Positions 1 to 62,625 of a stretch of DNA of 62,625 nucleotides are shown one piece after another. The position numbers were made by a program, and so were the translations under genes. Every line of letters begins with the position of its first letter. Position 1 is the stretch's first letter. The stretch covers positions 1 to 62,625 of the forward strand of contig JAJDOI010000075.1 in assembly GCA_022340245.1 (NCBI GenBank), read 5' to 3'. This DNA is from Thiogranum sp. (GTDB lineage: Bacteria; Pseudomonadota; Gammaproteobacteria; DSM-19610). The notes below the pieces were generated by a model. That model was not told the DNA's origin. It did no database searches and worked only from the letters and a program-made list of their open reading frames with translations.

Positions 1-5
1 GAGTT

Positions 6-446
6 ATGTTATTCGGACAGGATCGCGACCAGCTGCGCAGGGTCTACTGCGAGGCCTGGCAGCTGCAACGGCAGGGGCAGCCGCTGGAGCCGCTGCAGGC
101 GCAGATCGTTGCTGTCATCCAGCGCCACCCGGAATACCAGCCGTTGCTGGAAAACCCCGAACGGGCGCTGGGTCGGGAATATCTGCCGGAACTGGGTGAG
201 ACCAACCCGTTTCTGCATATGGGCATGCACCTGGCCATTCAGGAGCAGGTCAGCACCGACCGGCCCGCCGGAATCCGCGCGCTGTACCGCCGCCTCGCGG
301 CCGGATACCCCGACACCCACAGCCTGGAACACCGGCTGATGGAATGTCTCGCCGAGATGATCTGGCAGGCGCAACGCGACGGCGCACCCGCGGACGAACA
401 ACGTTACCTGGAATGTATCGGTGCCACTGCCAAGGAGGAGCAATGA
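6..446 (+). CDS. DUF1841 family protein
   Basis: A 146-residue soluble protein matching the DUF1841 family as I know it: an N-terminal FGQDRDQLRR-like start, a central TNPFLHMGMHLAI segment, a DRPAGIRALYRRL segment and a C-terminal helix rich in acidic and polar residues. The family has no established biochemical function; it is common in beta- and gammaproteobacteria. No signal peptide or membrane segment is visible. The start is the ATG six bases into the window, so most of the ribosome binding site is cut off, but the length fits the family. About 190 bases separate it from the copper-RiPP operon downstream, which has its own strong Shine-Dalgarno, so the two are probably separate units. 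Confidence 0.85.
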   Translation: MLFGQDRDQLRRVYCEAWQLQRQGQPLEPLQAQIVAVIQRHPEYQPLLENPERALGREYLPELGETNPFLHMGMHLAIQEQVSTDRPAGIRALYRRLAAGYPDTHSLEHRLMECLAEMIWQAQRDGAPADEQRYLECIGATAKEEQ

Positions 447-588
447 GACGTTCGGAATATGGGCTTTTCAGCCTCTCCCCGCACCGTTTCAGTTGCCGGG
501 GCGCCTTGTCGCGGAAACTTTTTCGATCCCGGCCTGTCAGACAAGCTGTCATCCGCCACGGGTGATGGTGTTACATGCCGGTTTACCT

Positions 589-603
589 GGTACCGAGGGT
601 ACC
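589..603 (+). promoter_or_regulatory. Paired GGTACC palindromes upstream of hvfA
   Basis: Two perfect GGTACC palindromes lie 9 bases apart (589-594 and 598-603), about 36 bases before the hvfA start. A loose promoter frame can be drawn around them: TTTACC at 582-587 and CATACC at 605-610 with a 17-base gap, which would place the pair in the spacer. That layout would suit a spacer-binding regulator, but the hexamers match the sigma-70 consensus poorly and no named operator is recognised. Function is inference only. Confidence 0.2.
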
Positions 604-638
604 GCATACCAAGATAGAGCCTTAAGGAGGCGTCCCCA

Positions 639-974
639 ATGACCAAAACAACCTTAGTGAAACCCCTGTCCGTTGCTATCGGTGCTGCATTTGTCGCGTC
701 GCTTGCCGGCACGACAGTTGCCAGCGCCGCTGACAACCCCTTCGGCATGTCCCAGCTGTCGAGCGGCTATATGGTCGCCGAGGAAGGCAAGTGCGGCGGG
801 AGCAAGGCGACTACTGAAGAAGCCAAGCCCGAAGGCAAGTGCGGTGCAACCAAGAAAACCGTCAAAGAAGGCAAGTGCGGTGAAGGTAAGTGCGGTGCCA
901 AGCGCGAAGCCCACGAGGGCAAGTGCGGCGGCGAGAAGAAACCCGCTGAAGGCAAGTGCGGCGCAAGCAAGTAA
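639..974 (+). CDS. hvfA: HvfA-type EGKCG-repeat copper-binding RiPP precursor
   Basis: A 111-residue secreted precursor. Residues 1-30 form a Sec signal peptide (Ala/Val-rich core, cleavage likely after ASA). The rest is low-complexity, rich in Lys, Glu and Gly, with six EGKCG pentads at residues 49-53, 65-69, 77-81, 82-86, 93-97 and 104-108. All six cysteines of the protein (52, 68, 80, 85, 96, 107) sit in these pentads. In the HvfA family a DUF692 enzyme converts such cysteines to oxazolone/thioamide pairs that bind copper; that activity here is inferred from the motif and the neighbours. An AAGGAGG Shine-Dalgarno lies just upstream, pointing to high expression. First gene of hvfABCD, 12 bases before hvfB. 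Confidence 0.9.
   Translation: MTKTTLVKPLSVAIGAAFVASLAGTTVASAADNPFGMSQLSSGYMVAEEGKCGGSKATTEEAKPEGKCGATKKTVKEGKCGEGKCGAKREAHEGKCGGEKKPAEGKCGASK
783..962 (+). repeat. Six imperfect 15-base repeats encoding EGKCG
   Basis: Each EGKCG pentad is encoded by nearly the same 15 bases (GARGGYAAGTGCGGY). Spacing between copies is irregular, at 16, 12, 5, 11 and 11 residues, and the third and fourth copies are directly adjacent. The high nucleotide identity suggests growth by duplication and a potential for copy-number change. Confidence 0.9.
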
Positions 975-986
975 TTCAGGCCTGCC

Positions 987-1847
987 ATGACGGATTCAAG
1001 CTATCCCGTTCATGGTGCCGGTCTGGGGCTGCGGCGGACCCTCATGGGTCCGCTCGTGGACCAACCGGCAGATCAGGTTGGCTTTTATGAAGTCGCACCG
1101 GAAAACTGGATCGGTGTCGGCGGACGACTTGGCAAGCAGTTGCGCGCTTTCACCGAGCGTCACCCCTTCGTCACGCACGGCCTGTCACTTTCGATCGGTG
1201 GCCCCGCTCCACTGGATGAAACTTTTCTGCACCGCCTCAAGCGTTTTCTCGACGAACACCGGATAAGCACCTACACCGAACACCTCAGCTATTGCGCCGA
1301 TGACGGGCACCTGTATGACCTGATGCCGATCCCGTTCACGGAGGAAGCCGTGAGGCACGTGGCCGAACGTATCCGCCGCACCCAGGATATCCTCGAGCGG
1401 CGTATCGCCATGGAAAACGTTTCCTACTACGCGGCACCCGGCAAACAGATGGAGGAAATCGACTTCCTCAACGCCGTGCTCGAAGAAGCCGATTGCCAGC
1501 TGTTGCTCGACGTCAACAATATCTACGTCAACAGTGTCAACCACCGCTACGACGCGGAAGAATTCCTTTGCGCACTGCCCGCCGAGCGGGTGGTGTATTT
1601 TCACATCGCCGGCCACTACAACGAGGCCGAAGACCTGATTGTCGACACCCACGGCGCCGATGTCATCGACCCGGTGTGGAACCTGCTCGACAAGGCGTAT
1701 GCCCGGTTCGGCGTGGTGCCGACGCTGCTGGAACGCGATTTCAACATACCGCCCCTGCCGCAGTTGTTGACCGAAGTTGACCGCATCGTCGACATCCAGA
1801 ACAGGCATACCGGAGCAAAAACCGCAGCCCATGTCCGCCATGGCTGA
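987..1847 (+). CDS. hvfB: HvfB/BufB-type multinuclear iron oxidase (MNIO, DUF692)
   Basis: A 286-residue TIM-barrel enzyme of the DUF692 (MNIO) family, cytoplasmic. Characterised members use two or three iron ions and oxygen to remodel cysteines in a partner peptide. Expected metal-ligand motifs are present: THGLSLS (His64), EHLSY (Glu98-His99), ENVS (Glu143), DVNNIYVN (Asp175), HIAGH (His206, His210), DTHG (Asp220, His222) and ERDFNIP near the C-terminus. Length is normal. It follows the EGKCG precursor by 12 bases and overlaps hvfC, so the substrate is almost certainly the neighbouring peptide. The ATG at 987 gives the expected N-terminus with the GLGLRR motif. Confidence 0.93.
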
Positions 1848-2613
1848 ACCGGCCTTTATTCAGCAGCAGTATGCCTTTGCGGCGCATATCCGCGACCCGC
1901 GGCACAATGCCGCTCCGGCCGGCATCGAAGACCGCCGCATGGGCATCTATCGGGAACTGTTCTTCAACAATGTCGAAGGCTTTCTCGCCAGCAGTTTTCC
2001 CGTATTGCGTAAACTGATGGATGACCACAGCTGGCACGCCCTGGCACGCGACTTTTTCGCCGGCCACCGGTGTCACTCGCCGCTGTTTCTGGACATCCCG
2101 CGCGAGTTCCTCGACTACCTCGACGAGGAACGTGACGAGCAGGGAACCGACCTGCCTTTCATGCGCGAACTTGCCCATTACGAGTGGGTGGAACTCGCGC
2201 TGTCCGTCGCCGAGAACGACCAGGGCGCGCCGGTCGCCGTAGAAGGTGACCTGCTCGCCGGTCCACCGTTGCTGTCTCCGCTCGCCTGGCCCCTGGCCTA
2301 TCAGTACCCGGTGCACCGGATTAGCCCCGACTTCCAGCCCCGGGAGCCTGATCCACAACCGACCTACCTGCTGGTGTACCGCGATACGCGGGACGAAGTG
2401 GGATTCATCGAATTGAATCCGGTCAGCGCACGCCTGTTCTCGCTGTTGCAGGAACAGCCCGGGCACAGCGGCCGCGCCCAGTTGCAGCAGATCGCCGCCG
2501 AGCTGCGGCACCCCGACCCCGAACTGGTCATTCAAAGCGGCCACGCCATCCTCGATGAGTGGCGCCGTCTGGACATCGTGCGCGGCATCAGTCCGAACAG
2601 CCCCGAAAAGTAA
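1831..2613 (+). CDS. hvfC: HvfC/BufC-type partner protein (DUF2063)
   Basis: About 260 residues with the DUF2063 N-terminal domain ([13 protein letters not shown], then [24 protein letters not shown], residues about 10-60) and a more variable C-terminal half. In characterised MNIO pathways this protein forms a complex with the DUF692 enzyme and recruits the precursor's leader. The chosen start, ATG at 1831, overlaps the hvfB stop by 17 bases; a second in-frame ATG at 1840 is equally possible. The overlap argues for translational coupling with hvfB. No signal peptide, so it acts in the cytoplasm. Confidence 0.9.
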
Positions 2614-2634
2614 CAACAAGCAAGGAGACACCGC

Positions 2635-3225
2635 ATGTATCCCCTCGTGCAACTGCAACGCCTGCTCGACACCACGCGCGCTTTTGATTTCCTCGGACCG
2701 CTGGCCCTGAGACTGTACCTGGTACCCGTCTTCTGGATGGCCGGAACCAAGAAGCTGGCCGATATGGACAGCATCATCGAATGGTTCGGCAACCCGGACT
2801 GGGGCCTGGGCCTGCCGTTTCCCGAAATCATGGCGTGGGCCGCGGCGCTCACCGAAGCCGGCGGTGCGGTGCTGCTGCTGATCGGTTTTGCGGTACGCTG
2901 GATTTCCGTACCGATGATGGTCACCATGGTCGTCGCTGCAGTCACCGTGCACTGGCCCAACGGCTGGCTGGCCATCGCCGAAGGCAGCGGTCCGTTCGCC
3001 ACCGAACGCACCATGGGCGCGGTGGAACGCCTCGACAGAGCCAAGGAAATCCTGCAAACCCACGGCAACTATGACTGGTTGACCCAGAACGGCAGCTTCG
3101 TGGTACTGAACAACGGTATCGAATTCGCCGCCACCTATTTCATCATGCTGCTGGTGCTGTTCTTCATTGGCGCGGGGCGCTTTTTCAGCATGGACTACTG
3201 GATCCGGCGGGCCTTCATGCGCTGA
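2635..3225 (+). CDS. hvfD: DoxX family membrane protein of the copper-RiPP operon (HvfD-like)
   Basis: A 196-residue inner membrane protein of the DoxX family with about four hydrophobic segments (around residues 20-40, 65-85, 90-110 and 160-180). DoxX proteins are regular members of HvfABC/BufABC operons, where their role is not settled; suggested roles are redox coupling or membrane assistance. A polar insert at about residues 120-155, between the third and fourth segments, is larger than in minimal DoxX proteins. AAGGAGA precedes the ATG at a good distance. Last gene of the hvf unit; the copper ATPase starts 85 bases further on. Confidence 0.85.
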
Positions 3226-3310
3226 TCGGATCGGGTCGGTTGACAGGCGGGAAGCGATTTACGCAACAGCGCTGCGCTTTCTTGCCCCTGGACTTGATTA
3301 TACTGTCCGT

Positions 3311-6061
3311 GTGTCTACCCAAACCCGACAATCCGGTTCGTCCCTGACGCCGGACAGCTACGAGCTGTCTATCGACGGTATGACCTGCCAGCACTGCGTG
3401 GCGCGCGTCGAAGCCGCCATCCTCGCCGTACCGGACGTGGTGTCCGCCGACGTGCAACTGGACGCCGGCCGGGCCACCGTTAGCGGCGGACTGCCCCACG
3501 AAGTCATCGCCGCGGTCGAAGCCGCGGGGTACGGCGCGCGCCCGCGCGCCCGGGAACCCGAAAGCTGCGAGCTGCCCGCGGCGCCGCCAGAGACCGGCTC
3601 GGCGGCCGCACAGGGCGGTTACCGTATCGACATCGACGACATGACCTGCGCCAGCTGCGTGGCGCGGGTCGAAAAGGCTGTTCTGGGCGTGGACGGCGTC
3701 CAGGACGCGTCGGCCAACCTGGTAGAGGGTGCCGCCTACGTCGTTGGCGGCGACCCGCAGCAGGTCGTTGACGCCATCGTCGACCAGGGCTATCCGGCGC
3801 GCAAAGCCGCCGTCAGCGTCAGTGGCAGCGCGACACTGGTGTTCGACAAGGCGTTGACCGACAATGCGCGGCAACGGGCGGAAACCCTGTTGCAGGACGT
3901 TGCCGCGGCAACCACGATCGACTGGCAGGACAACCGGCGCGGCCGGTTGACCGCCCGCGCCCACGCCGCCGACTACCTGCTGGCGCTGCGGCGCGCCGGA
4001 ATGCCTGCGGCATTCGTCGAAGTGACTGACGATCCCTACCTCGCGCAGGAACAACAGGCCCGGCTGAATATCCGCCAGGCGGTCAGGCGCGCCACGCTTG
4101 CTGGACTGGTTGGTTTCGGACTGATGGCGACGATGCTTGCGGGTGTGCTGCCCGGGGTCGAGTCCGGCACCGCGCTCACGGATCTGAGTGGCCGCGGATT
4201 CTGGCTCGTCACCGCCCTGATCTGTCTGTTCACCATGGCCTATAGCGGCCGCAGTTACTACGTGGGCGCCTGGAAACAACTCAAACATGCCCAGGCAAAC
4301 ATGGATACGCTGGTCGCCGTGGGTACCGCGGCGGCCTGGCTGGCCTCTGTGCTCCTGATTCTGGCGCCTGACTTTGTGCCCGCCGCACAGCGCCACCTGT
4401 ACCTGGAGACGTCGGTGCTGATTCTGGCCTTCCTGCAATTCGGCCATGCCCTGGAAGTCCGCGCCCGGGCGCGCACCGGCAGGGCCATCGGGGCGCTGGT
4501 CGAACTGGCGCCGAAAACCGCGCAGCTGATCCACAACGGCGAGGAACTCGAACTGCCGGTCTCGCTGTTGCAGCGGGGCGATCTGTTCCTGGTCAGACCC
4601 GGCCAGTCGGTCGCCACCGACGGCACAGTGGTCGAGGGCGCCTCGAACGTCGACGAATCCATGCTCACCGGCGAACCCCTGGCGGTCGCCAAAGGACCCG
4701 GGGACAGGATCACCGGCGCCACGATCAACCAGGCCGGCGCTCTGAAGGTGCGCGTCGAGCGCGTCGGTGATGACACCACCCTGGCGGGCATCATTCAGGC
4801 CGTCAAGCAGGCGCAAATGAGCAAGCCACCCATCGGCCGGCTGGTGGACCGTATCGCCGCTGTGTTCGTCCCGGTGGTGCTGCTGATCGCCGTGCTCACC
4901 TTCGCCGCGTGGTATGCCGCGGGCCCCGCGCCGCAACTGCCCTATGCACTGACCACGGCGATCGCCGTGCTGGTTATCGCCTGCCCCTGCGCCCTGGGGC
5001 TGGCAACACCGATTGCCATCATGGTGGGTATGGGCCGTGCCGCGCAGTTCGGCGTTCTCATCCGCAACGGCGATGCCCTGCAGTCGGCTGCCGGTATCAC
5101 CCACCTGGTGGTGGACAAGACCGGCACGCTCACCGAAGGACGGCCGCGCATTACGCAGGTCTATTGCGACGCGGGCGTCGAGGACGACCAGGCGCTCGGC
5201 TGGGCCGCCAGCCTGGAGAAACAATCCGAACACCCGCTGGCGCTGGCGGTTATCGAATCCGCGCAGGCACGCAACATCGCGCTGTTGCCGGTGGTGGATT
5301 TTCATGCCGAAGCCGGCCAGGGTGTGCAGGGTCGGCTGGAAGACCGCGAGATGTTCCTGGGGCGCCAGGAATGGCTTGAGGAACTGGGTATCCCCTGCGC
5401 CGAGGCCCTGCTTGAACAGGCCCGGCTCGCGGCCGGTGCAGGCGCCACCCCCATCTGGCTGGGCGACCGCCAGCGGGCTGTCGCGGTGCTCGCTCTGCGT
5501 GACCCGGTACGCACGGACACACTGGCGGCGCTGCAGGCGCTGAAACGCCGGGACATTGAAATTGTCATGTGTACCGGCGATCACCCCGATACCGCGCGTG
5601 CGGTAGCCGCAGAACTGGGTATCGACGCCGTTTACAGCCGCGTCATGCCGCAACACAAGGCCGATGTCGTGAAACATCTCCAGTCGCGGGGACGCAGCGT
5701 CGGTATGGTCGGTGACGGCGTCAACGACGCGCCGGCGCTGGCGCAGGCCGATGTCGGATTTGCCATCGGCAGCGGCACCGACGTGGCTATCGAAAGCGCC
5801 GACATCACGCTCGCGGGCAATTCACTCGCCAGTGTCGCCAGCGCCATCGCCCTGTCGCGCGCCACCGTGCGAAACATCAAGCAGAACCTGTTCGGGGCAT
5901 TCATTTACAATGTCACGGGCATCCCGCTGGCCGCCGGCATCCTCTATCCTGTGACCGGCTGGTTGCTCAGCCCGGTGTTCGCCAGCATCGCCATGGCGCT
6001 GTCTTCGGTCACCGTGGTCAGCAATGCCAACCGCTTGCGGTTGTTCAAACCCGTGGAGTAA
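3311..6061 (+). CDS. copA: Copper-exporting P1B-type ATPase CopA
   Basis: About 916 residues. Two N-terminal HMA domains carry CxxC (CQHC at Cys26/29; CASC at Cys113/116). Residues about 172-237 look like a third, degenerate HMA-like domain without cysteines. The P-type core follows: a TGEP actuator loop, transmembrane CPC (558-560), DKTGT phosphorylation site (Asp602), SEHP, TGD and GDGVND (801-806). CPC plus a C-terminal M..SS pattern indicates Cu(I) export to the periplasm. The frame is open back to 3167 inside hvfD. I chose GTG 3311 as the only start between the end of hvfD and HMA1; it lacks a clear Shine-Dalgarno, and a TATACT -10-like hexamer ends just before it. copZ starts on the base after the stop. 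Confidence 0.93.
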
Positions 6062-6271
6062 ATGATGAGTGAAACAATTCAGTTGAAAGTCGAGGGCATG
6101 ACCTGCATGCACTGCGTCGCTGCGGTACGCAAGGCGCTGGCCGCGGTTGACGGTGTCGAGGAGGTCGTCGACGTATCCCTGGAACCCGGCAGCGCCACGG
6201 TCCGGGGCAATGCCCGCGCAGAAGCGCTGATCGCGGCCGTCAAGGAAGCCGGCTATACGGCGTCGATCTGA
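6062..6271 (+). CDS. copZ: Copper chaperone CopZ-like (HMA domain)
   Basis: A 69-residue single HMA domain. The GMTCMHCVAAV segment carries the CxxC copper site (Cys16, Cys19), followed by the usual alternating ferredoxin-like secondary structure. It most likely passes Cu(I) to the HMA domains of CopA, whose stop codon immediately precedes this ATG, so the two genes are translationally coupled. Two in-frame ATGs (MM) open the gene. It is cytoplasmic, without a signal peptide. Unlike CopZ proteins with CxxC-S loops, position X2 is His, which is seen in other bacterial members. Confidence 0.9.
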   Translation: MMSETIQLKVEGMTCMHCVAAVRKALAAVDGVEEVVDVSLEPGSATVRGNARAEALIAAVKEAGYTASI

Positions 6272-6431
6272 ACCTGCCGACAGGCGGTCACCGCCTGCGG
6301 ACACACGAGCGCCGGGTGAGGTGCCACAATGCACCGGTTTCGTTCGGTACCCTGGTTTACGGAGTGACGCATTCCCCGCACCATGTTTCTCGCGCCGGTT
6401 GCACCGGGAGCACCGGGAGCACCCAAAGCGC

Positions 6432-8021
6432 CTACCAGAGCGGGGGGTTCAATACCGGCTGGGCGTTGCCGGTCGGTGGCGCTGCGGGCAGCTCGTTGGT
6501 GGCATCCTCGTCCAGCAGGCGTCCCCAGTCGGTACGCTGCATCATTTCCTTCTGGCGTTCCTGCGGGACAAAAGGCTGACCGGCACGAATCTCCCAGCCG
6601 CCGCCCAGCGCCTTGTATACCGCGACCAGGGCGCTGACCACTTCACCGCGAACGGTAGTATAGGCATCCTGCACCCGTAACAGAGTCTGCTGGGTGTCGA
6701 GCACCCGCTGGTAATCGACGGCACCCTCGCGGTACTGCACGAGTGCCAGGTCCACGGCACGCTGTGCGGCCGCGACGCTCTCGGCGAGGCGCGCACCCTG
6801 CTGCCGGCTGCCAACGTAGTTGCTCAGCCCATCCTCCACCTCGCGCGCCGCTTCCAGCACGGTGTTCTGGTAGTTGACGATCAGTGCCTCGAGGCGTGCG
6901 TCCTGAACACGCACGTGGTTTTTCAGGCGACCGTAGTTGAGGATATTCCAGGAGACCGAAGGACCGTAGCTATAGGCGAGACTGTCGCCGTCGAACAAAT
7001 CACCGAGATCACTCTGACCGGTGTTCGACGTCAATACCCCGAGTGAGCCGACCAGGGCAAAACGCGGGTAGAGATCCGACCTGGCGACACCGATCAATGC
7101 GCTCTGCGCGGCGGCCTGGAGCTCGGCACGGCGGATATCCGGCCGCCGGCGCAACAGCTCGGCCGGCATACCGACATCCATTGCCGCAGGGGGTTGTGGA
7201 AGACTGCCAGTCCCCTGGAGAATATCCTGCAGGTCGCCGGGAGGCATGCCGAGCAGCGTGCTGAGCGCGTGTTTGGACTGGCGGATGCGGCTCTCCAGCT
7301 GAGGCACGGTGGACTCGGTTGACTTCAGCAGGCTGAGCGCTTGCGCCGGGTCCAGCTCGCTGACCGCGCCGTTCTGGAAACGCACATCGGCAATCTTGTA
7401 ACTGCGCGCCTGGGTGACGGTGTTGTCCCTGGCAATTTTCAGGCGCTCCTCGAGGGTTCGCAATACCATGTAGGTGCGCGCCACTTCCGCGGTCAACGAC
7501 ACCAGCGCGCTGTCATAGTCTGCAATGGACGCACCCAGGTTGGCGCTGGCAGACTCGACGCCACGGCGGAAGCGACCCCAGAAATCCACTTCCCAGGCCG
7601 CGTCGACGCCCAGCCTGGCCTGGGTATAACTGTCATCGGTAAAGCTGGAAACAAAGTTGGGCGAATTCTCGCTCAGGCCCACACGGGTCAGGTTGCCGTT
7701 CAGTTGCTGACTCTGCGGATACTGTTGGCCGATGGCAATACCCAGCTGGGCGCGAGCCTCGAAGATACGCAGACCGGCGATCTGCAGGGGCAGATTCTGC
7801 CGGTAGGCCGACTCCACCAGCTTGTCGAGTACGGGATCATTGAAAATGGTCCACCAATCCTGTGATACCCGGCTGGTGTCAAGCGCCTGGCTTTGCTGGT
7901 TCCAGACTGCTTCGAGGTCAGCCGGCGGCGTTTTGAAATCCGGCCCCAGTGTGGTACAGGCGGATGACAATACAACGCCGGCACTCAGCGCAATCCGTAA
8001 ACACAACTTGGTCACTGGCAC
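6432..8021 (-). CDS. Outer membrane efflux lipoprotein, NodT/OprM (TolC-type) family
   Basis: A 529-residue outer membrane factor. A lipoprotein signal ends at LSSAC (Cys22). Two TolC-type repeats follow: the DWWTIFNDPVLDKL start, a VDAAWEVDFWGRFRRG segment at the periplasmic tunnel, the LLRRRPDIRRAE motif, and the second GPSVSWNILNYGRL segment. Such proteins form trimeric exit ducts for RND or ABC pumps. The start is GTG with AGGGGA at good spacing. No RND pump or membrane fusion protein is adjacent, so its partners are elsewhere. It converges on the copper export genes, which makes a Cus-like copper role possible but unproven. The C-terminal tail (about 55 residues) is Pro/Ala-rich and non-conserved in look. 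Confidence 0.9.
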   Translation of the reverse strand: MPVTKLCLRIALSAGVVLSSACTTLGPDFKTPPADLEAVWNQQSQALDTSRVSQDWWTIFNDPVLDKLVESAYRQNLPLQIAGLRIFEARAQLGIAIGQQYPQSQQLNGNLTRVGLSENSPNFVSSFTDDSYTQARLGVDAAWEVDFWGRFRRGVESASANLGASIADYDSALVSLTAEVARTYMVLRTLEERLKIARDNTVTQARSYKIADVRFQNGAVSELDPAQALSLLKSTESTVPQLESRIRQSKHALSTLLGMPPGDLQDILQGTGSLPQPPAAMDVGMPAELLRRRPDIRRAELQAAAQSALIGVARSDLYPRFALVGSLGVLTSNTGQSDLGDLFDGDSLAYSYGPSVSWNILNYGRLKNHVRVQDARLEALIVNYQNTVLEAAREVEDGLSNYVGSRQQGARLAESVAAAQRAVDLALVQYREGAVDYQRVLDTQQTLLRVQDAYTTVRGEVVSALVAVYKALGGGWEIRAGQPFVPQERQKEMMQRTDWGRLLDEDATNELPAAPPTGNAQPVLNPPLW

Positions 8022-8371
8022 TTGAGTCCCCTTCTTCCCGGCACAACTGAATCCATAGATTGACGGTTGAGAATATACACTACGTATTGCCGATCACTAA
8101 ACCGGACAAGCGCTCGTGCGCAGCGCGTGTGCCACCCATTAGCAGGCGATGCCAACCCAGGACCGCGGAAGCCGGACCCACACTGCCGACTCGGGCCCGC
8201 GTGCTTCAGGTTACCGCGACGTCGAGCACCCGGCCAGTGCCGATCGCCCCGCGCATGCCGGCAAACCCACTTCGAATATTTCTATTATTAACATTAATAG
8301 TATATTTTATAATATTGATATTATTATCTTTTATATAGATGTTAAAGTGAATTCTCAGGCGTCTGCCCGGG
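8022..8371. other. Intergenic region with a sharply AT-rich patch (about 8270-8352)
   Basis: These 350 bases lie upstream of the minus-strand outer membrane factor gene and downstream of the beta-barrel gene. The half nearest the efflux gene is ordinary GC-rich sequence. From about 8270 to 8352 the composition falls abruptly to nearly all A/T. It contains the inverted repeat CTATTA (8282-8287) / TAATAG (8295-8300) and a near-palindrome GATATTATTATC a little further on. No convincing gene is present; an open frame at 8060-8338 only ends in hydrophobic residues because AT-rich codons give them. Confidence 0.7.
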
Positions 8372-9604
8372 CTAGAAGTAGCGCGACAGGCGCAACGTCA
8401 GGTAGCTGTCATCCTTGAAGGCGGTCAGCACGTCGTTAGTACCGCTGCTGAGGAACCAGCGGCTCTCGGCCTCAACGCGCCAGTGATTGTCGAGGCGCCG
8501 CGCCGCTTCCAGCGACAGCTGGGACGAGTGATTGTCACGATCGATAACAAAACCCACCAGCAGCTCCGAACTCTGCACGTCGTTGAGCGCGAGCCTTGCG
8601 CCCAGGAAGAAATCATCGTCGAAGAGCACCGGTGGCTGCTGCGCCGGATCGCTGCTGCGCCCGTCCCAGGAATATTCAAGCAGCAGACCCAGGTCAGCAT
8701 CGGAGGCCATGAGCTGGTAGAGGGTGTACTCGAAACCGCCCACAGCCGCGGCGTAATGCTCACCGTGCTGGGCGCGCCACAGGCCTTCGAATTTCCACAG
8801 CCAGGCCCCGCGTGTCAGTTGCACATCCGTGCCCACCTGGTTGATGAGATCGTATTGGGGCACCAGGCGACTGGCGTTGGCATTCGGCACCAGGCGGGGC
8901 GCGCGTCCCGTGCCCTTGAAGTAATAGACACCGAAGTCCCAGTCGTCCAGGTAATGCGAATAACGCACGGCGGCATCGAGATGATGCTGGCCGGCACTGG
9001 ACTGGTAGTCGGCATTGCCATCGGTGACCAGCGGAAAGCGCAGGCGGCCATGCTTGCCGGGAAAGGTGCGCTTCCGGAACCAGGGCATCAGATACAGGTC
9101 CAGCGTTCCCCAGTCGCGTTGCGAAGACACTTTCAGCATGGGTTGACCGAGCTTGTCTTCACCATCCGGGGCTTCGACCAGATCGGTCTGGTTGATGATA
9201 TCCACCAGGTGACGGGATTCAGTCACGCCCCAGAAAACCCGGTTGAGGCCCGCAAGGACTTCCCAGGGCCCGCTGACATGGCGCCAGTAGGCTTCGCGAA
9301 TGTCCGCGTGGGTGCGTCGGCTGTCCTGACTGTCCACCTGGACGAAGGGTATAAAACTGTACTGGTCGTCACCGCTGTCTGTCAGCCAGGTGAACTCCGG
9401 CTGGACCAGCAGCGATTCCTGAAAGGTATCGAACTGGTGGGCAAACTGGCCATCCTCGGCAAACACGCGCGACTCGGCGCCGACAAAACCGGACAGGCTG
9501 TAGTCGTAGCCATTGGCGGCGAACGGAAAAAGGGCCAGCAGACAGATGCAGGCGCGCAGCGTTGTCACTGCGTTTGCGCCGCGCGCGCGCGCCTCAGTCC
9601 ACAT
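8372..9604 (-). CDS. Outer membrane beta-barrel protein, DUF1302-like appearance
   Basis: About 410 residues. The N-terminus has a signal peptide (TLRACICLLALFPFAANG) and the rest shows alternating polar/aromatic strands ending in a C-terminal Phe (LRLSRYF), typical of Bam-dependent barrels. Segments such as QPEFTWLTDSGDDQYSFIPFVQVD and REAYWRHVSGPWEVLAGLNRVFWG are like those in large uncharacterised barrels (DUF1302-type), but I cannot name a substrate. I chose ATG 9604, which overlaps the upstream transporter's stop and has a GGTGGGG element; GTG 9613 and GTG 9568 are alternatives. The overlap with the MFS gene suggests a shared transcript and perhaps shared substrate traffic. Confidence 0.75.
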   Translation of the reverse strand: MWTEARARGANAVTTLRACICLLALFPFAANGYDYSLSGFVGAESRVFAEDGQFAHQFDTFQESLLVQPEFTWLTDSGDDQYSFIPFVQVDSQDSRRTHADIREAYWRHVSGPWEVLAGLNRVFWGVTESRHLVDIINQTDLVEAPDGEDKLGQPMLKVSSQRDWGTLDLYLMPWFRKRTFPGKHGRLRFPLVTDGNADYQSSAGQHHLDAAVRYSHYLDDWDFGVYYFKGTGRAPRLVPNANASRLVPQYDLINQVGTDVQLTRGAWLWKFEGLWRAQHGEHYAAAVGGFEYTLYQLMASDADLGLLLEYSWDGRSSDPAQQPPVLFDDDFFLGARLALNDVQSSELLVGFVIDRDNHSSQLSLEAARRLDNHWRVEAESRWFLSSGTNDVLTAFKDDSYLTLRLSRYF

Positions 9605-10724
9605 CGCGCACACCCCACCAGGCGATTCCGCCCGCCGCTACGGCAATGACGGCGGCGGCGATATACATCCATTCGGCGCCCACACCCTCCCACAGGTAAC
9701 CGGCGCCGAAGCTGCCCAGCGCACCACCGGCACCGAAACTCAGACTGCTGTAAAGCGCCTGGCCGCGTCCCTGGTGGCGGCCACGGAAGTGCCGGTGTAT
9801 CAAATGAATGGCTACCGCATGGTACAGGCCGAAACTGGCCGCGTGCAGCGTCTGAGCCATGATCATCACCCAGATGTTGTCGACAAACCAGGCTATCAGC
9901 AGCCAGCGCAACGCGGTCAGCGTCGTGGTCACCAGCATCAGCCTGCGCGCGCCGTAGCGCGGCAGCCAGCGGGGCATGCGCAGAAACACGACGATTTCGG
10001 CCACCACCCCGAGCGCCCACAGCTGTCCGATAAGGCTCTCGCTGTAGCCGTTGTCGGACATGTAGATGCTGTAAAAGGTGTAGTAGGGTCCATGGCTGGC
10101 CTGGACGAGAAAACACACCAGCAAGAGCGCGAACACGGCCGGTTTTTTCAGCACCTCGCGCAGCGGGCTGTGGTCCAGTGGCAGGTGAGCGCTGGCCTTT
10201 TCCGGCACCGGCAGGCTCGCCAGCCAGATGGCCGCAAACAGCCCTATGAGCACCAGCGGCAGGCGGCCGGTACCCGCACGCTCGAACAGCGCACCGAGCG
10301 ACGCGACGGCGATGATGAAACCGATAGATCCCCACAGACGGATACTGCTGTAGCGATGCGTGTCGCGCCCCAGATGATTGAGCGTGGTAGCCTCGAACTG
10401 CGGCAGTGCCGCATTCCAGAAGAAGCTGAACAGCGACATCACCAGCGCCATCCACCAGTAGCCATGGGCGAAAAACACACCCGCGAATGCCAGCGTGGCC
10501 AGCAGACAGGCGATGCGCACGATCTTGATACGTCGCCCCGTGTGATCGGCGATCCAGCCCCAGATGTTCGGCGCAACAATCTTGGTGGCCATGATAATGG
10601 CGACCAGCTCGCCGATCTCGACCACGCTGAATTGCAGCGATTTCAGGTACAGGCCCCAGTAGGGGATCAATGCACCGAGAGAGGCGAAGTAGAAGAAATA
10701 GAAGCCGGACAGCCGCCAGTACAT
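9594..10724 (-). CDS. MFS transporter, HcaT/PPP-like (MFS_1_like)
   Basis: About 376 residues with 12 predicted membrane segments. The N-terminus YWRLSGFYFFYFASLGALIPYWGLYL and the central RLWGSIGFIIAV segment resemble the HcaT/3-phenylpropionate permease group (MFS_1_like), whose annotated substrates are mostly untested. The start is ATG 10724; a TTG four codons upstream is less likely. The loop between TM2 and TM3 carries a W-G-x-x-A-D-x-x-G-R-R motif typical of MFS proteins. It sits between aroC and the outer membrane barrel gene on the same strand and overlaps the latter by 11 bases. Substrate unknown. Confidence 0.85.
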   Translation of the reverse strand: MYWRLSGFYFFYFASLGALIPYWGLYLKSLQFSVVEIGELVAIIMATKIVAPNIWGWIADHTGRRIKIVRIACLLATLAFAGVFFAHGYWWMALVMSLFSFFWNAALPQFEATTLNHLGRDTHRYSSIRLWGSIGFIIAVASLGALFERAGTGRLPLVLIGLFAAIWLASLPVPEKASAHLPLDHSPLREVLKKPAVFALLLVCFLVQASHGPYYTFYSIYMSDNGYSESLIGQLWALGVVAEIVVFLRMPRWLPRYGARRLMLVTTTLTALRWLLIAWFVDNIWVMIMAQTLHAASFGLYHAVAIHLIHRHFRGRHQGRGQALYSSLSFGAGGALGSFGAGYLWEGVGAEWMYIAAAVIAVAAGGIAWWGVRDVD

Positions 10725-10809
10725 GGGTATGCGCAACCGCCCGGCTAGGAGTGTTGCTGCGCCAGTGGACTACACGGCCTGATCAGCGTACGTGCGGCTT
10801 CGCCAGCCA

Positions 10810-11910
10810 TCAGTCGGCACTGGCGGGAATCACCGGTGTCGCCGATACCACATCGGCGTTTTGTGCCCGCTGACGCAGCCAGTGGTCCATCAGCACGATT
10901 GCCAGCATCGCTTCGGCGATCGGCGTCGCCCGAATGCCGACACAAGGGTCGTGACGACCGGTGGTGATCACTTCGACCGGCTGGCCGTCGACATCAACGG
11001 TGCGTCCCGGCAAACGGATGCTGGAGGTCGGCTTGAGCGCCATGCTGACCAGTACATCCTGTCCCGATGAAATACCCCCGAGCACGCCGCCGGCGTGGTT
11101 GCTGAGAAAGCCCGCGGGGGTGATCTCGTCACGGTGCTCGGTGCCCTTCTGACTGACACAGGCGAAACCGGCACCGATTTCCACGCCCTTGACGGCGTTA
11201 ATACTCATCATGGCATGGGCGATATCGGCATCGAGCCGGTCGAAGATCGGCTCGCCCAGTCCGGGGGGCACACCGGTGGCGACAACGTTGACCCGCGCAC
11301 CTACCGAGTTGCCTTCCTTGCGCAAGGCGTCCATGTAGTCTTCCAGCTCCGCGACCCGCTGCGGATCAGGGCAGAAAAAGGCGTTGTTCTCGACGTTCGA
11401 CCAGTCCCTGAGCTCCAGCTCCAGCGGCCCCAACTGCGCCAGGTAACCGCGTATTTCGATACCCAGCCTCTGGCGCAAATATTTCTTGGCGATGGCACCG
11501 GCGGCGACCCGCATGGCGGTTTCGCGCGCCGAGGATCGGCCGCCACCGCGGTAGTCGCGGACACCATATTTCTGCTGGTAGGTGTAGTCGGCGTGCCCCG
11601 GCCGGAAGCGGTCCATAATCCTGGAATAGTCCTTGGAGCGCTGGTCGGTATTGTGAATGATCAGCCCGATGGGTGCGCCGGTCGTCTTGCCCTCGAACAC
11701 CCCGGACAGAATCTGCACCTCGTCGGCTTCGCGTCGCTGGGTGGTGTGACGGGATTTCCCCGGCTTGCGGCGATCGAGATCGTGCTGCAGGTCGGCCTCG
11801 GCGAGCGGCATGCCCGGTGGACAGCCGTCGACAATACAGCCGATGGCCAGGCCGTGGCTTTCCCCGAAGCCGGTGACGGTAAAGAGTTTTCCGAAGGTGC
11901 TTCCTGACAT
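10810..11910 (-). CDS. aroC: Chorismate synthase
   Basis: A 366-residue cytoplasmic enzyme of normal length. It converts 5-enolpyruvylshikimate 3-phosphate to chorismate using reduced FMN, the last step of the shikimate pathway. Signature motifs are clear: GESHG at residues 16-20, RPGHADYTY at about 106-114, [20 protein letters not shown] at about 125-145 and NHAGG near the C-terminal third. The start is the ATG at 11910. Genes for the MFS transporter and barrel protein follow on the same strand after about 85 bases. Confidence 0.97.
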
Positions 11911-12066
11911 GGAGGGTTATTGTACAGAAGTTTTCCGGTCACGCTATCGACCGACCGGCCGCGCGGAGGGTCCTGCCGTGACCCGGGTTAAAGCCCTGTC
12001 CGCGCGCGCCGCTATCCAGTCTGAGTGTGTTAGCTCAATCCGAAACCAAGCAAAAAGGGGGCAACC

Positions 12067-12255
12067 GTGAGCCACCATGGGCACGCTATAGGCAACTACC
12101 TCGGCAGGCCGATTTTCGAGTCCATCGAACTCCAGGACGAGTCGTACGTGTTTGACCGCATTGCACAGTATGAAGACGACGAGTTTCCGCTTGACCGTCT
12201 GAGCGCCAACGAGGTGCTGGTCCAACCCGGACTGATCTACCGGCAAAAGGGTTGA
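12067..12255 (+). CDS. Small protein of unknown function, 62 residues
   Basis: A short acidic protein (GTG start, MSHHGHAIGNYLGRP onward) preceded by a good AAAGGGGG Shine-Dalgarno six bases before the start. The sequence reads like a real folded protein (GRPIFESIELQDESYVFDRI, then LSANEVLVQPGLIYR) rather than random GC-rich translation, with no low complexity or frame bias problem. It has no signal peptide or Cys. It lies alone on the plus strand between divergent aroC and convergent hemN. I do not recognise the family. Confidence 0.55.
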   Translation: MSHHGHAIGNYLGRPIFESIELQDESYVFDRIAQYEDDEFPLDRLSANEVLVQPGLIYRQKG

Positions 12256-12311
12256 TACCCGGCGCCACGGACGGCAGCCATCTCCTCTTCCCCCGCTCGC
12301 GCCGCTTGCAG

Positions 12312-13694
12312 TCAGATCATTTTCGAGAACTGTTGCTCCGCCTCGCCGCGGTAGTGATCGAAGACCTTGCAGATATTGCGGATCAACAGACGACCACGCG
12401 CTGTCACCGCCAGCTGCTGCGGCCCCAGCTCCACCAGACCGTCAGACTGCATACCCGCCAGCGCCGCCAGCTCCGCTGAAAAATAATCGCCAAAGCGGAT
12501 GCCGTACCGGGATTCCAGGCGCACTGTGTCCAGCCGGTTGTTACAGATCAGCTGCTGGATAACATCGCCGCGCAGGCGGTCGTCGTCGTTGAGCGCAACA
12601 CCCCGGGCAATCGGCAGCCGCGGTACTTCGAGATCCCGGTAATAGTCTTCCAGCGCGGTGTGATTCTGACTGAAGCCACCCGGCATTGAGCTGATGGCAC
12701 TCACGCCCATGCCTACCAGGTCGGCTTCGGCGTGGGTCGAATAGCCCTGGAAATTACGGTGCAGCGAACCATCGCGTTGCGCCAGCGCCAGTTCGTCACC
12801 AGCCAGCGCGAAGTGGTCCATGCCAATGTACTGGTATCCCGCGGCCGTAAGCTTGTCGATGGTCAGTGACAGAATCTCCAGCTTCGCGGCCGCGCTCGGC
12901 AGGTCCTCGGCCCGGATACGCCGTTGCGGTTTGAAGCGTTCCGGCAGGTGAGCATAGTTGAACACCGACAGCCGGTCGGGTCGTACTTCGATGACCGCCT
13001 CCAGCGTGTCCGAGAAACTCGCGACCGTTTGCAGCGGCAAACCGTACATCAGATCGATATTGGTGGAACGGAAACCCAGCTCGCGCGCCTGGCGCAGTGC
13101 GCCCAGCGTCTGTTCGTGGCTCTGTATTCGGTGCACGGCCTGCTGGACCTCGGGATTGAAATCCTGCACACCGAGACTGACGCGGTTGAAACCGATCTCT
13201 CTCAACACCACCAGCGTATCGGCGCGCAGCTCGCGTGGATCGATCTCGATGGAATACTCGCCGCTGTCGTCTTCCAGCAGGTAAAAGTTCTCGCCCAGGA
13301 CCCGCATCAGATCGCAGATCTGCTTGTCACTGAGAAAGGTCGGCGTACCGCCACCCCAGTGCAACTGCTCGACCCGGCGGTCCGGATCAACCAGTGACGC
13401 CTGCAGACGGATCTCCCGGTACAGGCTGTCGAGATAAGGCTCGGCCTTTGCGCGGTTGGCGGTGACGACCTTATTGCAGGCGCAGTAGTAGCAGACATGC
13501 GCGCAGAAAGGGATATGGACATACAAGGACAGCGGGCGGCCGATGGCGCTGCTGGCGCGCACCCAGTCGATATAGGTGCGCTCATCAACGGCCGCGGAAA
13601 ACTCCATGGCTGTCGGGTACGAGGTATACCGCGGCCCGCTACCGGCGTAGCGCTGAATCAGGTCGGCGTCGAATTCGACGCGGTTGTCGTACAT
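12312..13694 (-). CDS. hemN: Oxygen-independent coproporphyrinogen III oxidase
   Basis: A 460-residue radical SAM enzyme that turns coproporphyrinogen III into protoporphyrinogen IX in heme synthesis without oxygen. The iron-sulfur site is CAHVCYYC (Cys64, 68, 71) followed by CNK, and GGGTP and the LGVQDFN and DLMYGLP segments of true HemN are present, distinguishing it from HemW. I chose ATG 13694 because GGAG lies at ideal distance; an ATG seven codons upstream lacks a ribosome binding site. A TTGAC-N4-ATCAA box lies about 60 bases upstream, so Anr/Fnr activation under low oxygen is likely. Confidence 0.96.
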   Translation of the reverse strand: MYDNRVEFDADLIQRYAGSGPRYTSYPTAMEFSAAVDERTYIDWVRASSAIGRPLSLYVHIPFCAHVCYYCACNKVVTANRAKAEPYLDSLYREIRLQASLVDPDRRVEQLHWGGGTPTFLSDKQICDLMRVLGENFYLLEDDSGEYSIEIDPRELRADTLVVLREIGFNRVSLGVQDFNPEVQQAVHRIQSHEQTLGALRQARELGFRSTNIDLMYGLPLQTVASFSDTLEAVIEVRPDRLSVFNYAHLPERFKPQRRIRAEDLPSAAAKLEILSLTIDKLTAAGYQYIGMDHFALAGDELALAQRDGSLHRNFQGYSTHAEADLVGMGVSAISSMPGGFSQNHTALEDYYRDLEVPRLPIARGVALNDDDRLRGDVIQQLICNNRLDTVRLESRYGIRFGDYFSAELAALAGMQSDGLVELGPQQLAVTARGRLLIRNICKVFDHYRGEAEQQFSKMI

Positions 13695-13746
13695 AGCGGT
13701 CTCCAGCGGCTTCATAGCAGGCTAATCGGCGGCGCCCGGCGGCGCC

Positions 13747-13760
13747 TTGATCTGCGTCAA
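13747..13760 (-). promoter_or_regulatory. Anr/Fnr-type box upstream of hemN
   Basis: The minus strand reads TTGACGCAGATCAA, which fits the Anr/Fnr pattern TTGAC/T-N4-ATCAA. Its centre is about 60 bases before the hemN ATG. If activation is class II (centre near -41.5), transcription would start near 13712, leaving an 18-base leader. hemN control by Fnr or Anr is well known in gammaproteobacteria. Confidence 0.75.
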
Positions 13761-13770
13761 GACGCGGCCG

Positions 13771-14088
13771 TCAGTCATCCTCGACGTCCAGCCCGTGGAT
13801 ATGCGTTTCATTAATTTTCAGCAGTAACTGTTTGAAAGGCAACACGCGTTCGTCCTGGGGTTCGACCACTTTAACGAACGGCAGATTGTCCTTGCCGAAG
13901 CGGTAGCTGCCGTCGGCCATCGACTCCCGGAGCCTGCGCACGTCCTGTTCCAGTTCGTCCAGGAACTCTGTGGCCGCACCCATGGAATCCATGTCGTACT
14001 CGGCCGCCAGGCGCAAGTCGTCGATCTCGAACAGGGCCTGGTCCACCAGATCCACATATTGTTCAGGGGTTTTCGGTCTTCCCAACAT
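13771..14088 (-). CDS. Conserved small protein of unknown function, 105 residues
   Basis: A soluble acidic protein opening MLGRPKTPEQYVDLVDQALFE. It is mostly helical by appearance, with a middle segment ATEFLDELEQDVRRLRESM that could form a coiled coil, and a C-terminal part PFVKVVEPQDERVLPFKQLLLKINETH. A GAGGAGG ribosome binding site precedes the ATG. It is transcribed toward hemN, but the Anr-type box lies between them, so hemN can be controlled separately. The family looks conserved in gammaproteobacteria, but I cannot assign a function. Confidence 0.7.
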   Translation of the reverse strand: MLGRPKTPEQYVDLVDQALFEIDDLRLAAEYDMDSMGAATEFLDELEQDVRRLRESMADGSYRFGKDNLPFVKVVEPQDERVLPFKQLLLKINETHIHGLDVEDD

Positions 14089-14235
14089 ATGCCCTCCTCA
14101 TACAATCAGGTCATCGAACCCTGCGAAAAACCTCGCCGCGGAGGGGCTCGCAACGGGTCGGCGGCGCTGGCGAAGCCATGACAGCGATCGCGCCCGTCGG
14201 CACCCGCCCTGTTCGACAGGACAGCCACTACGGCG

Positions 14236-15159
14236 TTACCGTCCCAGCGCCGCGGCAAACACCGACTGACACTCCCGCACCTGTGCCGCTTCCAGCAGGA
14301 ACACACCCTGGCCGCCGCGTTCGAACTCCAGCCAGGTAAACGGCACCTCCGGAAAACACTCGACCAGCATTTCTTCGCTGTTGCCGACCTCCATGACCAG
14401 TATGCCGTCCTCGGTGAGGTAGTCACCTGCCTGGGCGAGTATACGCACCACCACCTCCAGGCCCTGTTTGTCGGCGAGCAGGCCGATCTCGGGTTCGTGG
14501 CGATACTCGTCCGGCAGGCCCTGCATTTCATCGGCGGAGACATACGGCGGATTGCTGACAATCAGCTGGTACTGCTCGACGGGCAGGTCATCGAACAGGT
14601 CCGATTTGAACAGGTGTACCCAGTCCTGCAGATCGTGGCGTACGACATTCTGCCGCGCGACCTCCAGCGCGTCGGCGGAGATATCCGTGGCATCGACTTC
14701 CGCGTTATCGAAATGCGCCGCGCAGGCAATGGCGATACAACCGCTGCCGGTACACAGATCCAGCACCCGGTCCACCTCCTCGGCTTCCAGCCAGGGCGCA
14801 AAACCCCGCTCGATCCACTCGGCCATGGGTGAACGCGGCACCAGCACACGTTCGTCGACATAAAACGGCAGTCCCGCAAACCAGGCCTCGTGGGTCAGGT
14901 AGGCCGCCGGCTTGCGACTGGCGATACGTTCCTCGAACAAGGCGCAAACGGCCGCCCGTTCGTCGCCGGTCAGACGCGCCGCGAGATAGTCGTCGGCAAA
15001 CCGGAAGCGCAGGCTCAAGGCGTGACACAGCAGCACGCGCGCCTCGTCAAAAGCGTTTTCGGTACCGTGGCCGAAACTCAGGCCGGCGGCGTTGAAACGG
15101 CTTGCACCCCAGCGGATCAAGTCGCCGAGGGTCCTCAATTCTTCCGGTATCGCTGTCAA
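14236..15159 (-). CDS. prmB: Ribosomal protein L3 N5-glutamine methyltransferase
   Basis: A class I SAM methyltransferase of the HemK/PrmB family, which methylates a glutamine of ribosomal protein L3. Features: an N-terminal helical domain (LGDLIRWGASRFNAAG), LVPRSP, the SAM-binding DLCTGSGCIAIA motif and the catalytic NPPYV. The FYVDERVLVPRSPMAEWIE and FTWLEFERGGQGVFLL segments are typical of PrmB rather than PrmC. The start is uncertain. The frame is open to an ATG at 15261, which would overlap the divergent SCO gene. TTG 15159 has AGAGG at good spacing and gives the expected N-terminal length; GTG 15192 is also possible. Confidence 0.92.
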   Translation of the reverse strand: MTAIPEELRTLGDLIRWGASRFNAAGLSFGHGTENAFDEARVLLCHALSLRFRFADDYLAARLTGDERAAVCALFEERIASRKPAAYLTHEAWFAGLPFYVDERVLVPRSPMAEWIERGFAPWLEAEEVDRVLDLCTGSGCIAIACAAHFDNAEVDATDISADALEVARQNVVRHDLQDWVHLFKSDLFDDLPVEQYQLIVSNPPYVSADEMQGLPDEYRHEPEIGLLADKQGLEVVVRILAQAGDYLTEDGILVMEVGNSEEMLVECFPEVPFTWLEFERGGQGVFLLEAAQVRECQSVFAAALGR

Positions 15160-15259
15160 ACCATCTGCCTCTGTTTTCGCCAATACGTCCACTGCGGACT
15201 GCAACACGCACGGCCGGCGCCCTACCGCCTGTCGGTCATCGGTGAGATAATGCGTCGCC

Positions 15260-15898
15260 ATGACGAATCACCGCACCCGATCATCACCGCTGATGCGGAT
15301 TATACTGCTGTTGCTGGCCACCGCACTGCTGACGGCCTGCAGCCCGCCAAAGCCACCGCAACTCCAGCAGGCAACCCTGTTACCCTCGGCCAAGCCGATT
15401 GCCGACTTCAACCTTATAAACCAGAAGGGTGAAGCGTTTACCCTCGACGATCTCAAGGGGCACTGGACCTTTGCCTTTTTCGGCTACACGCACTGCCCGG
15501 ACGTCTGTCCCACCTCGCTCGGCATGCTGGGCCGGGTGATGCGTCGGCTGAACGAAAACCTGCAGCCCGGTGCCATGCCTCAGGGCCTGTTCGTCAGCGT
15601 CGACCCGCAACGCGACACGCCGGAAATGCTCGCAAAATATGTCGCCTACTTCTATCCGGACTTTATCGCCGCGACCGGCGATCCCGCGGAAATCCACCGC
15701 CTGACGCGCCAGCTCGGCATTCTCTATGTCAAATCGGCGGGCGACAAGGATAATGACTATCTTATCGATCATAGCGCAGCAGTCGTCCTGTTCGACCCGG
15801 ACGGCCGTTTCCATGCACTGTTCAACGTGCCGCACGACGCGGACAAGATCGCCAGCGACTTTCTGCTGATAAAGAACTATTACGAGGCAAGCCAATGA
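15260..15898 (+). CDS. SCO1/SenC family copper/thiol lipoprotein
   Basis: A 212-residue thioredoxin-fold protein of the SCO family, involved in assembly of the Cu(A) site of cytochrome c oxidase or periplasmic thiol-redox copper chemistry. A lipoprotein signal ends at LLTAC (Cys27), so it should be membrane-anchored. The metal site CPDVCP and the downstream His (DHSAAVVLFDPDG) are present. It overlaps the following PCuAC gene by four bases, the usual chaperone pairing. The start at ATG 15260 is chosen; an internal ATG at 15293 would shorten only the n-region. Confidence 0.93.
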   Translation: MTNHRTRSSPLMRIILLLLATALLTACSPPKPPQLQQATLLPSAKPIADFNLINQKGEAFTLDDLKGHWTFAFFGYTHCPDVCPTSLGMLGRVMRRLNENLQPGAMPQGLFVSVDPQRDTPEMLAKYVAYFYPDFIAATGDPAEIHRLTRQLGILYVKSAGDKDNDYLIDHSAAVVLFDPDGRFHALFNVPHDADKIASDFLLIKNYYEASQ

Positions 15899-16320
15899 AG
15901 CGCCGTTTGAGTCTCCTGCTGCTGTCCCTGATAATCTCGCTGGCGGCCGCCGACAGCGGCCTGATGGCAGACGGCGCCTGGGTGCGGGAAGCGCCGCCCG
16001 GTGCGAGCATGATGGCCGCCTATCTGGTGATCACCAATCCCACGGACCGGGACGCCAGGCTGATCGGGGTCGAAAGCCCGGCGTTTGCGCAGGTCATGAT
16101 GCACAAGTCGGTAACGGTCGACGGTATGGCGCGCATGCTTCACCAGGACAGCATTCCGATACCGGCGCATGGCTCTGTCGCGCTGGAACCTGGCGGTTAT
16201 CACCTGATGATGCCGGCGCCCGACACCCGGCTCCGCGCGGGCGACGAAGTGGAATTCATGCTGCACTTCGATGACAACAGCAGTGTCAGCGTCACGGCGG
16301 TGGTCAGAAAAAAGCCTTGA
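15895..16320 (+). CDS. Periplasmic copper chaperone PCu(A)C family
   Basis: A 141-residue secreted protein with a signal peptide ([18 protein letters not shown], residues about 4-22) and the PCuAC domain. The copper-binding Met/His pattern is visible: MMHKS at about residues 65-69, then M.RMLHQ, and HLMM after PGGY. Such proteins deliver Cu(I) to oxidase copper centres together with SCO proteins; the SCO gene overlaps its start. The following psd gene overlaps its stop (TTGA). No lipobox is seen, so it should be soluble in the periplasm. Confidence 0.92.
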
Positions 16321-17198
16321 ACCGGCCACAGCAACAGGCCGCAGGCTGGCTGGACTACCTGAAATCCTGGGCACTGTACCCGCTGCCCCAACACGCCATC
16401 TCGCGCCTGACCTACAAGCTGACCCGGATTGAAACCCCCTGGTTCAAGAACGCGTTCATTCGCTGGTTCGCCGACACCTACCGGGTCGACTGGAGCGAGG
16501 CGCGTTACCAGCGTCCCGAGGACTATCCGACCTTCAACGCCTTTTTCACCCGCGAGCTGCGCGCCGGGGCACGCCCTCTGGAGGGCGACGAAAGCACTGT
16601 CGTCAGTCCCGCCGACGGCCACATCAGCCAGGTCGGCGGCATAGACAGGGATGCGGTGTTTCAGGCCAAGGGCCACAGTTTCAGCGTGGTTGAGCTGCTG
16701 GGCGGTGACCAGCAGCGCGCAGCACCCTTCCGGGACGGCAGCTTTATCACTGTCTACCTGTCGCCGCGCGACTATCACCGCGTGCACATGCCGCTCGGGG
16801 GCAAACTGCGAGAAACCGTCTATGTGCCTGGCCGGCTGTTCAGCGTCGCCGCCCACACCGTGCGTACGGTGCCGCGCCTGTTTGCCCGCAACGAGCGCCT
16901 CGTCACCCTGTTTGACGGCGACGCTGGTCCGATGGCCGTGGTACTGGTCGGCGCGATCAACGTCGCAGCCATCGAGACCGTCTGGTCAGGCCTGGTAACG
17001 CCGCCGCCGAGGCCCCGCGTGGAGGTGCAGGACATGACGCAGGCCGGCATCGAGCTGGCACGCGGCGAGGAAATGGGCCGATTCAACATGGGCTCGACCG
17101 TGATTGTGCTGTTCGGCAAAGACCGGGGCGAGTGGCTGGACAACCTGGCCACGGAGCAACCGCTGCGCATGGGACAGGCGCTGGGCAGACACAACTGA
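16317..17198 (+). CDS. psd: Phosphatidylserine decarboxylase proenzyme
   Basis: A 293-residue proenzyme that makes phosphatidylethanolamine at the inner membrane. Residues [11 protein letters not shown] and DYHRVHMP and the C-terminal cleavage site are present. The self-cleavage motif is GST in [11 protein letters not shown] near residue 260, where many homologues have LGST; the Ser that becomes the pyruvoyl group is kept. The start is TTG 16317, overlapping the PCuAC stop in TTGA, which suggests coupling. Why it is joined to copper chaperones is unclear. Confidence 0.95.
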
Positions 17199-17265
17199 GC
17201 GCACGGAAACTGCGCAACCGGAGCACGGTGCTGCACTCCCCGCACTGTGTTAACACCGCCTGGGC

Positions 17266-20200
17266 TCACTGTTTTGAGGGCAAATCCGCGGCATTGTCGC
17301 TCAATTCGCGAGTCCTTTCATAGTTCAGGCACGGTGTATCGGTGCCTTCGGCACCAAATTTCTCCCGAATGTAGTCAGACGCCGTCAAGCCCACAAATAC
17401 ATACGGCGCGAACAGCAAGGTGCCGAATGTCAACGCCGCGGACTTTACCGGAATGGCGGTAACCGAAGGATTCAGCAACGGGCCTTTCACCTTCACCGGT
17501 TCCGCCTTGAGTATGACGCGGCTTTTCTTCTTCGGGATAAACACGTAGTTAATCTGCTCCTTGCCGAAGTCTATGTCTCCATCACCGGTGATCGTAATGT
17601 TCTTCGTATCGAGGAAGAAGCCCCTGGTGGATGCAACGCCATTTTTCACCGTGAAGTCGGCGACGCCACAGGTGATATCCAGGTATTTGCTGTCGCTGAT
17701 CTTGCTGGCTGCCCAGCCGGCGATATCGACAAACAGCAGATCCACCAGGGAGCGACTAATCTTGCCGTGCGTCGAGGTCACAAACAGACCGCCGTCGAGG
17801 GACGAAACCAGCTGGTAAACACTCCTGCCGCTGGCATCGAGGTGGATATCCACGTCCATAGCGGCGCCAAAGCCCGCCTCGTTTGCTTGCGCCCAGCGTG
17901 GCATATCCCGCCAGGGATCGATATCCTTTCCATAGGCCCTGAAGGTAAACTGCGGTTTGTCGCGTGCGTCCACAGACAATGCCAGCTTCAATTGCCCTTT
18001 GGGATAAGTCACCACCGCCGGGCCGGCCTTCAGCAGACCGGAGTGCACTGTTACGGTCACGTCGGCCGACCGGGCCGGTGAAGACGCCGGGTCGAAAGAC
18101 GCCACATGAACGCCAAGATTCAGCTCAAAGGTCTTCAACCAGCCGAGATCGATCGGCTCGCGGGAAAACAGCGCCTGGGTAACTTTCTCCGCGGCCTTTT
18201 CGCGCTCCGCACGCTGGTCGGCGACTTTCTGGAAGAAATCCGGCAGCGCGAGTTCATGCAGGGTGACCTTGCCCCCGAAGCGCGGCGGATCGGTGTCGAA
18301 GTTGCCGTGCAGGTTGGCCTCCAGAGCCTTGGGCCCGGCCTTTAGCGTTAAAGCCAGCTTCGTCAGGTTTCCGTCCTGGCCAAGGTCGCCATTGATATCG
18401 ACTGGCCCGTACGCCGGCCATTCCTGGTCGAACAGCGCGCCGATCAGCGCCAGGTCACGCGCCCTGCCTTCGGCATTGAGCCTGAGTGTCCGGGGTTTCT
18501 GGAAATCGACGAAACTGCCATTGATATCGACATGCAGAGCCGGGTCGTCGCTGCTCAGGCGCAGCGATTGTATGCCCACAGCGCCGTTGCGGTCCGCTAT
18601 CCGCATACTCCCCGTCAATGGCGCCAGGTCTTGGACGGCCTGCCTGTCGGCAAATGCGGCCAGGTTGTGACCGTCGATATTCAGCATGGCGTCGATATCG
18701 ACGTTCCTGAACGCATACAGGTCATCGATACGCCCAAATGCTGACATCGCCGGGACACGGCCTGCCGAACCGATACGCAGACGCAGGTCATCCAGGGCGA
18801 GTTTTGCATTCCTGTCTTTAATCGTCGCGCTCGCCGACAGCGGACCGAGCGGCGGCAGCCGGTAGCCTTCGGCTTTTGCCAGCGCCTGGCTGCTGTCGGC
18901 CGCGGCTTCCAGCTTCAGGTCAGTGCCATGCAGCGCCCAGCCACCACGGGCGTCCAGCCTGCCCACCTGGCCGGATAGCGACACCTGGAGCACAGCCTTG
19001 TTGCCGGCGACCAGGTGTGTCTCGCCGATGGTGATAGCCTGGTCGCTTCCGGTGATCCGGGAACGCAACTCGAAAGCACCCGCAGGCGGTATCCACTCGC
19101 GTCGCAAACTGAACAGACGGTTGAGCGCCGCGGTGTCCCCGCCCTTGCCCACCAGTTCAAGTTGTATGCCGGTCAGCGCCGGCTTCGGCAACACATCCAG
19201 ATTGGATGCGGATCCTGTCACCGCCACCTGTACCGCCGCACTCTTCACCGTGCGCAGCGAAAAACCATCCAACCGGTGTTTGCCCGACACAGTGCGAACC
19301 CGGCCGTGCGCCTCAAGTGCACCCAGCTCCGGCAATGCCCCACCATCCGTAATTTTCCCCAGTGCTGCGGTGGTACGACTGTAGCCGTCGATTTCAAGAG
19401 CGATATCTTTGAGCGGATCTGCTTGTGCCCAGTCGCCGAAACCCAAACTGCCGCCGACCTTGATCACCAGCGCCCTGTTGGTGCCTGCTACCAGGCGGAT
19501 ATCGTTTAACTGCAGCGCGGGCGTGTCGCCTGCTATCCTGAAACCGAGATCGAGGGGTCCGCTGAGCGGCAGGTCAAGGCCAACAGCGCCAAGCGCCGCA
19601 CCCGCCTTGTCCGCCGCAATGGCTACGTTCAGAGCGTAACCCCGGTTTGGTTCATCCGGGCTCAGGGGGAATTGTCTTATCGTGCCGTTGATCTTGACCG
19701 AAGTGCCGCTCCCATCCTGTGTCGCGACAGCGACGTTGTCGAATGCCGGTGGGCCGGTGACGGAACGAATATCGGCACGCCCGGTGATGGCGCCGAACTC
19801 CGGGACGCTATCGAACAACAGACCGCGTGCCGCCCGTGTGGTGGGGGCCGCAAAATCCAGGGTCGCGGCAATCTGCTCGGCAGCGAAACCGCCGTCCGCC
19901 TGTTGCCCAAGCTCGAAGCGTCCGCCAACACCAATCTTCAATTGTTCGGCGGTTTCGGCATCAAGCTGAAAGTCGTCGACCGCCAGCCGTTCGCGGGTAC
20001 CCGTTAACGTCGCTTTCACCCCGGCCCGGGCGATCGGCGCCAGACTGTCGGGCAACTGCCCGGTCAGCCAGTCCGGCTTGTGAATAGCAGCGTCCAGGTT
20101 CATACGGATGCCGCCAAGTTCGAGCAGCTTGCCTATACGGCCGTCGAGCTGCGCCGTTGAATGGTCGGGACCGTTCCACTCACCCTTGATATCCGAGACC

Positions 20201-21033
20201 GCGAGCTGCTCGAACGGTCCGGAAACAACCGCCGCCAGGGTAAGTTCGCCGGGAACCCGCAGGCCATCAACACCCGTGGGCCATTTTGACAGGTCCCCGG
20301 TATGCAGTTGCAGGCGCGCGTCGATGCCCGCGCCGGCCGGCGCAAAGTCCGCCTGGCCCTTGATCTCGACATCGGCAAGAGCGCCTTTGACATTGACCAC
20401 AAACGGCAACGGCTGATTACGGCCGACGTGAAAGAAGGCTGGCAGTGTGGCGTCAATGTGCAAAACATCAGCCAGCACCCTCACGTCTGCAGAAAGCTCG
20501 GGCGTGGCATCGTCCGATGCCAGTTGCAGACTGAGTTCGCTGATCGTCCCGGCAGCTATTTTCCAGTCGCGGTCCTGCGCAGACACGGACAAACGGGCCA
20601 GACGAACCTCGTGCAGTACCGGTTTGAACCAGAAAAGTTTCGGATCGACACTCACGCCACCGCCCCCGCCGGGCGCGCGCAGCACCTGGACGCGGGTATT
20701 GCCCAGTACCAAACGCAAAACATCGAGGCGACCGCTCAACAGGGCGGGCAAACTGACCTGGATATCGAGGGAATCGGACGCCACCTGAAACGACTGCCGG
20801 CTGTCGACAATCTGCAGCGCCTCGAACTGCAGTTCCGGTGCAAAGCCGCGTGTCAGGCTCGCGGGTTGCCGGTAAGTGATCTGTGTACCGCTCGCTGACT
20901 CGATCCCTCTTACCACCCAGGACACCAGCGTCGCATCGTCGACCAGCGCAATCACCGCAAGTCCTGCCAACAGCAGGACGGCGGGCACCAGCAGCAACGC
21001 CAGCAAGGTACGTTTGGTAGTCAAAAACGACAC
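17266..21033 (-). CDS. Large AsmA-like envelope protein
   Basis: A 1255-residue protein with one N-terminal membrane anchor (residues about 8-32) and a long periplasmic part of repeated beta-strand segments (xLxLxGxxxD patterns). The C-terminal AsmA_2-like segment contains GDIDFGKEQINYVFIPKKKS, followed by LLNPSV and a short hydrophobic stretch at about 1200-1220. AsmA-like proteins (TamB/YhdP relatives) are thought to form hydrophobic grooves that carry phospholipids to the outer membrane; this is family knowledge, not shown here. GTG start. It converges with psd across 67 bases, which share a lipid theme. Confidence 0.85.
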   Translation of the reverse strand: MSFLTTKRTLLALLLVPAVLLLAGLAVIALVDDATLVSWVVRGIESASGTQITYRQPASLTRGFAPELQFEALQIVDSRQSFQVASDSLDIQVSLPALLSGRLDVLRLVLGNTRVQVLRAPGGGGGVSVDPKLFWFKPVLHEVRLARLSVSAQDRDWKIAAGTISELSLQLASDDATPELSADVRVLADVLHIDATLPAFFHVGRNQPLPFVVNVKGALADVEIKGQADFAPAGAGIDARLQLHTGDLSKWPTGVDGLRVPGELTLAAVVSGPFEQLAVSDIKGEWNGPDHSTAQLDGRIGKLLELGGIRMNLDAAIHKPDWLTGQLPDSLAPIARAGVKATLTGTRERLAVDDFQLDAETAEQLKIGVGGRFELGQQADGGFAAEQIAATLDFAAPTTRAARGLLFDSVPEFGAITGRADIRSVTGPPAFDNVAVATQDGSGTSVKINGTIRQFPLSPDEPNRGYALNVAIAADKAGAALGAVGLDLPLSGPLDLGFRIAGDTPALQLNDIRLVAGTNRALVIKVGGSLGFGDWAQADPLKDIALEIDGYSRTTAALGKITDGGALPELGALEAHGRVRTVSGKHRLDGFSLRTVKSAAVQVAVTGSASNLDVLPKPALTGIQLELVGKGGDTAALNRLFSLRREWIPPAGAFELRSRITGSDQAITIGETHLVAGNKAVLQVSLSGQVGRLDARGGWALHGTDLKLEAAADSSQALAKAEGYRLPPLGPLSASATIKDRNAKLALDDLRLRIGSAGRVPAMSAFGRIDDLYAFRNVDIDAMLNIDGHNLAAFADRQAVQDLAPLTGSMRIADRNGAVGIQSLRLSSDDPALHVDINGSFVDFQKPRTLRLNAEGRARDLALIGALFDQEWPAYGPVDINGDLGQDGNLTKLALTLKAGPKALEANLHGNFDTDPPRFGGKVTLHELALPDFFQKVADQRAEREKAAEKVTQALFSREPIDLGWLKTFELNLGVHVASFDPASSPARSADVTVTVHSGLLKAGPAVVTYPKGQLKLALSVDARDKPQFTFRAYGKDIDPWRDMPRWAQANEAGFGAAMDVDIHLDASGRSVYQLVSSLDGGLFVTSTHGKISRSLVDLLFVDIAGWAASKISDSKYLDITCGVADFTVKNGVASTRGFFLDTKNITITGDGDIDFGKEQINYVFIPKKKSRVILKAEPVKVKGPLLNPSVTAIPVKSAALTFGTLLFAPYVFVGLTASDYIREKFGAEGTDTPCLNYERTRELSDNAADLPSKQ

Positions 21034-21347
21034 TGGTTCAATCCCTCAACGCGAGCATGCGCGTGCCAGCACAAGCTCACGCAAAAAAAAACCGGGAGCC
21101 AGACCGCGCCGGCGCCGGATCATCTGCTCACGGCAAGCCACTGTCAAGCGAATCCACGGTCGCTGACCGACGCCGCGCACACAAAACCTGATTATATGCG
21201 CTGGCGGCGCCCGCGCCTATGGCACAGATACAGGAAACACCCTGCTCGTCAAGAACTTGCACCCCCCCGAAAAAGAACGGCGCCGGCCTGTTAACCCCGG
21301 CCCGCGTACCGCGTTAGTAAGCCCTGTAATCAGACGAGGAGCGAACA
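21034..21347. other. Intergenic region between divergent asmA-like and His-rich genes
   Basis: A 314-base spacer that should hold promoters for both divergent genes. On the plus side GTTAACC is followed after about 15 bases by CGTTAG, close to 21300-21335, roughly the layout of an ECF-sigma promoter (AACC ... CGTT) for the His-rich gene whose neighbour is an ECF factor; this is a weak visual match. An A9 run lies near 21082. No gene or RNA is recognised. Confidence 0.4.
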
Positions 21348-21737
21348 ATGCGAAATCTCTACGGAAAACTGGCTGTTCTTATCCTGGCGATACCCGGCTT
21401 CGGGTTGATCCAGACGGCGCAGGCCGATCATCGGCCCAGCGTGATTCACGCCACCGGAAGCTATTATACTGCCTACCAGCTGCCGCACTATTACCGCTAC
21501 GTGAACCCCTGGCGCGACCGCCACTTTCGCGGCTATCGGCCCCACGGATTCACGCATAACAGGCAGCACCGGGAACGCTACGGCGATCACTATTCCTATG
21601 AGGATCATTTCGACAGGCACGATCACAAACGGCAGGGCCACGATCGGCATGGGCGCAGAGACGATCACGGCAACGGGCACGCCGAGCGCAAACACCATAA
21701 TGGGAAGTATCCCGCGTATGCCGAAAACCACCGGTAG
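21348..21737 (+). CDS. Histidine- and tyrosine-rich secreted protein
   Basis: A 129-residue protein with a clear Sec signal peptide (cleavage likely after QTAQA, about residue 26). The mature part has about 18 His in about 103 residues, often as DH, GH or RH pairs, and is rich in Tyr, Arg and Asp. It has no Cys. The composition suggests periplasmic binding of Ni, Cu, Zn or Co, but no known family is recognised. A GAGGAG ribosome binding site precedes the ATG. It ends about 100 bases before an ECF sigma gene on the same strand, so it may be a target or a co-transcribed part of that regulon. Confidence 0.7.
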   Translation: MRNLYGKLAVLILAIPGFGLIQTAQADHRPSVIHATGSYYTAYQLPHYYRYVNPWRDRHFRGYRPHGFTHNRQHRERYGDHYSYEDHFDRHDHKRQGHDRHGRRDDHGNGHAERKHHNGKYPAYAENHR

Positions 21738-21840
21738 TGATGAGCTGCTGTTGTTGCCGGCTGGCTGTACAGCCGGCGACAGCGTATTCTTTAACCCGAT
21801 GGATATGGAACTTCCCGGCACCGGGCGCGTGAGTGAGCGA

Positions 21841-22410
21841 ATGTCACTGGACAACTTTCTCGGTGGGATACAGCGCAAGGCCTATCAAGTCGCCTACGGT
21901 GCCCTGTGGGACCGGGAAACCGCGCTCGACGTCGTACAGGACAGTATGCTGCGCTTCGTCGAGTACTACCGCGACAAACCCGAATCGGCCTGGCCGGCCC
22001 TGTTTCGCAGCGTGCTCAACAGCCGCGTGAATGACCAGCGTCGCAAGCGGCTGCTGGCAAAAACCGGCCGCAAGCTGCTGTCGCTGACCGGCCTCAGGCT
22101 GGTTGACGCTGACGACGATGAACAGCTCAAGGAGGCCGACCTGCCCGCAAACGAGCACGCTGCCGGTATCGGCGCCCCCGAGAACGGGGCTGTCGCCGGC
22201 GAACTCAAACAGGCTATCGAACAGGCGGTAGGCACACTGCCGGAGCGCCAACGGCAGGTGTTCCTGTTGCGTGAACAGATGGGCCTGAGTATTCAGGAGA
22301 CCGCCGATACTCTGGGTGTTTCCGCGAACAGTATCAAACAACATCATTTTCGTGCGTTGCGCGCCCTGCGCCAACAACTCGCTGAGGTATGGGAACATGA
22401 ACAAGCCTGA
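21841..22410 (+). CDS. ECF-type RNA polymerase sigma factor
   Basis: About 189 residues. Region 2 (ALWDRETALDVVQDSMLRFVEYY) and region 4 (LPERQRQVFLLREQMGLSIQETADTLGVSANSIKQHHFRALRALRQ) are clear, with no region 3, as in ECF factors. I chose ATG 21841 (MSLDNFLGG); GTG 21829 four codons upstream is also possible. The stop overlaps the start of a zinc-finger anti-sigma gene by 14 bases, the usual pair. The set ECF, anti-sigma, DUF3106 recurs in gammaproteobacteria, but the signal is not known to me. Confidence 0.92.
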   Translation: MSLDNFLGGIQRKAYQVAYGALWDRETALDVVQDSMLRFVEYYRDKPESAWPALFRSVLNSRVNDQRRKRLLAKTGRKLLSLTGLRLVDADDDEQLKEADLPANEHAAGIGAPENGAVAGELKQAIEQAVGTLPERQRQVFLLREQMGLSIQETADTLGVSANSIKQHHFRALRALRQQLAEVWEHEQA

Positions 22411-22825
22411 GCAACATCCGGACAGCGAGCGGCTGGACCGGTTGCGGTCCGGACTGCTCGACGACAGCCCGCTGGAGAAGGCATCGCTCGAAGCGCATCT
22501 GCAACAGTGCGACTACTGCCGTCGCGCCTACCAGTGGCCCGCGCAACTTCGCGCGGCCAGCCCCGTGCCGGACGAACGGCTTGATCGGCTGCGCCATGAG
22601 GCTCTGGCTGCGCCTGCGGCGCACCGGCCACGGCTGCTGATCCCGGTGGCCGCCGCCGCGGCCGTGGCGCTGGTGACGGTTGCCCTGTTCAGTCTGCTGC
22701 CGGGACCGGGAAGCGACAGCCCGCAAGTCGCCGCCAGCAGCCAGAGCGTACCCGATCTCTATGAGGATCTGGACTTCTACCTCTGGCTGGCCGACCATAA
22801 GGCCCCTGGCGACTCCTCGACCTGA
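22397..22825 (+). CDS. Zinc-finger anti-sigma factor, membrane-bound
   Basis: A 142-residue protein. Residues His34-Leu-Gln-Gln-Cys38-Asp-Tyr-Cys41 form the HxxxCxxC zinc-binding anti-sigma (ZAS) motif, followed by one membrane segment at about 79-101 (LIPVAAAAAVALVTVALFSLL) and a short acidic periplasmic tail (YEDLDFYLWLAD). It should hold the preceding ECF sigma at the membrane until a periplasmic or redox signal releases it. The ATG lies inside the sigma gene's last codons. The short tail suggests that another periplasmic protein, perhaps the DUF3106 product, senses the signal. Confidence 0.88.
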   Translation: MNKPEQHPDSERLDRLRSGLLDDSPLEKASLEAHLQQCDYCRRAYQWPAQLRAASPVPDERLDRLRHEALAAPAAHRPRLLIPVAAAAAVALVTVALFSLLPGPGSDSPQVAASSQSVPDLYEDLDFYLWLADHKAPGDSST

Positions 22826-22830
22826 GACCT

Positions 22831-23175
22831 ATGCGCAAAAAGACACTTTATGCCATCGGCATCGGCCTGATCATACTGCTGAGCACTAACGCCCGGGCCA
22901 GCGTTGACAGTTACCGCCTGTACCTGGCCCAGCGCGGCGACATCCCCTGGCAATCGCTGAGTCCGGAAGAACAGGACGCGTTGCGGCGCTACCGCAATCA
23001 GTGGGACGGCTACAGTGGCGAGCGCCAGCAGGAAATGCGCCGCGGGGCGCAACGCTACCTGGACCTGCCACCGCAGAAACGCCGCGAGGTCGAACAACAG
23101 CGGCGCCAATACGAGGAAATGACGCCGGAACAGCGCCGCCGGCTGCGCGAAGAGTACCAGCGCGAAAGACACTAG
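22831..23175 (+). CDS. DUF3106 family periplasmic protein
   Basis: A 114-residue protein with a signal peptide (residues 1-24, cleavage after ARA) and a highly charged helical mature part rich in Arg, Gln and Glu (PPQKRREVEQQRRQYEEMTPEQRRRLREEYQ). The WQSLSPEEQDALRRYRNQWDGYS segment matches DUF3106. The layout is reminiscent of CpxP/Spy-like or CnrX-like periplasmic helical sensors that act near ECF/anti-sigma pairs; this parallel is inference. It starts five bases after the anti-sigma gene, so one operon is likely. Confidence 0.85.
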   Translation: MRKKTLYAIGIGLIILLSTNARASVDSYRLYLAQRGDIPWQSLSPEEQDALRRYRNQWDGYSGERQQEMRRGAQRYLDLPPQKRREVEQQRRQYEEMTPEQRRRLREEYQRERH

Positions 23176-23316
23176 CCGCCCGCCACACCAGCAAACACCG
23201 ACAAACGCCGCAGCAAAGCCCCGGGGCGCGGGCACATCGCTGCGGGCCTGCGCTATTCACAGGCCACGGTCAACCCGGTACAATCGCCAGCCCGGTTCCC
23301 TGACAGCGAAATTCCT

Positions 23317-24117
23317 ATGCATCCCATGCTGAACATTGCGGTGCGCGCTGCGCGCAACGCCGGTGACATCATCGTCCGCCAGTCTACCCGTATCGATGAA
23401 CTCACCATCACCAGCAAGGAACGCAATGACTACGTCTCGGAAGTCGATCGCCAGGCCGAGAACGAGATCATGGCGGTGATCCGCAAGGCCTTCCCCGATC
23501 ACGGCATCCTCGCCGAGGAAAGCGGTCAGCATGGCAGCGGTGACGAGTTCCTGTGGATCGTCGACCCGCTGGACGGCACCACCAACTTCCTCCACGGGTT
23601 CCCGCAGTATGCCGTCTCCATCGCCCTGCAACACAAGGGTCGGCTCGAACAGGCGGTGATCTACGACCCCATGCGCCAGGAGCTGTTCACGGCCAGTCGC
23701 GGCGGCGGCGCCCAACTCGACAACCGGCGCATCCGGGTAAGCAAACAGACCGTTCTCGAGGGCGCATTGCTGGGCACCGGTTTTCCTTACAAGGACCAGG
23801 GGCACCTCAGCGCCTACCTGGAAATGTTCAAGGCACTGATCGTTGACAGCGCCGGCATTCGTCGGCCCGGCTCCGCGGCGCTGGACCTGGCATACGTCGC
23901 TGCCGGGCGTTTCGACGGCTTCTGGGAAATCGGTCTCAACCCGTGGGACATGGCCGCCGGCGTATTGCTGGTACGCGAGGCCGGCGGGCTCGTCGGCGAT
24001 CTCGCCGGGGGTCACGATTTCATGAAGAACGGCAATATTGTCGCCGCAGCGCCGAAGCTGTTTCCCGCCATGCTGCGTGAAATCCGCCCTCACCTGACAC
24101 CCGAGCTGCAAGCCTGA
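23317..24117 (+). CDS. suhB: Inositol-1-monophosphatase family protein SuhB
   Basis: A 266-residue Mg-dependent phosphatase. The metal site motifs are LAEESG (about residue 68), DPLDGTTNFLHGFP (about 84-97) and NPWDMAAG near residue 210. In gammaproteobacteria SuhB both hydrolyses inositol phosphates and binds NusA in rRNA antitermination complexes; which role dominates here cannot be read from the sequence. The ATG at 23317 gives the standard N-terminus MHPMLNIAVRAARNAG. It is about 140 bases from the DUF3106 gene and probably separately transcribed. Confidence 0.96.
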   Translation: MHPMLNIAVRAARNAGDIIVRQSTRIDELTITSKERNDYVSEVDRQAENEIMAVIRKAFPDHGILAEESGQHGSGDEFLWIVDPLDGTTNFLHGFPQYAVSIALQHKGRLEQAVIYDPMRQELFTASRGGGAQLDNRRIRVSKQTVLEGALLGTGFPYKDQGHLSAYLEMFKALIVDSAGIRRPGSAALDLAYVAAGRFDGFWEIGLNPWDMAAGVLLVREAGGLVGDLAGGHDFMKNGNIVAAAPKLFPAMLREIRPHLTPELQA

Positions 24118-24525
24118 GACCGGCCCGGCCGGTTCAAGCCCGGGCCTGCCGTGCCGCTAGACTCAGCAGTGGCGCAACACCCGGAGCGCGACTGAAAAAC
24201 AAGCTGTACCGCATTGCAGAACAACGATAAAGGCGCCCACGAAGTTTATGACGCTAAGTGACAAGGCACTCCGCAAGATTGGCCAGGATGTACTCGACCA
24301 CGCCGGCAACCGAACGAATCAGGACGACTCGTCAGCTTCCCAAAACAAACCAGCGACCCCGGTTCGCAGCATACGCCTGCGCGCGCGCGGACAGGCCCGG
24401 AAGGCGGCGGTGTTGGCGTTCAGGAAACGTCACCGCTAGGCTCCCTGCCCCGGCGCGCCCTTGTTATCGCCTTCGCGACTGTGCTATATGGTAATCAGCC
24501 TGGCGAGGCAGGCGGAGAGACCATA
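24118..24525. other. Intergenic region after suhB, no firm gene
   Basis: A 408-base gap. A short hairpin ACCGGC-CCG-GCCGGT lies right after the suhB stop (24119-24133) and may help termination, although no T-run follows. An open frame at 24248-24439 (63 residues, ATG, Lys/Arg-rich) could be a small basic protein, but its ribosome binding site is weak and the C-terminal half looks like random GC-rich translation. The last 60 bases should carry the promoter for the Cys-rich membrane protein. Confidence 0.4.
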
Positions 24526-24864
24526 ATGAAGCGCGCACTCCTGACTTTTCTGACACCACCCTTTGCTGTTTGCCGGTATGGTTGCGCCGGCTGCTGTGCC
24601 GCTCCTATCGCCGTGTTCTGGCTGACCGGCATTGTTGCCATTGGCTATGGCGTGGTCGGCGGCCCGACCAACCTCATGGGGCCCAGCTGGAACACCGTGC
24701 TGCTGGGGCTGGGGCTTTGGGGCATTGCCGCGGTGTGGGCGGCAGTGACGATCCGCGCAGCCGCTGACAAAAGCTGCGAAAGGCGCAGCAGCGACCTGTG
24801 TCACAAGATTCTGCCGGCGGATGACGAGCAGGATCCCTTCGAGGAAGTCCGCAAAGCCCGCTGA
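24526..24864 (+). CDS. Small Cys-rich membrane protein of unknown function
   Basis: A 112-residue inner membrane protein. After a short positive N-terminus comes PPFAVCRYGCAGCCAAPIAVFWLTG, with Cys16, Cys20, Cys23 and Cys24 at the edge of the first membrane segment. A second hydrophobic segment lies at about 56-78 (WNTVLLGLGLWGIAAVWAAV), and two more Cys (84, 92) sit in the polar tail. The clustered Cys could bind metal or an iron-sulfur centre. I believe similar short proteins occur in other gammaproteobacteria, but I know of no function. GGAGA at good spacing supports ATG 24526. Confidence 0.75.
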   Translation: MKRALLTFLTPPFAVCRYGCAGCCAAPIAVFWLTGIVAIGYGVVGGPTNLMGPSWNTVLLGLGLWGIAAVWAAVTIRAAADKSCERRSSDLCHKILPADDEQDPFEEVRKAR

Positions 24865-24916
24865 ATACCGCGCGCGCCATGCGCCCCGCCCCAGCCCGGT
24901 TTCCGATAACGCCTTT

Positions 24917-24943
24917 AACGGCGCTCAGACAGATAGCGCCGTT
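24917..24943. terminator. Hairpin between convergent genes
   Basis: A perfect 9-base stem AACGGCGCT / AGCGCCGTT with a 9-base loop lies between the stops of the Cys-rich protein (24864) and the alpha/beta hydrolase (24951). There is no T-run of note on either strand, so it may act as a weak bidirectional terminator or mRNA end barrier. Confidence 0.4.
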
Positions 24944-24950
24944 GCCGCCG

Positions 24951-25805
24951 CTATTGAGCGGTCACCGGTGGCGCAGACGGCTGCGCCAGCAGACTGGCAA
25001 GCAACTGTCCATCCTGCGGATTCAGCCCATGCCCGGCGGGCGTGAACAGAGTATGTACGCGCCCGCGCAGCGCCACCACATTGTTCAGATCCTGGCTGTA
25101 AGCCGGCACGATACTGTCGCCCGGCGCATAGGGCGAACCGCGAACAATGGCGTAATAATTGATGTCGGCATGGGGCTGCTGATTCAGCCAGGCGAGGATG
25201 TTACCGGACTCGGCCGGCAGCAGGTCAACCAGCGCACCGCGGGAATGTTCCAGGTAGTCATACTCGCTGCCTCCGAACACCGACTTGAGAAACTCCAGCC
25301 CGGGACCGGGGCAGAAGAACGGATTGAAATCCACCACGTCCAGCCCCTGCGCTGACCGGGGCGTGCCCAGGTTGGGTGAGGCAATCGTCACCAGCGTGTC
25401 GATGTGGAACGGGTTGCCACCGATCACCAGCATGCGCGCCACCACGCCCCCCGCCGAATGGCCGGCAACGATCAGACGCTCATCGGGGTAGCGCTGGCGA
25501 ATGGCGCCCAGCAACCAGGCCAGGTCCGTCGCCTGCACCTGCAGCGGCGCCGCCGCGGGTAGATTCACACTGTAACTTCTGTTGGCGGCAGCCGGCTGTG
25601 CAGCCAGTGGCGGCAGGCCCCCCTCGGGGGTGACGGTCAGCACGCCGGCGGGTTGCCAGCCATTGGCGGCCAGCACCTGCGTGACACCGCTGACGTCCCA
25701 GGTGCCCGCGTCGGCCATGTAGCCGTGAACCAGCACCAGGATATCTGCCCGAACCGGCTGCACCAGCGCGGCCAGCAAACCGATCAGAATGGAAAACTTT
25801 TTCAT
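24951..25805 (-). CDS. Secreted alpha/beta hydrolase (lipase/esterase-like)
   Basis: About 284 residues. A signal peptide (FSILIGLLAALVQPVRA, cleavage at about residue 20) is followed by LVLVHGYMADAGTWD (oxyanion-hole HG motif), the nucleophile elbow AGHSAGG (Ser117 from this start), a likely catalytic Asp in PGDSIVPAYSQD and a His in PAGHGLNPQDG. The short lid region and secreted state suggest an extracytoplasmic esterase or lipase; substrate unknown. ATG 25805 with AGGGG at good spacing is preferred over TTG 25811. An Anr/Fnr-like box lies about 80 bases upstream. Confidence 0.85.
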   Translation of the reverse strand: MKKFSILIGLLAALVQPVRADILVLVHGYMADAGTWDVSGVTQVLAANGWQPAGVLTVTPEGGLPPLAAQPAAANRSYSVNLPAAAPLQVQATDLAWLLGAIRQRYPDERLIVAGHSAGGVVARMLVIGGNPFHIDTLVTIASPNLGTPRSAQGLDVVDFNPFFCPGPGLEFLKSVFGGSEYDYLEHSRGALVDLLPAESGNILAWLNQQPHADINYYAIVRGSPYAPGDSIVPAYSQDLNNVVALRGRVHTLFTPAGHGLNPQDGQLLASLLAQPSAPPVTAQ

Positions 25806-25877
25806 ACTCAAACCCCTGCCGGCATCGCGGCCGGACTACACACTACACAGGTTAAAGTATAAAGGCCGTGACCCGCG

Positions 25878-25891
25878 TTGATTCCGGTCAA
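25878..25891 (-). promoter_or_regulatory. Anr/Fnr-like box upstream of the hydrolase gene
   Basis: The minus strand reads TTGACCGGAATCAA, the same TTGAC-N4-ATCAA pattern as before hemN. It lies between slyD's stop and the hydrolase start, with centre about 80 bases before the hydrolase ATG. A TATACT hexamer follows at 25861-25856 on the same strand, which puts the box centre near -36 rather than the ideal -41.5. A role in control of the hydrolase is plausible but not certain. Confidence 0.5.
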
Positions 25892-25903
25892 GCCCCGCGG
25901 AAT

Positions 25904-26401
25904 TCAGCAGAACATTGCGTCGAAGGCAAAACCGGCGCTGCGCTCGGCCTTGGTCGACGCACGGATTTCCAGCACCTCGAATGCAAACACCAGGTGCTTG
26001 CCGGCAAAGGGATGATTGCCATCCAGCGTGATCTGTCCGTCGGCGACGGCAGACACCGTGAAGGTCATGCTGCGACCGTCGGGCAGCTGGCCGTCAACCG
26101 CCTCGCCGGTTTCGGGCATTTCATCGGCGAATTCATCGCTGGGAAGCGTCAGCACCAGTTCGGAACGGCGGAGCCCGTAGCCCTCGTCGGGCGACAGCTC
26201 CAGCGTGACGTGGTCGCCCACCCGGCGGCCTTCCATGGCCAGCTCGACTTTCGGGAACGCCCCGCCATAGCCACCATGCAGATAGACCAGGTCGTCGCCG
26301 TACTGGATCAGGCCGCCCGTGCTGCGGTCTTTCACACTGAACCCCAGGCGAACCACTTTGTCCTGGCACACTTCGCATATATTCTCTTTTTCAATCAACA
26401 T
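25904..26401 (-). CDS. SlyD-like FKBP-type peptidyl-prolyl isomerase with N-terminal CxxC
   Basis: A 165-residue protein. Residues about 13-65 and 125-155 form the split FKBP domain (YLHGGYGGAFPKVELAMEGRRVGD; HPFAGKHLVFAFEVLEIR) with the insert-in-flap chaperone domain between (LSPDEGYG, PDGRSMTFTVSAV). It should act as a cytoplasmic folding helper. Oddities: an extra N-terminal segment with CEVC (Cys9, Cys12), and no His/Cys-rich metal tail, unlike E. coli SlyD. The flap has GAFPKVE where SlyD has SLISGLE, so isomerase activity may be altered. ATG 26401 is chosen; the longer open frame upstream lacks homology. Confidence 0.8.
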   Translation of the reverse strand: MLIEKENICEVCQDKVVRLGFSVKDRSTGGLIQYGDDLVYLHGGYGGAFPKVELAMEGRRVGDHVTLELSPDEGYGLRRSELVLTLPSDEFADEMPETGEAVDGQLPDGRSMTFTVSAVADGQITLDGNHPFAGKHLVFAFEVLEIRASTKAERSAGFAFDAMFC

Positions 26402-26716
26402 ATTATGAACTCTCTTGCATCCGTGGCGGGCTCTGCACGAGGCCGAAAATGCCTGAATACCGGCGCTGCATGGGTCATATGCAAGATTCGCGCTCACCTG
26501 GGCGACGTCGCCCAGGTAGCCAATCATCCAGTCGTACACTGACGAAGCCCCTAAAGTGGTGGGTAAATTGCGCAGGTGTGCTATCTTTACCGGAAGTGGG
26601 TTACCGATTCAGAGTTCTGTCAGAGGAGCTTGATCCGAGGTTCACTTAAAGGAGCTGCGTATCGCTAAGTTACTAGCTGCTCGCATAAATATAACTCAAC
26701 AAGAGGAGACCATGAG
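26402..26716. other. Intergenic region between slyD-like and SCP2 genes
   Basis: A 315-base divergent promoter region. The part nearest the SCP2 gene (about 26600-26700) is less GC-rich and includes CATAAATATAAC at about 26685, a possible -10 area. Two Shine-Dalgarno-like stretches (AAAGGAG at about 26649 and AAGAGGAG at about 26700) are present; only the second serves a gene. No further gene seen. Confidence 0.4.
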
Positions 26717-27109
26717 ATGTCTGACATGTTTTCTGCGGAGTGGATGAACGGGTTCAAGGAACGCTGGAACGCCGACAGTGAACTGGCCGGTGCGCTTGAG
26801 AAAATCGGTTTCAATTCAACGATCGGTTATGGCTTTGACGGGGAAGCAAAACCGCGGGGCTTCATCCGGGTCGAAAACGGCCACGTCGTCGAGGCCGGCG
26901 ACTACTCGGACCAGGACCTGAACTGGGATCTGCGTGCCACGCCGGATAGCTGGACAAAATGGATGAGCAAACCACCCGGCATGATGGGTCTGGGCATGGC
27001 CTATACCTCCCGTAAACTGAAGTTCAACATTGGCGATTACACCGCGATGGTCAAGGACCCGCGCATGGCCGGGCCGTTCATTCGCAGTTTTGCGGTCATG
27101 GGCAGCTGA
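26717..27109 (+). CDS. SCP2 sterol-binding domain protein
   Basis: A 130-residue single SCP2-type domain. The C-terminal pattern YTSRKLKFNIGDYTAMVKDPRMAGPFIRSFAVMG is typical of stand-alone bacterial SCP2 proteins, which bind lipids or acyl-CoA in a hydrophobic tunnel; no specific role is known. The N-terminus MSDMFSAEWMNGFKERWN fits. Translation starts at ATG 26717, with GAGGAG about nine bases upstream; the ATG at 26712 in another frame is too close to it and soon stops. A strong terminator follows. Confidence 0.85.
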   Translation: MSDMFSAEWMNGFKERWNADSELAGALEKIGFNSTIGYGFDGEAKPRGFIRVENGHVVEAGDYSDQDLNWDLRATPDSWTKWMSKPPGMMGLGMAYTSRKLKFNIGDYTAMVKDPRMAGPFIRSFAVMGS

Positions 27110-27146
27110 CGAAGGTCTGTCACCAGGATCGCGTACACAAACGGAC

Positions 27147-27178
27147 AAAAAAACGGCAGCCTCGGCTGCCGTTTTTTT
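27147..27178. terminator. Bidirectional intrinsic terminator
   Basis: CGGCAGC (27154-27160), loop CTCG, GCTGCCG (27165-27171), followed by seven T on the plus strand and preceded by an A-run that gives T on the minus strand. It lies between the SCP2 gene and convergent secF and should serve both. Confidence 0.9.
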
Positions 27179-27281
27179 GCGTGCTCTACCCGTGTCAACC
27201 GGATCAGGCCGAAGGCTGCAAGCCTCACCTCAGAGTGTTTTCAGCCCATAGCGGCCGTTTGGTCGCCTCATCGCCGGCCGG

Positions 27282-28217
27282 TCAGGGCGTCTGGTCGACT
27301 TCCTTGCCTTCCTTGTCGACAGCCATCAGGTCCGCCTTGCTCACCCCGAGGGCCAGCGACAACGCGCCGGCAACGAAAATCGACGAGTAGGTACCGACGA
27401 ACACCCCGACGATCAGCGCCAGGGCGAAAGAATGAATGATTTCGCCGCCGAGCAAAAACAACGCCACCAGTACCAGCATGGTCGTTCCCGAGGTCATCAG
27501 GGTGCGCGACAAGGTCTGGTTGATCGAAGCATTCATAATCTGCGTGGGCGAGCCCTTGCGCATCTTGCGGAAGTTTTCGCGAATGCGGTCAAACACCACG
27601 ATGGTATCGTTGAGCGAGTAGCCTATAACGGCCAGGATAGCGGCAAGCACTGTCAGGTCGAACTCTACCTGGAACAGGGAGAACACACCGAGCGTGATTA
27701 TCACGTCATGGATCAACGCCGCCACCGCGCCCAGCGAAAAGCGATACTCAAAGCGCATCGCCACGTAAATCAGAATACCGATCAACGAGTACAACACCGC
27801 CAAACCGCCCTGCTCGGTGAGTTCACCACCCACCTGCGGACCGACGAATTCCACACGGCGTTTTTCAACCGCGGAATCGGCGCCCTTCAGCGCGGTCATG
27901 ACATCTTCGCTGAGTTTCGCACTGGCTGTGTTGGCACGCGGCGCGATGCGGATCAGGACATCCCGGGCGGTACCGAAATGCTGCACCTGGATGTCGCTGA
28001 AACCCGCCTCTTGCAACACATCGCGGATACCGCCCAGCTCGACGGCATCCGGGTAGGCCACCTCGATCAGTGTGCCGCCGGTGAAATCGATACCGAAACT
28101 CAGACCGCGCGTGAACAGCAGAACCAGCGATATAAGTATCAGAGTTAGCGAGAAGGCCATGGCCAGCTTGCGCTTTCCCATGAAATCGATGTGCGTGCCT
28201 TTATCCAGTATATGCAT
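27282..28217 (-). CDS. secF: Protein translocase subunit SecF
   Basis: A 311-residue inner membrane protein with six membrane segments. TM1 is at about 18-36 and the periplasmic P1 domain follows (GIDFTGGTLIEV start). The conserved VGPQVGGEL and the GYSLNDTIVVFDRIRENFR segment between TM4 and TM5 are intact. With SecD and YajC it forms the proton-driven accessory complex of Sec export. It starts 13 bases after secD and is the last gene of queA-tgt-yajC-secD-secF. Its length is normal. Confidence 0.97.
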   Translation of the reverse strand: MHILDKGTHIDFMGKRKLAMAFSLTLILISLVLLFTRGLSFGIDFTGGTLIEVAYPDAVELGGIRDVLQEAGFSDIQVQHFGTARDVLIRIAPRANTASAKLSEDVMTALKGADSAVEKRRVEFVGPQVGGELTEQGGLAVLYSLIGILIYVAMRFEYRFSLGAVAALIHDVIITLGVFSLFQVEFDLTVLAAILAVIGYSLNDTIVVFDRIRENFRKMRKGSPTQIMNASINQTLSRTLMTSGTTMLVLVALFLLGGEIIHSFALALIVGVFVGTYSSIFVAGALSLALGVSKADLMAVDKEGKEVDQTP

Positions 28218-28230
28218 GAGACTTTCCAGG

Positions 28231-30084
28231 TTATATCGGCAAACGCTGCAAGCGGCGTCCGCCGTAAGCCAAGTTTATCACCGCACGAGTACCCATGATG
28301 GCGGTAAACATCGAGGTGATGATGCCCAGCGACAAGGTGACCGCGAAGCCCTTGATCGGCCCGGTACCGAAGCTGAACAACACGATACCCGCGATCAGCG
28401 TCGTCACGTTGGCATCGGCAATGGTCGAGAACGCCTTGGAATAGCCGGCATGGATACTTGCCTGCGGTGTGTTGCCGTTGCGCAGTTCTTCGCGGATGCG
28501 CTCGAAGATAAGCACATTGGCGTCAACCGCCATACCCACCGTCAGCACGATACCGGCGATACCCGGCATGGTCAGCGTCGCCTGCAACATTGACAGCAGC
28601 GCCACGATCAGCACCAGGTTGAAAGCCAGCGCGAGGTCCGCCACCAGGCCGAACACCTTGTAGTACAAGCCCATAAACACCAGCACCAGGCAGAAGCCGA
28701 TCACCACCGACTCGAAACCCTGTTCGATGTTTTCCGCGCCCAGGCTGGGGCCCACTGTACGTTCCTCGATAATGCGGATGGGGGCCGCCAGCGCGCCCGA
28801 GCGCAGCAGCAGCGCCAGTTCGTGCGCTTCCTGCGGGCTGTCCAGGCCGGTGGTCTGGAACTTCTTGCTGAACACATCACGGATGGTGGCGACACTGATA
28901 ATTTCTTCGACCTGGTGGTTGCTGATCACCGGTTTGCCATCGACGATGCGCGATGTGGTCTTGTTTTCGATGAACACCACCGCCATCGGCTTGCCGACAT
29001 TTTCCTTGGTGAATTCGAGCATCTTCCGCGCGCCCTTGCCATCCAGGGTCACCGAAACCTGCGGACTGCCGCTGTTGTTGTCGAAACCCGAGCGCGCATT
29101 GATGATCTGGTCACCGGTGACGATGACGCGGCTTTTCAACAGGTAGGGTCGGCCATCGCGAGTCTTGTAAAGTCGCGAACCGGCGGGCACCTTGCCGTTG
29201 AGCGCCGCCTCGACATCGTGCTGGGTGTCGACGGCGCGGTACTCCAGCGTAGCGGTGGCACCGAGGATACGCTTGGCCGCAGCCGTGTCCTGGACACCCG
29301 GCAGCTCCACCACCACGCGCCGGTCGCCCTGCTGCTGAATGATAGGCTCGGCAACCCCCAGCTCGTTGACGCGATTGCGCAGCGTGGTAATGTTCTGCTG
29401 CAGGGCGAGCTTGCGGGTCTCGCGCATTTCGTTTTCGCTCAAGGTGATGTCCAGCACGTAGCTGTCACCCTGGTCGACCTCCTTCAGCTGCAGGTCGCGG
29501 TACTCGTCATGGATACGCTCCTCACCCTTGGTGCGGTCTTCGGCACTGCGGAACTTGATCGCCAGTTTGTCGCTGCTGGGGCGAATGCTGATATAGCGCA
29601 CCTTGGCCTCGCGCAATACCGTGCGCAGGTCCGACGAATAGCGCTCCAGCGCCTTCTGAATGGCGGCATCCATATCCACTTCCATCAGGAAGTGCACGCC
29701 ACCGCGCAGGTCCAGGCCCAGGTACATGGGCTGGGCCCCGATGTCCTGCAACCAGCGCGGCGTCGAGGGCGCGAGGTTAAGCGCAACAACGTAGTCGTTT
29801 CCCAGGGCCTCCTTGATAACATCCGCGGCGGCCAACTGGTCCTCGGTATTGTTGAAACGAACCAATAACCGGTTCTGACCGGCTTCGATGGCCTTGCTCT
29901 TCAGCTTGCTGTCGGCCAAGCGGGTTTCCACCAGTCCCTGAACCGTGTCCGGCAGCGGCGTGCCGCGCGCAGAAGAGATCTGTACCGCCGGGTCCTCCCC
30001 GTAGAGATTGGGCAAGGCATAGAGAATGCCCACTACGAGAAACACGGCTATAAGAAGATACTTCCAGGCGGGATACTGGTTCAT
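28231..30084 (-). CDS. secD: Protein translocase subunit SecD
   Basis: A 617-residue inner membrane protein. TM1 is at about 7-25 (WKYLLIAVFLVVGILYALPNLYG). The large periplasmic P1 domain includes GLDLRGGVHFLMEVD, and the C-terminal half has five membrane segments with the GMAVDANVLIFERIREELR motif. It uses the proton gradient to pull proteins across through SecYEG. ATG 30084 is chosen because the open frame further upstream overlaps yajC and shows no SecD homology. It follows yajC by 25 bases. Confidence 0.97.
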   Translation of the reverse strand: MNQYPAWKYLLIAVFLVVGILYALPNLYGEDPAVQISSARGTPLPDTVQGLVETRLADSKLKSKAIEAGQNRLLVRFNNTEDQLAAADVIKEALGNDYVVALNLAPSTPRWLQDIGAQPMYLGLDLRGGVHFLMEVDMDAAIQKALERYSSDLRTVLREAKVRYISIRPSSDKLAIKFRSAEDRTKGEERIHDEYRDLQLKEVDQGDSYVLDITLSENEMRETRKLALQQNITTLRNRVNELGVAEPIIQQQGDRRVVVELPGVQDTAAAKRILGATATLEYRAVDTQHDVEAALNGKVPAGSRLYKTRDGRPYLLKSRVIVTGDQIINARSGFDNNSGSPQVSVTLDGKGARKMLEFTKENVGKPMAVVFIENKTTSRIVDGKPVISNHQVEEIISVATIRDVFSKKFQTTGLDSPQEAHELALLLRSGALAAPIRIIEERTVGPSLGAENIEQGFESVVIGFCLVLVFMGLYYKVFGLVADLALAFNLVLIVALLSMLQATLTMPGIAGIVLTVGMAVDANVLIFERIREELRNGNTPQASIHAGYSKAFSTIADANVTTLIAGIVLFSFGTGPIKGFAVTLSLGIITSMFTAIMGTRAVINLAYGGRRLQRLPI

Positions 30085-30109
30085 GGTTAGATTCGATCTG
30101 CGGGAGTTA

Positions 30110-30436
30110 TTAAAGTTCTTTGCCGGTGCCCTTGGGCATGAGGGTGGCGACAGCCTGTTTCTGCACCTTGACCTCGACGTTGTCGGCCACCTTGAGCTGC
30201 ACGAAGTTCTCGCCGACAGCGGTAATCCGGCCCAGCAGTCCGCCGTTGGTGACCACCTCGTCGCCCTTGGCGAGGCCGTCGACCATTTTCTTGTGTTCCT
30301 TGGCACGCTTGGTCTGCGGGCGGATCAGAAGAAAATAGAACACCACGAAAATCAGTACGAGTGGCAAGAAACTCATGAGGTCCGGCTGCCCCTGGGCGGG
30401 CGCTGCAGCCAGCGCATCACTGATGAAGAAACTCAT
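30110..30436 (-). CDS. yajC: Preprotein translocase subunit YajC
   Basis: A 108-residue protein with one membrane segment (LPLVLIFVVFYFLLIRPQTKRAKEH, residues about 24-46) followed by the YajC cytoplasmic beta domain (GDEVVTNGGLLGRITAVGENFVQLKVAD). It is the small partner of SecDF. The N-terminal SDALAAAPAQGQP segment is periplasmic. It lies 104 bases after tgt, in the usual order. Confidence 0.95.
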   Translation of the reverse strand: MSFFISDALAAAPAQGQPDLMSFLPLVLIFVVFYFLLIRPQTKRAKEHKKMVDGLAKGDEVVTNGGLLGRITAVGENFVQLKVADNVEVKVQKQAVATLMPKGTGKEL

Positions 30437-30540
30437 ATCACTTTCCCTTAAATATTGTTTCGATTCTCGAGGAACCCCTGTGATCCACCGCGACCTGACC
30501 CGTCAGGCAATCGGGATCCCCCTGACTTAAAAAGGCGACA

Positions 30541-32692
<2,152 letters not shown>

Positions 32693-32748
32693 GGCGCGGC
32701 ATGGTACCACAGGGCCGCGGCCCGACCGGGCCGCCGGGAATTCCTGTA

Positions 32749-32776
32749 TTGCGGCGGCCGGCGGAATCCTTATACT
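32749..32776 (+). promoter_or_regulatory. Sigma-70 promoter of tRNA-Leu
   Basis: TTGCGG (32749-32754), a 16-base spacer and TATACT (32771-32776), followed by a GC-rich discriminator (GGCGCG) and the tRNA 13 bases later. The GC-rich discriminator is typical of stringently controlled stable-RNA promoters. Confidence 0.75.
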
Positions 32777-32789
32777 GGCGCGTTCCCTC

Positions 32790-32876
32790 GCCGGGGTGGC
32801 GGAACTGGTAGACGCGCCGGATTCAAAATCCGGTTCTGGCAACAGAGTGTGGGTTCGATTCCCACCCTCGGCACCA
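32790..32876 (+). tRNA. tRNA-Leu (anticodon CAA)
   Basis: An 87-base type II tRNA. The acceptor stem GCCGGGG pairs with CCTCGGC with one G-U pair, followed by discriminator A and an encoded CCA. The anticodon arm CCGGA-TTCAAAA-TCCGG gives anticodon CAA at 32824-32826. A long variable arm and a GGTTCGATTCC T-arm are present. It reads UUG leucine codons. Confidence 0.97.
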
Positions 32877-32969
32877 CGAATCGTTCCATGAATAAATTGT
32901 AATGCTGCGGGCATGCGGTCAGTACACGCAGTTGACTATACTGGCCGCGCTATGTGAGCCTCATCCCCC

Positions 32970-33647
32970 ATGCGCATCCTGCTTGTAGAAGACGACGCCG
33001 GTACCGCGGCCTATATCATCAAGGGCCTCAAGGAAAGCGGCCACGTGATCGACCACGCCGCCGACGGACGCGACGGCTGGCACCTGGCCAGAGAAAACGA
33101 CTACGACGTGCTGATCGTGGACCGTATGCTGCCCGCACAGGACGGACTGTCACTGATCCAGGCACTGCGCGCGGCCAGCGACAAGACGCCGATCCTGGTG
33201 CTGAGCGCGCTGGCCGAAGTCGGCGACCGGGTGGAGGGCCTGCGTGCCGGTGCCGACGATTACCTGGTCAAGCCGTTCGCCTTCGCCGAACTGCTGGCGC
33301 GGCTCGACGCTTTGTTGCGGCGGGCCGACGCGGACAGTGCCGAAACCACCCTGTGCGTCGGCGATCTGAAAGTCGACCTGCTGGCGCGCAGCGTCGAACG
33401 CGCCGGCAAACGCCTGGATCTGCAACCGCGCGAATTCCGCCTGCTGGAATACCTGATGCGTCACGCCGGCCAGGTGGTAACGCGCACCATGCTGCTGGAG
33501 AACGTCTGGGACTACCACTTCGACCCGCAGACCAACGTCATCGACGTCCACGTCAGTCGTCTGCGCAGCAAAATCGACAAGGGATTCGACACCCCCATGC
33601 TGCACACCGTGCGCGGCGCCGGCTACCGCCTGAAAGCCGGCGATTGA
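32970..33647 (+). CDS. OmpR-family response regulator (QseB/CusR-like)
   Basis: A 225-residue two-domain regulator. The receiver (1-115) has the acidic pair Glu7/Asp8/Asp9, phosphorylation site Asp51 (LIVDRMLP), and the conserved Lys in GADDYLVKPFAFAELLARL. The C-terminal winged helix (about 128-222) ends in VHVSRLRSKIDKGFDTPMLHTVRGAGYRL. The subfamily resembles QseB/CusR regulators. The stop overlaps the kinase ATG by one base (TGATG), so they form a pair. Targets are unknown; the Bat operon downstream is a nearby candidate. Confidence 0.93.
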   Translation: MRILLVEDDAGTAAYIIKGLKESGHVIDHAADGRDGWHLARENDYDVLIVDRMLPAQDGLSLIQALRAASDKTPILVLSALAEVGDRVEGLRAGADDYLVKPFAFAELLARLDALLRRADADSAETTLCVGDLKVDLLARSVERAGKRLDLQPREFRLLEYLMRHAGQVVTRTMLLENVWDYHFDPQTNVIDVHVSRLRSKIDKGFDTPMLHTVRGAGYRLKAGD

Positions 33648-35011
33648 TGGCCACCCGCTTTCTGCGCAGCTCCACGTTTCGCCTCGCGCTGCTGTACATG
33701 CTGCTGTTCAGCACCTCGGTGCTGATGCTGCTGGGTTTCATCTACTGGTCGACGGTGTCGTATATCTCCGCGCAAACGGACGAAACCATCGACATCGAAA
33801 TTCTCGACCTCACCGAGCGCTACCGCAATGCCGGTCTCTCCGGCCTGACGCAGTTGCTGAGCGAACGCCTGTCGCGGCGCCCCGCGGGGGCCTCGGTGTA
33901 CCTGCTCACCGACAAGGACCTGGCCCCCCTGGTGGGCAACCTCGACCGCTGGCCGCTGGGGGCGGATATCAAAAACGGCTGGCTGGAATTCACGCTGGAA
34001 AATGCCGGTGGCACTGACACCAGCGAGCACCAGGCCCGGGCCCGCGTGTTCCGACTGTCCGGAGGCTTCATATTGCTGGTCGGCCGGGATATCCACGACC
34101 TCGAAATCACCAAACGCCGCATTATCGCCACCCTGTTGTGGGGCCTGGCCATCATGCTGGTGCTCGGCGGTATCGGCAGTGTCATGATGGGACGCAGCAC
34201 ACTGCGACGTATCGAAGCCATCAACGAGACCAGTCGGGAAATCATGTCGGGCGATCTCTCGCGGCGCGTGCCAAGCCGCAATACCGGTGATGACTTTGAC
34301 GTGCTCGCCGACAACCTCAACAACATGCTGAACCAGATCGAGTCGCTCATGGAAAGCGTGCGACGTGTGTCGGACAATATCGCCCACGACCTGCGCACGC
34401 CGCTGGCGCGCCTGCGTAACCGGCTGGAAGAACTCAGCCTTGACGTCGAGCAATCCGATAACCGCCGCGCGACCGTCGAGCAGGCGCTGGAGGAAGCCGA
34501 CGGTCTGCTGAACACCTTCAACGCTCTGCTGCGCATTGCGCGCATCGAATCGCATGACACCCGTGCCGGCTTCGCGGACATCGATATCGCTGCACTGGTG
34601 GGTGATGTCGTGGAACTCTATGAACCGCTTGCCGAAGAGAAACGCCTGCGTCTGGCGACCAGCCTGGATGTCCGGCCGGTATTCGAGGGCGACCGCGACC
34701 TGCTCTTCCAGGCACTTGCCAACCTGCTCGACAACGCCATCAAGTATGCCCCCCCGCGAAGCGAGATCAGTTGCCGCCTGGAAGCCGCCGATGACGGTGC
34801 CCGCCTGGTGCTGAGCGACAAGGGCCCCGGCATCCCCGCCTCGCAGCGCGACAACGTCTTCCAGCGTTTCTTCCGCCTGGAGCAGAGTCGCACCACGCCC
34901 GGTAACGGCCTGGGCATGAGCCTGGTCCAGGCGGTCATGCAATTGCATCACCTGCGCCTCGAGTTGCACGATAACGAACCCGGTCTGAAAGTCGTCATCG
35001 CGTTCCCCTGA
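33647..35011 (+). CDS. Sensor histidine kinase, partner of the OmpR-type regulator
   Basis: A 454-residue membrane kinase. TM1 is at about 13-40 and TM2 at about 158-182, with a periplasmic sensor of roughly 115 residues between. HAMP is at about 183-235. The H-box is VSDNIAHDLRTPLARL (His247); the N-box NLLDNAIKYAPP and the G-boxes DKGPGIP and GNGLGMSL are present. The periplasmic domain has no Cys or His cluster, so a metal ligand is not obvious. The start is ATG 33647, overlapping the regulator's stop. Confidence 0.93.
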   Translation: MATRFLRSSTFRLALLYMLLFSTSVLMLLGFIYWSTVSYISAQTDETIDIEILDLTERYRNAGLSGLTQLLSERLSRRPAGASVYLLTDKDLAPLVGNLDRWPLGADIKNGWLEFTLENAGGTDTSEHQARARVFRLSGGFILLVGRDIHDLEITKRRIIATLLWGLAIMLVLGGIGSVMMGRSTLRRIEAINETSREIMSGDLSRRVPSRNTGDDFDVLADNLNNMLNQIESLMESVRRVSDNIAHDLRTPLARLRNRLEELSLDVEQSDNRRATVEQALEEADGLLNTFNALLRIARIESHDTRAGFADIDIAALVGDVVELYEPLAEEKRLRLATSLDVRPVFEGDRDLLFQALANLLDNAIKYAPPRSEISCRLEAADDGARLVLSDKGPGIPASQRDNVFQRFFRLEQSRTTPGNGLGMSLVQAVMQLHHLRLELHDNEPGLKVVIAFP

Positions 35012-35018
35012 ACCGCTA

Positions 35019-35038
35019 CGGCGGGCCGCGGCCCGCCG
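35019..35038 (+). terminator. Strong hairpin after the two-component pair
   Basis: A perfect 20-base GC inverted repeat (arm CGGCGGGCCG) begins eight bases after the kinase stop. It is followed by CAGGCTTTATTA, a poor T-run. It probably separates the two-component genes from the MoxR/Bat operon. Confidence 0.55.
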
Positions 35039-35159
35039 CAGGCTTTATTACAAAACTTTAATCCTGCGGAAAGATTCCAGTAAGGCGCCGTTCTGTACCG
35101 TTGCTGCCAGACTCCTCAGTTGTGTTTCACGACAACACCGCCACCAAAGAGGTAAAGGC

Positions 35160-36170
35160 ATGAACTCCGAAACCGCCCGGCAAACCGCTCTGACACCCGC
35201 AAATACGCCCCGGGAAGCCTTCCAGGACCTGTGCCGGGAACTGGAAACCTGCATCATCGGGCAGGACAAGCTGGTCGAACACCTGCTGATCGCCCTGCTT
35301 GCGGACGGCCACTTGCTGGTGGAAGGCGCGCCGGGGCTCGCCAAGACCACCGCCATCAAGGAGCTGGCGAGCCGTATCGAGGGCGATTTTCACCGCCTGC
35401 AGTTCACCCCTGACCTGCTCCCGGGCGATCTCACCGGCACCGATATCTACCGTCCGCAAAGCGGTGCCTTCGAGTTCCAGCGCGGACCGATTTTCCACAA
35501 CCTGATCCTCGCCGACGAAATCAACCGCGCACCCGCCAAAGTGCAGTCGGCATTGCTCGAAGCCATGGGCGAACACCAGATCACGGTCGGCCAGACCACC
35601 TACAGGCTGCCGCGCCTGTTTCTGGTGATGGCGACCCAGAATCCGATCGAGCACGAGGGCACCTACCCGCTGCCGGAAGCCCAGCTCGACCGCTTCCTGA
35701 TGCACCTGCGCATCGATTATCCGCAGGCCGCCGCCGAGAAACGTATTCTTGAGCTGGCGCGCCGGCGCGCGCAGTCCGAGGCGAGCGCGCCTGCGCCCAA
35801 CCGGCCGCTGCTGACCCAGGAACAGATCTTCGATGCGCGCCAGCAGGTGCTGGCCATGCACATGGCAGCCCCGGTGGAAGAGTACCTGGTACAACTGCTA
35901 CTGGCGTCGCGCTCGCCCGCACCTTATGGCGACGATCTGGCGCGCTGGATCAGTTATGGCGCAAGCCCGCGTGGCACCATCGCCCTGGACCGTTGCGCAC
36001 GCGCGCGCGCCTGGCTGCAGGGACGCGACTTTGTCTCGCCGCAGGACGTGCAGTCGGTGGCTTTCGAGACTCTGCGCCACCGCATCCTGCTGTCTTTCGA
36101 AGCCGAGGCCGAGGGCATCGACAGCGACCGTGTCATCGACGAACTGATTCAGCGCGTGCCGGTGTCGTGA
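35160..36170 (+). CDS. MoxR-family AAA+ ATPase
   Basis: A 336-residue ATPase. Walker A is EGAPGLAKT (about residues 57-65), Walker B LILADEINRAP (about 115-125), and the ATQNPIEHEGTYPLPEAQLDRFL segment holds sensor 1 and the Arg finger region. The C-terminal lid domain ends at about 330. MoxR proteins act as chaperones with von Willebrand A partners, which follow here. The stop overlaps the next ATG (TGATG). AGAGG and AAAGG precede the start. Confidence 0.95.
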   Translation: MNSETARQTALTPANTPREAFQDLCRELETCIIGQDKLVEHLLIALLADGHLLVEGAPGLAKTTAIKELASRIEGDFHRLQFTPDLLPGDLTGTDIYRPQSGAFEFQRGPIFHNLILADEINRAPAKVQSALLEAMGEHQITVGQTTYRLPRLFLVMATQNPIEHEGTYPLPEAQLDRFLMHLRIDYPQAAAEKRILELARRRAQSEASAPAPNRPLLTQEQIFDARQQVLAMHMAAPVEEYLVQLLLASRSPAPYGDDLARWISYGASPRGTIALDRCARARAWLQGRDFVSPQDVQSVAFETLRHRILLSFEAEAEGIDSDRVIDELIQRVPVS

Positions 36171-37135
36171 TGCAGACGGTCGCGCGAACCTCAGCGAAAC
36201 CGGCCGTCCCGGATGGCATTCATCCTCATAGCGACGAACTGATTCGTTTGCGCCTGCTGGCCCGTGACCTGCTGTTGCGCCCGCGGCAGCCGGCCCGCAG
36301 CGTTGTTGCCGGCGGCCACCATTCGCGCTTTCGCGGGCGCGGCATGGACTACCTCGAGTCACGCGGTTACCAGGCCGGCGACGATATCCGCAACATGGAC
36401 TGGCGTGTCACTGCGCGCTCCGGGCGCGCCCACGTCAAGGTCTACCAGGAAGAACGCGAACGCCCGGTGGTGTTGATGGTGGATCTGGGACCGGGGATGT
36501 TTTTCGCCACCAGGGGTGCGTTCAAATCGATTATCGCGGCACGCGCGGCGGCATTGATCGCCTGGGCCGCCGTCCACAGCGGTGACCGGATCGGCGCGCT
36601 GTTGTACCACGGCAAGCACCGCGAGTTGCGCCCGGCGGGCGGCCAGCGCGGTGCGCTGCAGCTGATCCGGGCGCTGGTCGAGGCTGCCGACCCGGCAAAC
36701 GCCGCACTATCCGCCCGGGACACCCTCAACGCGGCCCTGCTGCGTCTGCGCCGCGTGGTCCGACCGGGCAGCCAGGTTTTCATCTTCAGCGATTTCTATA
36801 ACACCGACGCCGGCAGCAAACAGCACCTGCAATTCCTGCGCCGGCACAACGACGTCATTGCCTGCCAGATCCTCGACCGGCTGGAACTGCAGCCCCCGCC
36901 TCCAGGACGCTACGCCGTGCGCTACGGCGAACGCCAGGGCATTCTGGACACCCGCTCGGAAAGCCGTCGCCGCGCCTGGCTGGAGCACTTCGCCGCGCGC
37001 CGCGAGGCGGCCGAGACGTTGATGCAGCAGTGCGCGATACCCCTGATCCGGCTGACCACCGACGAGGACGTCCCGAGCGCGCTGCGCAGTGCGCTATCGC
37101 GCCCCGCGCACACGCCGGCGGAGCACGCTGCATGA
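36170..37135 (+). CDS. DUF58 domain protein of the Bat operon
   Basis: A 321-residue protein with the DUF58 core: RFRGRGMDYLESRGYQAGDDIRNMDWRVTARSGRAHVKVYQEERERPV at about residues 53-100, followed by a VWA-like half (VLMVDLGPGMFF; QVFIFSDFYN). The MIDAS-like motif is degenerate (DLGPGM rather than DxSxS). It is cytoplasmic by sequence. Overlaps at both ends (1 base with moxR, 4 bases with the DUF4381 gene) place it firmly in the operon. Confidence 0.93.
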   Translation: MQTVARTSAKPAVPDGIHPHSDELIRLRLLARDLLLRPRQPARSVVAGGHHSRFRGRGMDYLESRGYQAGDDIRNMDWRVTARSGRAHVKVYQEERERPVVLMVDLGPGMFFATRGAFKSIIAARAAALIAWAAVHSGDRIGALLYHGKHRELRPAGGQRGALQLIRALVEAADPANAALSARDTLNAALLRLRRVVRPGSQVFIFSDFYNTDAGSKQHLQFLRRHNDVIACQILDRLELQPPPPGRYAVRYGERQGILDTRSESRRRAWLEHFAARREAAETLMQQCAIPLIRLTTDEDVPSALRSALSRPAHTPAEHAA

Positions 37136-37617
37136 CACCCTCTGCCGCCGCGCACCTCGATCTGCGCGACATCCACGCCGCCGCGCCGCCCGCGTTCTGG
37201 CCACCGGCACCCGGCTGGTGGCTGCTGGCGGCCCTGGTGGCGGCAACGCTCGGCTACGGCGTATTTGTGCTCATCCGCTATTACCGGCGCCGCCGGCTGC
37301 AACAACGTATCCTGGCCACACTCGATGAACTCGAAAGCGCCGAATTCGACAACCCCGCACAGTTCGTGTCCGCGGTTTCCACACTGCTGCGCCGCGTGGC
37401 GCTGATGCGCTACAGGCGCAGTGAAGTCGCCTCGTTAAGCGGCGACGCCTGGCTGCGGTTTCTCGACGCTACCGGTGGCGGCGGTACTTTCGCCGACGGA
37501 CCGGGCAGCGTGCTGGCGACCGCACCCTACACGCGCGAGCCCGAAGCGCCCGCGCGGCAGGAACTGCTGGCACTGGCGCGTCAGTGGATCAGGCGCAACG
37601 CGGGGGCCAGCGCATGA
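37132..37617 (+). CDS. DUF4381 membrane protein of the Bat operon
   Basis: A 161-residue protein with one membrane segment (WWLLAALVAATLGYGVFVLI, residues about 29-48) followed by a basic stretch (RYYRRRRLQQR) and a helical cytoplasmic domain. The opening DLRDIHAAAPPAFWPPAPGWW is characteristic of DUF4381 proteins, which sit between DUF58 and BatA genes. Function unknown beyond operon membership. It overlaps both neighbours by four bases (ATGA). Confidence 0.9.
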   Translation: MTPSAAAHLDLRDIHAAAPPAFWPPAPGWWLLAALVAATLGYGVFVLIRYYRRRRLQQRILATLDELESAEFDNPAQFVSAVSTLLRRVALMRYRRSEVASLSGDAWLRFLDATGGGGTFADGPGSVLATAPYTREPEAPARQELLALARQWIRRNAGASA

Positions 37618-38624
37618 GCCTGACGTTCGCCTGGCCCTGGGCCTTGGCCGCCCTGCCGCTGCCGCTGCTCGCGGCACTGCTGCCGCGTGCCCCAGAGCAG
37701 GCCGGGCCCGCGCTGCAACTGCCGTTCGCCGCCGTGTTCGGTTCAACCCTGGTGAACGGTCCGGACAAACCCGCCCCGCTGCGGCTGACGCTGGCGGCGC
37801 TCGCCTGGGTCCTGCTGGTTTGCGCCGCGGCGCGCCCGCAGTTTGTCGGTGAACCGCTGCAACTGCCCGTCAGCGGCCGCGACCTGATGCTGGCGGTGGA
37901 CATCTCCGGCAGCATGCAGACACAGGACATGGTGGTTGGCAACCAGGCCGTATCGCGTCTGACCGCGGTGAAATCGGTGGCCGGCGATTTCATTGATCGC
38001 CGCGTCGGCGACCGACTCGGCCTTATCCTGTTCGGCGACCAGGCCTACCTGCAAACGCCGTTGACCTTTGACCGTAAGACGGTACGCACCCAACTGGACG
38101 AGGCCGCCATCGGCCTGGCCGGCAAACGCACGGCTATCGGCGATGCGATCGGCCTCGCGGTCAAACGCCTGCGCGAACAGCCGCAGGGGAACCGCGTGCT
38201 GATACTGCTGACCGACGGCGCCAACACCGCCGGCGAAGTCGCGCCGCTGAAAGCCGCACAACTGGCCAGGCGCGCCGGCGTGCGTATCTACACCATCGGC
38301 GTAGGCGCCGACGAAGTGCTCGTACAGGGCCTGTTCGGCCGGCAACGTATCGCCAACAACGACCTCGATGAACACAGCCTGACCGCCATCGCCGATACCA
38401 CGGGCGGGCGCTATTTCCGTGCCCGCGACATCAAGGGCCTGGAACAGATCTACCAGTTGCTGGACAAAATCGAACCGGTAGACCAGGACCGGCAAACCTT
38501 CCGGCCGGTCGAAGAACTCTACGGCTGGCCGCTCGGCGCCGCGCTGCTGTTGACGCTGCTGCTGGCGCTGGGCCGTATCGGCCTGTTTCAGCGAATGGTG
38601 TTTCGCGAGGCCCGTCATGCCTGA
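37614..38624 (+). CDS. batA: BatA-like von Willebrand A domain membrane protein
   Basis: A 336-residue protein. Two N-terminal membrane segments (about 5-25 and 60-78), a VWA domain with intact MIDAS (DISGSMQ at about 98-104) and a C-terminal membrane segment (about 305-325). In Bacteroides, Bat proteins are linked to aerotolerance; in other bacteria the operon supports stress tolerance, and the mechanism is open. The C-terminal end overlaps the next gene by eight bases. Confidence 0.93.
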   Translation: MSLTFAWPWALAALPLPLLAALLPRAPEQAGPALQLPFAAVFGSTLVNGPDKPAPLRLTLAALAWVLLVCAAARPQFVGEPLQLPVSGRDLMLAVDISGSMQTQDMVVGNQAVSRLTAVKSVAGDFIDRRVGDRLGLILFGDQAYLQTPLTFDRKTVRTQLDEAAIGLAGKRTAIGDAIGLAVKRLREQPQGNRVLILLTDGANTAGEVAPLKAAQLARRAGVRIYTIGVGADEVLVQGLFGRQRIANNDLDEHSLTAIADTTGGRYFRARDIKGLEQIYQLLDKIEPVDQDRQTFRPVEELYGWPLGAALLLTLLLALGRIGLFQRMVFREARHA

Positions 38625-40605
38625 AAGCTTTCATTTTCTTCAGCCGCTCTGGTTCCTGGCGCTGATTCCCCTGGCGGTGTTGCTGTGGCTGGCGCAGCGT
38701 CAAGGCGAGACCGACAGCAACTGGCGCCGGGTTTGCGACCGCAACCTGCTGCCTTATGTCGTCAACAGCCCGGCGCGACATGCCGGCAGCCTGGGCTTGT
38801 GGCTGCTGGCGGCCGGCTGGCTGCTGGCCGTGACAGCGCTCGCCGACCCGGTATGGCAGAAACGACCGCAACCGGTCTATCGCAACCAGCAGGCCCTCGT
38901 GGTAGTGCTCGACCTGTCGCGCTCGATGTCCAGCGGTGACCTGAAACCCTCGCGGCTGGAACGGGCCCGGTACAAGGTGGCCGATATCCTCAAACAACGG
39001 GGCGAAGGTCAGACCGCACTGGTGGTGTTCGCCGGCGACGCGTTTGCCGTTTCCCCGCTTACCAACGACACCAATACCATCAGCGCGCTGCTCGACCCGT
39101 TGCAACCGGGGTTGATGCCGGTGCAGGGCAGCCGTGTAGACCTCGGTCTTGAGAAAGCCGCCGAGCTGTTCAGACAGGCAGGTGTGCGCCACGGCGACAT
39201 CCTGTTGATCACCGACGGATTCGAGGACGCGCGGGTGCTGGACGTGGCGCGCCGACTTTACAAGGCGGGCTACCGCATATCGGTGCTGGGTGCAGGAACC
39301 AGCGAAGGTGCGCCGGTGCCGGATGGACAAGGCGGCTATGTCCGCGACGCCGCCGGCTCGGTGGTCATGGCGGCGCTGAAACCCGCCCGGCTGCAACAGC
39401 TGGCAGCAGCCGGCGGCGGCAACTACAGCACCATGACCGCGAACGCCGACGATCTCAAAACACTGTTGCCCCGCCCTGCCGCCACGCCGGCAACGCAGAT
39501 GGCGCAAACCGACCTGAAAACCGACATCTGGCGATCCGAGGGCCCCTGGCTGGTACTGGTCCTGTTGCCGCTGGCCGCGCTGGCTTTCCGCCGCGGCTGG
39601 CTGCTGACTGTTCTGCCGCTGCTGATAATGACCGTGCTGTACAGCGCACCGCAACCGGCCATGGCGGCCGGCTGGGATGATCTCTGGCAGCGCCGCGACC
39701 AGCAGGCCGACGCGGCGCTGCGGGCCGGTGATTTGCAGCGCGCCCAGGCACTGGCCAGACAACCGCAGCGACTCGGCACTGCCGCCTATCGGGCCGGCGA
39801 CTACGACAAGGCGCTGCAGGCTTTCGCCAAGACCGAAGGGCCGCAAGGCGACTACAACCGCGCTAATGCACTGGCGCAGCTGGGCCGGTACCAGGACGCG
39901 ATCACCGCCTACGACAAGGCTTTGAAAGCCGACCCGAGTCTCGACGACGCCGTCTACAACAAGGCACAGGTGGAGAAGCTGCTGCAACAGCAGAAGCAAA
40001 AGCAAAAGCAGCAGCAAAGCAAGAACAGCTCCGGCCAGGGGAAAAAAGACGCGAAACAACAGCAGGCCGGCAACAGTTCGCAGCAACAGGGCGGCAGCGG
40101 CAAACAGGCAAGTGGCGACAAGTCGAACGCGACTGCCGGCGACAGCGACAAGTCGGCGCAGACGGGCACGCAATCGGAAAAACCCGGCAGCAGTGAACCG
40201 GGCAACCGGAACAAAGCGCAAAGCCCCGGCGACAAAAACAGCCCGGCTGCATCGACACCGCAACCGGCAATGTCCGCAGGGAAAAAGCCCGATGCCACGG
40301 GTGCCTCACAGGCCCGTCCCGGTGATACCTCGCATAACAGCGAACAGCCCCGGCAACAGGCCAAGGGCAAAGGCACGCCGCACGACGACACCGCCGGACC
40401 CTCACCGCAGCCGCCTGTGCAGGCCGCCGACAAAGGCGCTGCGCCCGGGAATGCAGACCCGGCAACCCGGGAACAACAGCAGGCCGACGAACGTTGGCTG
40501 CGGCGCATTCCCGACGACCCGGGCGGACTGTTACGCCGCAAGTTTCTTTATCAATACAGCCAGCGCGAGCGCGCGCAGCAAAGCGACAACCGTCAAACCT
40601 GGTGA
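38617..40605 (+). CDS. batB: BatB/BatC-type fusion: VWA domain plus TPR and low-complexity tail
   Basis: A 662-residue protein. Residues 1-80 hold two membrane segments; the VWA domain follows with MIDAS DLSRSMS (about 98-104); two further membrane segments lie at about 308-345; then TPR repeats (QQADAALRAGDLQRAQALA; YNRANALAQLGRYQDAITAYDKALKADPS, to about 450). From about 455 to 625 there is a low-complexity tail rich in Gln, Lys, Ser, Gly and Pro, ending in a short ordered segment (ADERWLRRIPDDPGGLLRRKFLYQY) typical of BatC ends. The fusion of BatB and BatC is common in proteobacteria. Confidence 0.92.
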   Translation: MPESFHFLQPLWFLALIPLAVLLWLAQRQGETDSNWRRVCDRNLLPYVVNSPARHAGSLGLWLLAAGWLLAVTALADPVWQKRPQPVYRNQQALVVVLDLSRSMSSGDLKPSRLERARYKVADILKQRGEGQTALVVFAGDAFAVSPLTNDTNTISALLDPLQPGLMPVQGSRVDLGLEKAAELFRQAGVRHGDILLITDGFEDARVLDVARRLYKAGYRISVLGAGTSEGAPVPDGQGGYVRDAAGSVVMAALKPARLQQLAAAGGGNYSTMTANADDLKTLLPRPAATPATQMAQTDLKTDIWRSEGPWLVLVLLPLAALAFRRGWLLTVLPLLIMTVLYSAPQPAMAAGWDDLWQRRDQQADAALRAGDLQRAQALARQPQRLGTAAYRAGDYDKALQAFAKTEGPQGDYNRANALAQLGRYQDAITAYDKALKADPSLDDAVYNKAQVEKLLQQQKQKQKQQQSKNSSGQGKKDAKQQQAGNSSQQQGGSGKQASGDKSNATAGDSDKSAQTGTQSEKPGSSEPGNRNKAQSPGDKNSPAASTPQPAMSAGKKPDATGASQARPGDTSHNSEQPRQQAKGKGTPHDDTAGPSPQPPVQAADKGAAPGNADPATREQQQADERWLRRIPDDPGGLLRRKFLYQYSQRERAQQSDNRQTW

Positions 40606-40623
40606 TTTGTTTCCAGCGGAGTA

Positions 40624-42528
40624 ATGACCATGAGCAACACACAGACAGCACAGACCCCTGTACAGGCCGCGGGCGGCAGTCGCCTCATCGTCGTCCTGGT
40701 CGCGCTGGCCCTGCTGGTGGCGACCCCGGTACTGCGCGCCGATGTGCACGCCAGTCTCGACCGCGACACGATTTACACGGGGGACACCGTCACCCTGAGC
40801 ATTGCCACCGACGGCGCCGACCAGGGTCGGGAACCCGAGCTGGCACCCTTGCACAAGGATTTCGACGTCCTCGGCACCAGTTCGAATCAGCAGATACAGA
40901 TCATCAACGGACAGCGCTCCGATATGCACCAGTGGCTGGTGGAACTGGCGCCGCGGCACTCGGGCACGCTGACCGTGCCGGCCCTGAAGGTGGGTGACAG
41001 CCGCACCGCGGCGCTGACGCTCAAGGTCAGCGAACAACCCGCCGTTTCGGGCGGCCGGGCCGGGCAGCCGGTGTTCATCGAGTCCGAGATCAAGCCCGCG
41101 GCAACTGATACCTATGTGCAGCAGCAGATTCTGTATACAACGCGCCTGTACTACCGCGTACCGCTGATCGAGGGTGACTTCAGTGATCCCGCACTGGATA
41201 ACGCCGCCGTCGAGCGTCTCGGCGACGATCACCAGTACCAGACCACCCGCGACGGACAGCACTACCAGGTGCTCGAACGGCGCTACGCCATCTTCCCGGA
41301 ACACAGCGGCAAGCTGACGATCCCGCCATCCGTTTTCACCGGGCGCATGGTATCGGCATCAGGCCAACGCTCGCCGTTCGACCGCATGGACGCCATGATG
41401 GAGCGCATGCTGGGCAAGAACCCCTTCAAGGACAGCTTCTTCGCCGGCACGCCTTTCGCCGATCCCGGCAAACGCGTGCGGCTGCGCGGCAACCCACTGT
41501 CGCTGGACATCGAACCGCGACCGGCGTCATACCATGGTGATAACTGGCTACCGACGCCGAAGCTGGTGCTGCACGACAGCTGGGCGGATTCGCCACCGGA
41601 GTTCCGCGCCGGCGAACCCGTAACCCGCACCATCACCATCGAGGCCAAGGGCCTGGAAGCTGCCCAGTTGCCCGACATTCATATCCCCCACACAGACGGG
41701 TTGCGCGTCTATCCCGAAAAACCGGTGCAGACCAACCGCACCGACGGCGACTGGGTGTACGGTCGCAGCGAACAGACGTTCGCGTTTATGGCCACCGCCC
41801 CCGGTAAACTCGACCTGCCGACAATCCAGGTCGACTGGTGGGACACCGGCAAGCAGACCGGGCGAACCGCGGTGTTGCCGCAATGGGAGGTCGTGGCCCA
41901 GGCGGGTGGCGACGCTTCCGGGACGGCGACCCAAACCCCGCCGGCACGCCCGGGCAACAGCCCGTCGGCGACGCCGGCGCCCGCCAGGAGCGCACCGGCA
42001 AGCAGCGCTGACAGCGGCCCCGGGCGCGGGCCGGCGGTGCAAACACCCGCCAATCTCTGGCTGGTAGTCGGCGGTCTGGCCCTGCTGGCGGCAGTGTTCA
42101 CCGTGCTGCTGGCGCGCAAAGCTCGCCGGCGCGCGAGTAGTGGCGCTGCCGAAGTGGCAACAGCGAAAACGGCCACCACGCAAGCCGCCGGCGCCAGCGC
42201 CGCGCGCGAGCGATTGCACCGCGCCTGTGCGGAAAACAACCCCCAGGCCGCCGCGGGCGCCCTGCTCGATCTGGCCAAAACCACCTGGCAGCAACACCCG
42301 CCGCGCAGTCTCGGCGACCTCGCCGCACGCCTCGACCGGGGCGACACGCTGGTGCGTGAGCTGGAGGCCGTGCTGTATGCGCCCGGCGGACACGCCTGGA
42401 CCGGGCAACCCCTGTGGCAGGCATTCAGTGATGGCTTTCCGCGCCAGCCGCGCGCCGCGGCCCGGAAAACCACCCCGGCCGGCGGCGCGCCGTCGCTCTA
42501 CCCCGACTGGACGCACACAGCCGGCTGA
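40624..42528 (+). CDS. batD: BatD-like protein (oxygen tolerance family)
   Basis: A 634-residue protein. It has a signal anchor (LIVVLVALALLVATPVLRA, residues about 21-40) and then Ig-like beta domains (DRDTIYTGDTVTLSIATDG; KPAATDTYVQQQILYTTRLYYRVPLIEGDFS). A Pro/Ala-rich linker at about 438-475 precedes a C-terminal membrane segment (about 478-497) and a helical cytoplasmic tail. It should sit mainly in the periplasm and work with BatA and BatB. ATG 40624 or 40630; GCGGAG precedes both. Confidence 0.92.
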   Translation: MTMSNTQTAQTPVQAAGGSRLIVVLVALALLVATPVLRADVHASLDRDTIYTGDTVTLSIATDGADQGREPELAPLHKDFDVLGTSSNQQIQIINGQRSDMHQWLVELAPRHSGTLTVPALKVGDSRTAALTLKVSEQPAVSGGRAGQPVFIESEIKPAATDTYVQQQILYTTRLYYRVPLIEGDFSDPALDNAAVERLGDDHQYQTTRDGQHYQVLERRYAIFPEHSGKLTIPPSVFTGRMVSASGQRSPFDRMDAMMERMLGKNPFKDSFFAGTPFADPGKRVRLRGNPLSLDIEPRPASYHGDNWLPTPKLVLHDSWADSPPEFRAGEPVTRTITIEAKGLEAAQLPDIHIPHTDGLRVYPEKPVQTNRTDGDWVYGRSEQTFAFMATAPGKLDLPTIQVDWWDTGKQTGRTAVLPQWEVVAQAGGDASGTATQTPPARPGNSPSATPAPARSAPASSADSGPGRGPAVQTPANLWLVVGGLALLAAVFTVLLARKARRRASSGAAEVATAKTATTQAAGASAARERLHRACAENNPQAAAGALLDLAKTTWQQHPPRSLGDLAARLDRGDTLVRELEAVLYAPGGHAWTGQPLWQAFSDGFPRQPRAAARKTTPAGGAPSLYPDWTHTAG

Positions 42529-42630
42529 CCGGCGCACACGCCGGGGGGGGGTGGCGCATCCACTGATCTGCGGTAGCATGGGCAGATAACGCCGACCAGA
42601 GCGGCTATCACCCGTACCAGGAACCCTGCG

Positions 42631-43164
42631 ATGCAGCCACCCGAGCGCTTCGGTCTCGATGAAAACTTCCGCCGCTATACCCGCATAACCGGCTGGGTGC
42701 TGCTGCTGCTCGGGCTCGCCGGCATACTGCTGCCGCGGCTTGTCTCGCTGACGCTGTCGGTGTTGATCGGCTGGCTGCTGCTGCTCGCCGCGGGCATTTC
42801 CACTTACCAGGTTTACTACTCATACCGACGCAACGGACTGGCCTGGATAAAACCCTTTATCCTGTTCACCATCGGTTTCATCGTGATTTTCAACCCGACG
42901 GTAGCCATTGCCGCGCTGGGACTGCTGCTCGCCATCTATTTTTTCCTGGACGGCTTCGCCGGCATCAGCTTTGCCCTGGACATGCGCCCGCTGCCCGGCT
43001 GGGGCTGGATGATGGCCAACGGTGTGCTGTCTTTCCTGCTGGCGGCGGTACTGCTGATCGGCTGGCCGTTCAGCGCGCTCTGGGTGGTAGGCCTGCTGAT
43101 CGGCATCAGCCTGTTTCTGGACGGAGTGACACTGCTGATACTGAGCGCCACCAGGTCGGTGTGA
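42631..43164 (+). CDS. HdeD-like/DUF308 membrane protein
   Basis: A 177-residue inner membrane protein with about six hydrophobic helices: pairs at about 20-60, 75-110 and 120-170. The GWVLLLLGLAGILLPRL start and GISLFLDGVTLLILS end match the HdeD/DUF308 family, linked to acid resistance in E. coli. A run of nine G lies about 80 bases upstream (42543-42551). AGGAA serves as ribosome binding site. It may be read from its own promoter or with batD. Confidence 0.85.
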   Translation: MQPPERFGLDENFRRYTRITGWVLLLLGLAGILLPRLVSLTLSVLIGWLLLLAAGISTYQVYYSYRRNGLAWIKPFILFTIGFIVIFNPTVAIAALGLLLAIYFFLDGFAGISFALDMRPLPGWGWMMANGVLSFLLAAVLLIGWPFSALWVVGLLIGISLFLDGVTLLILSATRSV

Positions 43165-43364
43165 CACTGCACCGCGCAAGGCGGTTGCCAATTCGAGGCA
43201 GGCGCGCCCCGCAAAGGTGCGCGCCACGCGCCGGTCGACATGCGCAGCGTATCACCTATAATCCCATACCCTGGTAGCACCGGAAGCCCCTCAACGCACG
43301 GCCCGGCGCGCACAGCACAGCACCCGAACCGCCGCGAGTGTCAATTCAACCCATCGGAGACCCC

Positions 43365-45926
43365 ATGCCCGGAACCCGTTTTAGCCTGGAAGTTCAACCC
43401 CAAATTCCGGAAAAATTGCAACGCCTCGCGGAGTTGTCCAATGATCTGCTGTATAGCTGGGACCGCTCGGTGCGCGCCCTGTTCTTCCGCCTGGACCCTG
43501 CCCTGTGGGTCAGCTCCGGCCACAATCCGAAGGTTTTTCTGCGCCGCATTGCCCAGCAACGCCTGGACGAAGCGGCCGATGACCGCGTCTACATGGAGGC
43601 TTATAACCGGGCGTTAACCACCTATGACTCCTATTTGCAGGAGTCTCAGCGCAAGAGCATCGACCGGTATCTGAGTCCAAAGCGGGACCTGGTGGCGTAT
43701 TTCTGCGCCGAGTTCGGCCTGCACGAAAGTCTGCCGATCTATTCCGGCGGTCTCGGCATTCTGGCCGGCGATCACTGCAAAGCCGCCAGCGACCTGTCTA
43801 TCCCGTTTGTTGCAGTGGGCATGCTCTATCGCCAGGGTTATTTCACCCAGACCATCGACGAGCACGGCAACCAGGTCGCGCACTATACAACCACCGATTT
43901 CGACCAGTTGCCGATCAGGCCGGCGGTCAACGGGGAAAGTTCGGAATTGCACGTCAAGGTGGAATTCCCCGGCCGTGACGTGCAGCTGAAAATCTGGGAG
44001 GCGCGCGTCGGCCATATCAAACTCTATCTGCTCGACAGCGATCTGCCCGAAAACGAGGAAGCCGACCGCGCCATCACCTATCAGTTGTACGGCGGCGATA
44101 TCAATACCCGCATACAGCAGGAAATCGTGCTCGGCATCGGCGGCGTCCGGGCCCTGCGCCTGCTGGGCCTGGAACCGAGCGCCTGGCACATCAACGAAGG
44201 GCATGCGGCCTTCCAGGTGCTGGAACGCTGCCGCGAACTGGTGGCGAACGGCGGGCTGGATTTCGGGTCCGCCCTGGAACAGGTCGCGGGCGCCACGGTT
44301 TTTACCACCCATACGCCGGTACCCGCCGGCCACGATATTTTCGACCACAGCCTGGTCGCCAGCTATTTCAGTGACTACGCCGAGCAGCTCGGCGTGTCGA
44401 TGGCGGATTTCCTCGCGCTCGGCACCAACCCGGCCGTGGAAGGCCGCTTCAACCAGACCATTCTGGCACTGCGGGGATCACGTTTTCACAATGGCGTCAG
44501 CCGTATCCACGGCGATGTGGCTTCGCACATGGAAAGCTATGTCTGGCCCCAGATCCCGCAGCGCGAAAACCCGATGCGTTATGTCACCAACGGCGTACAC
44601 GTCCAGACGTTTCTGTCTTACGAGTGGATCAATATGTACGACATGCGCTTTGGTATGGAGTGGCGCAACGAGCTGCTGAACGAGGAGTACTGGGAACGTA
44701 TCGACGAAATCCCCGACCACAGCTTCTGGAGCCAGCGGCAGTCGCTGAAGTCGGAACTGCTCAGCCACGTACGCCGCCGGGTGGTGCTGCAATCGCGTCG
44801 TAATCGCTGCGGCGAAGCCCTTATCGACCGCATTACGCGCATGCTCAGTCCGCACGAAACAGACATACTCACCATCGGTTTTGCACGCCGTTTTGCCACC
44901 TATAAACGCGCCACGCTGCTGTTTTCCGACCCGGAACGCCTGGCGCGCCTGCTCAATGATCCGCAACGGCCGGTGCTGCTGATTTTTGCCGGCAAGGCCC
45001 ACCCCAGTGACCAGCCTGGTCAGCAGTTGATTCGCGTCATCCACGAGTTTTCGCGTCGGCCGGAATTCATCGGCAAAATTCTGCTGCTGGAAGGCTACGA
45101 CCTGTCGCTGGGACGCAAACTGGTGTCCGGTGTAGACGTCTGGCTGAACAACCCCGAATATCCCATGGAAGCCAGTGGCACGTCAGGACAGAAAGCGGGA
45201 CTCAACGGCGTTATCAATCTAAGCGTGCTGGATGGCTGGTGGGGCGAGGGTTATAACGGCGAGAACGGCTGGGCCATCACCCCGCACGACCAGCATTACG
45301 ACGCCTCGTTCCGTAACCAGGAAGAGGCCAACGAGTTGCTGGACATTATCGAACACCAGGTGATCCCTCTCTACTACGACCGCAACGGCCACGGCTTTTC
45401 CGAAGGCTGGGTGCAAATGTCCAAGGCGTCGATGAAGTCCACCATGCCGCATTTCAACTCGCAGCGCATGGTCATGGATTACATCCGCGGCTTTTATGGA
45501 CCGGCTGCCGAACAAGGTCGGGCGCTGGCCAGAAACCGCTATAAAGGCGCCAAGGAACTGGCCCGCTGGAAGGAAAAGGTCCGCAATCTGTGGTCATCGG
45601 TGACACTGCGGCGCCTCGACGACGCCACCCAGGCTATCACCGCGGGCAGCAAGCTTACCGTCCAGGTCGCCGCACAACTGGGCGATCTGTCCCCGGAAGA
45701 CGTACATCTGGAATGCGTGATCGGCATTGAAAACGAACACCACGAATTCCAGGCTACCGACTACATGGGCTTCATGGCCAGCGGCAAACTCGACACGGGC
45801 GAAACGCTTTTCACCCTGGACATGGATCCGCCCCTGCCGGGTCTGCAGCTCTACCAGATCCGCATTTACCCCTATAACAAGCTGCTGAGTCACCGCTTCG
45901 AGACCGGCTATATGATCTGGCTGTAG
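43365..45926 (+). CDS. glgP: Alpha-glucan (glycogen) phosphorylase
   Basis: A 853-residue GT35 phosphorylase of the shorter family with an N-terminal DUF3417 segment (AELSNDLLYSWDRSVRALFFRLDPALW). It releases glucose 1-phosphate from glycogen or maltodextrin using pyridoxal phosphate. Conserved segments include FCAEFGLHESLPIYSGGLGILAGDH, GFARRFATYKRATLLF and the cofactor Lys in SGTSGQKAGLNGVINLSVLDGWW. ATG 43365 has GGAG at good spacing; a GTG nine codons upstream is less likely. It opens the glycogen region on the plus strand and converges with malQ. Confidence 0.95.
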   Translation: MPGTRFSLEVQPQIPEKLQRLAELSNDLLYSWDRSVRALFFRLDPALWVSSGHNPKVFLRRIAQQRLDEAADDRVYMEAYNRALTTYDSYLQESQRKSIDRYLSPKRDLVAYFCAEFGLHESLPIYSGGLGILAGDHCKAASDLSIPFVAVGMLYRQGYFTQTIDEHGNQVAHYTTTDFDQLPIRPAVNGESSELHVKVEFPGRDVQLKIWEARVGHIKLYLLDSDLPENEEADRAITYQLYGGDINTRIQQEIVLGIGGVRALRLLGLEPSAWHINEGHAAFQVLERCRELVANGGLDFGSALEQVAGATVFTTHTPVPAGHDIFDHSLVASYFSDYAEQLGVSMADFLALGTNPAVEGRFNQTILALRGSRFHNGVSRIHGDVASHMESYVWPQIPQRENPMRYVTNGVHVQTFLSYEWINMYDMRFGMEWRNELLNEEYWERIDEIPDHSFWSQRQSLKSELLSHVRRRVVLQSRRNRCGEALIDRITRMLSPHETDILTIGFARRFATYKRATLLFSDPERLARLLNDPQRPVLLIFAGKAHPSDQPGQQLIRVIHEFSRRPEFIGKILLLEGYDLSLGRKLVSGVDVWLNNPEYPMEASGTSGQKAGLNGVINLSVLDGWWGEGYNGENGWAITPHDQHYDASFRNQEEANELLDIIEHQVIPLYYDRNGHGFSEGWVQMSKASMKSTMPHFNSQRMVMDYIRGFYGPAAEQGRALARNRYKGAKELARWKEKVRNLWSSVTLRRLDDATQAITAGSKLTVQVAAQLGDLSPEDVHLECVIGIENEHHEFQATDYMGFMASGKLDTGETLFTLDMDPPLPGLQLYQIRIYPYNKLLSHRFETGYMIWL

Positions 45927-46027
45927 AACGGTACGGGTCGCCGCCCAGCGCCGGCCCGCGGCCCTTGCGGGCGGCACACCCGCGACGGACACATCACTCC
46001 ACCACGGCGAGTCTCACCACAGCCCTG

Positions 46028-47497
46028 TCAGGGCCTGCGTCCGTAAATCGTTATCCAATCCTGCAGGCGCTGCTTCTGGTGTTCCTGTACCTGCTCCCAG
46101 CGAAACCGCCAGCGCCAGTTGTCGTCGGTTACACCGGGCACATTCATACGGTGGGCCCCGTCCAGTTCCAGGACGTCCTGCAACGGAATAACGGCCAGCC
46201 GCGCGACCGAGGCCAGCGCCGCCCGCATCAGCAGGGCGGGCATCGGTTCCTGAGAATCACCCAGGTAGTGGCGCAAGGCACCGCGCTCGTGCTCTGACAG
46301 TTCCTGGTACCAGCCCAGCGTGGTGTTGTTGTCGTGCGTACCGGTGTATACCACACCCAGTTCTTCGTGGTTGTGCGGCAGGTAAGGATTGTCGGGCGAA
46401 CCATCAAATGCAAACTGCAGGATCTTCATACCCGGCAGACCGAACGCCTGTCTCAGCGCCGTCACCTCCGGCGTAATCACCCCCAGATCTTCGGCCACCA
46501 GCGGGAGGTCGCCGAACACTTGCTTGAGCACTTCAAAGAAGCTTTCACCGGGCCCCTTGACCCAGCGGCCTTCGACCGCAGTTGCGGCACTGGCGTCGAT
46601 TTCCCAGAAAGCCTCAAAACCGCGGAAGTGGTCGATCCGCACCAGATCAAACATCTCCATCTGCGTGCGAATGCGCTCCAGCCACCAGCCGAAGCCATCG
46701 CGTTTCAGCTCATCCCAGCGGTAGTGCGGATTACCCCAGCGTTGACCGGTAGCCGAAAAATAGTCGGGCGGCACGCCGGCGACCACCTGCAGGTGTCCCT
46801 GCTCGTCGACCGAAAACCATTCACGGTGTGCCCATACGTCAGCGCTGTCGTGGGCGACAAAAATCGGGATATCCCCAAACATCAGAATGCCACGGTCATT
46901 GGCATACTGGCGCAACTGTTTCCACTGGCGATAGAACAGGAACTGCTCGAAGCGAGCCTGGGAGACGGCACCGGCCAGGCGCTTGCGTTCGACATCCAGC
47001 GTGTCGGGATCACGCTGACAGATCGCCGCTGGCCACTTGTACCAGGGCATGCCGCCGTGGGAGTAGTGCAGCGCCTGGTAGAGAGCGAAATCGTCCAGCC
47101 AGCGGGCGTGGTCGCGCGCGAAACGTTTCAACGCACGCCGCTCGTCGTCACCGGCCTTGCGCTGGAAACCGTTGTAGGCGGCCGCCAGACGCACGCGGCG
47201 CTGCGCACCCAGGTCGCCGGACTCGTCCAGCCCGGCACTGTCCAGCCAGCCCTGTTCCACCAGGGCCTGCAGACTGATCAGGCGGAAGTTACCGGCGTGT
47301 ACCGACAGGCACTGATACGGTGAACCATCTTCGTGCGTGGGCCCGAGTGGCAGTGTCTGCCACAGGCCAACGCCGCATTCGGCGAGAAAGTCGACAAAGC
47401 GATACGCTTCGGGGCCAAGGTCACCGTTACCCGGGGAGCCGGGCAGCGACGTCGGGTGCAATAAAACGCCTGCACGGCGTTGGGCGAACAAATCCAT
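46028..47497 (-). CDS. malQ: 4-alpha-glucanotransferase (GH77)
   Basis: A 489-residue GH77 amylomaltase that rearranges alpha-1,4-glucans. It opens RAGVLLHPTSLPGSPGNGDLGPEAYRFVDFLAECGVGLWQTLPLGPT. The nucleophile region is VRIDHFRGF, the acid/base region is LVAEDLGVIT and the third carboxylate is in YTGTHDNNT. Length is normal for the bacterial short form. It lies 23 bases after the GH57 gene on the same strand and should process maltodextrins left by GlgP. Confidence 0.96.
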   Translation of the reverse strand: MDLFAQRRAGVLLHPTSLPGSPGNGDLGPEAYRFVDFLAECGVGLWQTLPLGPTHEDGSPYQCLSVHAGNFRLISLQALVEQGWLDSAGLDESGDLGAQRRVRLAAAYNGFQRKAGDDERRALKRFARDHARWLDDFALYQALHYSHGGMPWYKWPAAICQRDPDTLDVERKRLAGAVSQARFEQFLFYRQWKQLRQYANDRGILMFGDIPIFVAHDSADVWAHREWFSVDEQGHLQVVAGVPPDYFSATGQRWGNPHYRWDELKRDGFGWWLERIRTQMEMFDLVRIDHFRGFEAFWEIDASAATAVEGRWVKGPGESFFEVLKQVFGDLPLVAEDLGVITPEVTALRQAFGLPGMKILQFAFDGSPDNPYLPHNHEELGVVYTGTHDNNTTLGWYQELSEHERGALRHYLGDSQEPMPALLMRAALASVARLAVIPLQDVLELDGAHRMNVPGVTDDNWRWRFRWEQVQEHQKQRLQDWITIYGRRP

Positions 47498-47520
47498 GTC
47501 GTAAAACGTCTCTACCTGCG

Positions 47521-49230
47521 TCAGTTGCGTAGCTGGCCGTGCCTCATAGTACCACCCATTTCCGGCCTACCCGAGCCGCGGGCAAAGGCATGCGCGAGAT
47601 ATTCCGGCGGCTCCTGTCCGAGCAATTGATAGAGGTTGGACAGGTGTAGACGGAACAGCGCTTCAAAGTCACTGACCGAATCCGCTGGATTGTAGTCGCC
47701 AAACCACCAGAACCAGTCGGAGCCTTCACAGATGGCTAGCTGCAACTGCGCGGCCACGATCTGTTCACCGTCGAGTCCGCCCCGGGCCACTGCCTTGTCG
47801 AAGGCGTGCTTGGCATCGCACAGCATGTCCCAGCCGCGATTCTTGTCGGGGTCACCGATCCAGGTGGAGAAAGTGCCGTAGACCCAGGAACCGCTGACCA
47901 TTTGCGACAGGTCGCCGATCTCCACGCCCGCATCCAGGCATTCACTGAAGGTGGACAACTTCAGGGTCGGGTGCGCGGCCAGCTTTTCATACAGGCTGCG
48001 CAGGAAATAGTACCCGTTTTCCGGGAAATGTTCCCAGGCGTTTTCGCCATCGAGAACGATGGGCACGGCGAGGCTGCGCCCCGTATGCGTCGCCGCGATC
48101 CGCTCCAGATTGTGGATCAGGTTCGCCACGGCGTCGTCGGCGTGCCAGGTTGAATAGTTGAAACCGATATCGTCGGAAATATTGTCATCACGGAAGAAAC
48201 ACACCAGCTTGCCGTCGCCGACGCGGTAGCCCTTGAGTACCGCATCGGCAGCGGCCACAGCGCCTTCGCCCTGCGAAGCACGCAGGCTGTTGCGCAAAAC
48301 GGTTTCGCCGCTGGCCGCCCAGCGGAACCCGTATTCCTCCAGCATCTCCAGAGTCGGCTGACTGACGCTGCCTTCGGCGGGCCAGCAGCCGCTTGGCTTG
48401 CCGCGAAAGTACTGCTGAAAGACATTCAGGCCCTCACGGATATGCCAGTCGACGCGCTCGTCACCCTCCGGGTAATGCTCGAAATCAGGCAAGCTCACGC
48501 CCGGCATCGCCTCGCTGGCACTGGAAACATCCAGCATCAGCGGGACAATGGGGTGCGCGTAGGGTGTCACCGACAACTCAACCTGGCCACGAGCGGCCAG
48601 CGCCGCATAGCGGTCGATGACGCCGGACAGCAGCTCGCCGATCAGCACCAGCAACTCGCGCCTGTCGTGCAGGGAGAAATTCCCGCCCTGTTCCTGCCAG
48701 CGCTGCACGCGCAAATCGTTACGCCTGACGGTTTCGCCTATCCAGCCGAGGTGATACCAGAAAATCATGTCGGCGACGAATTGTTCGCTGACATAGTTCA
48801 GATAGTCGCAGTGACCGTTGAACAGCCCCGCCATTTGAGCCAGTCGCTGATACGCCGGAAAACGATCGACGACACGCTGCCGGTTGACACGCAGACAGGC
48901 ATTGATCAGCCCCAACCGCTGCTCCGGGTGTGCCGGCAATACAGGCGCCACCAGTGCTGCGAGCAAGGGATCGCGGATTGCCTTGTGGTCACGCAGATAG
49001 CCACTGACCTGGGCGGCGTAATCATCCAGTTGTTCCAGCAGCACCGGGGCGAAGTTCACCACCGCCTTGGCACCGGGCACGGATTCGAGGTGTGCCGCCA
49101 TGTCAACATAATCCTTGATGGCATGCAGATAGGCCCAGGGCAGCTTGTACTCCCCGCTGATAAGGTCGCAGTATTGCGGCTGGTGCATGTGCCAGCACAG
49201 GACCACCCGCAGCCCGGGCTTATCGGACAT
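47521..49230 (-). CDS. Glycoside hydrolase family 57 protein (alpha-amylase/glucanotransferase type)
   Basis: A 569-residue cytoplasmic enzyme. GH57 signatures: WHMHQPQY (residues 13-20), the nucleophile region CWPAEGSVS and the acid/base region VLDGENAWE, and a C-terminal [11 protein letters not shown]57 includes amylases, branching enzymes and glucanotransferases; the WPAEG type is closer to alpha-amylase/amylopullulanase-like members, but I cannot fix the reaction. It overlaps glgC by 11 bases and precedes malQ, so its substrate is surely glycogen or maltodextrin. Confidence 0.88.
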
Positions 49231-50488
49231 GGTGTAACTCCTGACCCAGCATTTCAGGGGTCACCAGCACCACGCCGCCGGGTGTGACATGGAAGCGTTT
49301 GGCATCCTCCTCGAGGTCCTCCCCGATCACGGTACCGGGCGGCACCAGGCACCCCTTGTCGATAACCGCGTTCTGAATACGGCAGTGGCGCCCGATACGC
49401 ACGTCCGGCAGCACCACGGCGTGCTGCAGCAGCGCAAAGGAATTCACTTTGACATTGGAAAACAGCAGCGAGTGGCGCACGGTAGCCCCGGAAATCACGC
49501 AACCGCCCGAGACCATGGAATCCACGGCAGTGCCGCGCCGGTCTTTGTCGTCGAACACGAACTTGGCCGGCGGCATTTGTTCCTGATAGGTCCAAATCGG
49601 CCAGTCCACGTCGTACAGATTAAGCTCCGGCGTGACACCGATCAATTCAAGGTTCGCCGACCAGAAGGCGTCCACCGTACCTACGTCGCGCCAATAGGCC
49701 TGGCGCCCGCTTTGCGCATCCCGGAAAGGATAGGTGAATACCCGGTACTGATCGATTATGGCGGGAATGATATCGTGACCGAAATCGTGGCTGGAGGCGC
49801 TGTTATCCGCGTCCTTGATCAACTGCTCGAACAGAAAACGCGTGTTGAACACGTAAATACCCATCGAGGCCAGCGCCAGATCGTCGCTGCCCGGCGTGGG
49901 CATGGGGTTTTCGGGCTTTTCGTTGAATTCACGCACCCGGCCGTTTTCGTCGACACTCATAACGCCGAACCCGCGCGCCGCCTCCAGGTCGACTTCCAGG
50001 CAGGCAACCGTCATGTCAGCGGCATTTTCCACGTGCTGGGCGATCATTGGCCCATAGTCCATCTTGTAGATGTGATCGCCGGCCAGGATCAGCACATATT
50101 CGGGGTTATGTGACCGGATAATATCAAGATTCTGGTAAATCGCGTCCGCGGTGCCGGCGTACCAGGAAGACTGGATGCGCTGCTGGGCCGGCAACAGTTC
50201 GACGAACTCGCCGAATTCGCCGCGCAAAAACCCCCATCCGCGCTGGATATGCTGGATCAGGGAATGCGATTTGTACTGGGTCAAAACCCCCACCCGACGG
50301 ATACCGGAGTTCATACAATTTGACAGGGGAAAATCGACAATGCGGAACTTGCCACCGAAAGGAACCGCCGGCTTGGCGCGCCACAGGGTCATCTGCTTGA
50401 GTCGCGAACCGCGTCCACCTGCAAGGATCAAGGCCAGTGTGTCGCGGGTCAGGCGGCTCACAAAGCGCGGCGTGGACACAGAACTCAT
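49220..50488 (-). CDS. glgC: Glucose-1-phosphate adenylyltransferase
   Basis: A 422-residue ADP-glucose pyrophosphorylase, first committed step of glycogen synthesis. The N-terminal catalytic domain has [38 protein letters not shown], the substrate loop [12 protein letters not shown] and FNEKPENP; the C-terminal left-handed helix is at about 300-410. The usual allosteric Arg/Lys region near the N-terminus is present. It opens the minus-strand glgC-GH57-malQ operon and is divergent from glgB. Confidence 0.96.
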
Positions 50489-50596
50489 ACAACTTCCCCT
50501 GTGTAGCGTGACGACTGGTCACTTTTATGGACATGGCTGATCAGCTGGCTGCCTATGTTACCATCTTGGCAGCAATGATAAATTTAACATCTTTGT

Positions 50597-52816
50597 ATGG
50601 ATAGAGACATAGCTTCCATAACGTCGGGAAAATCCACTACGGCGGCGGGCGCCGGCACTCTGGCGCAACCCCTGCAACGGCTCGTCGACGCGCGCCACCA
50701 CGATCCCTTCGAAGTGCTGGGCAGGCACGAGGAGGACGGGCAGTGCCTGCTGCGCGCCTTTCTGCCGCACTGCAGCGAGGTACGGGTGCGGGATCCCGAC
50801 CTCGAACTGCGCCGTATCGAGGGGACCGATCTGTTCGAATGGCGCGGCGACGGCAGCCGGATTGCACAGCATTATCAGCTCACCTGGGTCGATCGCGACG
50901 GCCTGCGGTGGACCGAGTACGATCCCTACTGTTTCGCGCCCGGCATCGCCGACCTCGACCTGCACCTGTTCGGCGAAGGTCGCCACCTGCACGCCTATCG
51001 CATGCTCGGCGCGCATGCCTGCGAGGTGCACGGCGTCAGCGGCACCCGCTTCGCCGTCTGGGCACCGGGCGCCGAGCGCGTGAGCGTCGTCGGCGACTGG
51101 AACCACTGGGACGGCCGCCGCCACGCGATGCGGGTACGCGGCGGCAGTGGGGTTTGGGAGCTGTTTATCCCCGGCGTCGGTGCGGGCAACTACTATAAGT
51201 TCGAAATACGCAACCGGAACGGCGGCACGATCCATATCAAGGCGGACCCCTATGGCCAGGGCTTCGAACAGCGCCCGGGCACGGCGTCGATCATCCAGCA
51301 CCGGAACGGCTTTGACTGGGCCGACCAGGAATGGATGCACGCGCGCGCACAGCGCGACTGGCTGCATGCCCCCATGTCCATCTACGAAGTCCATCTGGGC
51401 TCCTGGCAGCGCGACCCGGTGGGCGGATTCATCGACTACCGCACGCAGGCTGAGTGGCTGGTCAACTATGTCAGAGAAACCGGTTTCACGCATATTGAAC
51501 TGCTGCCGGTTACCGAGCATCCGCTCGACGCGTCCTGGGGATACCAGACAACCGGCTACTTTGCACCGACCAGCCGTTTTGGTACACCGGATGACTTCCG
51601 CTATTTCGTCGACTACTGTCACCGCAACGGCATCGGCGTCATTCTGGATTGGGCGCCCGGCCACTTTCCAAGGGACGATTGGGCACTGGCGCGCTTCGAC
51701 GGCACGCCACTGTATGAACACGAAGACCCGCGGCGCGGCGAACACCGCGACTGGGGCACGCTGATTTTCAATTACGGGCGCAACGAAGTGCGCAACTTTC
51801 TCATCTCCAGCGCCCTCTTCTGGCTGGAAGAGATGCATATCGACGGCCTGCGCGTGGATGCCGTGGCTTCCATGCTGTACCTCGACTATTCACGCGACCC
51901 CGGTGACTGGATCCCCAATGAATACGGCGGGCGCGAAAACCTTGACGCCATCCATTTCCTGCGCCACCTGAACGAAGTAACTCACGCCGAGCAACCCGGC
52001 AGCATGATCATTGCCGAAGAGTCCACCGCCTGGCCGCAGGTGACCCGACCGGTCCACAACGGCGGCCTTGGCTTCAGCATGAAATGGAACATGGGCTGGA
52101 TGCACGATACGCTCGAGTACATGAGCAAGGAGACCGTGCATCGCAAATTTCATCACAGCCAGCTGACATTCAGCGTTCTGTACGCCTTCCATGAGAATTT
52201 CGTACTGCCCTTCTCTCACGATGAAGTGGTGCACGGCAAAGGCTCCATGCTTGACAAGATGCCGGGTGACACCTGGCAACGCTTCGCCAATCTGCGCGTC
52301 CTGTACACCTACATGTACAGCCACCCGGGCAAGAAGCTGTTATTCATGGGCAATGAATTCGCCCAGTACGCGGAGTGGAATTTCGACACCGGGCTGGACT
52401 GGAACCTGTTAAAAAACGAACGGCATGCCGGTGTGAAACAACTGGTACACGATCTCAATCGGCTGTATCGCGAACAACCCGCGCTGCACTACTGCGATTT
52501 CGAAGCGGACGGCTTTCGCTGGATCGACGGCAACGACGCCAATAATTCGCTGTTGAGTTTTTATCGACAGGGCGCCGGCCGAACCGCGGTTGTGATGCTG
52601 AATTTCACGCCGGTGCCCCGCCAGGGGTTCCGTCTCGGCGTGCCTCTGGAGGGTGAGTACCGCCTGTGCCTGAACTCTGACGCCAGTTATTACAGTGGCA
52701 GTAGTATGCCGGTATGGGGCCAGTACCAGACCGAGTCCGTGCCCTGGATGAACCAGCCCCAGTCGATTGTCATCGATATTCCCCCGCTGGCCGGCCTGAT
52801 CCTGCTCAAGACATGA
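50597..52816 (+). CDS. glgB: 1,4-alpha-glucan branching enzyme (GH13)
   Basis: A 739-residue branching enzyme of full length, with an N-terminal CBM48-type pair of domains ([34 protein letters not shown]) before the GH13 barrel. Catalytic residues are Asp in [15 protein letters not shown], Glu in [10 protein letters not shown] and Asp in [12 protein letters not shown]. The C-terminal beta domain ends [11 protein letters not shown]. Divergent from glgC across 108 bases that must hold both promoters. The binding-protein genes follow after 57 bases. Confidence 0.96.
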
Positions 52817-52873
52817 AAACCCGGCCAGAGGGGCTAAACTTCGAGACAGGGCAGCGACGGACAAGCCACGCAT

Positions 52874-53767
52874 TTGAACCTGCATAGCACCACGGCATGG
52901 CGAAAATTCCAGCGGCATTTATGTGTCGCCATTGCCTTGGTATGCAGCGCCACTTGTTCAGCGGACGACAAGACCCCCCTGGTTTTCGGGGTTTTCCCTT
53001 ACCTGCCCACAGCACAACTGGAGCAGATCTACGCGCCGGTGGCCGCCGATTTGTCCATTGCCACGGGACGCGAGGTGCAGCTGCGCACCCGTCCGTCCTT
53101 CGATTTGTTCAGGGAAGAGCTGGTTCAAAAGCGTTATGACCTGGTGTTCATCCAGCCATTCGCCTATGCGCAGGTCGCCAGCGCGAACGGCTACCGCTCT
53201 GTCGCCCATCCGGCGGAAGCCCTGAAGGCGATATTCGTCGTACGCAGCGACAGCGACATCCGCGAGTTCAAAGACCTGCGCAACTCGACCGTCGCCATGC
53301 CGCCCAAGGGGGCGGCAGTCAGCCTGCTGGGCAGGCAGGCACTGACCCAGTACGGCCTGGTTCCGGGCACCGATATCCGGCTGACCTACCAGAACAACCA
53401 CGCCGCCTGTTTGCGCGCCGTACTCATACGCAAGGCCGCGGCCTGCGTTACCGCAGCGCCGCCACTGCAGATTTTCACGCAACGCACCGGCATGATCTTC
53501 CGCGTATTGGCCCACAGTGACCCGATACCCGGTTCGACTTTTGCGGTCCACGAGCGTCTGCCGGCAGCCATGCGCTCAGCGATCGCCAGGCGCATCGTTT
53601 CCTGGGACCAGTCAGCCGCGGGCAAAGTCCTGCTTGAATCGCTCAAGCTGTCGCCCTTCGTCAACAGCAGCGACGAGGACTACCTGCCCGTGCGAGAGAT
53701 ATTGCGCACAATCAACCAGAAGGATCACCGGAACAGTAAAGGGAGCTACTCAGATGCGCCAGACTGA
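52874..53767 (+). CDS. PhnD-like periplasmic binding protein, copy 1
   Basis: About 297 residues. A signal peptide (LCVAIALVCSATCSADD, cleavage at about 29-30) leads into a PhnD/SsuA-type binding fold: FGVFPYLPTAQLEQIYAPVAADLSIATGREVQLR, YDLVFIQPFAYAQVA and GAAVSLLGRQAL. His176, Cys179 and Cys191 form an HxxC-x11-C pattern (NHAACL, AAACVTA) shared with copy 2. No transporter genes are adjacent; a sensor kinase is, so a sensing role is likely. The start TTG 52874 is tentative, with a poor ribosome binding site. It overlaps copy 2 by 14 bases. Confidence 0.85.
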   Translation: MNLHSTTAWRKFQRHLCVAIALVCSATCSADDKTPLVFGVFPYLPTAQLEQIYAPVAADLSIATGREVQLRTRPSFDLFREELVQKRYDLVFIQPFAYAQVASANGYRSVAHPAEALKAIFVVRSDSDIREFKDLRNSTVAMPPKGAAVSLLGRQALTQYGLVPGTDIRLTYQNNHAACLRAVLIRKAAACVTAAPPLQIFTQRTGMIFRVLAHSDPIPGSTFAVHERLPAAMRSAIARRIVSWDQSAAGKVLLESLKLSPFVNSSDEDYLPVREILRTINQKDHRNSKGSYSDAPD

Positions 53768-54623
53768 CTCGCGCTGGTATCTTGCCAGCGCTGTCTCGAC
53801 GGCGCTGCTGCTGTTAACGGCGACACTCGCGCTTGCCGACGGCGACAACGACAGTCTGACCTTCGGCGTATTCCCCTATCTGCCGACCACCAGGATGGAA
53901 CAGATTTTCGCCCCCATCGCCGCCCGTTTCGGTGAACTGACCGGGCGGCCGATCAGGTTGCGCAGCCGGCCCGATTACGCGCGGTTCCGCGAACAGGTGA
54001 AGCAACAGGCCTATGACATTCTGTTTGTCCAGCCCTTTGACTATGTACGCGTCGCCGCGCCCAACGGCTATATCCCCCTGGCGCGCTGGGTCGCTACTGA
54101 TGAAAGCGACGATCGCGGCGACCTGAGCGCAATCATGGTCGCGCGCCCGGATGCGGGCATCGAAAAGCTGCAGGACCTGCAAGACCGCACCGTTGCCGTT
54201 CCCAATCTGGACGCGGCCGTTAGCCTGCTGGGAAGGTATGCGCTGAGAAACCAGGGTGTGAACGCCCACATTCGTTCCGCCGGCAATCATCTCGCCTGCC
54301 TGCAACAGGTGCAGGTGAAGCGCGCCGCGGCCTGCATCACCGCATGGCCGCCGGTGAAACTGTTCGAACAGAAAAACGGCGTGAAATTCAAGCTCGTCTA
54401 CCAGACCCGCATCATTCCCTCCTCGCTGTTTGCCGTGCAACGGCGCATACCGGCCGAGCAGCTCAAACTGCTGCGAAAGGAGCTGCTTTCCTGGCGGAAA
54501 GCTGACCCGGCAACCGCGGTCTACCTATCCGAAGGTGCCTGGACTCGCCTGTATCCCGCGACAGACAAGGATTACGACATTGTCAGGGAGATCTGGACAC
54601 AACTCGAAACCGGGAGTCCCTGA
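53754..54623 (+). CDS. PhnD-like periplasmic binding protein, copy 2
   Basis: A 289-residue paralogue of the preceding protein. A signal peptide (SAVSTALLLLTATLALADG, cleavage at about 29) is followed by FGVFPYLPTTRMEQIFAPIAARFGELTGRPIRLR, YDILFVQPFDYVRVA and AAVSLLGRYAL. His179, Cys182 and Cys194 repeat the HxxC-x11-C pattern of copy 1 with the same spacing. GGGAGC lies before ATG 53754. It ends two bases before the kinase gene. The close likeness of the pair points to a duplication followed by divergence. Confidence 0.87.
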   Translation: MRQTDSRWYLASAVSTALLLLTATLALADGDNDSLTFGVFPYLPTTRMEQIFAPIAARFGELTGRPIRLRSRPDYARFREQVKQQAYDILFVQPFDYVRVAAPNGYIPLARWVATDESDDRGDLSAIMVARPDAGIEKLQDLQDRTVAVPNLDAAVSLLGRYALRNQGVNAHIRSAGNHLACLQQVQVKRAAACITAWPPVKLFEQKNGVKFKLVYQTRIIPSSLFAVQRRIPAEQLKLLRKELLSWRKADPATAVYLSEGAWTRLYPATDKDYDIVREIWTQLETGSP

Positions 54624-54625
54624 AC

Positions 54626-56098
54626 ATGTCGTTGAAGTACCGCATTGCCCTGGTGATATTTGTTCTCGAGGCACTCATGATGACCGCGGTGCTATGGCAG
54701 ACACTCGGTCATGCCATCGATTCGTCCAACCGCCAGATCAAGGCCACTGAACAGGCGGCGCTCGATATCGTCAGCAACATCGCCCGTGTGGCTTTGCTCG
54801 ACGAAGACTTTGACCGCGTGCAGGGATACATTGAGAAACTGCCCAGGAACCCGAACATTCTCAAAGCCCTGCTCGTAGACGAGCGCGATATCGTTGTGGC
54901 CAGCAGCACCTTCGCGGACCTGGGCGAAACGCTGCCGCCACTGCGAGACAGCAACACCGATCACTGGAGCACGCTGGCACTCAGCAACCCCGCCGGCGAT
55001 CTGGGGGTGCTTGCCGTGCAGTTCTCCGACCAGGCGCGTCTGGCCAGCTACCGTGGCGCGCTCAACCAGGGCATCACCATCGCCGCCATCGGCATGAGTC
55101 TGATCGCCGTTTTCGGTGTTGGCTTCGGCTATCTTCTCACCCTGCGGCTGCAACGCCTGGCACACGCAACGGAAGAGATTTCCCGGGGCAACTACAGCGT
55201 GCGCACCGGCCTGCGCGGCCGCGACGAGATTGCCCGCGTCGGCGCCGCCTTCGACAAGATGACCCGGATCATTGCCGCAGAGCGCCAGGCCCTGGCTGAC
55301 GCCAACCGCGAACTCGACAATCGCGTCAAGGCCCGCACCCGCGACCTCGAGCAAGCCAACCTCGAACACAAGGCCTTTGCCTACGCCATCTCGCACGATC
55401 TGCGCGCACCGCTGCGCACGCTGAGCGGTTTTTCGCGGGCCCTGTCCGAGGACTACGCGGAGCAACTCGACGACACCGCAAAGGACTACCTGAGCAGAAT
55501 TCAGAACGGCGCACAGTCCATGGGCGAGTTGATCGAGGGCCTGCTCAAACTCTCGCGTGTCAGCCAGGCGGAAATCAACCATGAGCCACTGGACCTGAGC
55601 GCTTTGTGCAATGAACTGGTCGACGAGCTGCGCCGACAGGAGCCGGAACGCAATGTCGTGACAGATATTCAACCCGAAGTTCACGCAGAGGGCGATCGCC
55701 ATCTGTTGCGCGACGTGCTGAGTAACCTGATCGGGAATGCCTGGAAATTCACCTCCAAAGAGGCCCAGGCACGGATTCATTTCGGCACCCGGCAGACAAA
55801 CGGCGCCACCGTTTACTACGTTGAGGACAACGGCGCGGGATTCGACCCGAGTTATGCGGACAAACTGTTCACACCGTTTCAGCGACTGCATCACGCCCGG
55901 GATTTCCCCGGCGCCGGCATCGGCCTTTCAACCGTACGGCGTATTATTCAGCGCCACGCCGGCTGCCTGTGGGCCAGCAGCGGCGCAGGCGGCGGCGCGA
56001 CTTTCTATTTCACCTTACAAAGCCCGCGCCCGGACGGAGTCGCCGAGAATGATGCCGTGACCCAAGACTTGAATTCTGCCGCCGCCGGGCCTATGTAA
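54626..56098 (+). CDS. Sensor histidine kinase next to PhnD-like binding proteins
   Basis: A 490-residue kinase. TM1 is at about 7-27; the periplasmic domain at about 28-147 (RVALLDEDFDRVQGYIEKLP and LLVDERDIVVASS suggest a dCache/PAS-like fold); TM2 at about 148-172; HAMP at about 173-225; a coiled-coil linker (ANRELDNRVKARTRDLEQANLEH); H-box AYAISHDLRAPLRTL (His257); N-box NLIGNAWKFT; G-boxes EDNGAGFD and GAGIGLSTV. The DHp type is like phytochrome-family kinases. No response regulator is adjacent. It starts two bases after copy 2, so one operon is nearly certain. Confidence 0.93.
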   Translation: MSLKYRIALVIFVLEALMMTAVLWQTLGHAIDSSNRQIKATEQAALDIVSNIARVALLDEDFDRVQGYIEKLPRNPNILKALLVDERDIVVASSTFADLGETLPPLRDSNTDHWSTLALSNPAGDLGVLAVQFSDQARLASYRGALNQGITIAAIGMSLIAVFGVGFGYLLTLRLQRLAHATEEISRGNYSVRTGLRGRDEIARVGAAFDKMTRIIAAERQALADANRELDNRVKARTRDLEQANLEHKAFAYAISHDLRAPLRTLSGFSRALSEDYAEQLDDTAKDYLSRIQNGAQSMGELIEGLLKLSRVSQAEINHEPLDLSALCNELVDELRRQEPERNVVTDIQPEVHAEGDRHLLRDVLSNLIGNAWKFTSKEAQARIHFGTRQTNGATVYYVEDNGAGFDPSYADKLFTPFQRLHHARDFPGAGIGLSTVRRIIQRHAGCLWASSGAGGGATFYFTLQSPRPDGVAENDAVTQDLNSAAAGPM

Positions 56099-56145
56099 TT
56101 AATTGAGCGCACAATTCAAAGACGCCAGGCCGGGAGGATGCCGCC

Positions 56146-56934
56146 GTGGAACTTGTCCGCAAACCCGCCGTAGCCGGGATGTTCTACCCTGACGATCCGG
56201 GGCTGCTGCAGCAACAGCTGGAAACTTTCCTGGGTGCCGGGCAACCGGGCGCCGAACACCCCAAGGCGCTTATCGTCCCGCACGCCGGCTACATCTATTC
56301 CGGCCCCGTGGCCGCCAGCGCCTACCGGCTGTTGCAGGCCATGCGTGAGCGGATTACGCGTGTCGTGCTGCTGGGACCGTCACACCGTGTGGCCTTCTCC
56401 GGGCTCGCCGCCACCGGCATGGCGTATTTTTCCACCCCGCTCGGGCTGGTCAAAATCGATCGCAAGGCAATAGATGACATTCTGGTGCTGCCACAGGTCA
56501 GGATTATCGACGAGGCTCACCGCGAGGAACACAGTCTCGAAGTCCAGCTGCCCTTCCTGCAGAAAGTACTGGGCGACGACTTCGGTCTGGTGCCCCTGGT
56601 GGTTGGCGACGCCGACAGCGAAAGCGTCGACGAGGTTATTGAAGCCCTCTGGGGTGGGCCCGAAACCCTGTTCGTGATCAGCTCGGATCTCAGCCATTAT
56701 CACGATTACGACACCGCCCGCCACCTCGACAGCGCAACATCGCGCGCGATAGAGGAACTCAATCCCCGCGCCATCGCCTATGAACAGGCCTGTGGCCGCA
56801 ATCCGGTCAACGGCATGCTGGTTGCCGCCCGGCACCACCGGCTGCACGCCAGGACCCTGGACCTGCGCAACTCGGGAGACACTGCCGGCGGTCGCGACCG
56901 CGTCGTCGGCTATGGTGCCTATGCCTTTGTCTGA
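56146..56934 (+). CDS. amrB: AmmeMemoRadiSam system protein B (MEMO1 family)
   Basis: A 262-residue protein of the MEMO/LigB-like dioxygenase superfamily: RKPAVAGMFYPDDP start, VPHAGYIYSGPVAASAY, LLGPSHRV, EHSLEVQLPFLQ, SSDLSHYHDY and CGRNPVNGML. The His residues that would hold metal (HAGY, SH, EHS, SHY) are present. Its biochemical role in bacteria is not settled. GTG start with GGGAGG at good spacing. It overlaps the AMMECR1 gene by 14 bases. Confidence 0.92.
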   Translation: MELVRKPAVAGMFYPDDPGLLQQQLETFLGAGQPGAEHPKALIVPHAGYIYSGPVAASAYRLLQAMRERITRVVLLGPSHRVAFSGLAATGMAYFSTPLGLVKIDRKAIDDILVLPQVRIIDEAHREEHSLEVQLPFLQKVLGDDFGLVPLVVGDADSESVDEVIEALWGGPETLFVISSDLSHYHDYDTARHLDSATSRAIEELNPRAIAYEQACGRNPVNGMLVAARHHRLHARTLDLRNSGDTAGGRDRVVGYGAYAFV

Positions 56935-57487
56935 GGCCGAAGGCGCCCTGTTGCTGGTGACAGCGCGCCAGTCCATCGAGTACGGTCTGAGTCACAATCG
57001 GGCGCTGCCGGTAACACCGGCCGCACACCCGCCGCTGGACAAGCCGGGAGCAAGCTTTGTTACCCTGCACCGCCACGGCGAACTTCGCGGTTGTATCGGC
57101 AGCCTCCAGGCCAGTCGACCGATGCTCGAGGATGTTGCGGAAAACGCCTACGCGGCGGCTTTTCGCGACCCCCGCTTCATTCCCCTGCAAGCCAATGAAC
57201 TGGACGAGATCGACATCGCCGTATCGGTACTCTCGGAGCCCGAAGCGCTCCACTTCGACGATGAGCAGGAGCTGCTGGCGCAGCTGCGTCCCGGCATCGA
57301 CGGACTGATCCTGGAGGACGACGGCAAACGCGGGACATTCCTGCCGAGCGTTTGGGAAAGCCTGCCGGCAAAAACCGAGTTTCTCGCCCACCTAAAACGC
57401 AAGGCCGGTTTGCCCGCCGATCACTGGTCCGACAGCCTGAAGATGTGGCGCTACACGACCGAAACGTTCGGTGAGCCCGCCGAGTAG
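56921..57487 (+). CDS. amrA: AmmeMemoRadiSam system protein A (AMMECR1 domain)
   Basis: A 188-residue AMMECR1 protein. The signature LRGCIGSL (residues about 53-60) and PRFIPLQANELDEIDIAVSVLSEPE are present, and the end KMWRYTTETFGEP is typical. Found with MEMO and a radical SAM enzyme (AmrS) in many bacteria; no radical SAM gene lies next to this pair. ATG 56921 is chosen; ATG 56912 is an alternative. It converges with the pentapeptide gene with six bases between stops. Confidence 0.92.
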   Translation: MPLSEAEGALLLVTARQSIEYGLSHNRALPVTPAAHPPLDKPGASFVTLHRHGELRGCIGSLQASRPMLEDVAENAYAAAFRDPRFIPLQANELDEIDIAVSVLSEPEALHFDDEQELLAQLRPGIDGLILEDDGKRGTFLPSVWESLPAKTEFLAHLKRKAGLPADHWSDSLKMWRYTTETFGEPAE

Positions 57488-57493
57488 GTAGTG

Positions 57494-58414
57494 TTAGCGG
57501 GCGCGCCTGCAGGCGCCGACCGACCCCTTGAGACAGGGTTTGCGGTCGATCCAGATGGCATTGCTGAGATCGGCCCCGGACAGGTCAGCGCCCTCCATGC
57601 GCGTGTCGCTGAGATTGGCGTAGGAAAGATCGGCGTTGGTAAAACGCACATTGCGCAAGTCGGCGCCGCGTGCCGTGGCCCCGACCAGGCTGGCGTGACT
57701 CAGGTCGGCATTGCTCAGGTTGCCGAAAGTGATGCTCGAGTACTGCAGATCGGCCCCGGCGAGGCGGGCGCTGCGCAGGTCGATGGCATCGAGCCGGGCG
57801 TTGCGCATGTGCGCGCCGACCAGATTCGCCTCGCTTGAATCCAGTCCCGACAGATTGCAGCCGTCCCAGTTCACGCCCGGCCGCGCAGTGGCATTGCAAT
57901 CCGGGGGCGGCTGGTCTGGCTGAACCTGCCGCAGCAGGTAGCTCAGTACGAAACCCAGCAAAACCAGCGCGGCGAAACTCAAGGGGTAGCGGTAGAGATC
58001 GGTTTTGCGCTGCTGGCGGTGCGCAACCTGGTACTTGAGCTCGCGATAGCGCAGCATGTCCTGTGCTTCCGGCTGCCGGCGCTCCGGCCCTGTGCGACGT
58101 TCCCGTACAGCGGCCGGCAGATCGTCGCCCTCGCCGTCACGCCGGTCGCGCGGCCGGCGTTCATCTTCGTGCAATCGCGCCATCATGAGCTTTTGCAGGT
58201 TTTCATCGGTGGGCGGCAACGTCATGACTTCGGGGATGAGTTCGGGATAGCGATTCAGCGTCGCCCACTCGCCTTCATCCGGTCGCAGTTCGTCGTCCTG
58301 CCGGATGCGTCCCAACAGGATGTATCTGCCGATCTGCTTTTCCGGATAGGGACCACGCACCACGCCATTGCGGCGTGTGTACCACAGTACGCGTTTTTGC
58401 TTTATCTCGCTCAT
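57494..58414 (-). CDS. Pentapeptide-repeat membrane protein with GYF-like N-terminal domain
   Basis: A 306-residue protein. Residues about 8-70 (LWYTRRNGVVRGPYPEKQIGRYILLGRI, DELRPDEGEWATL) resemble a GYF_2-type domain. A charged linker rich in Arg, Asp and Glu follows (about 75-140). One membrane segment is at about 143-163 (LSFAALVLLGFVLSYLL). The C-terminal part holds about 17 pentapeptide repeats (A[D/N]LxxA; LVGAHMRNARLDAIDLRSARL) forming a right-handed beta helix in the periplasm, with Cys residues at both ends (CNATA, CLKGSVGAC). Partner and function unknown. Confidence 0.85.
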   Translation of the reverse strand: MSEIKQKRVLWYTRRNGVVRGPYPEKQIGRYILLGRIRQDDELRPDEGEWATLNRYPELIPEVMTLPPTDENLQKLMMARLHEDERRPRDRRDGEGDDLPAAVRERRTGPERRQPEAQDMLRYRELKYQVAHRQQRKTDLYRYPLSFAALVLLGFVLSYLLRQVQPDQPPPDCNATARPGVNWDGCNLSGLDSSEANLVGAHMRNARLDAIDLRSARLAGADLQYSSITFGNLSNADLSHASLVGATARGADLRNVRFTNADLSYANLSDTRMEGADLSGADLSNAIWIDRKPCLKGSVGACRRAR

Positions 58415-58505
58415 CGTCCGGCCTGCTGATTACCCGCCTGGCGTTCCCTTCCCGTGCCAAATACTGCAGTATAGGTGCCAGTTGCGAACTGACCCCGGCA
58501 CCGAT

Positions 58506-59999
58506 ATGGAAACCTCGGGACCTACTTCCGGCATCCCGCCAATCCCCGCCAGCACGCTTCGACAGGTGACGCCGCCCATGCAGATCGGTCAGCTGCTGCA
58601 GGCGACAGTGCTTGAGAACGATGCCGGCAGAATCCTGCTCTCCGTAGGTCATCGGCAGCTCAGCGCCGACTCTTCACTGTCATTTCGCCCCGGCGAGGTG
58701 CTGACGCTGCAAGTGCGCGAGCTGGGTGCCCAACCGGTCCTCAAAATCATCGCCGCGCTGCAGGAGTCCGCGGTCGCCCAGGCGGTGCGCACGCTGCTGC
58801 CCCGCTATGGCCCCACCACCCCCCTGTTGGCCAATCTGTCACTGCTGGCACGTACCGCGAAGCCACCACTCCCGCCGCCGATCAGCGCAGTTGCCGCGAC
58901 GCTGGTTCGCAACCTGGCTGACGTCGCGGCCCTGGCGACACCACAGGGCCTGAAAACGGCCATACAGAACTCCGGCATCCTGTTGGAGAACCGCCTGGCG
59001 CTGGCCACCTACACCCCGGCTGCAGCGGGCCCCATGGAGAGTGACTTCAAAGCCAATCTGCTGCGCCTTATCCAGCTGGTACGCAACTGGCCAGGCAGTG
59101 ACCAGACACCGCCAGCACCCTCGGCGCCGGCCGGCCGGCCCGCGGGCCCACAGGCTCCGGGGCCATCCCCACAACCGGCGCCATCCGACCCCGCCGGTAA
59201 CCGCCCACCGGCGTCCAGCGCGTCGCCGAGCCCGCCAACACCCCCGCCGGCAACGGTAGCCGCTGACCCGAAAACCCCCCAGGCACCGCCCGCCGCGCAG
59301 ACGCAAAACCTGCAGCGTGCCATCGAGACTGCCGCAACCCCGCCGCCGCAACGACCCGGTGCCGTCCCTGCTGCGCCCACCGCATCGCTGGCGGGCACGG
59401 CCCCCAGCCAACCGGCAAGCCCGCAAGCAGCGGCTGCCGACGGACTCAATCCACCGTTTGCGGGGGCGGCACCGATACCGCAGTCACCGGTGCAGGCGAG
59501 TATCGATTTGCTCAACCGGCTTGGCCACGTCCGCCTGGACCTGCTGCAGCAAACCGAGGCGGCGCTGGCGAGAATGCACCTGAACCAGCTCGTCAGCCTG
59601 CCGCGCGAGGGCCATCACCGGCTCGTCGAGTGGCTGTTCGACATCCCTGTACGGCGTGACGACGACATCGACCTGTGGTCGGTGCGTTTCCACCGCGACG
59701 CCGATAACAGAACGGCGGCGCGCGAGCCGGCGGATGCAAACTGGAGCGTACAGCTGGCCTTCGACCTGCCCGGACTGGGCCCCATGCAGGCGCAGGTCAA
59801 TCTCCACGGTGAGCGCGTGTCGACCTATTTCCGGGCCGAGCGAGCGGAGATGTTGCCGATGTTGCGCGACCACTTGCACGAGTTGCGCCGGGCATTGCTG
59901 GACGCCGGGCTGGAAGTCGGCGATATCGACTGCCGGCAGGGCGTCACCCGGGACGTCGGCGAACGCCCCGTCAACCCGCTGATCGACGAGAAAGCATGA
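58506..59999 (+). CDS. fliK: FliK-like flagellar hook-length control protein
   Basis: A 497-residue protein. The N-terminal domain (about 1-170) is ordered, a Pro/Ala-rich disordered region follows (about 200-330), and the C-terminal Flg_hook-type domain (about 340-497) includes LPREGHHRLVEWLFDIPVRRDDDIDLWSVRF, LPGLGPMQAQVNLHGERVSTYF and LRRALLDAGLEVGDIDCRQG. FliK acts as a ruler and triggers the export switch at FlhB. Immediately downstream is a stand-alone FlhB C-terminal domain that overlaps it (ATGA). It could be a second FliK, as some gammaproteobacteria carry two. Confidence 0.88.
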   Translation: METSGPTSGIPPIPASTLRQVTPPMQIGQLLQATVLENDAGRILLSVGHRQLSADSSLSFRPGEVLTLQVRELGAQPVLKIIAALQESAVAQAVRTLLPRYGPTTPLLANLSLLARTAKPPLPPPISAVAATLVRNLADVAALATPQGLKTAIQNSGILLENRLALATYTPAAAGPMESDFKANLLRLIQLVRNWPGSDQTPPAPSAPAGRPAGPQAPGPSPQPAPSDPAGNRPPASSASPSPPTPPPATVAADPKTPQAPPAAQTQNLQRAIETAATPPPQRPGAVPAAPTASLAGTAPSQPASPQAAAADGLNPPFAGAAPIPQSPVQASIDLLNRLGHVRLDLLQQTEAALARMHLNQLVSLPREGHHRLVEWLFDIPVRRDDDIDLWSVRFHRDADNRTAAREPADANWSVQLAFDLPGLGPMQAQVNLHGERVSTYFRAERAEMLPMLRDHLHELRRALLDAGLEVGDIDCRQGVTRDVGERPVNPLIDEKA

Positions 60000-60286
60000 A
60001 TACACCGAAACAACCACTGCCGCTGGCCGTTGCGCTCGAATACGACGGCGAGAACGCCCCGCGGGTCACCGCGAAGGGCCGCGATCAGGTGGCCGAACAG
60101 ATCGTTCGGCTGGCCGAGAAGCATGGCATTCCATTACAGGAAAACGCGCCGCTGGCGGGGATACTGGCAAAGGTGGAGCTGGGCGAAGAGATTCCCGAGA
60201 CGCTGTACCTGGCGGTCGCGCAAGTGATTGCCTTTGCCTATCACCTTTCGGGAAAGATACCGAAGCAGCCCGGCGACGGGTCTTAG
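59996..60286 (+). CDS. Stand-alone FlhB C-terminal domain protein
   Basis: A 96-residue protein matching the cytoplasmic C-terminal domain of FlhB/YscU export switch proteins (LAVALEYDGENAPRVTAKGRDQVAEQIVRLAEKHGIPLQENAPLAGILAKVELGEEIPETLYLAVAQVIAFAY). It lacks the membrane domain and the NPTH autocleavage site, which would be just upstream, so it looks like the already-cleaved FlhB-CC. Such FlhX proteins can partly replace FlhB-CC in other bacteria. It is coupled to fliK, consistent with substrate switching. Confidence 0.92.
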   Translation: MNTPKQPLPLAVALEYDGENAPRVTAKGRDQVAEQIVRLAEKHGIPLQENAPLAGILAKVELGEEIPETLYLAVAQVIAFAYHLSGKIPKQPGDGS

Positions 60287-60311
60287 CGCCCCTGGGTTGG
60301 TGATATGAATG

Positions 60312-60707
60312 CTAGGCCGTGCCGCGCTGCATCATCACCAGCAGTTCGGCCTCGCCACGGGTCAACCCGCAGGTTTCCACCAGCTCATCGATGTCAGCAC
60401 CGCGGGTGACCAACTGGCTGGCCTGGGAATACGGCCGTTCAACGCCGGCCCGCATTTCGAGCTGGTCCTGGCGTTCGGTGATGCGCTGAACCTGCTGTTC
60501 CAGCTTGACGACGTGTTCGCCAGCACCCAGCGATGCGCTGCACAAGGCGCCCAGTTCCTGCTCCAGGTGGTGGACCCTCTCGCGCAGATCGGAGCCGCTT
60601 TCGGCCAGGCCCGCGGCAACACTGCGTGCGTCGCGTAAGGCGTGGGTCTGGTAGACCAGGCCGATACAGGCCAGGCTGGTAAGGGCAATCAACAAGGCAA
60701 TAATCAT
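60312..60707 (-). CDS. DUF2802 family protein
   Basis: A 131-residue protein with one N-terminal membrane segment (residues 1-20) and a coiled coil (LRERVHHLEQELGALCS; HVVKLEQQVQRITERQDQLEMR), ending in a small helical domain with ATYLVTRGADIDELVETCGLTRGEAELLVMMQR-like sequence typical of DUF2802. Found next to cheW and parA in many gammaproteobacteria; role unknown. ATG 60707 with GAGGTG upstream is preferred over GTG 60716. It converges with the FlhB-like gene. Confidence 0.85.
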   Translation of the reverse strand: MIIALLIALTSLACIGLVYQTHALRDARSVAAGLAESGSDLRERVHHLEQELGALCSASLGAGEHVVKLEQQVQRITERQDQLEMRAGVERPYSQASQLVTRGADIDELVETCGLTRGEAELLVMMQRGTA

Positions 60708-60719
60708 GCTAAGCACACC

Positions 60720-60899
60720 TCAGGCGTACTCGTCGACGTGGGGAGCGTCATCGTCTTTTTTGCGACGCCGCTGTTGATCGGATTGCCGGTCGCCGGTAGC
60801 CGGTTTGCGCCTTGGCGCCTGGCTGCTCGAACCGCTGCCGCCGGCCGGCCGCGTCGGCGGTATCGGGTAGGTAGGCGGCAGGTGTCCGATTTCGCCCAT
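60720..60899 (-). CDS. Small polar protein (59 residues) between cheW and DUF2802
   Basis: Too short for common gene-length filters. It opens MGEIGHLPPTYPIPPTRPAGG and is rich in Pro, Arg, Gln and Lys, ending DDDAPHVDEYA. The acidic, aromatic C-terminus looks like a short interaction tag; I recall similar ends (PHIDEYA-like) in proteins at this position in other gammaproteobacteria, which supports it being real. AGGT precedes the ATG. It stops four bases before the GTG alternative of DUF2802 and lies in the same direction as cheW. Likely disordered. Confidence 0.7.
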   Translation of the reverse strand: MGEIGHLPPTYPIPPTRPAGGSGSSSQAPRRKPATGDRQSDQQRRRKKDDDAPHVDEYA

Positions 60900-60937
60900 G
60901 ACAACATACCTGCTGGTTCACCGGGGACGTAGCGGAC

Positions 60938-61420
60938 CTAGAGGTCGGCCAGTTCGTCCCATTCCTCGTCGGTGAGCAATTTGTTCAGGTCCACCAGGAT
61001 CAACAGCTCGCCGTCGCGGCTGGCCACGCCCTGGATGTACTTGGCGCTTTCGTCATTGCCCACGCTGGGTGCTGATTCGACGTCGGACTGGGTCAGGTCC
61101 ACGACCTCGGCGACACAGTCGACCAGGATACCGACCACGTGCTTGGCGCCCTCGATGATCACGATGCGGGTGGAGTCGGTGACCTCGCTGGTCGCCAGCC
61201 CCAGGCGGATACGCGTGTCTATGACCGTCACCACGTTGCCGCGCAGATTGATAATCCCGAGGACGTAGTGCGGGGCACCCGGTACCGGCGCAATTTCCGA
61301 CACCCGCAGGACTTCCTGCACCTGCATGACGTTGATACCGTAGATCTCGTCCGCGAGACGGAATGTAACCCACTGGATTACTGACTCATTTGAACTGTTG
61401 TTGGCTGCAACCTTGGCCAT
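60938..61420 (-). CDS. cheW: Chemotaxis coupling protein CheW
   Basis: A 160-residue CheW protein. The domain starts at about residue 15 (WVTFRLADEIYGINVMQVQEVLR), has the receptor/CheA-binding core APHYVLGIINLRGNVVTVIDTRIRLGL and ends in a D-rich helix (LLTDEEWDELADL). It couples chemoreceptors to CheA at the inner membrane face. It lies with the second CheW-type gene and parA on the minus strand, a standard chemotaxis block in polar flagellates. Confidence 0.95.
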   Translation of the reverse strand: MAKVAANNSSNESVIQWVTFRLADEIYGINVMQVQEVLRVSEIAPVPGAPHYVLGIINLRGNVVTVIDTRIRLGLATSEVTDSTRIVIIEGAKHVVGILVDCVAEVVDLTQSDVESAPSVGNDESAKYIQGVASRDGELLILVDLNKLLTDEEWDELADL

Positions 61421-61525
61421 GTCCGAACCTCGAGTTGGTTGGTCTGGTACGCGGCGTTGACGTCAAAAAGTCGTCATCCACCATCATACCTTGGTAAATG
61501 CACGATCTATGCCACGCCCCGGCGG

Positions 61526-62170
61526 TCAACGCGTGCCGCCCGCCAGTTCCCCGGTCAGCTGGTCGATATCGAGCAGCGCGCACATCCGCTCGATCACCGT
61601 GCCCGCGAGCCACAGGCGTTTACCGGTCGCGCCGCGCCACTTCACGTCCGCGCTGCCCAGCTCCACGACGTCGCCGATACCGCTACAGGCGAGCGCCCAG
61701 CGACCTTCGTCGATCATCACCAGTTTGCGGCAGCGCTCGGCGGCGTCCTCCGGCAGCTGCGCAGCCTGGTCAGCGGGCAGAACGAAACGCGCCGTGTCGA
61801 CCACCTTGGACTGCAGCCCCTGGTAAGGAACCACGCCGAGAAATAACGGCGAATGACCGGGCATGGGCGTCAGCGCCTCGGCACTGGACACCACGCCCTT
61901 GAGTTTGACCAGCGGCACCGCCAGCGTCAGCCCCGCAACCTCGAACAGCAAAGCCTGGAAGCGGGACTCGGCCCAGTCCGGCACCACGCCATGGCCGGTT
62001 GCCACGACTGCGGGAGCGACGGTCTGCTCCGCGACGCTCGTCACCGGCTCTGCAGGGCCGGAAGGCGACGACACCGGCGGCGGCAATGCTTCCCCGAGCA
62101 AGGCGTCCAGATAGGCGCGCAGCGCCAGCTGCTGATTGAGGACCTGGTATTGACGGCTATCGGTCTTCAT
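61526..62170 (-). CDS. CheW-domain protein (second, longer)
   Basis: A 214-residue protein. Residues 1-70 form a poorly conserved linker (ALPPPVSSPSGPAEP) after a short helical start (YQVLNQQLALRAYLDALL). A CheW domain follows (FQALLFEVAGLTLAVPLVKLKGVV; FLGVVPYQGLQSKVVDTARFVLP). The usual NLRG loop is replaced by PYQG, so binding to CheA may differ. In pseudomonads and vibrios such a protein next to ParC-like ATPases places chemotaxis arrays at the pole; a similar role is inferred. Its ATG overlaps the parA stop (ATGA). Confidence 0.88.
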   Translation of the reverse strand: MKTDSRQYQVLNQQLALRAYLDALLGEALPPPVSSPSGPAEPVTSVAEQTVAPAVVATGHGVVPDWAESRFQALLFEVAGLTLAVPLVKLKGVVSSAEALTPMPGHSPLFLGVVPYQGLQSKVVDTARFVLPADQAAQLPEDAAERCRKLVMIDEGRWALACSGIGDVVELGSADVKWRGATGKRLWLAGTVIERMCALLDIDQLTGELAGGTR

Positions 62171-62625
62171 GGCGCCAGGGCCTGCGCTGCGGGGGCCTCG
62201 ACCGCCGGCACCGGCGCGAGCAGCGAGCGCAGCAGCGAGCCGTAGGCCTGGGCGCCACGCGCCTGCGGGTTATACACATTGAGCGGCACGCCCGTGCGGC
62301 TGGCTTCGCGAAACTGGGTGTCGACCGGAATCACGCGCGTCCACAGCTCGTCGCCGTACTGGTCACGCAGCGCACGCAAGGCGTGCATGGAGGCGCGGGT
62401 GCGCCGATCGAAGAACGTCGGGATAACCGTGTAGGGCAAGGAACCCCCGCGCGAACGGCCGATCATCTGCAGTGTGTGCAGCATCCGCTCGAGGCCTTTG
62501 AGCGCGAGAAACTCCGTCTGCACCGGGATCAGGAGGCGCTCGCAGGCCGCGAGCGCGTTGACCATCAACACCCCCAGCATCGGCGGACAGTCCATGAGCA
62601 CGTAGTCGAACCGGTCCTGCAGACG
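62167..62625 (-). CDS. ParA/MinD-type ATPase, C-terminal part (cut by window edge)
   Basis: At least 152 residues, with the 5' part outside the window. The visible sequence starts RLQDRFDYVLMDCPPMLGVL, containing the DCPP Walker B-type motif of ParA/Soj ATPases, then IPVQTEFLALKGLERML and IPTFFDRRTRASMHALRALRDQYG, and FREASRTGVPLNVY. The position next to cheW genes fits a ParC-type chemotaxis-array positioning ATPase rather than chromosome ParA. The C-terminus is Ala/Pro-rich. Confidence 0.9.
   Translation of the reverse strand, partial: RLQDRFDYVLMDCPPMLGVLMVNALAACERLLIPVQTEFLALKGLERMLHTLQMIGRSRGGSLPYTVIPTFFDRRTRASMHALRALRDQYGDELWTRVIPVDTQFREASRTGVPLNVYNPQARGAQAYGSLLRSLLAPVPAVEAPAAQALAP

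Follow-up and report, generated by a model that had tools for sequence, protein, structure and literature searches.

Four genes lie on the forward strand between positions 21348 and 23175 of the window, i.e., the whole stretch of 62,625 nucleotides from Thiogranum sp. that was analysed. The first gene (21348..21737, +) encodes a secreted His-rich protein of 129 amino acids. Its signal peptide ends in AQA and leaves 103 mature residues with a pI of 9.7, of which 18 are His (17.5%) and none is Cys; a preliminary description of this DNA had given these counts as approximate, and they are exact. The protein thus has the His-rich secreted chain of histidine-rich metal-binding proteins. Read in the two remaining forward frames, this DNA encodes 0 and 2 His, and among all open frames of at least 100 amino acids in the window that of the His-rich protein has the highest His density (17 per 100; runner-up 14). 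In 14 members of the family, His makes up 17.2% of the pooled mature residues, with a range of 10-26% and only 10-12% in one clade (L065-L067). Between close pairs, substitutions are in excess at the third codon position (39 against 18 and 17; 52 against 26 and 25), which indicates selection at the protein level.

The second gene (21799..22410, +) encodes an ECF sigma factor with 52-72% identity to those of 10 relatives. It matches Pfam Sigma70_r4_2 (E 8.6e-17) and TIGR02937 (E 3.4e-23), both over cut-off, and has regions 2 and 4 without region 3, as in ECF sigma factors, the region 2 model alone being under its cut-off. The start is most likely the ATG at 21799; several relatives seemingly start at a TTG after GGAG. 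The sigma stop is overlapped by the start of the third gene (22397..22825, +), which encodes a membrane anti-sigma factor whose short periplasmic tail follows a single apparent membrane helix. Here, as for the signal peptides, the helix was read from the sequence by eye. Its motif HLQQCDYC is of the Hx3Cx2C type of class I ZAS anti-sigma factors, and H34, C38 and C41 are invariant in an alignment of 12, with the Pfam zf-HC2 match (E 0.0012) staying below cut-off. The tail carries the peptide PDLYEDLDFYLWLADH (22751..22798, +), in which P119, Y122, E123, L125-L131, D133 and H134 are invariant in the same 12 sequences. The conserved part of this peptide is LYEDLDFYLWL, and the form PDLYEDLDFYLWLADHK holds the FYLW aromatics. 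Within the genus, H134 is the only His of the tail that is invariant, and two more distant genomes, G361 and G316, lack it.

Five bases after the anti-sigma gene begins the fourth gene (22831..23175, +), which encodes a short secreted DUF3106 protein of 114 amino acids with an apparent signal peptide. It matches Pfam PF11304 (E 6.3e-14; 52.8 bits against a cut-off of 24.3) over model positions 1-74 of 104. From an alignment of 13 sequences and an AlphaFold model (pLDDT 82.6; helices 45-60, 63-78, 81-96 and 99-113), it is predicted to be a small Arg-rich helical repeat. The charges of the two periplasmic elements are opposite, with a pI of 4.1 for the anti-sigma tail and 9.5 for DUF3106. The profile matches and the invariant ZAS residues bear out the set of ECF sigma, ZAS anti-sigma and signal-peptide-bearing DUF3106 protein that had been described here.

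Linkage and genomic setting of the four genes

In relatives of the same or a sister genus, the His-rich gene precedes the sigma gene at all 11 loci with readable upstream DNA. At 10 of them, an open reading frame of 118-135 amino acids with a signal peptide, rich in His, Arg and Tyr, ends 49-112 bases before the aligned sigma start, and in the eleventh (L141 of genome G011) the His-rich gene was located on a second contig. Two loci from outside the family, in G361 and G316, are arranged likewise; their mature His-rich proteins contain 32 and 17 His, and each locus has a promoter-like element. Since the whole gene arrangement is conserved, a chance arrangement is excluded; judged by gene order, the four genes are one unit, and the His-rich gene belongs to it. 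The preliminary description had staked its proposal on this linkage in relatives, and the linkage holds.

Related records are from Thiogranum and Thiohalobacter, gammaproteobacterial sulphur oxidisers. In most congeners, the set is flanked by psd and an inositol-monophosphatase (IMPase) gene. The set is precisely absent from G013, where about 107 bases separate psd from the IMPase gene. In G003, G005 and G011 the set lies away from psd; the His-rich gene is kept in G005 and G011, and this region of the G003 assembly is broken by N. In the window, a large AsmA/YhdP-like gene (17266-21033, minus strand) is found between psd and the set, where relatives have other genes or nothing. At one locus of G012 (L067:5709-8161), there are two short DUF3106 genes about 1.7 kb apart.

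A 14-bp hairpin (21750..21783, +; RNA fold z = -5.6) lies between the His-rich and sigma genes. It is a possible partial terminator or attenuator, and a role as a conserved attenuator was rejected because it is seen in the window only and is not conserved in five relatives tested. This strong hairpin, parting the two genes in the window, speaks for the idea that the His-rich gene is an independent passenger beside an unrelated ECF operon. However, the linkage survives relocation of the set, a footprinted promoter sits before the His-rich gene, and the five relatives tested lack the hairpin, so that this idea is largely refuted and highly improbable.

The predicted promoter and its targets

When the 170 bases before the His-rich start were compared among 11 aligned loci, one conserved block was found, GTTAACC-N15-CGTTAG, in which the length of N15 is fixed while the spacer and the flanks are unconserved. 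In the window, this predicted ECF promoter lies at 21290..21317 (+) before the His-rich gene, where an AACC...CGTT-type promoter had been guessed. The copy in G005 is off consensus (GGTAACT...CGTTAA). The regulon prediction rests on pattern searches. Across 17 congener genomes, GTYAMCC-N15-CGTTAR gives 17 matches, of which 10 lie upstream of His-rich genes, 5 upstream of genes for a Gly-zipper-like protein and 2 elsewhere, compared with 8 matches for the reversed pattern in the same genomes. The five of these genomes that lack the set have no match to GTYAMCC-N15-CGTTAR. The two further matches (G003:C1:1282746 and G004:C38) share no target and were taken as chance. The sharing of the element by the His-rich operon and the Gly-zipper gene suggests a small regulon, as had been supposed.

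Members of the Gly-zipper family combine a signal peptide with a variable His/Tyr-rich stretch and a Gly-zipper-like helix, and their C-terminus, CLQEREYQ...AYGTACLQPDGSW, is invariant. No Pfam model matches the members themselves; the resemblance of the C-terminus to 17-kDa surface antigens is judged via a weak relative, L150, which matches PF16998. The promoter element precedes all eight orthologues, although the copy at L147 is weaker. Weak partial matches aside, the gene is found only in genomes with the set, a pattern that relatedness may partly explain; most set-bearing congeners have it, and four do not. The protein of the window species has only about 4 His. Its structural model is of low confidence (pLDDT 59.3) and for this reason was not used in fold searches.

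The ydbL gene (DUF1318) was considered as a third target, since its orthologues carry RATAACC...CGTTAG, and was dropped because four congeners that lack the cassette have similar elements too. This conserved RATAACC(TTTTCC)...CGTTAG-like element, seen upstream of ydbL at L154-L164 and at G000:C159:13774-13802, is probably the target of another ECF sigma factor.

Related DUF3106 operons and the anti-sigma tail

The same genome has a second DUF3106 operon (G000:C190) of a kind typical of many gammaproteobacterial families. Such operons share with the cassette the order of sigma, anti-sigma and DUF3106, and often a small secreted low-complexity protein as the first gene. Upstream of sigma, 20 of 24 of these loci have TYAACC-N15/16-CGTT, against a chance of 0.2% per region by first-order resampling of the same regions; this is the promoter type TGTCAACC-N15-GCGTT, as in the cassette. 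Unlike in the cassette, the sigma factors are only about 33-40% identical to that of the window, the DUF3106 proteins are longer with more repeats, and the anti-sigma factors are mostly without a detected ZAS motif. A YExLDFYxWL-type peptide with its DFYxWL core is found in the anti-sigma tail at 23 of the 24 loci. The cytoplasmic part is ZAS in the cassette and DUF3619-like in L070, the one example tested. Since the tail peptide is common while the cytoplasmic part differs, the tail rather than ZAS is the likelier element linked to DUF3106. It has been proposed that ZAS motifs of membrane anti-sigma factors may be structural rather than sensory (PMC7406223).

The first gene of these operons is not His-rich. 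Between promoter and sigma, most loci with a gene there have a secreted protein with RGDRIDRRLDRKGDR repeats (RGDR), one has a TQ-rich protein, and others have none. Small secreted proteins with RGDRIDRRLDRKGDR repeats lead the operons at L016, L070, L127, L214 and L221. At L227, a TQTQTQ-rich secreted protein is found upstream of sigma in place of an RGDR or His-rich gene. This comparison shows that promoter type, tail peptide and DUF3106 stay constant, and that what varies is the secreted gene at the head of the operon. As far as sequence conservation can tell, the set is a conserved cassette for envelope signalling whose secreted first gene can be exchanged, and the His-rich form is one variant of it. 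A broader proposal is rather unlikely: a large undescribed gammaproteobacterial class of envelope-sensing systems, defined by YExLDFYxWL, a DUF3106 partner and GTYAACC-N15-CGTT, might switch lineage-specific low-complexity secreted proteins (His-rich, RGDR-repeat, TQ-rich), with the His-rich branch as a two-target periplasmic metal-buffering regulon.

Among the open-access papers searched, no paper was found that names DUF3106, in keeping with the earlier impression of an undescribed system, and no paper links DUF3106 or DUF3619 to ECF sigma factors. The large re-classification of ECF sigma factors may already include this group under a number, which limits any claim of novelty. The widespread but functionally uncharacterised family DUF3106 is now tied to a specific anti-sigma peptide, a searchable promoter and small secreted target genes. 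The signal and the contact between DUF3106 and the anti-sigma factor thereby become directly testable.

Candidate signals and roles of the secreted products

Taken as a whole, the locus is best explained, with somewhat better than even probability, as a self-contained and positively autoregulated envelope-signalling cassette. The ZAS anti-sigma factor would keep the ECF sigma at the membrane, with its own LYEDLDFYLWL tail in the periplasm. Judging from co-occurrence and charge, the secreted DUF3106 protein is the most likely partner of the tail peptide, which it may shield or present. An envelope signal would then displace DUF3106 or expose the tail, and the anti-sigma factor would be inactivated. 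The freed sigma would transcribe its own operon from the conserved sequence GTTAACC-N15-CGTTAG, with the His-rich protein first, and in most set-bearing congeners presumably the Gly-zipper gene as well. The periplasm or the outer membrane would be the site of action of the secreted products. The RseA/RseB/sigma-E system of Escherichia coli likewise has a periplasmic protein that guards a single-pass anti-sigma factor on its periplasmic side. The proteins there are unrelated and the promoter is another one.

The layout had also been compared with Cnr, with DUF3106 as the metal sensor. In CnrYXH of Cupriavidus metallidurans, a membrane anti-sigma factor and a periplasmic protein control an autoregulating ECF sigma, and CnrX is the Ni/Co sensor (PMC4803752). 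If the cassette worked in this way, DUF3106 would bind a periplasmic transition metal, sigma would be released, and the His-rich buffer would be induced. The presence of an ECF sigma, a membrane anti-sigma and a periplasmic protein in one operon fits this idea, as do the pooled His content of the first-gene product and the His/Tyr-rich N-terminal stretch of the Gly-zipper target in several species. However, the invariant residues of DUF3106 in the alignment of 13 include neither His nor Cys nor an internal Met, and neither PDB sequence profiles nor fold searches matched it to CnrX, Spy, CpxP or ZraP. The LTXXQ family (CpxP, Spy, ZraP) was not detected in it by Pfam at E up to 1, nor was a Spy-type fold. 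Matches to RecA were discounted as helix or low-complexity matches in which no stretch passed by itself. The anti-sigma factor CnrY belongs to class II (PMC7406223), whereas the one here is of the class I ZAS type. The tail residue H134 of the latter is not kept in G361 and G316. Cnr has no His-rich first gene, and conversely the set has no efflux or dedicated metal genes. The broader DUF3106 operons, moreover, have first genes that are not His-rich. A Cnr-like system is quite unlikely on these grounds, and the role of metal sensor given to DUF3106 found no support.

Just upstream of psd, the window and most relatives have sco and PCuAC, two genes that might suggest a link to copper. They were rejected as evidence for copper, and they count against a Cnr-like system, because the sco-PCuAC-psd block keeps its order in G006, G009, G013 and G016, which lack the cassette, and where the cassette has moved.

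Under the envelope-signalling cassette, the His-rich chain could plausibly bind metal on chemical grounds. Periplasmic or outer-membrane buffering of transition metals is the leading candidate for its role, tentatively assigned at a little under an even chance. Otherwise, it would be a polycationic envelope protein, and such a general role is possible since the chain is rich in Arg and Tyr and has equivalents elsewhere that are not His-rich. A separate rival reading holds that the cassette is an envelope or outer-membrane stress system, in which the basic DUF3106 repeat sees a polyanion or a misassembled component, the polycationic and Gly-zipper products stabilise the outer membrane, and His is incidental to a basic, aromatic, disordered chain. 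The first-gene products are indeed basic in both variants (pI 9.2-11.2 across the His-rich family; two RGDR proteins have 9.8 and 11.8), the second target is Gly-zipper-like with a 17-kDa-antigen-like C-terminus, and the regulators are conserved while the low-complexity content differs. On the other hand, His enrichment recurs in 14 family members from several genera, even though Arg and Lys would suffice for the charge. A stress system of this kind is a serious possibility, though less likely than not. If the His-rich product binds metal, the cassette would provide an ECF-controlled periplasmic metal buffer unlike known ones.

Operons for copper-buffering RiPPs (bufferin-type) also produce secreted metal-buffering products, and some are under ECF control. 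In these respects they resemble the proposed His-rich cassette, from which they differ in having a Cys-based precursor with an MbnB-type enzyme. The window itself has such an operon, separate from the cassette, and the cassette promoter is absent from it (639-2613). It starts with a secreted precursor with EGKCGG/EGKCGA repeats (639-974) and an MbnB/TglH/ChrH enzyme (987-1847; Pfam E 5.9e-107), followed by a probable MbnC-type partner ending at 2613 and a DoxX-like membrane protein. A heavy-metal P-type ATPase follows; it and the enzyme are the parts of this region (639-3225) that were checked against Pfam.
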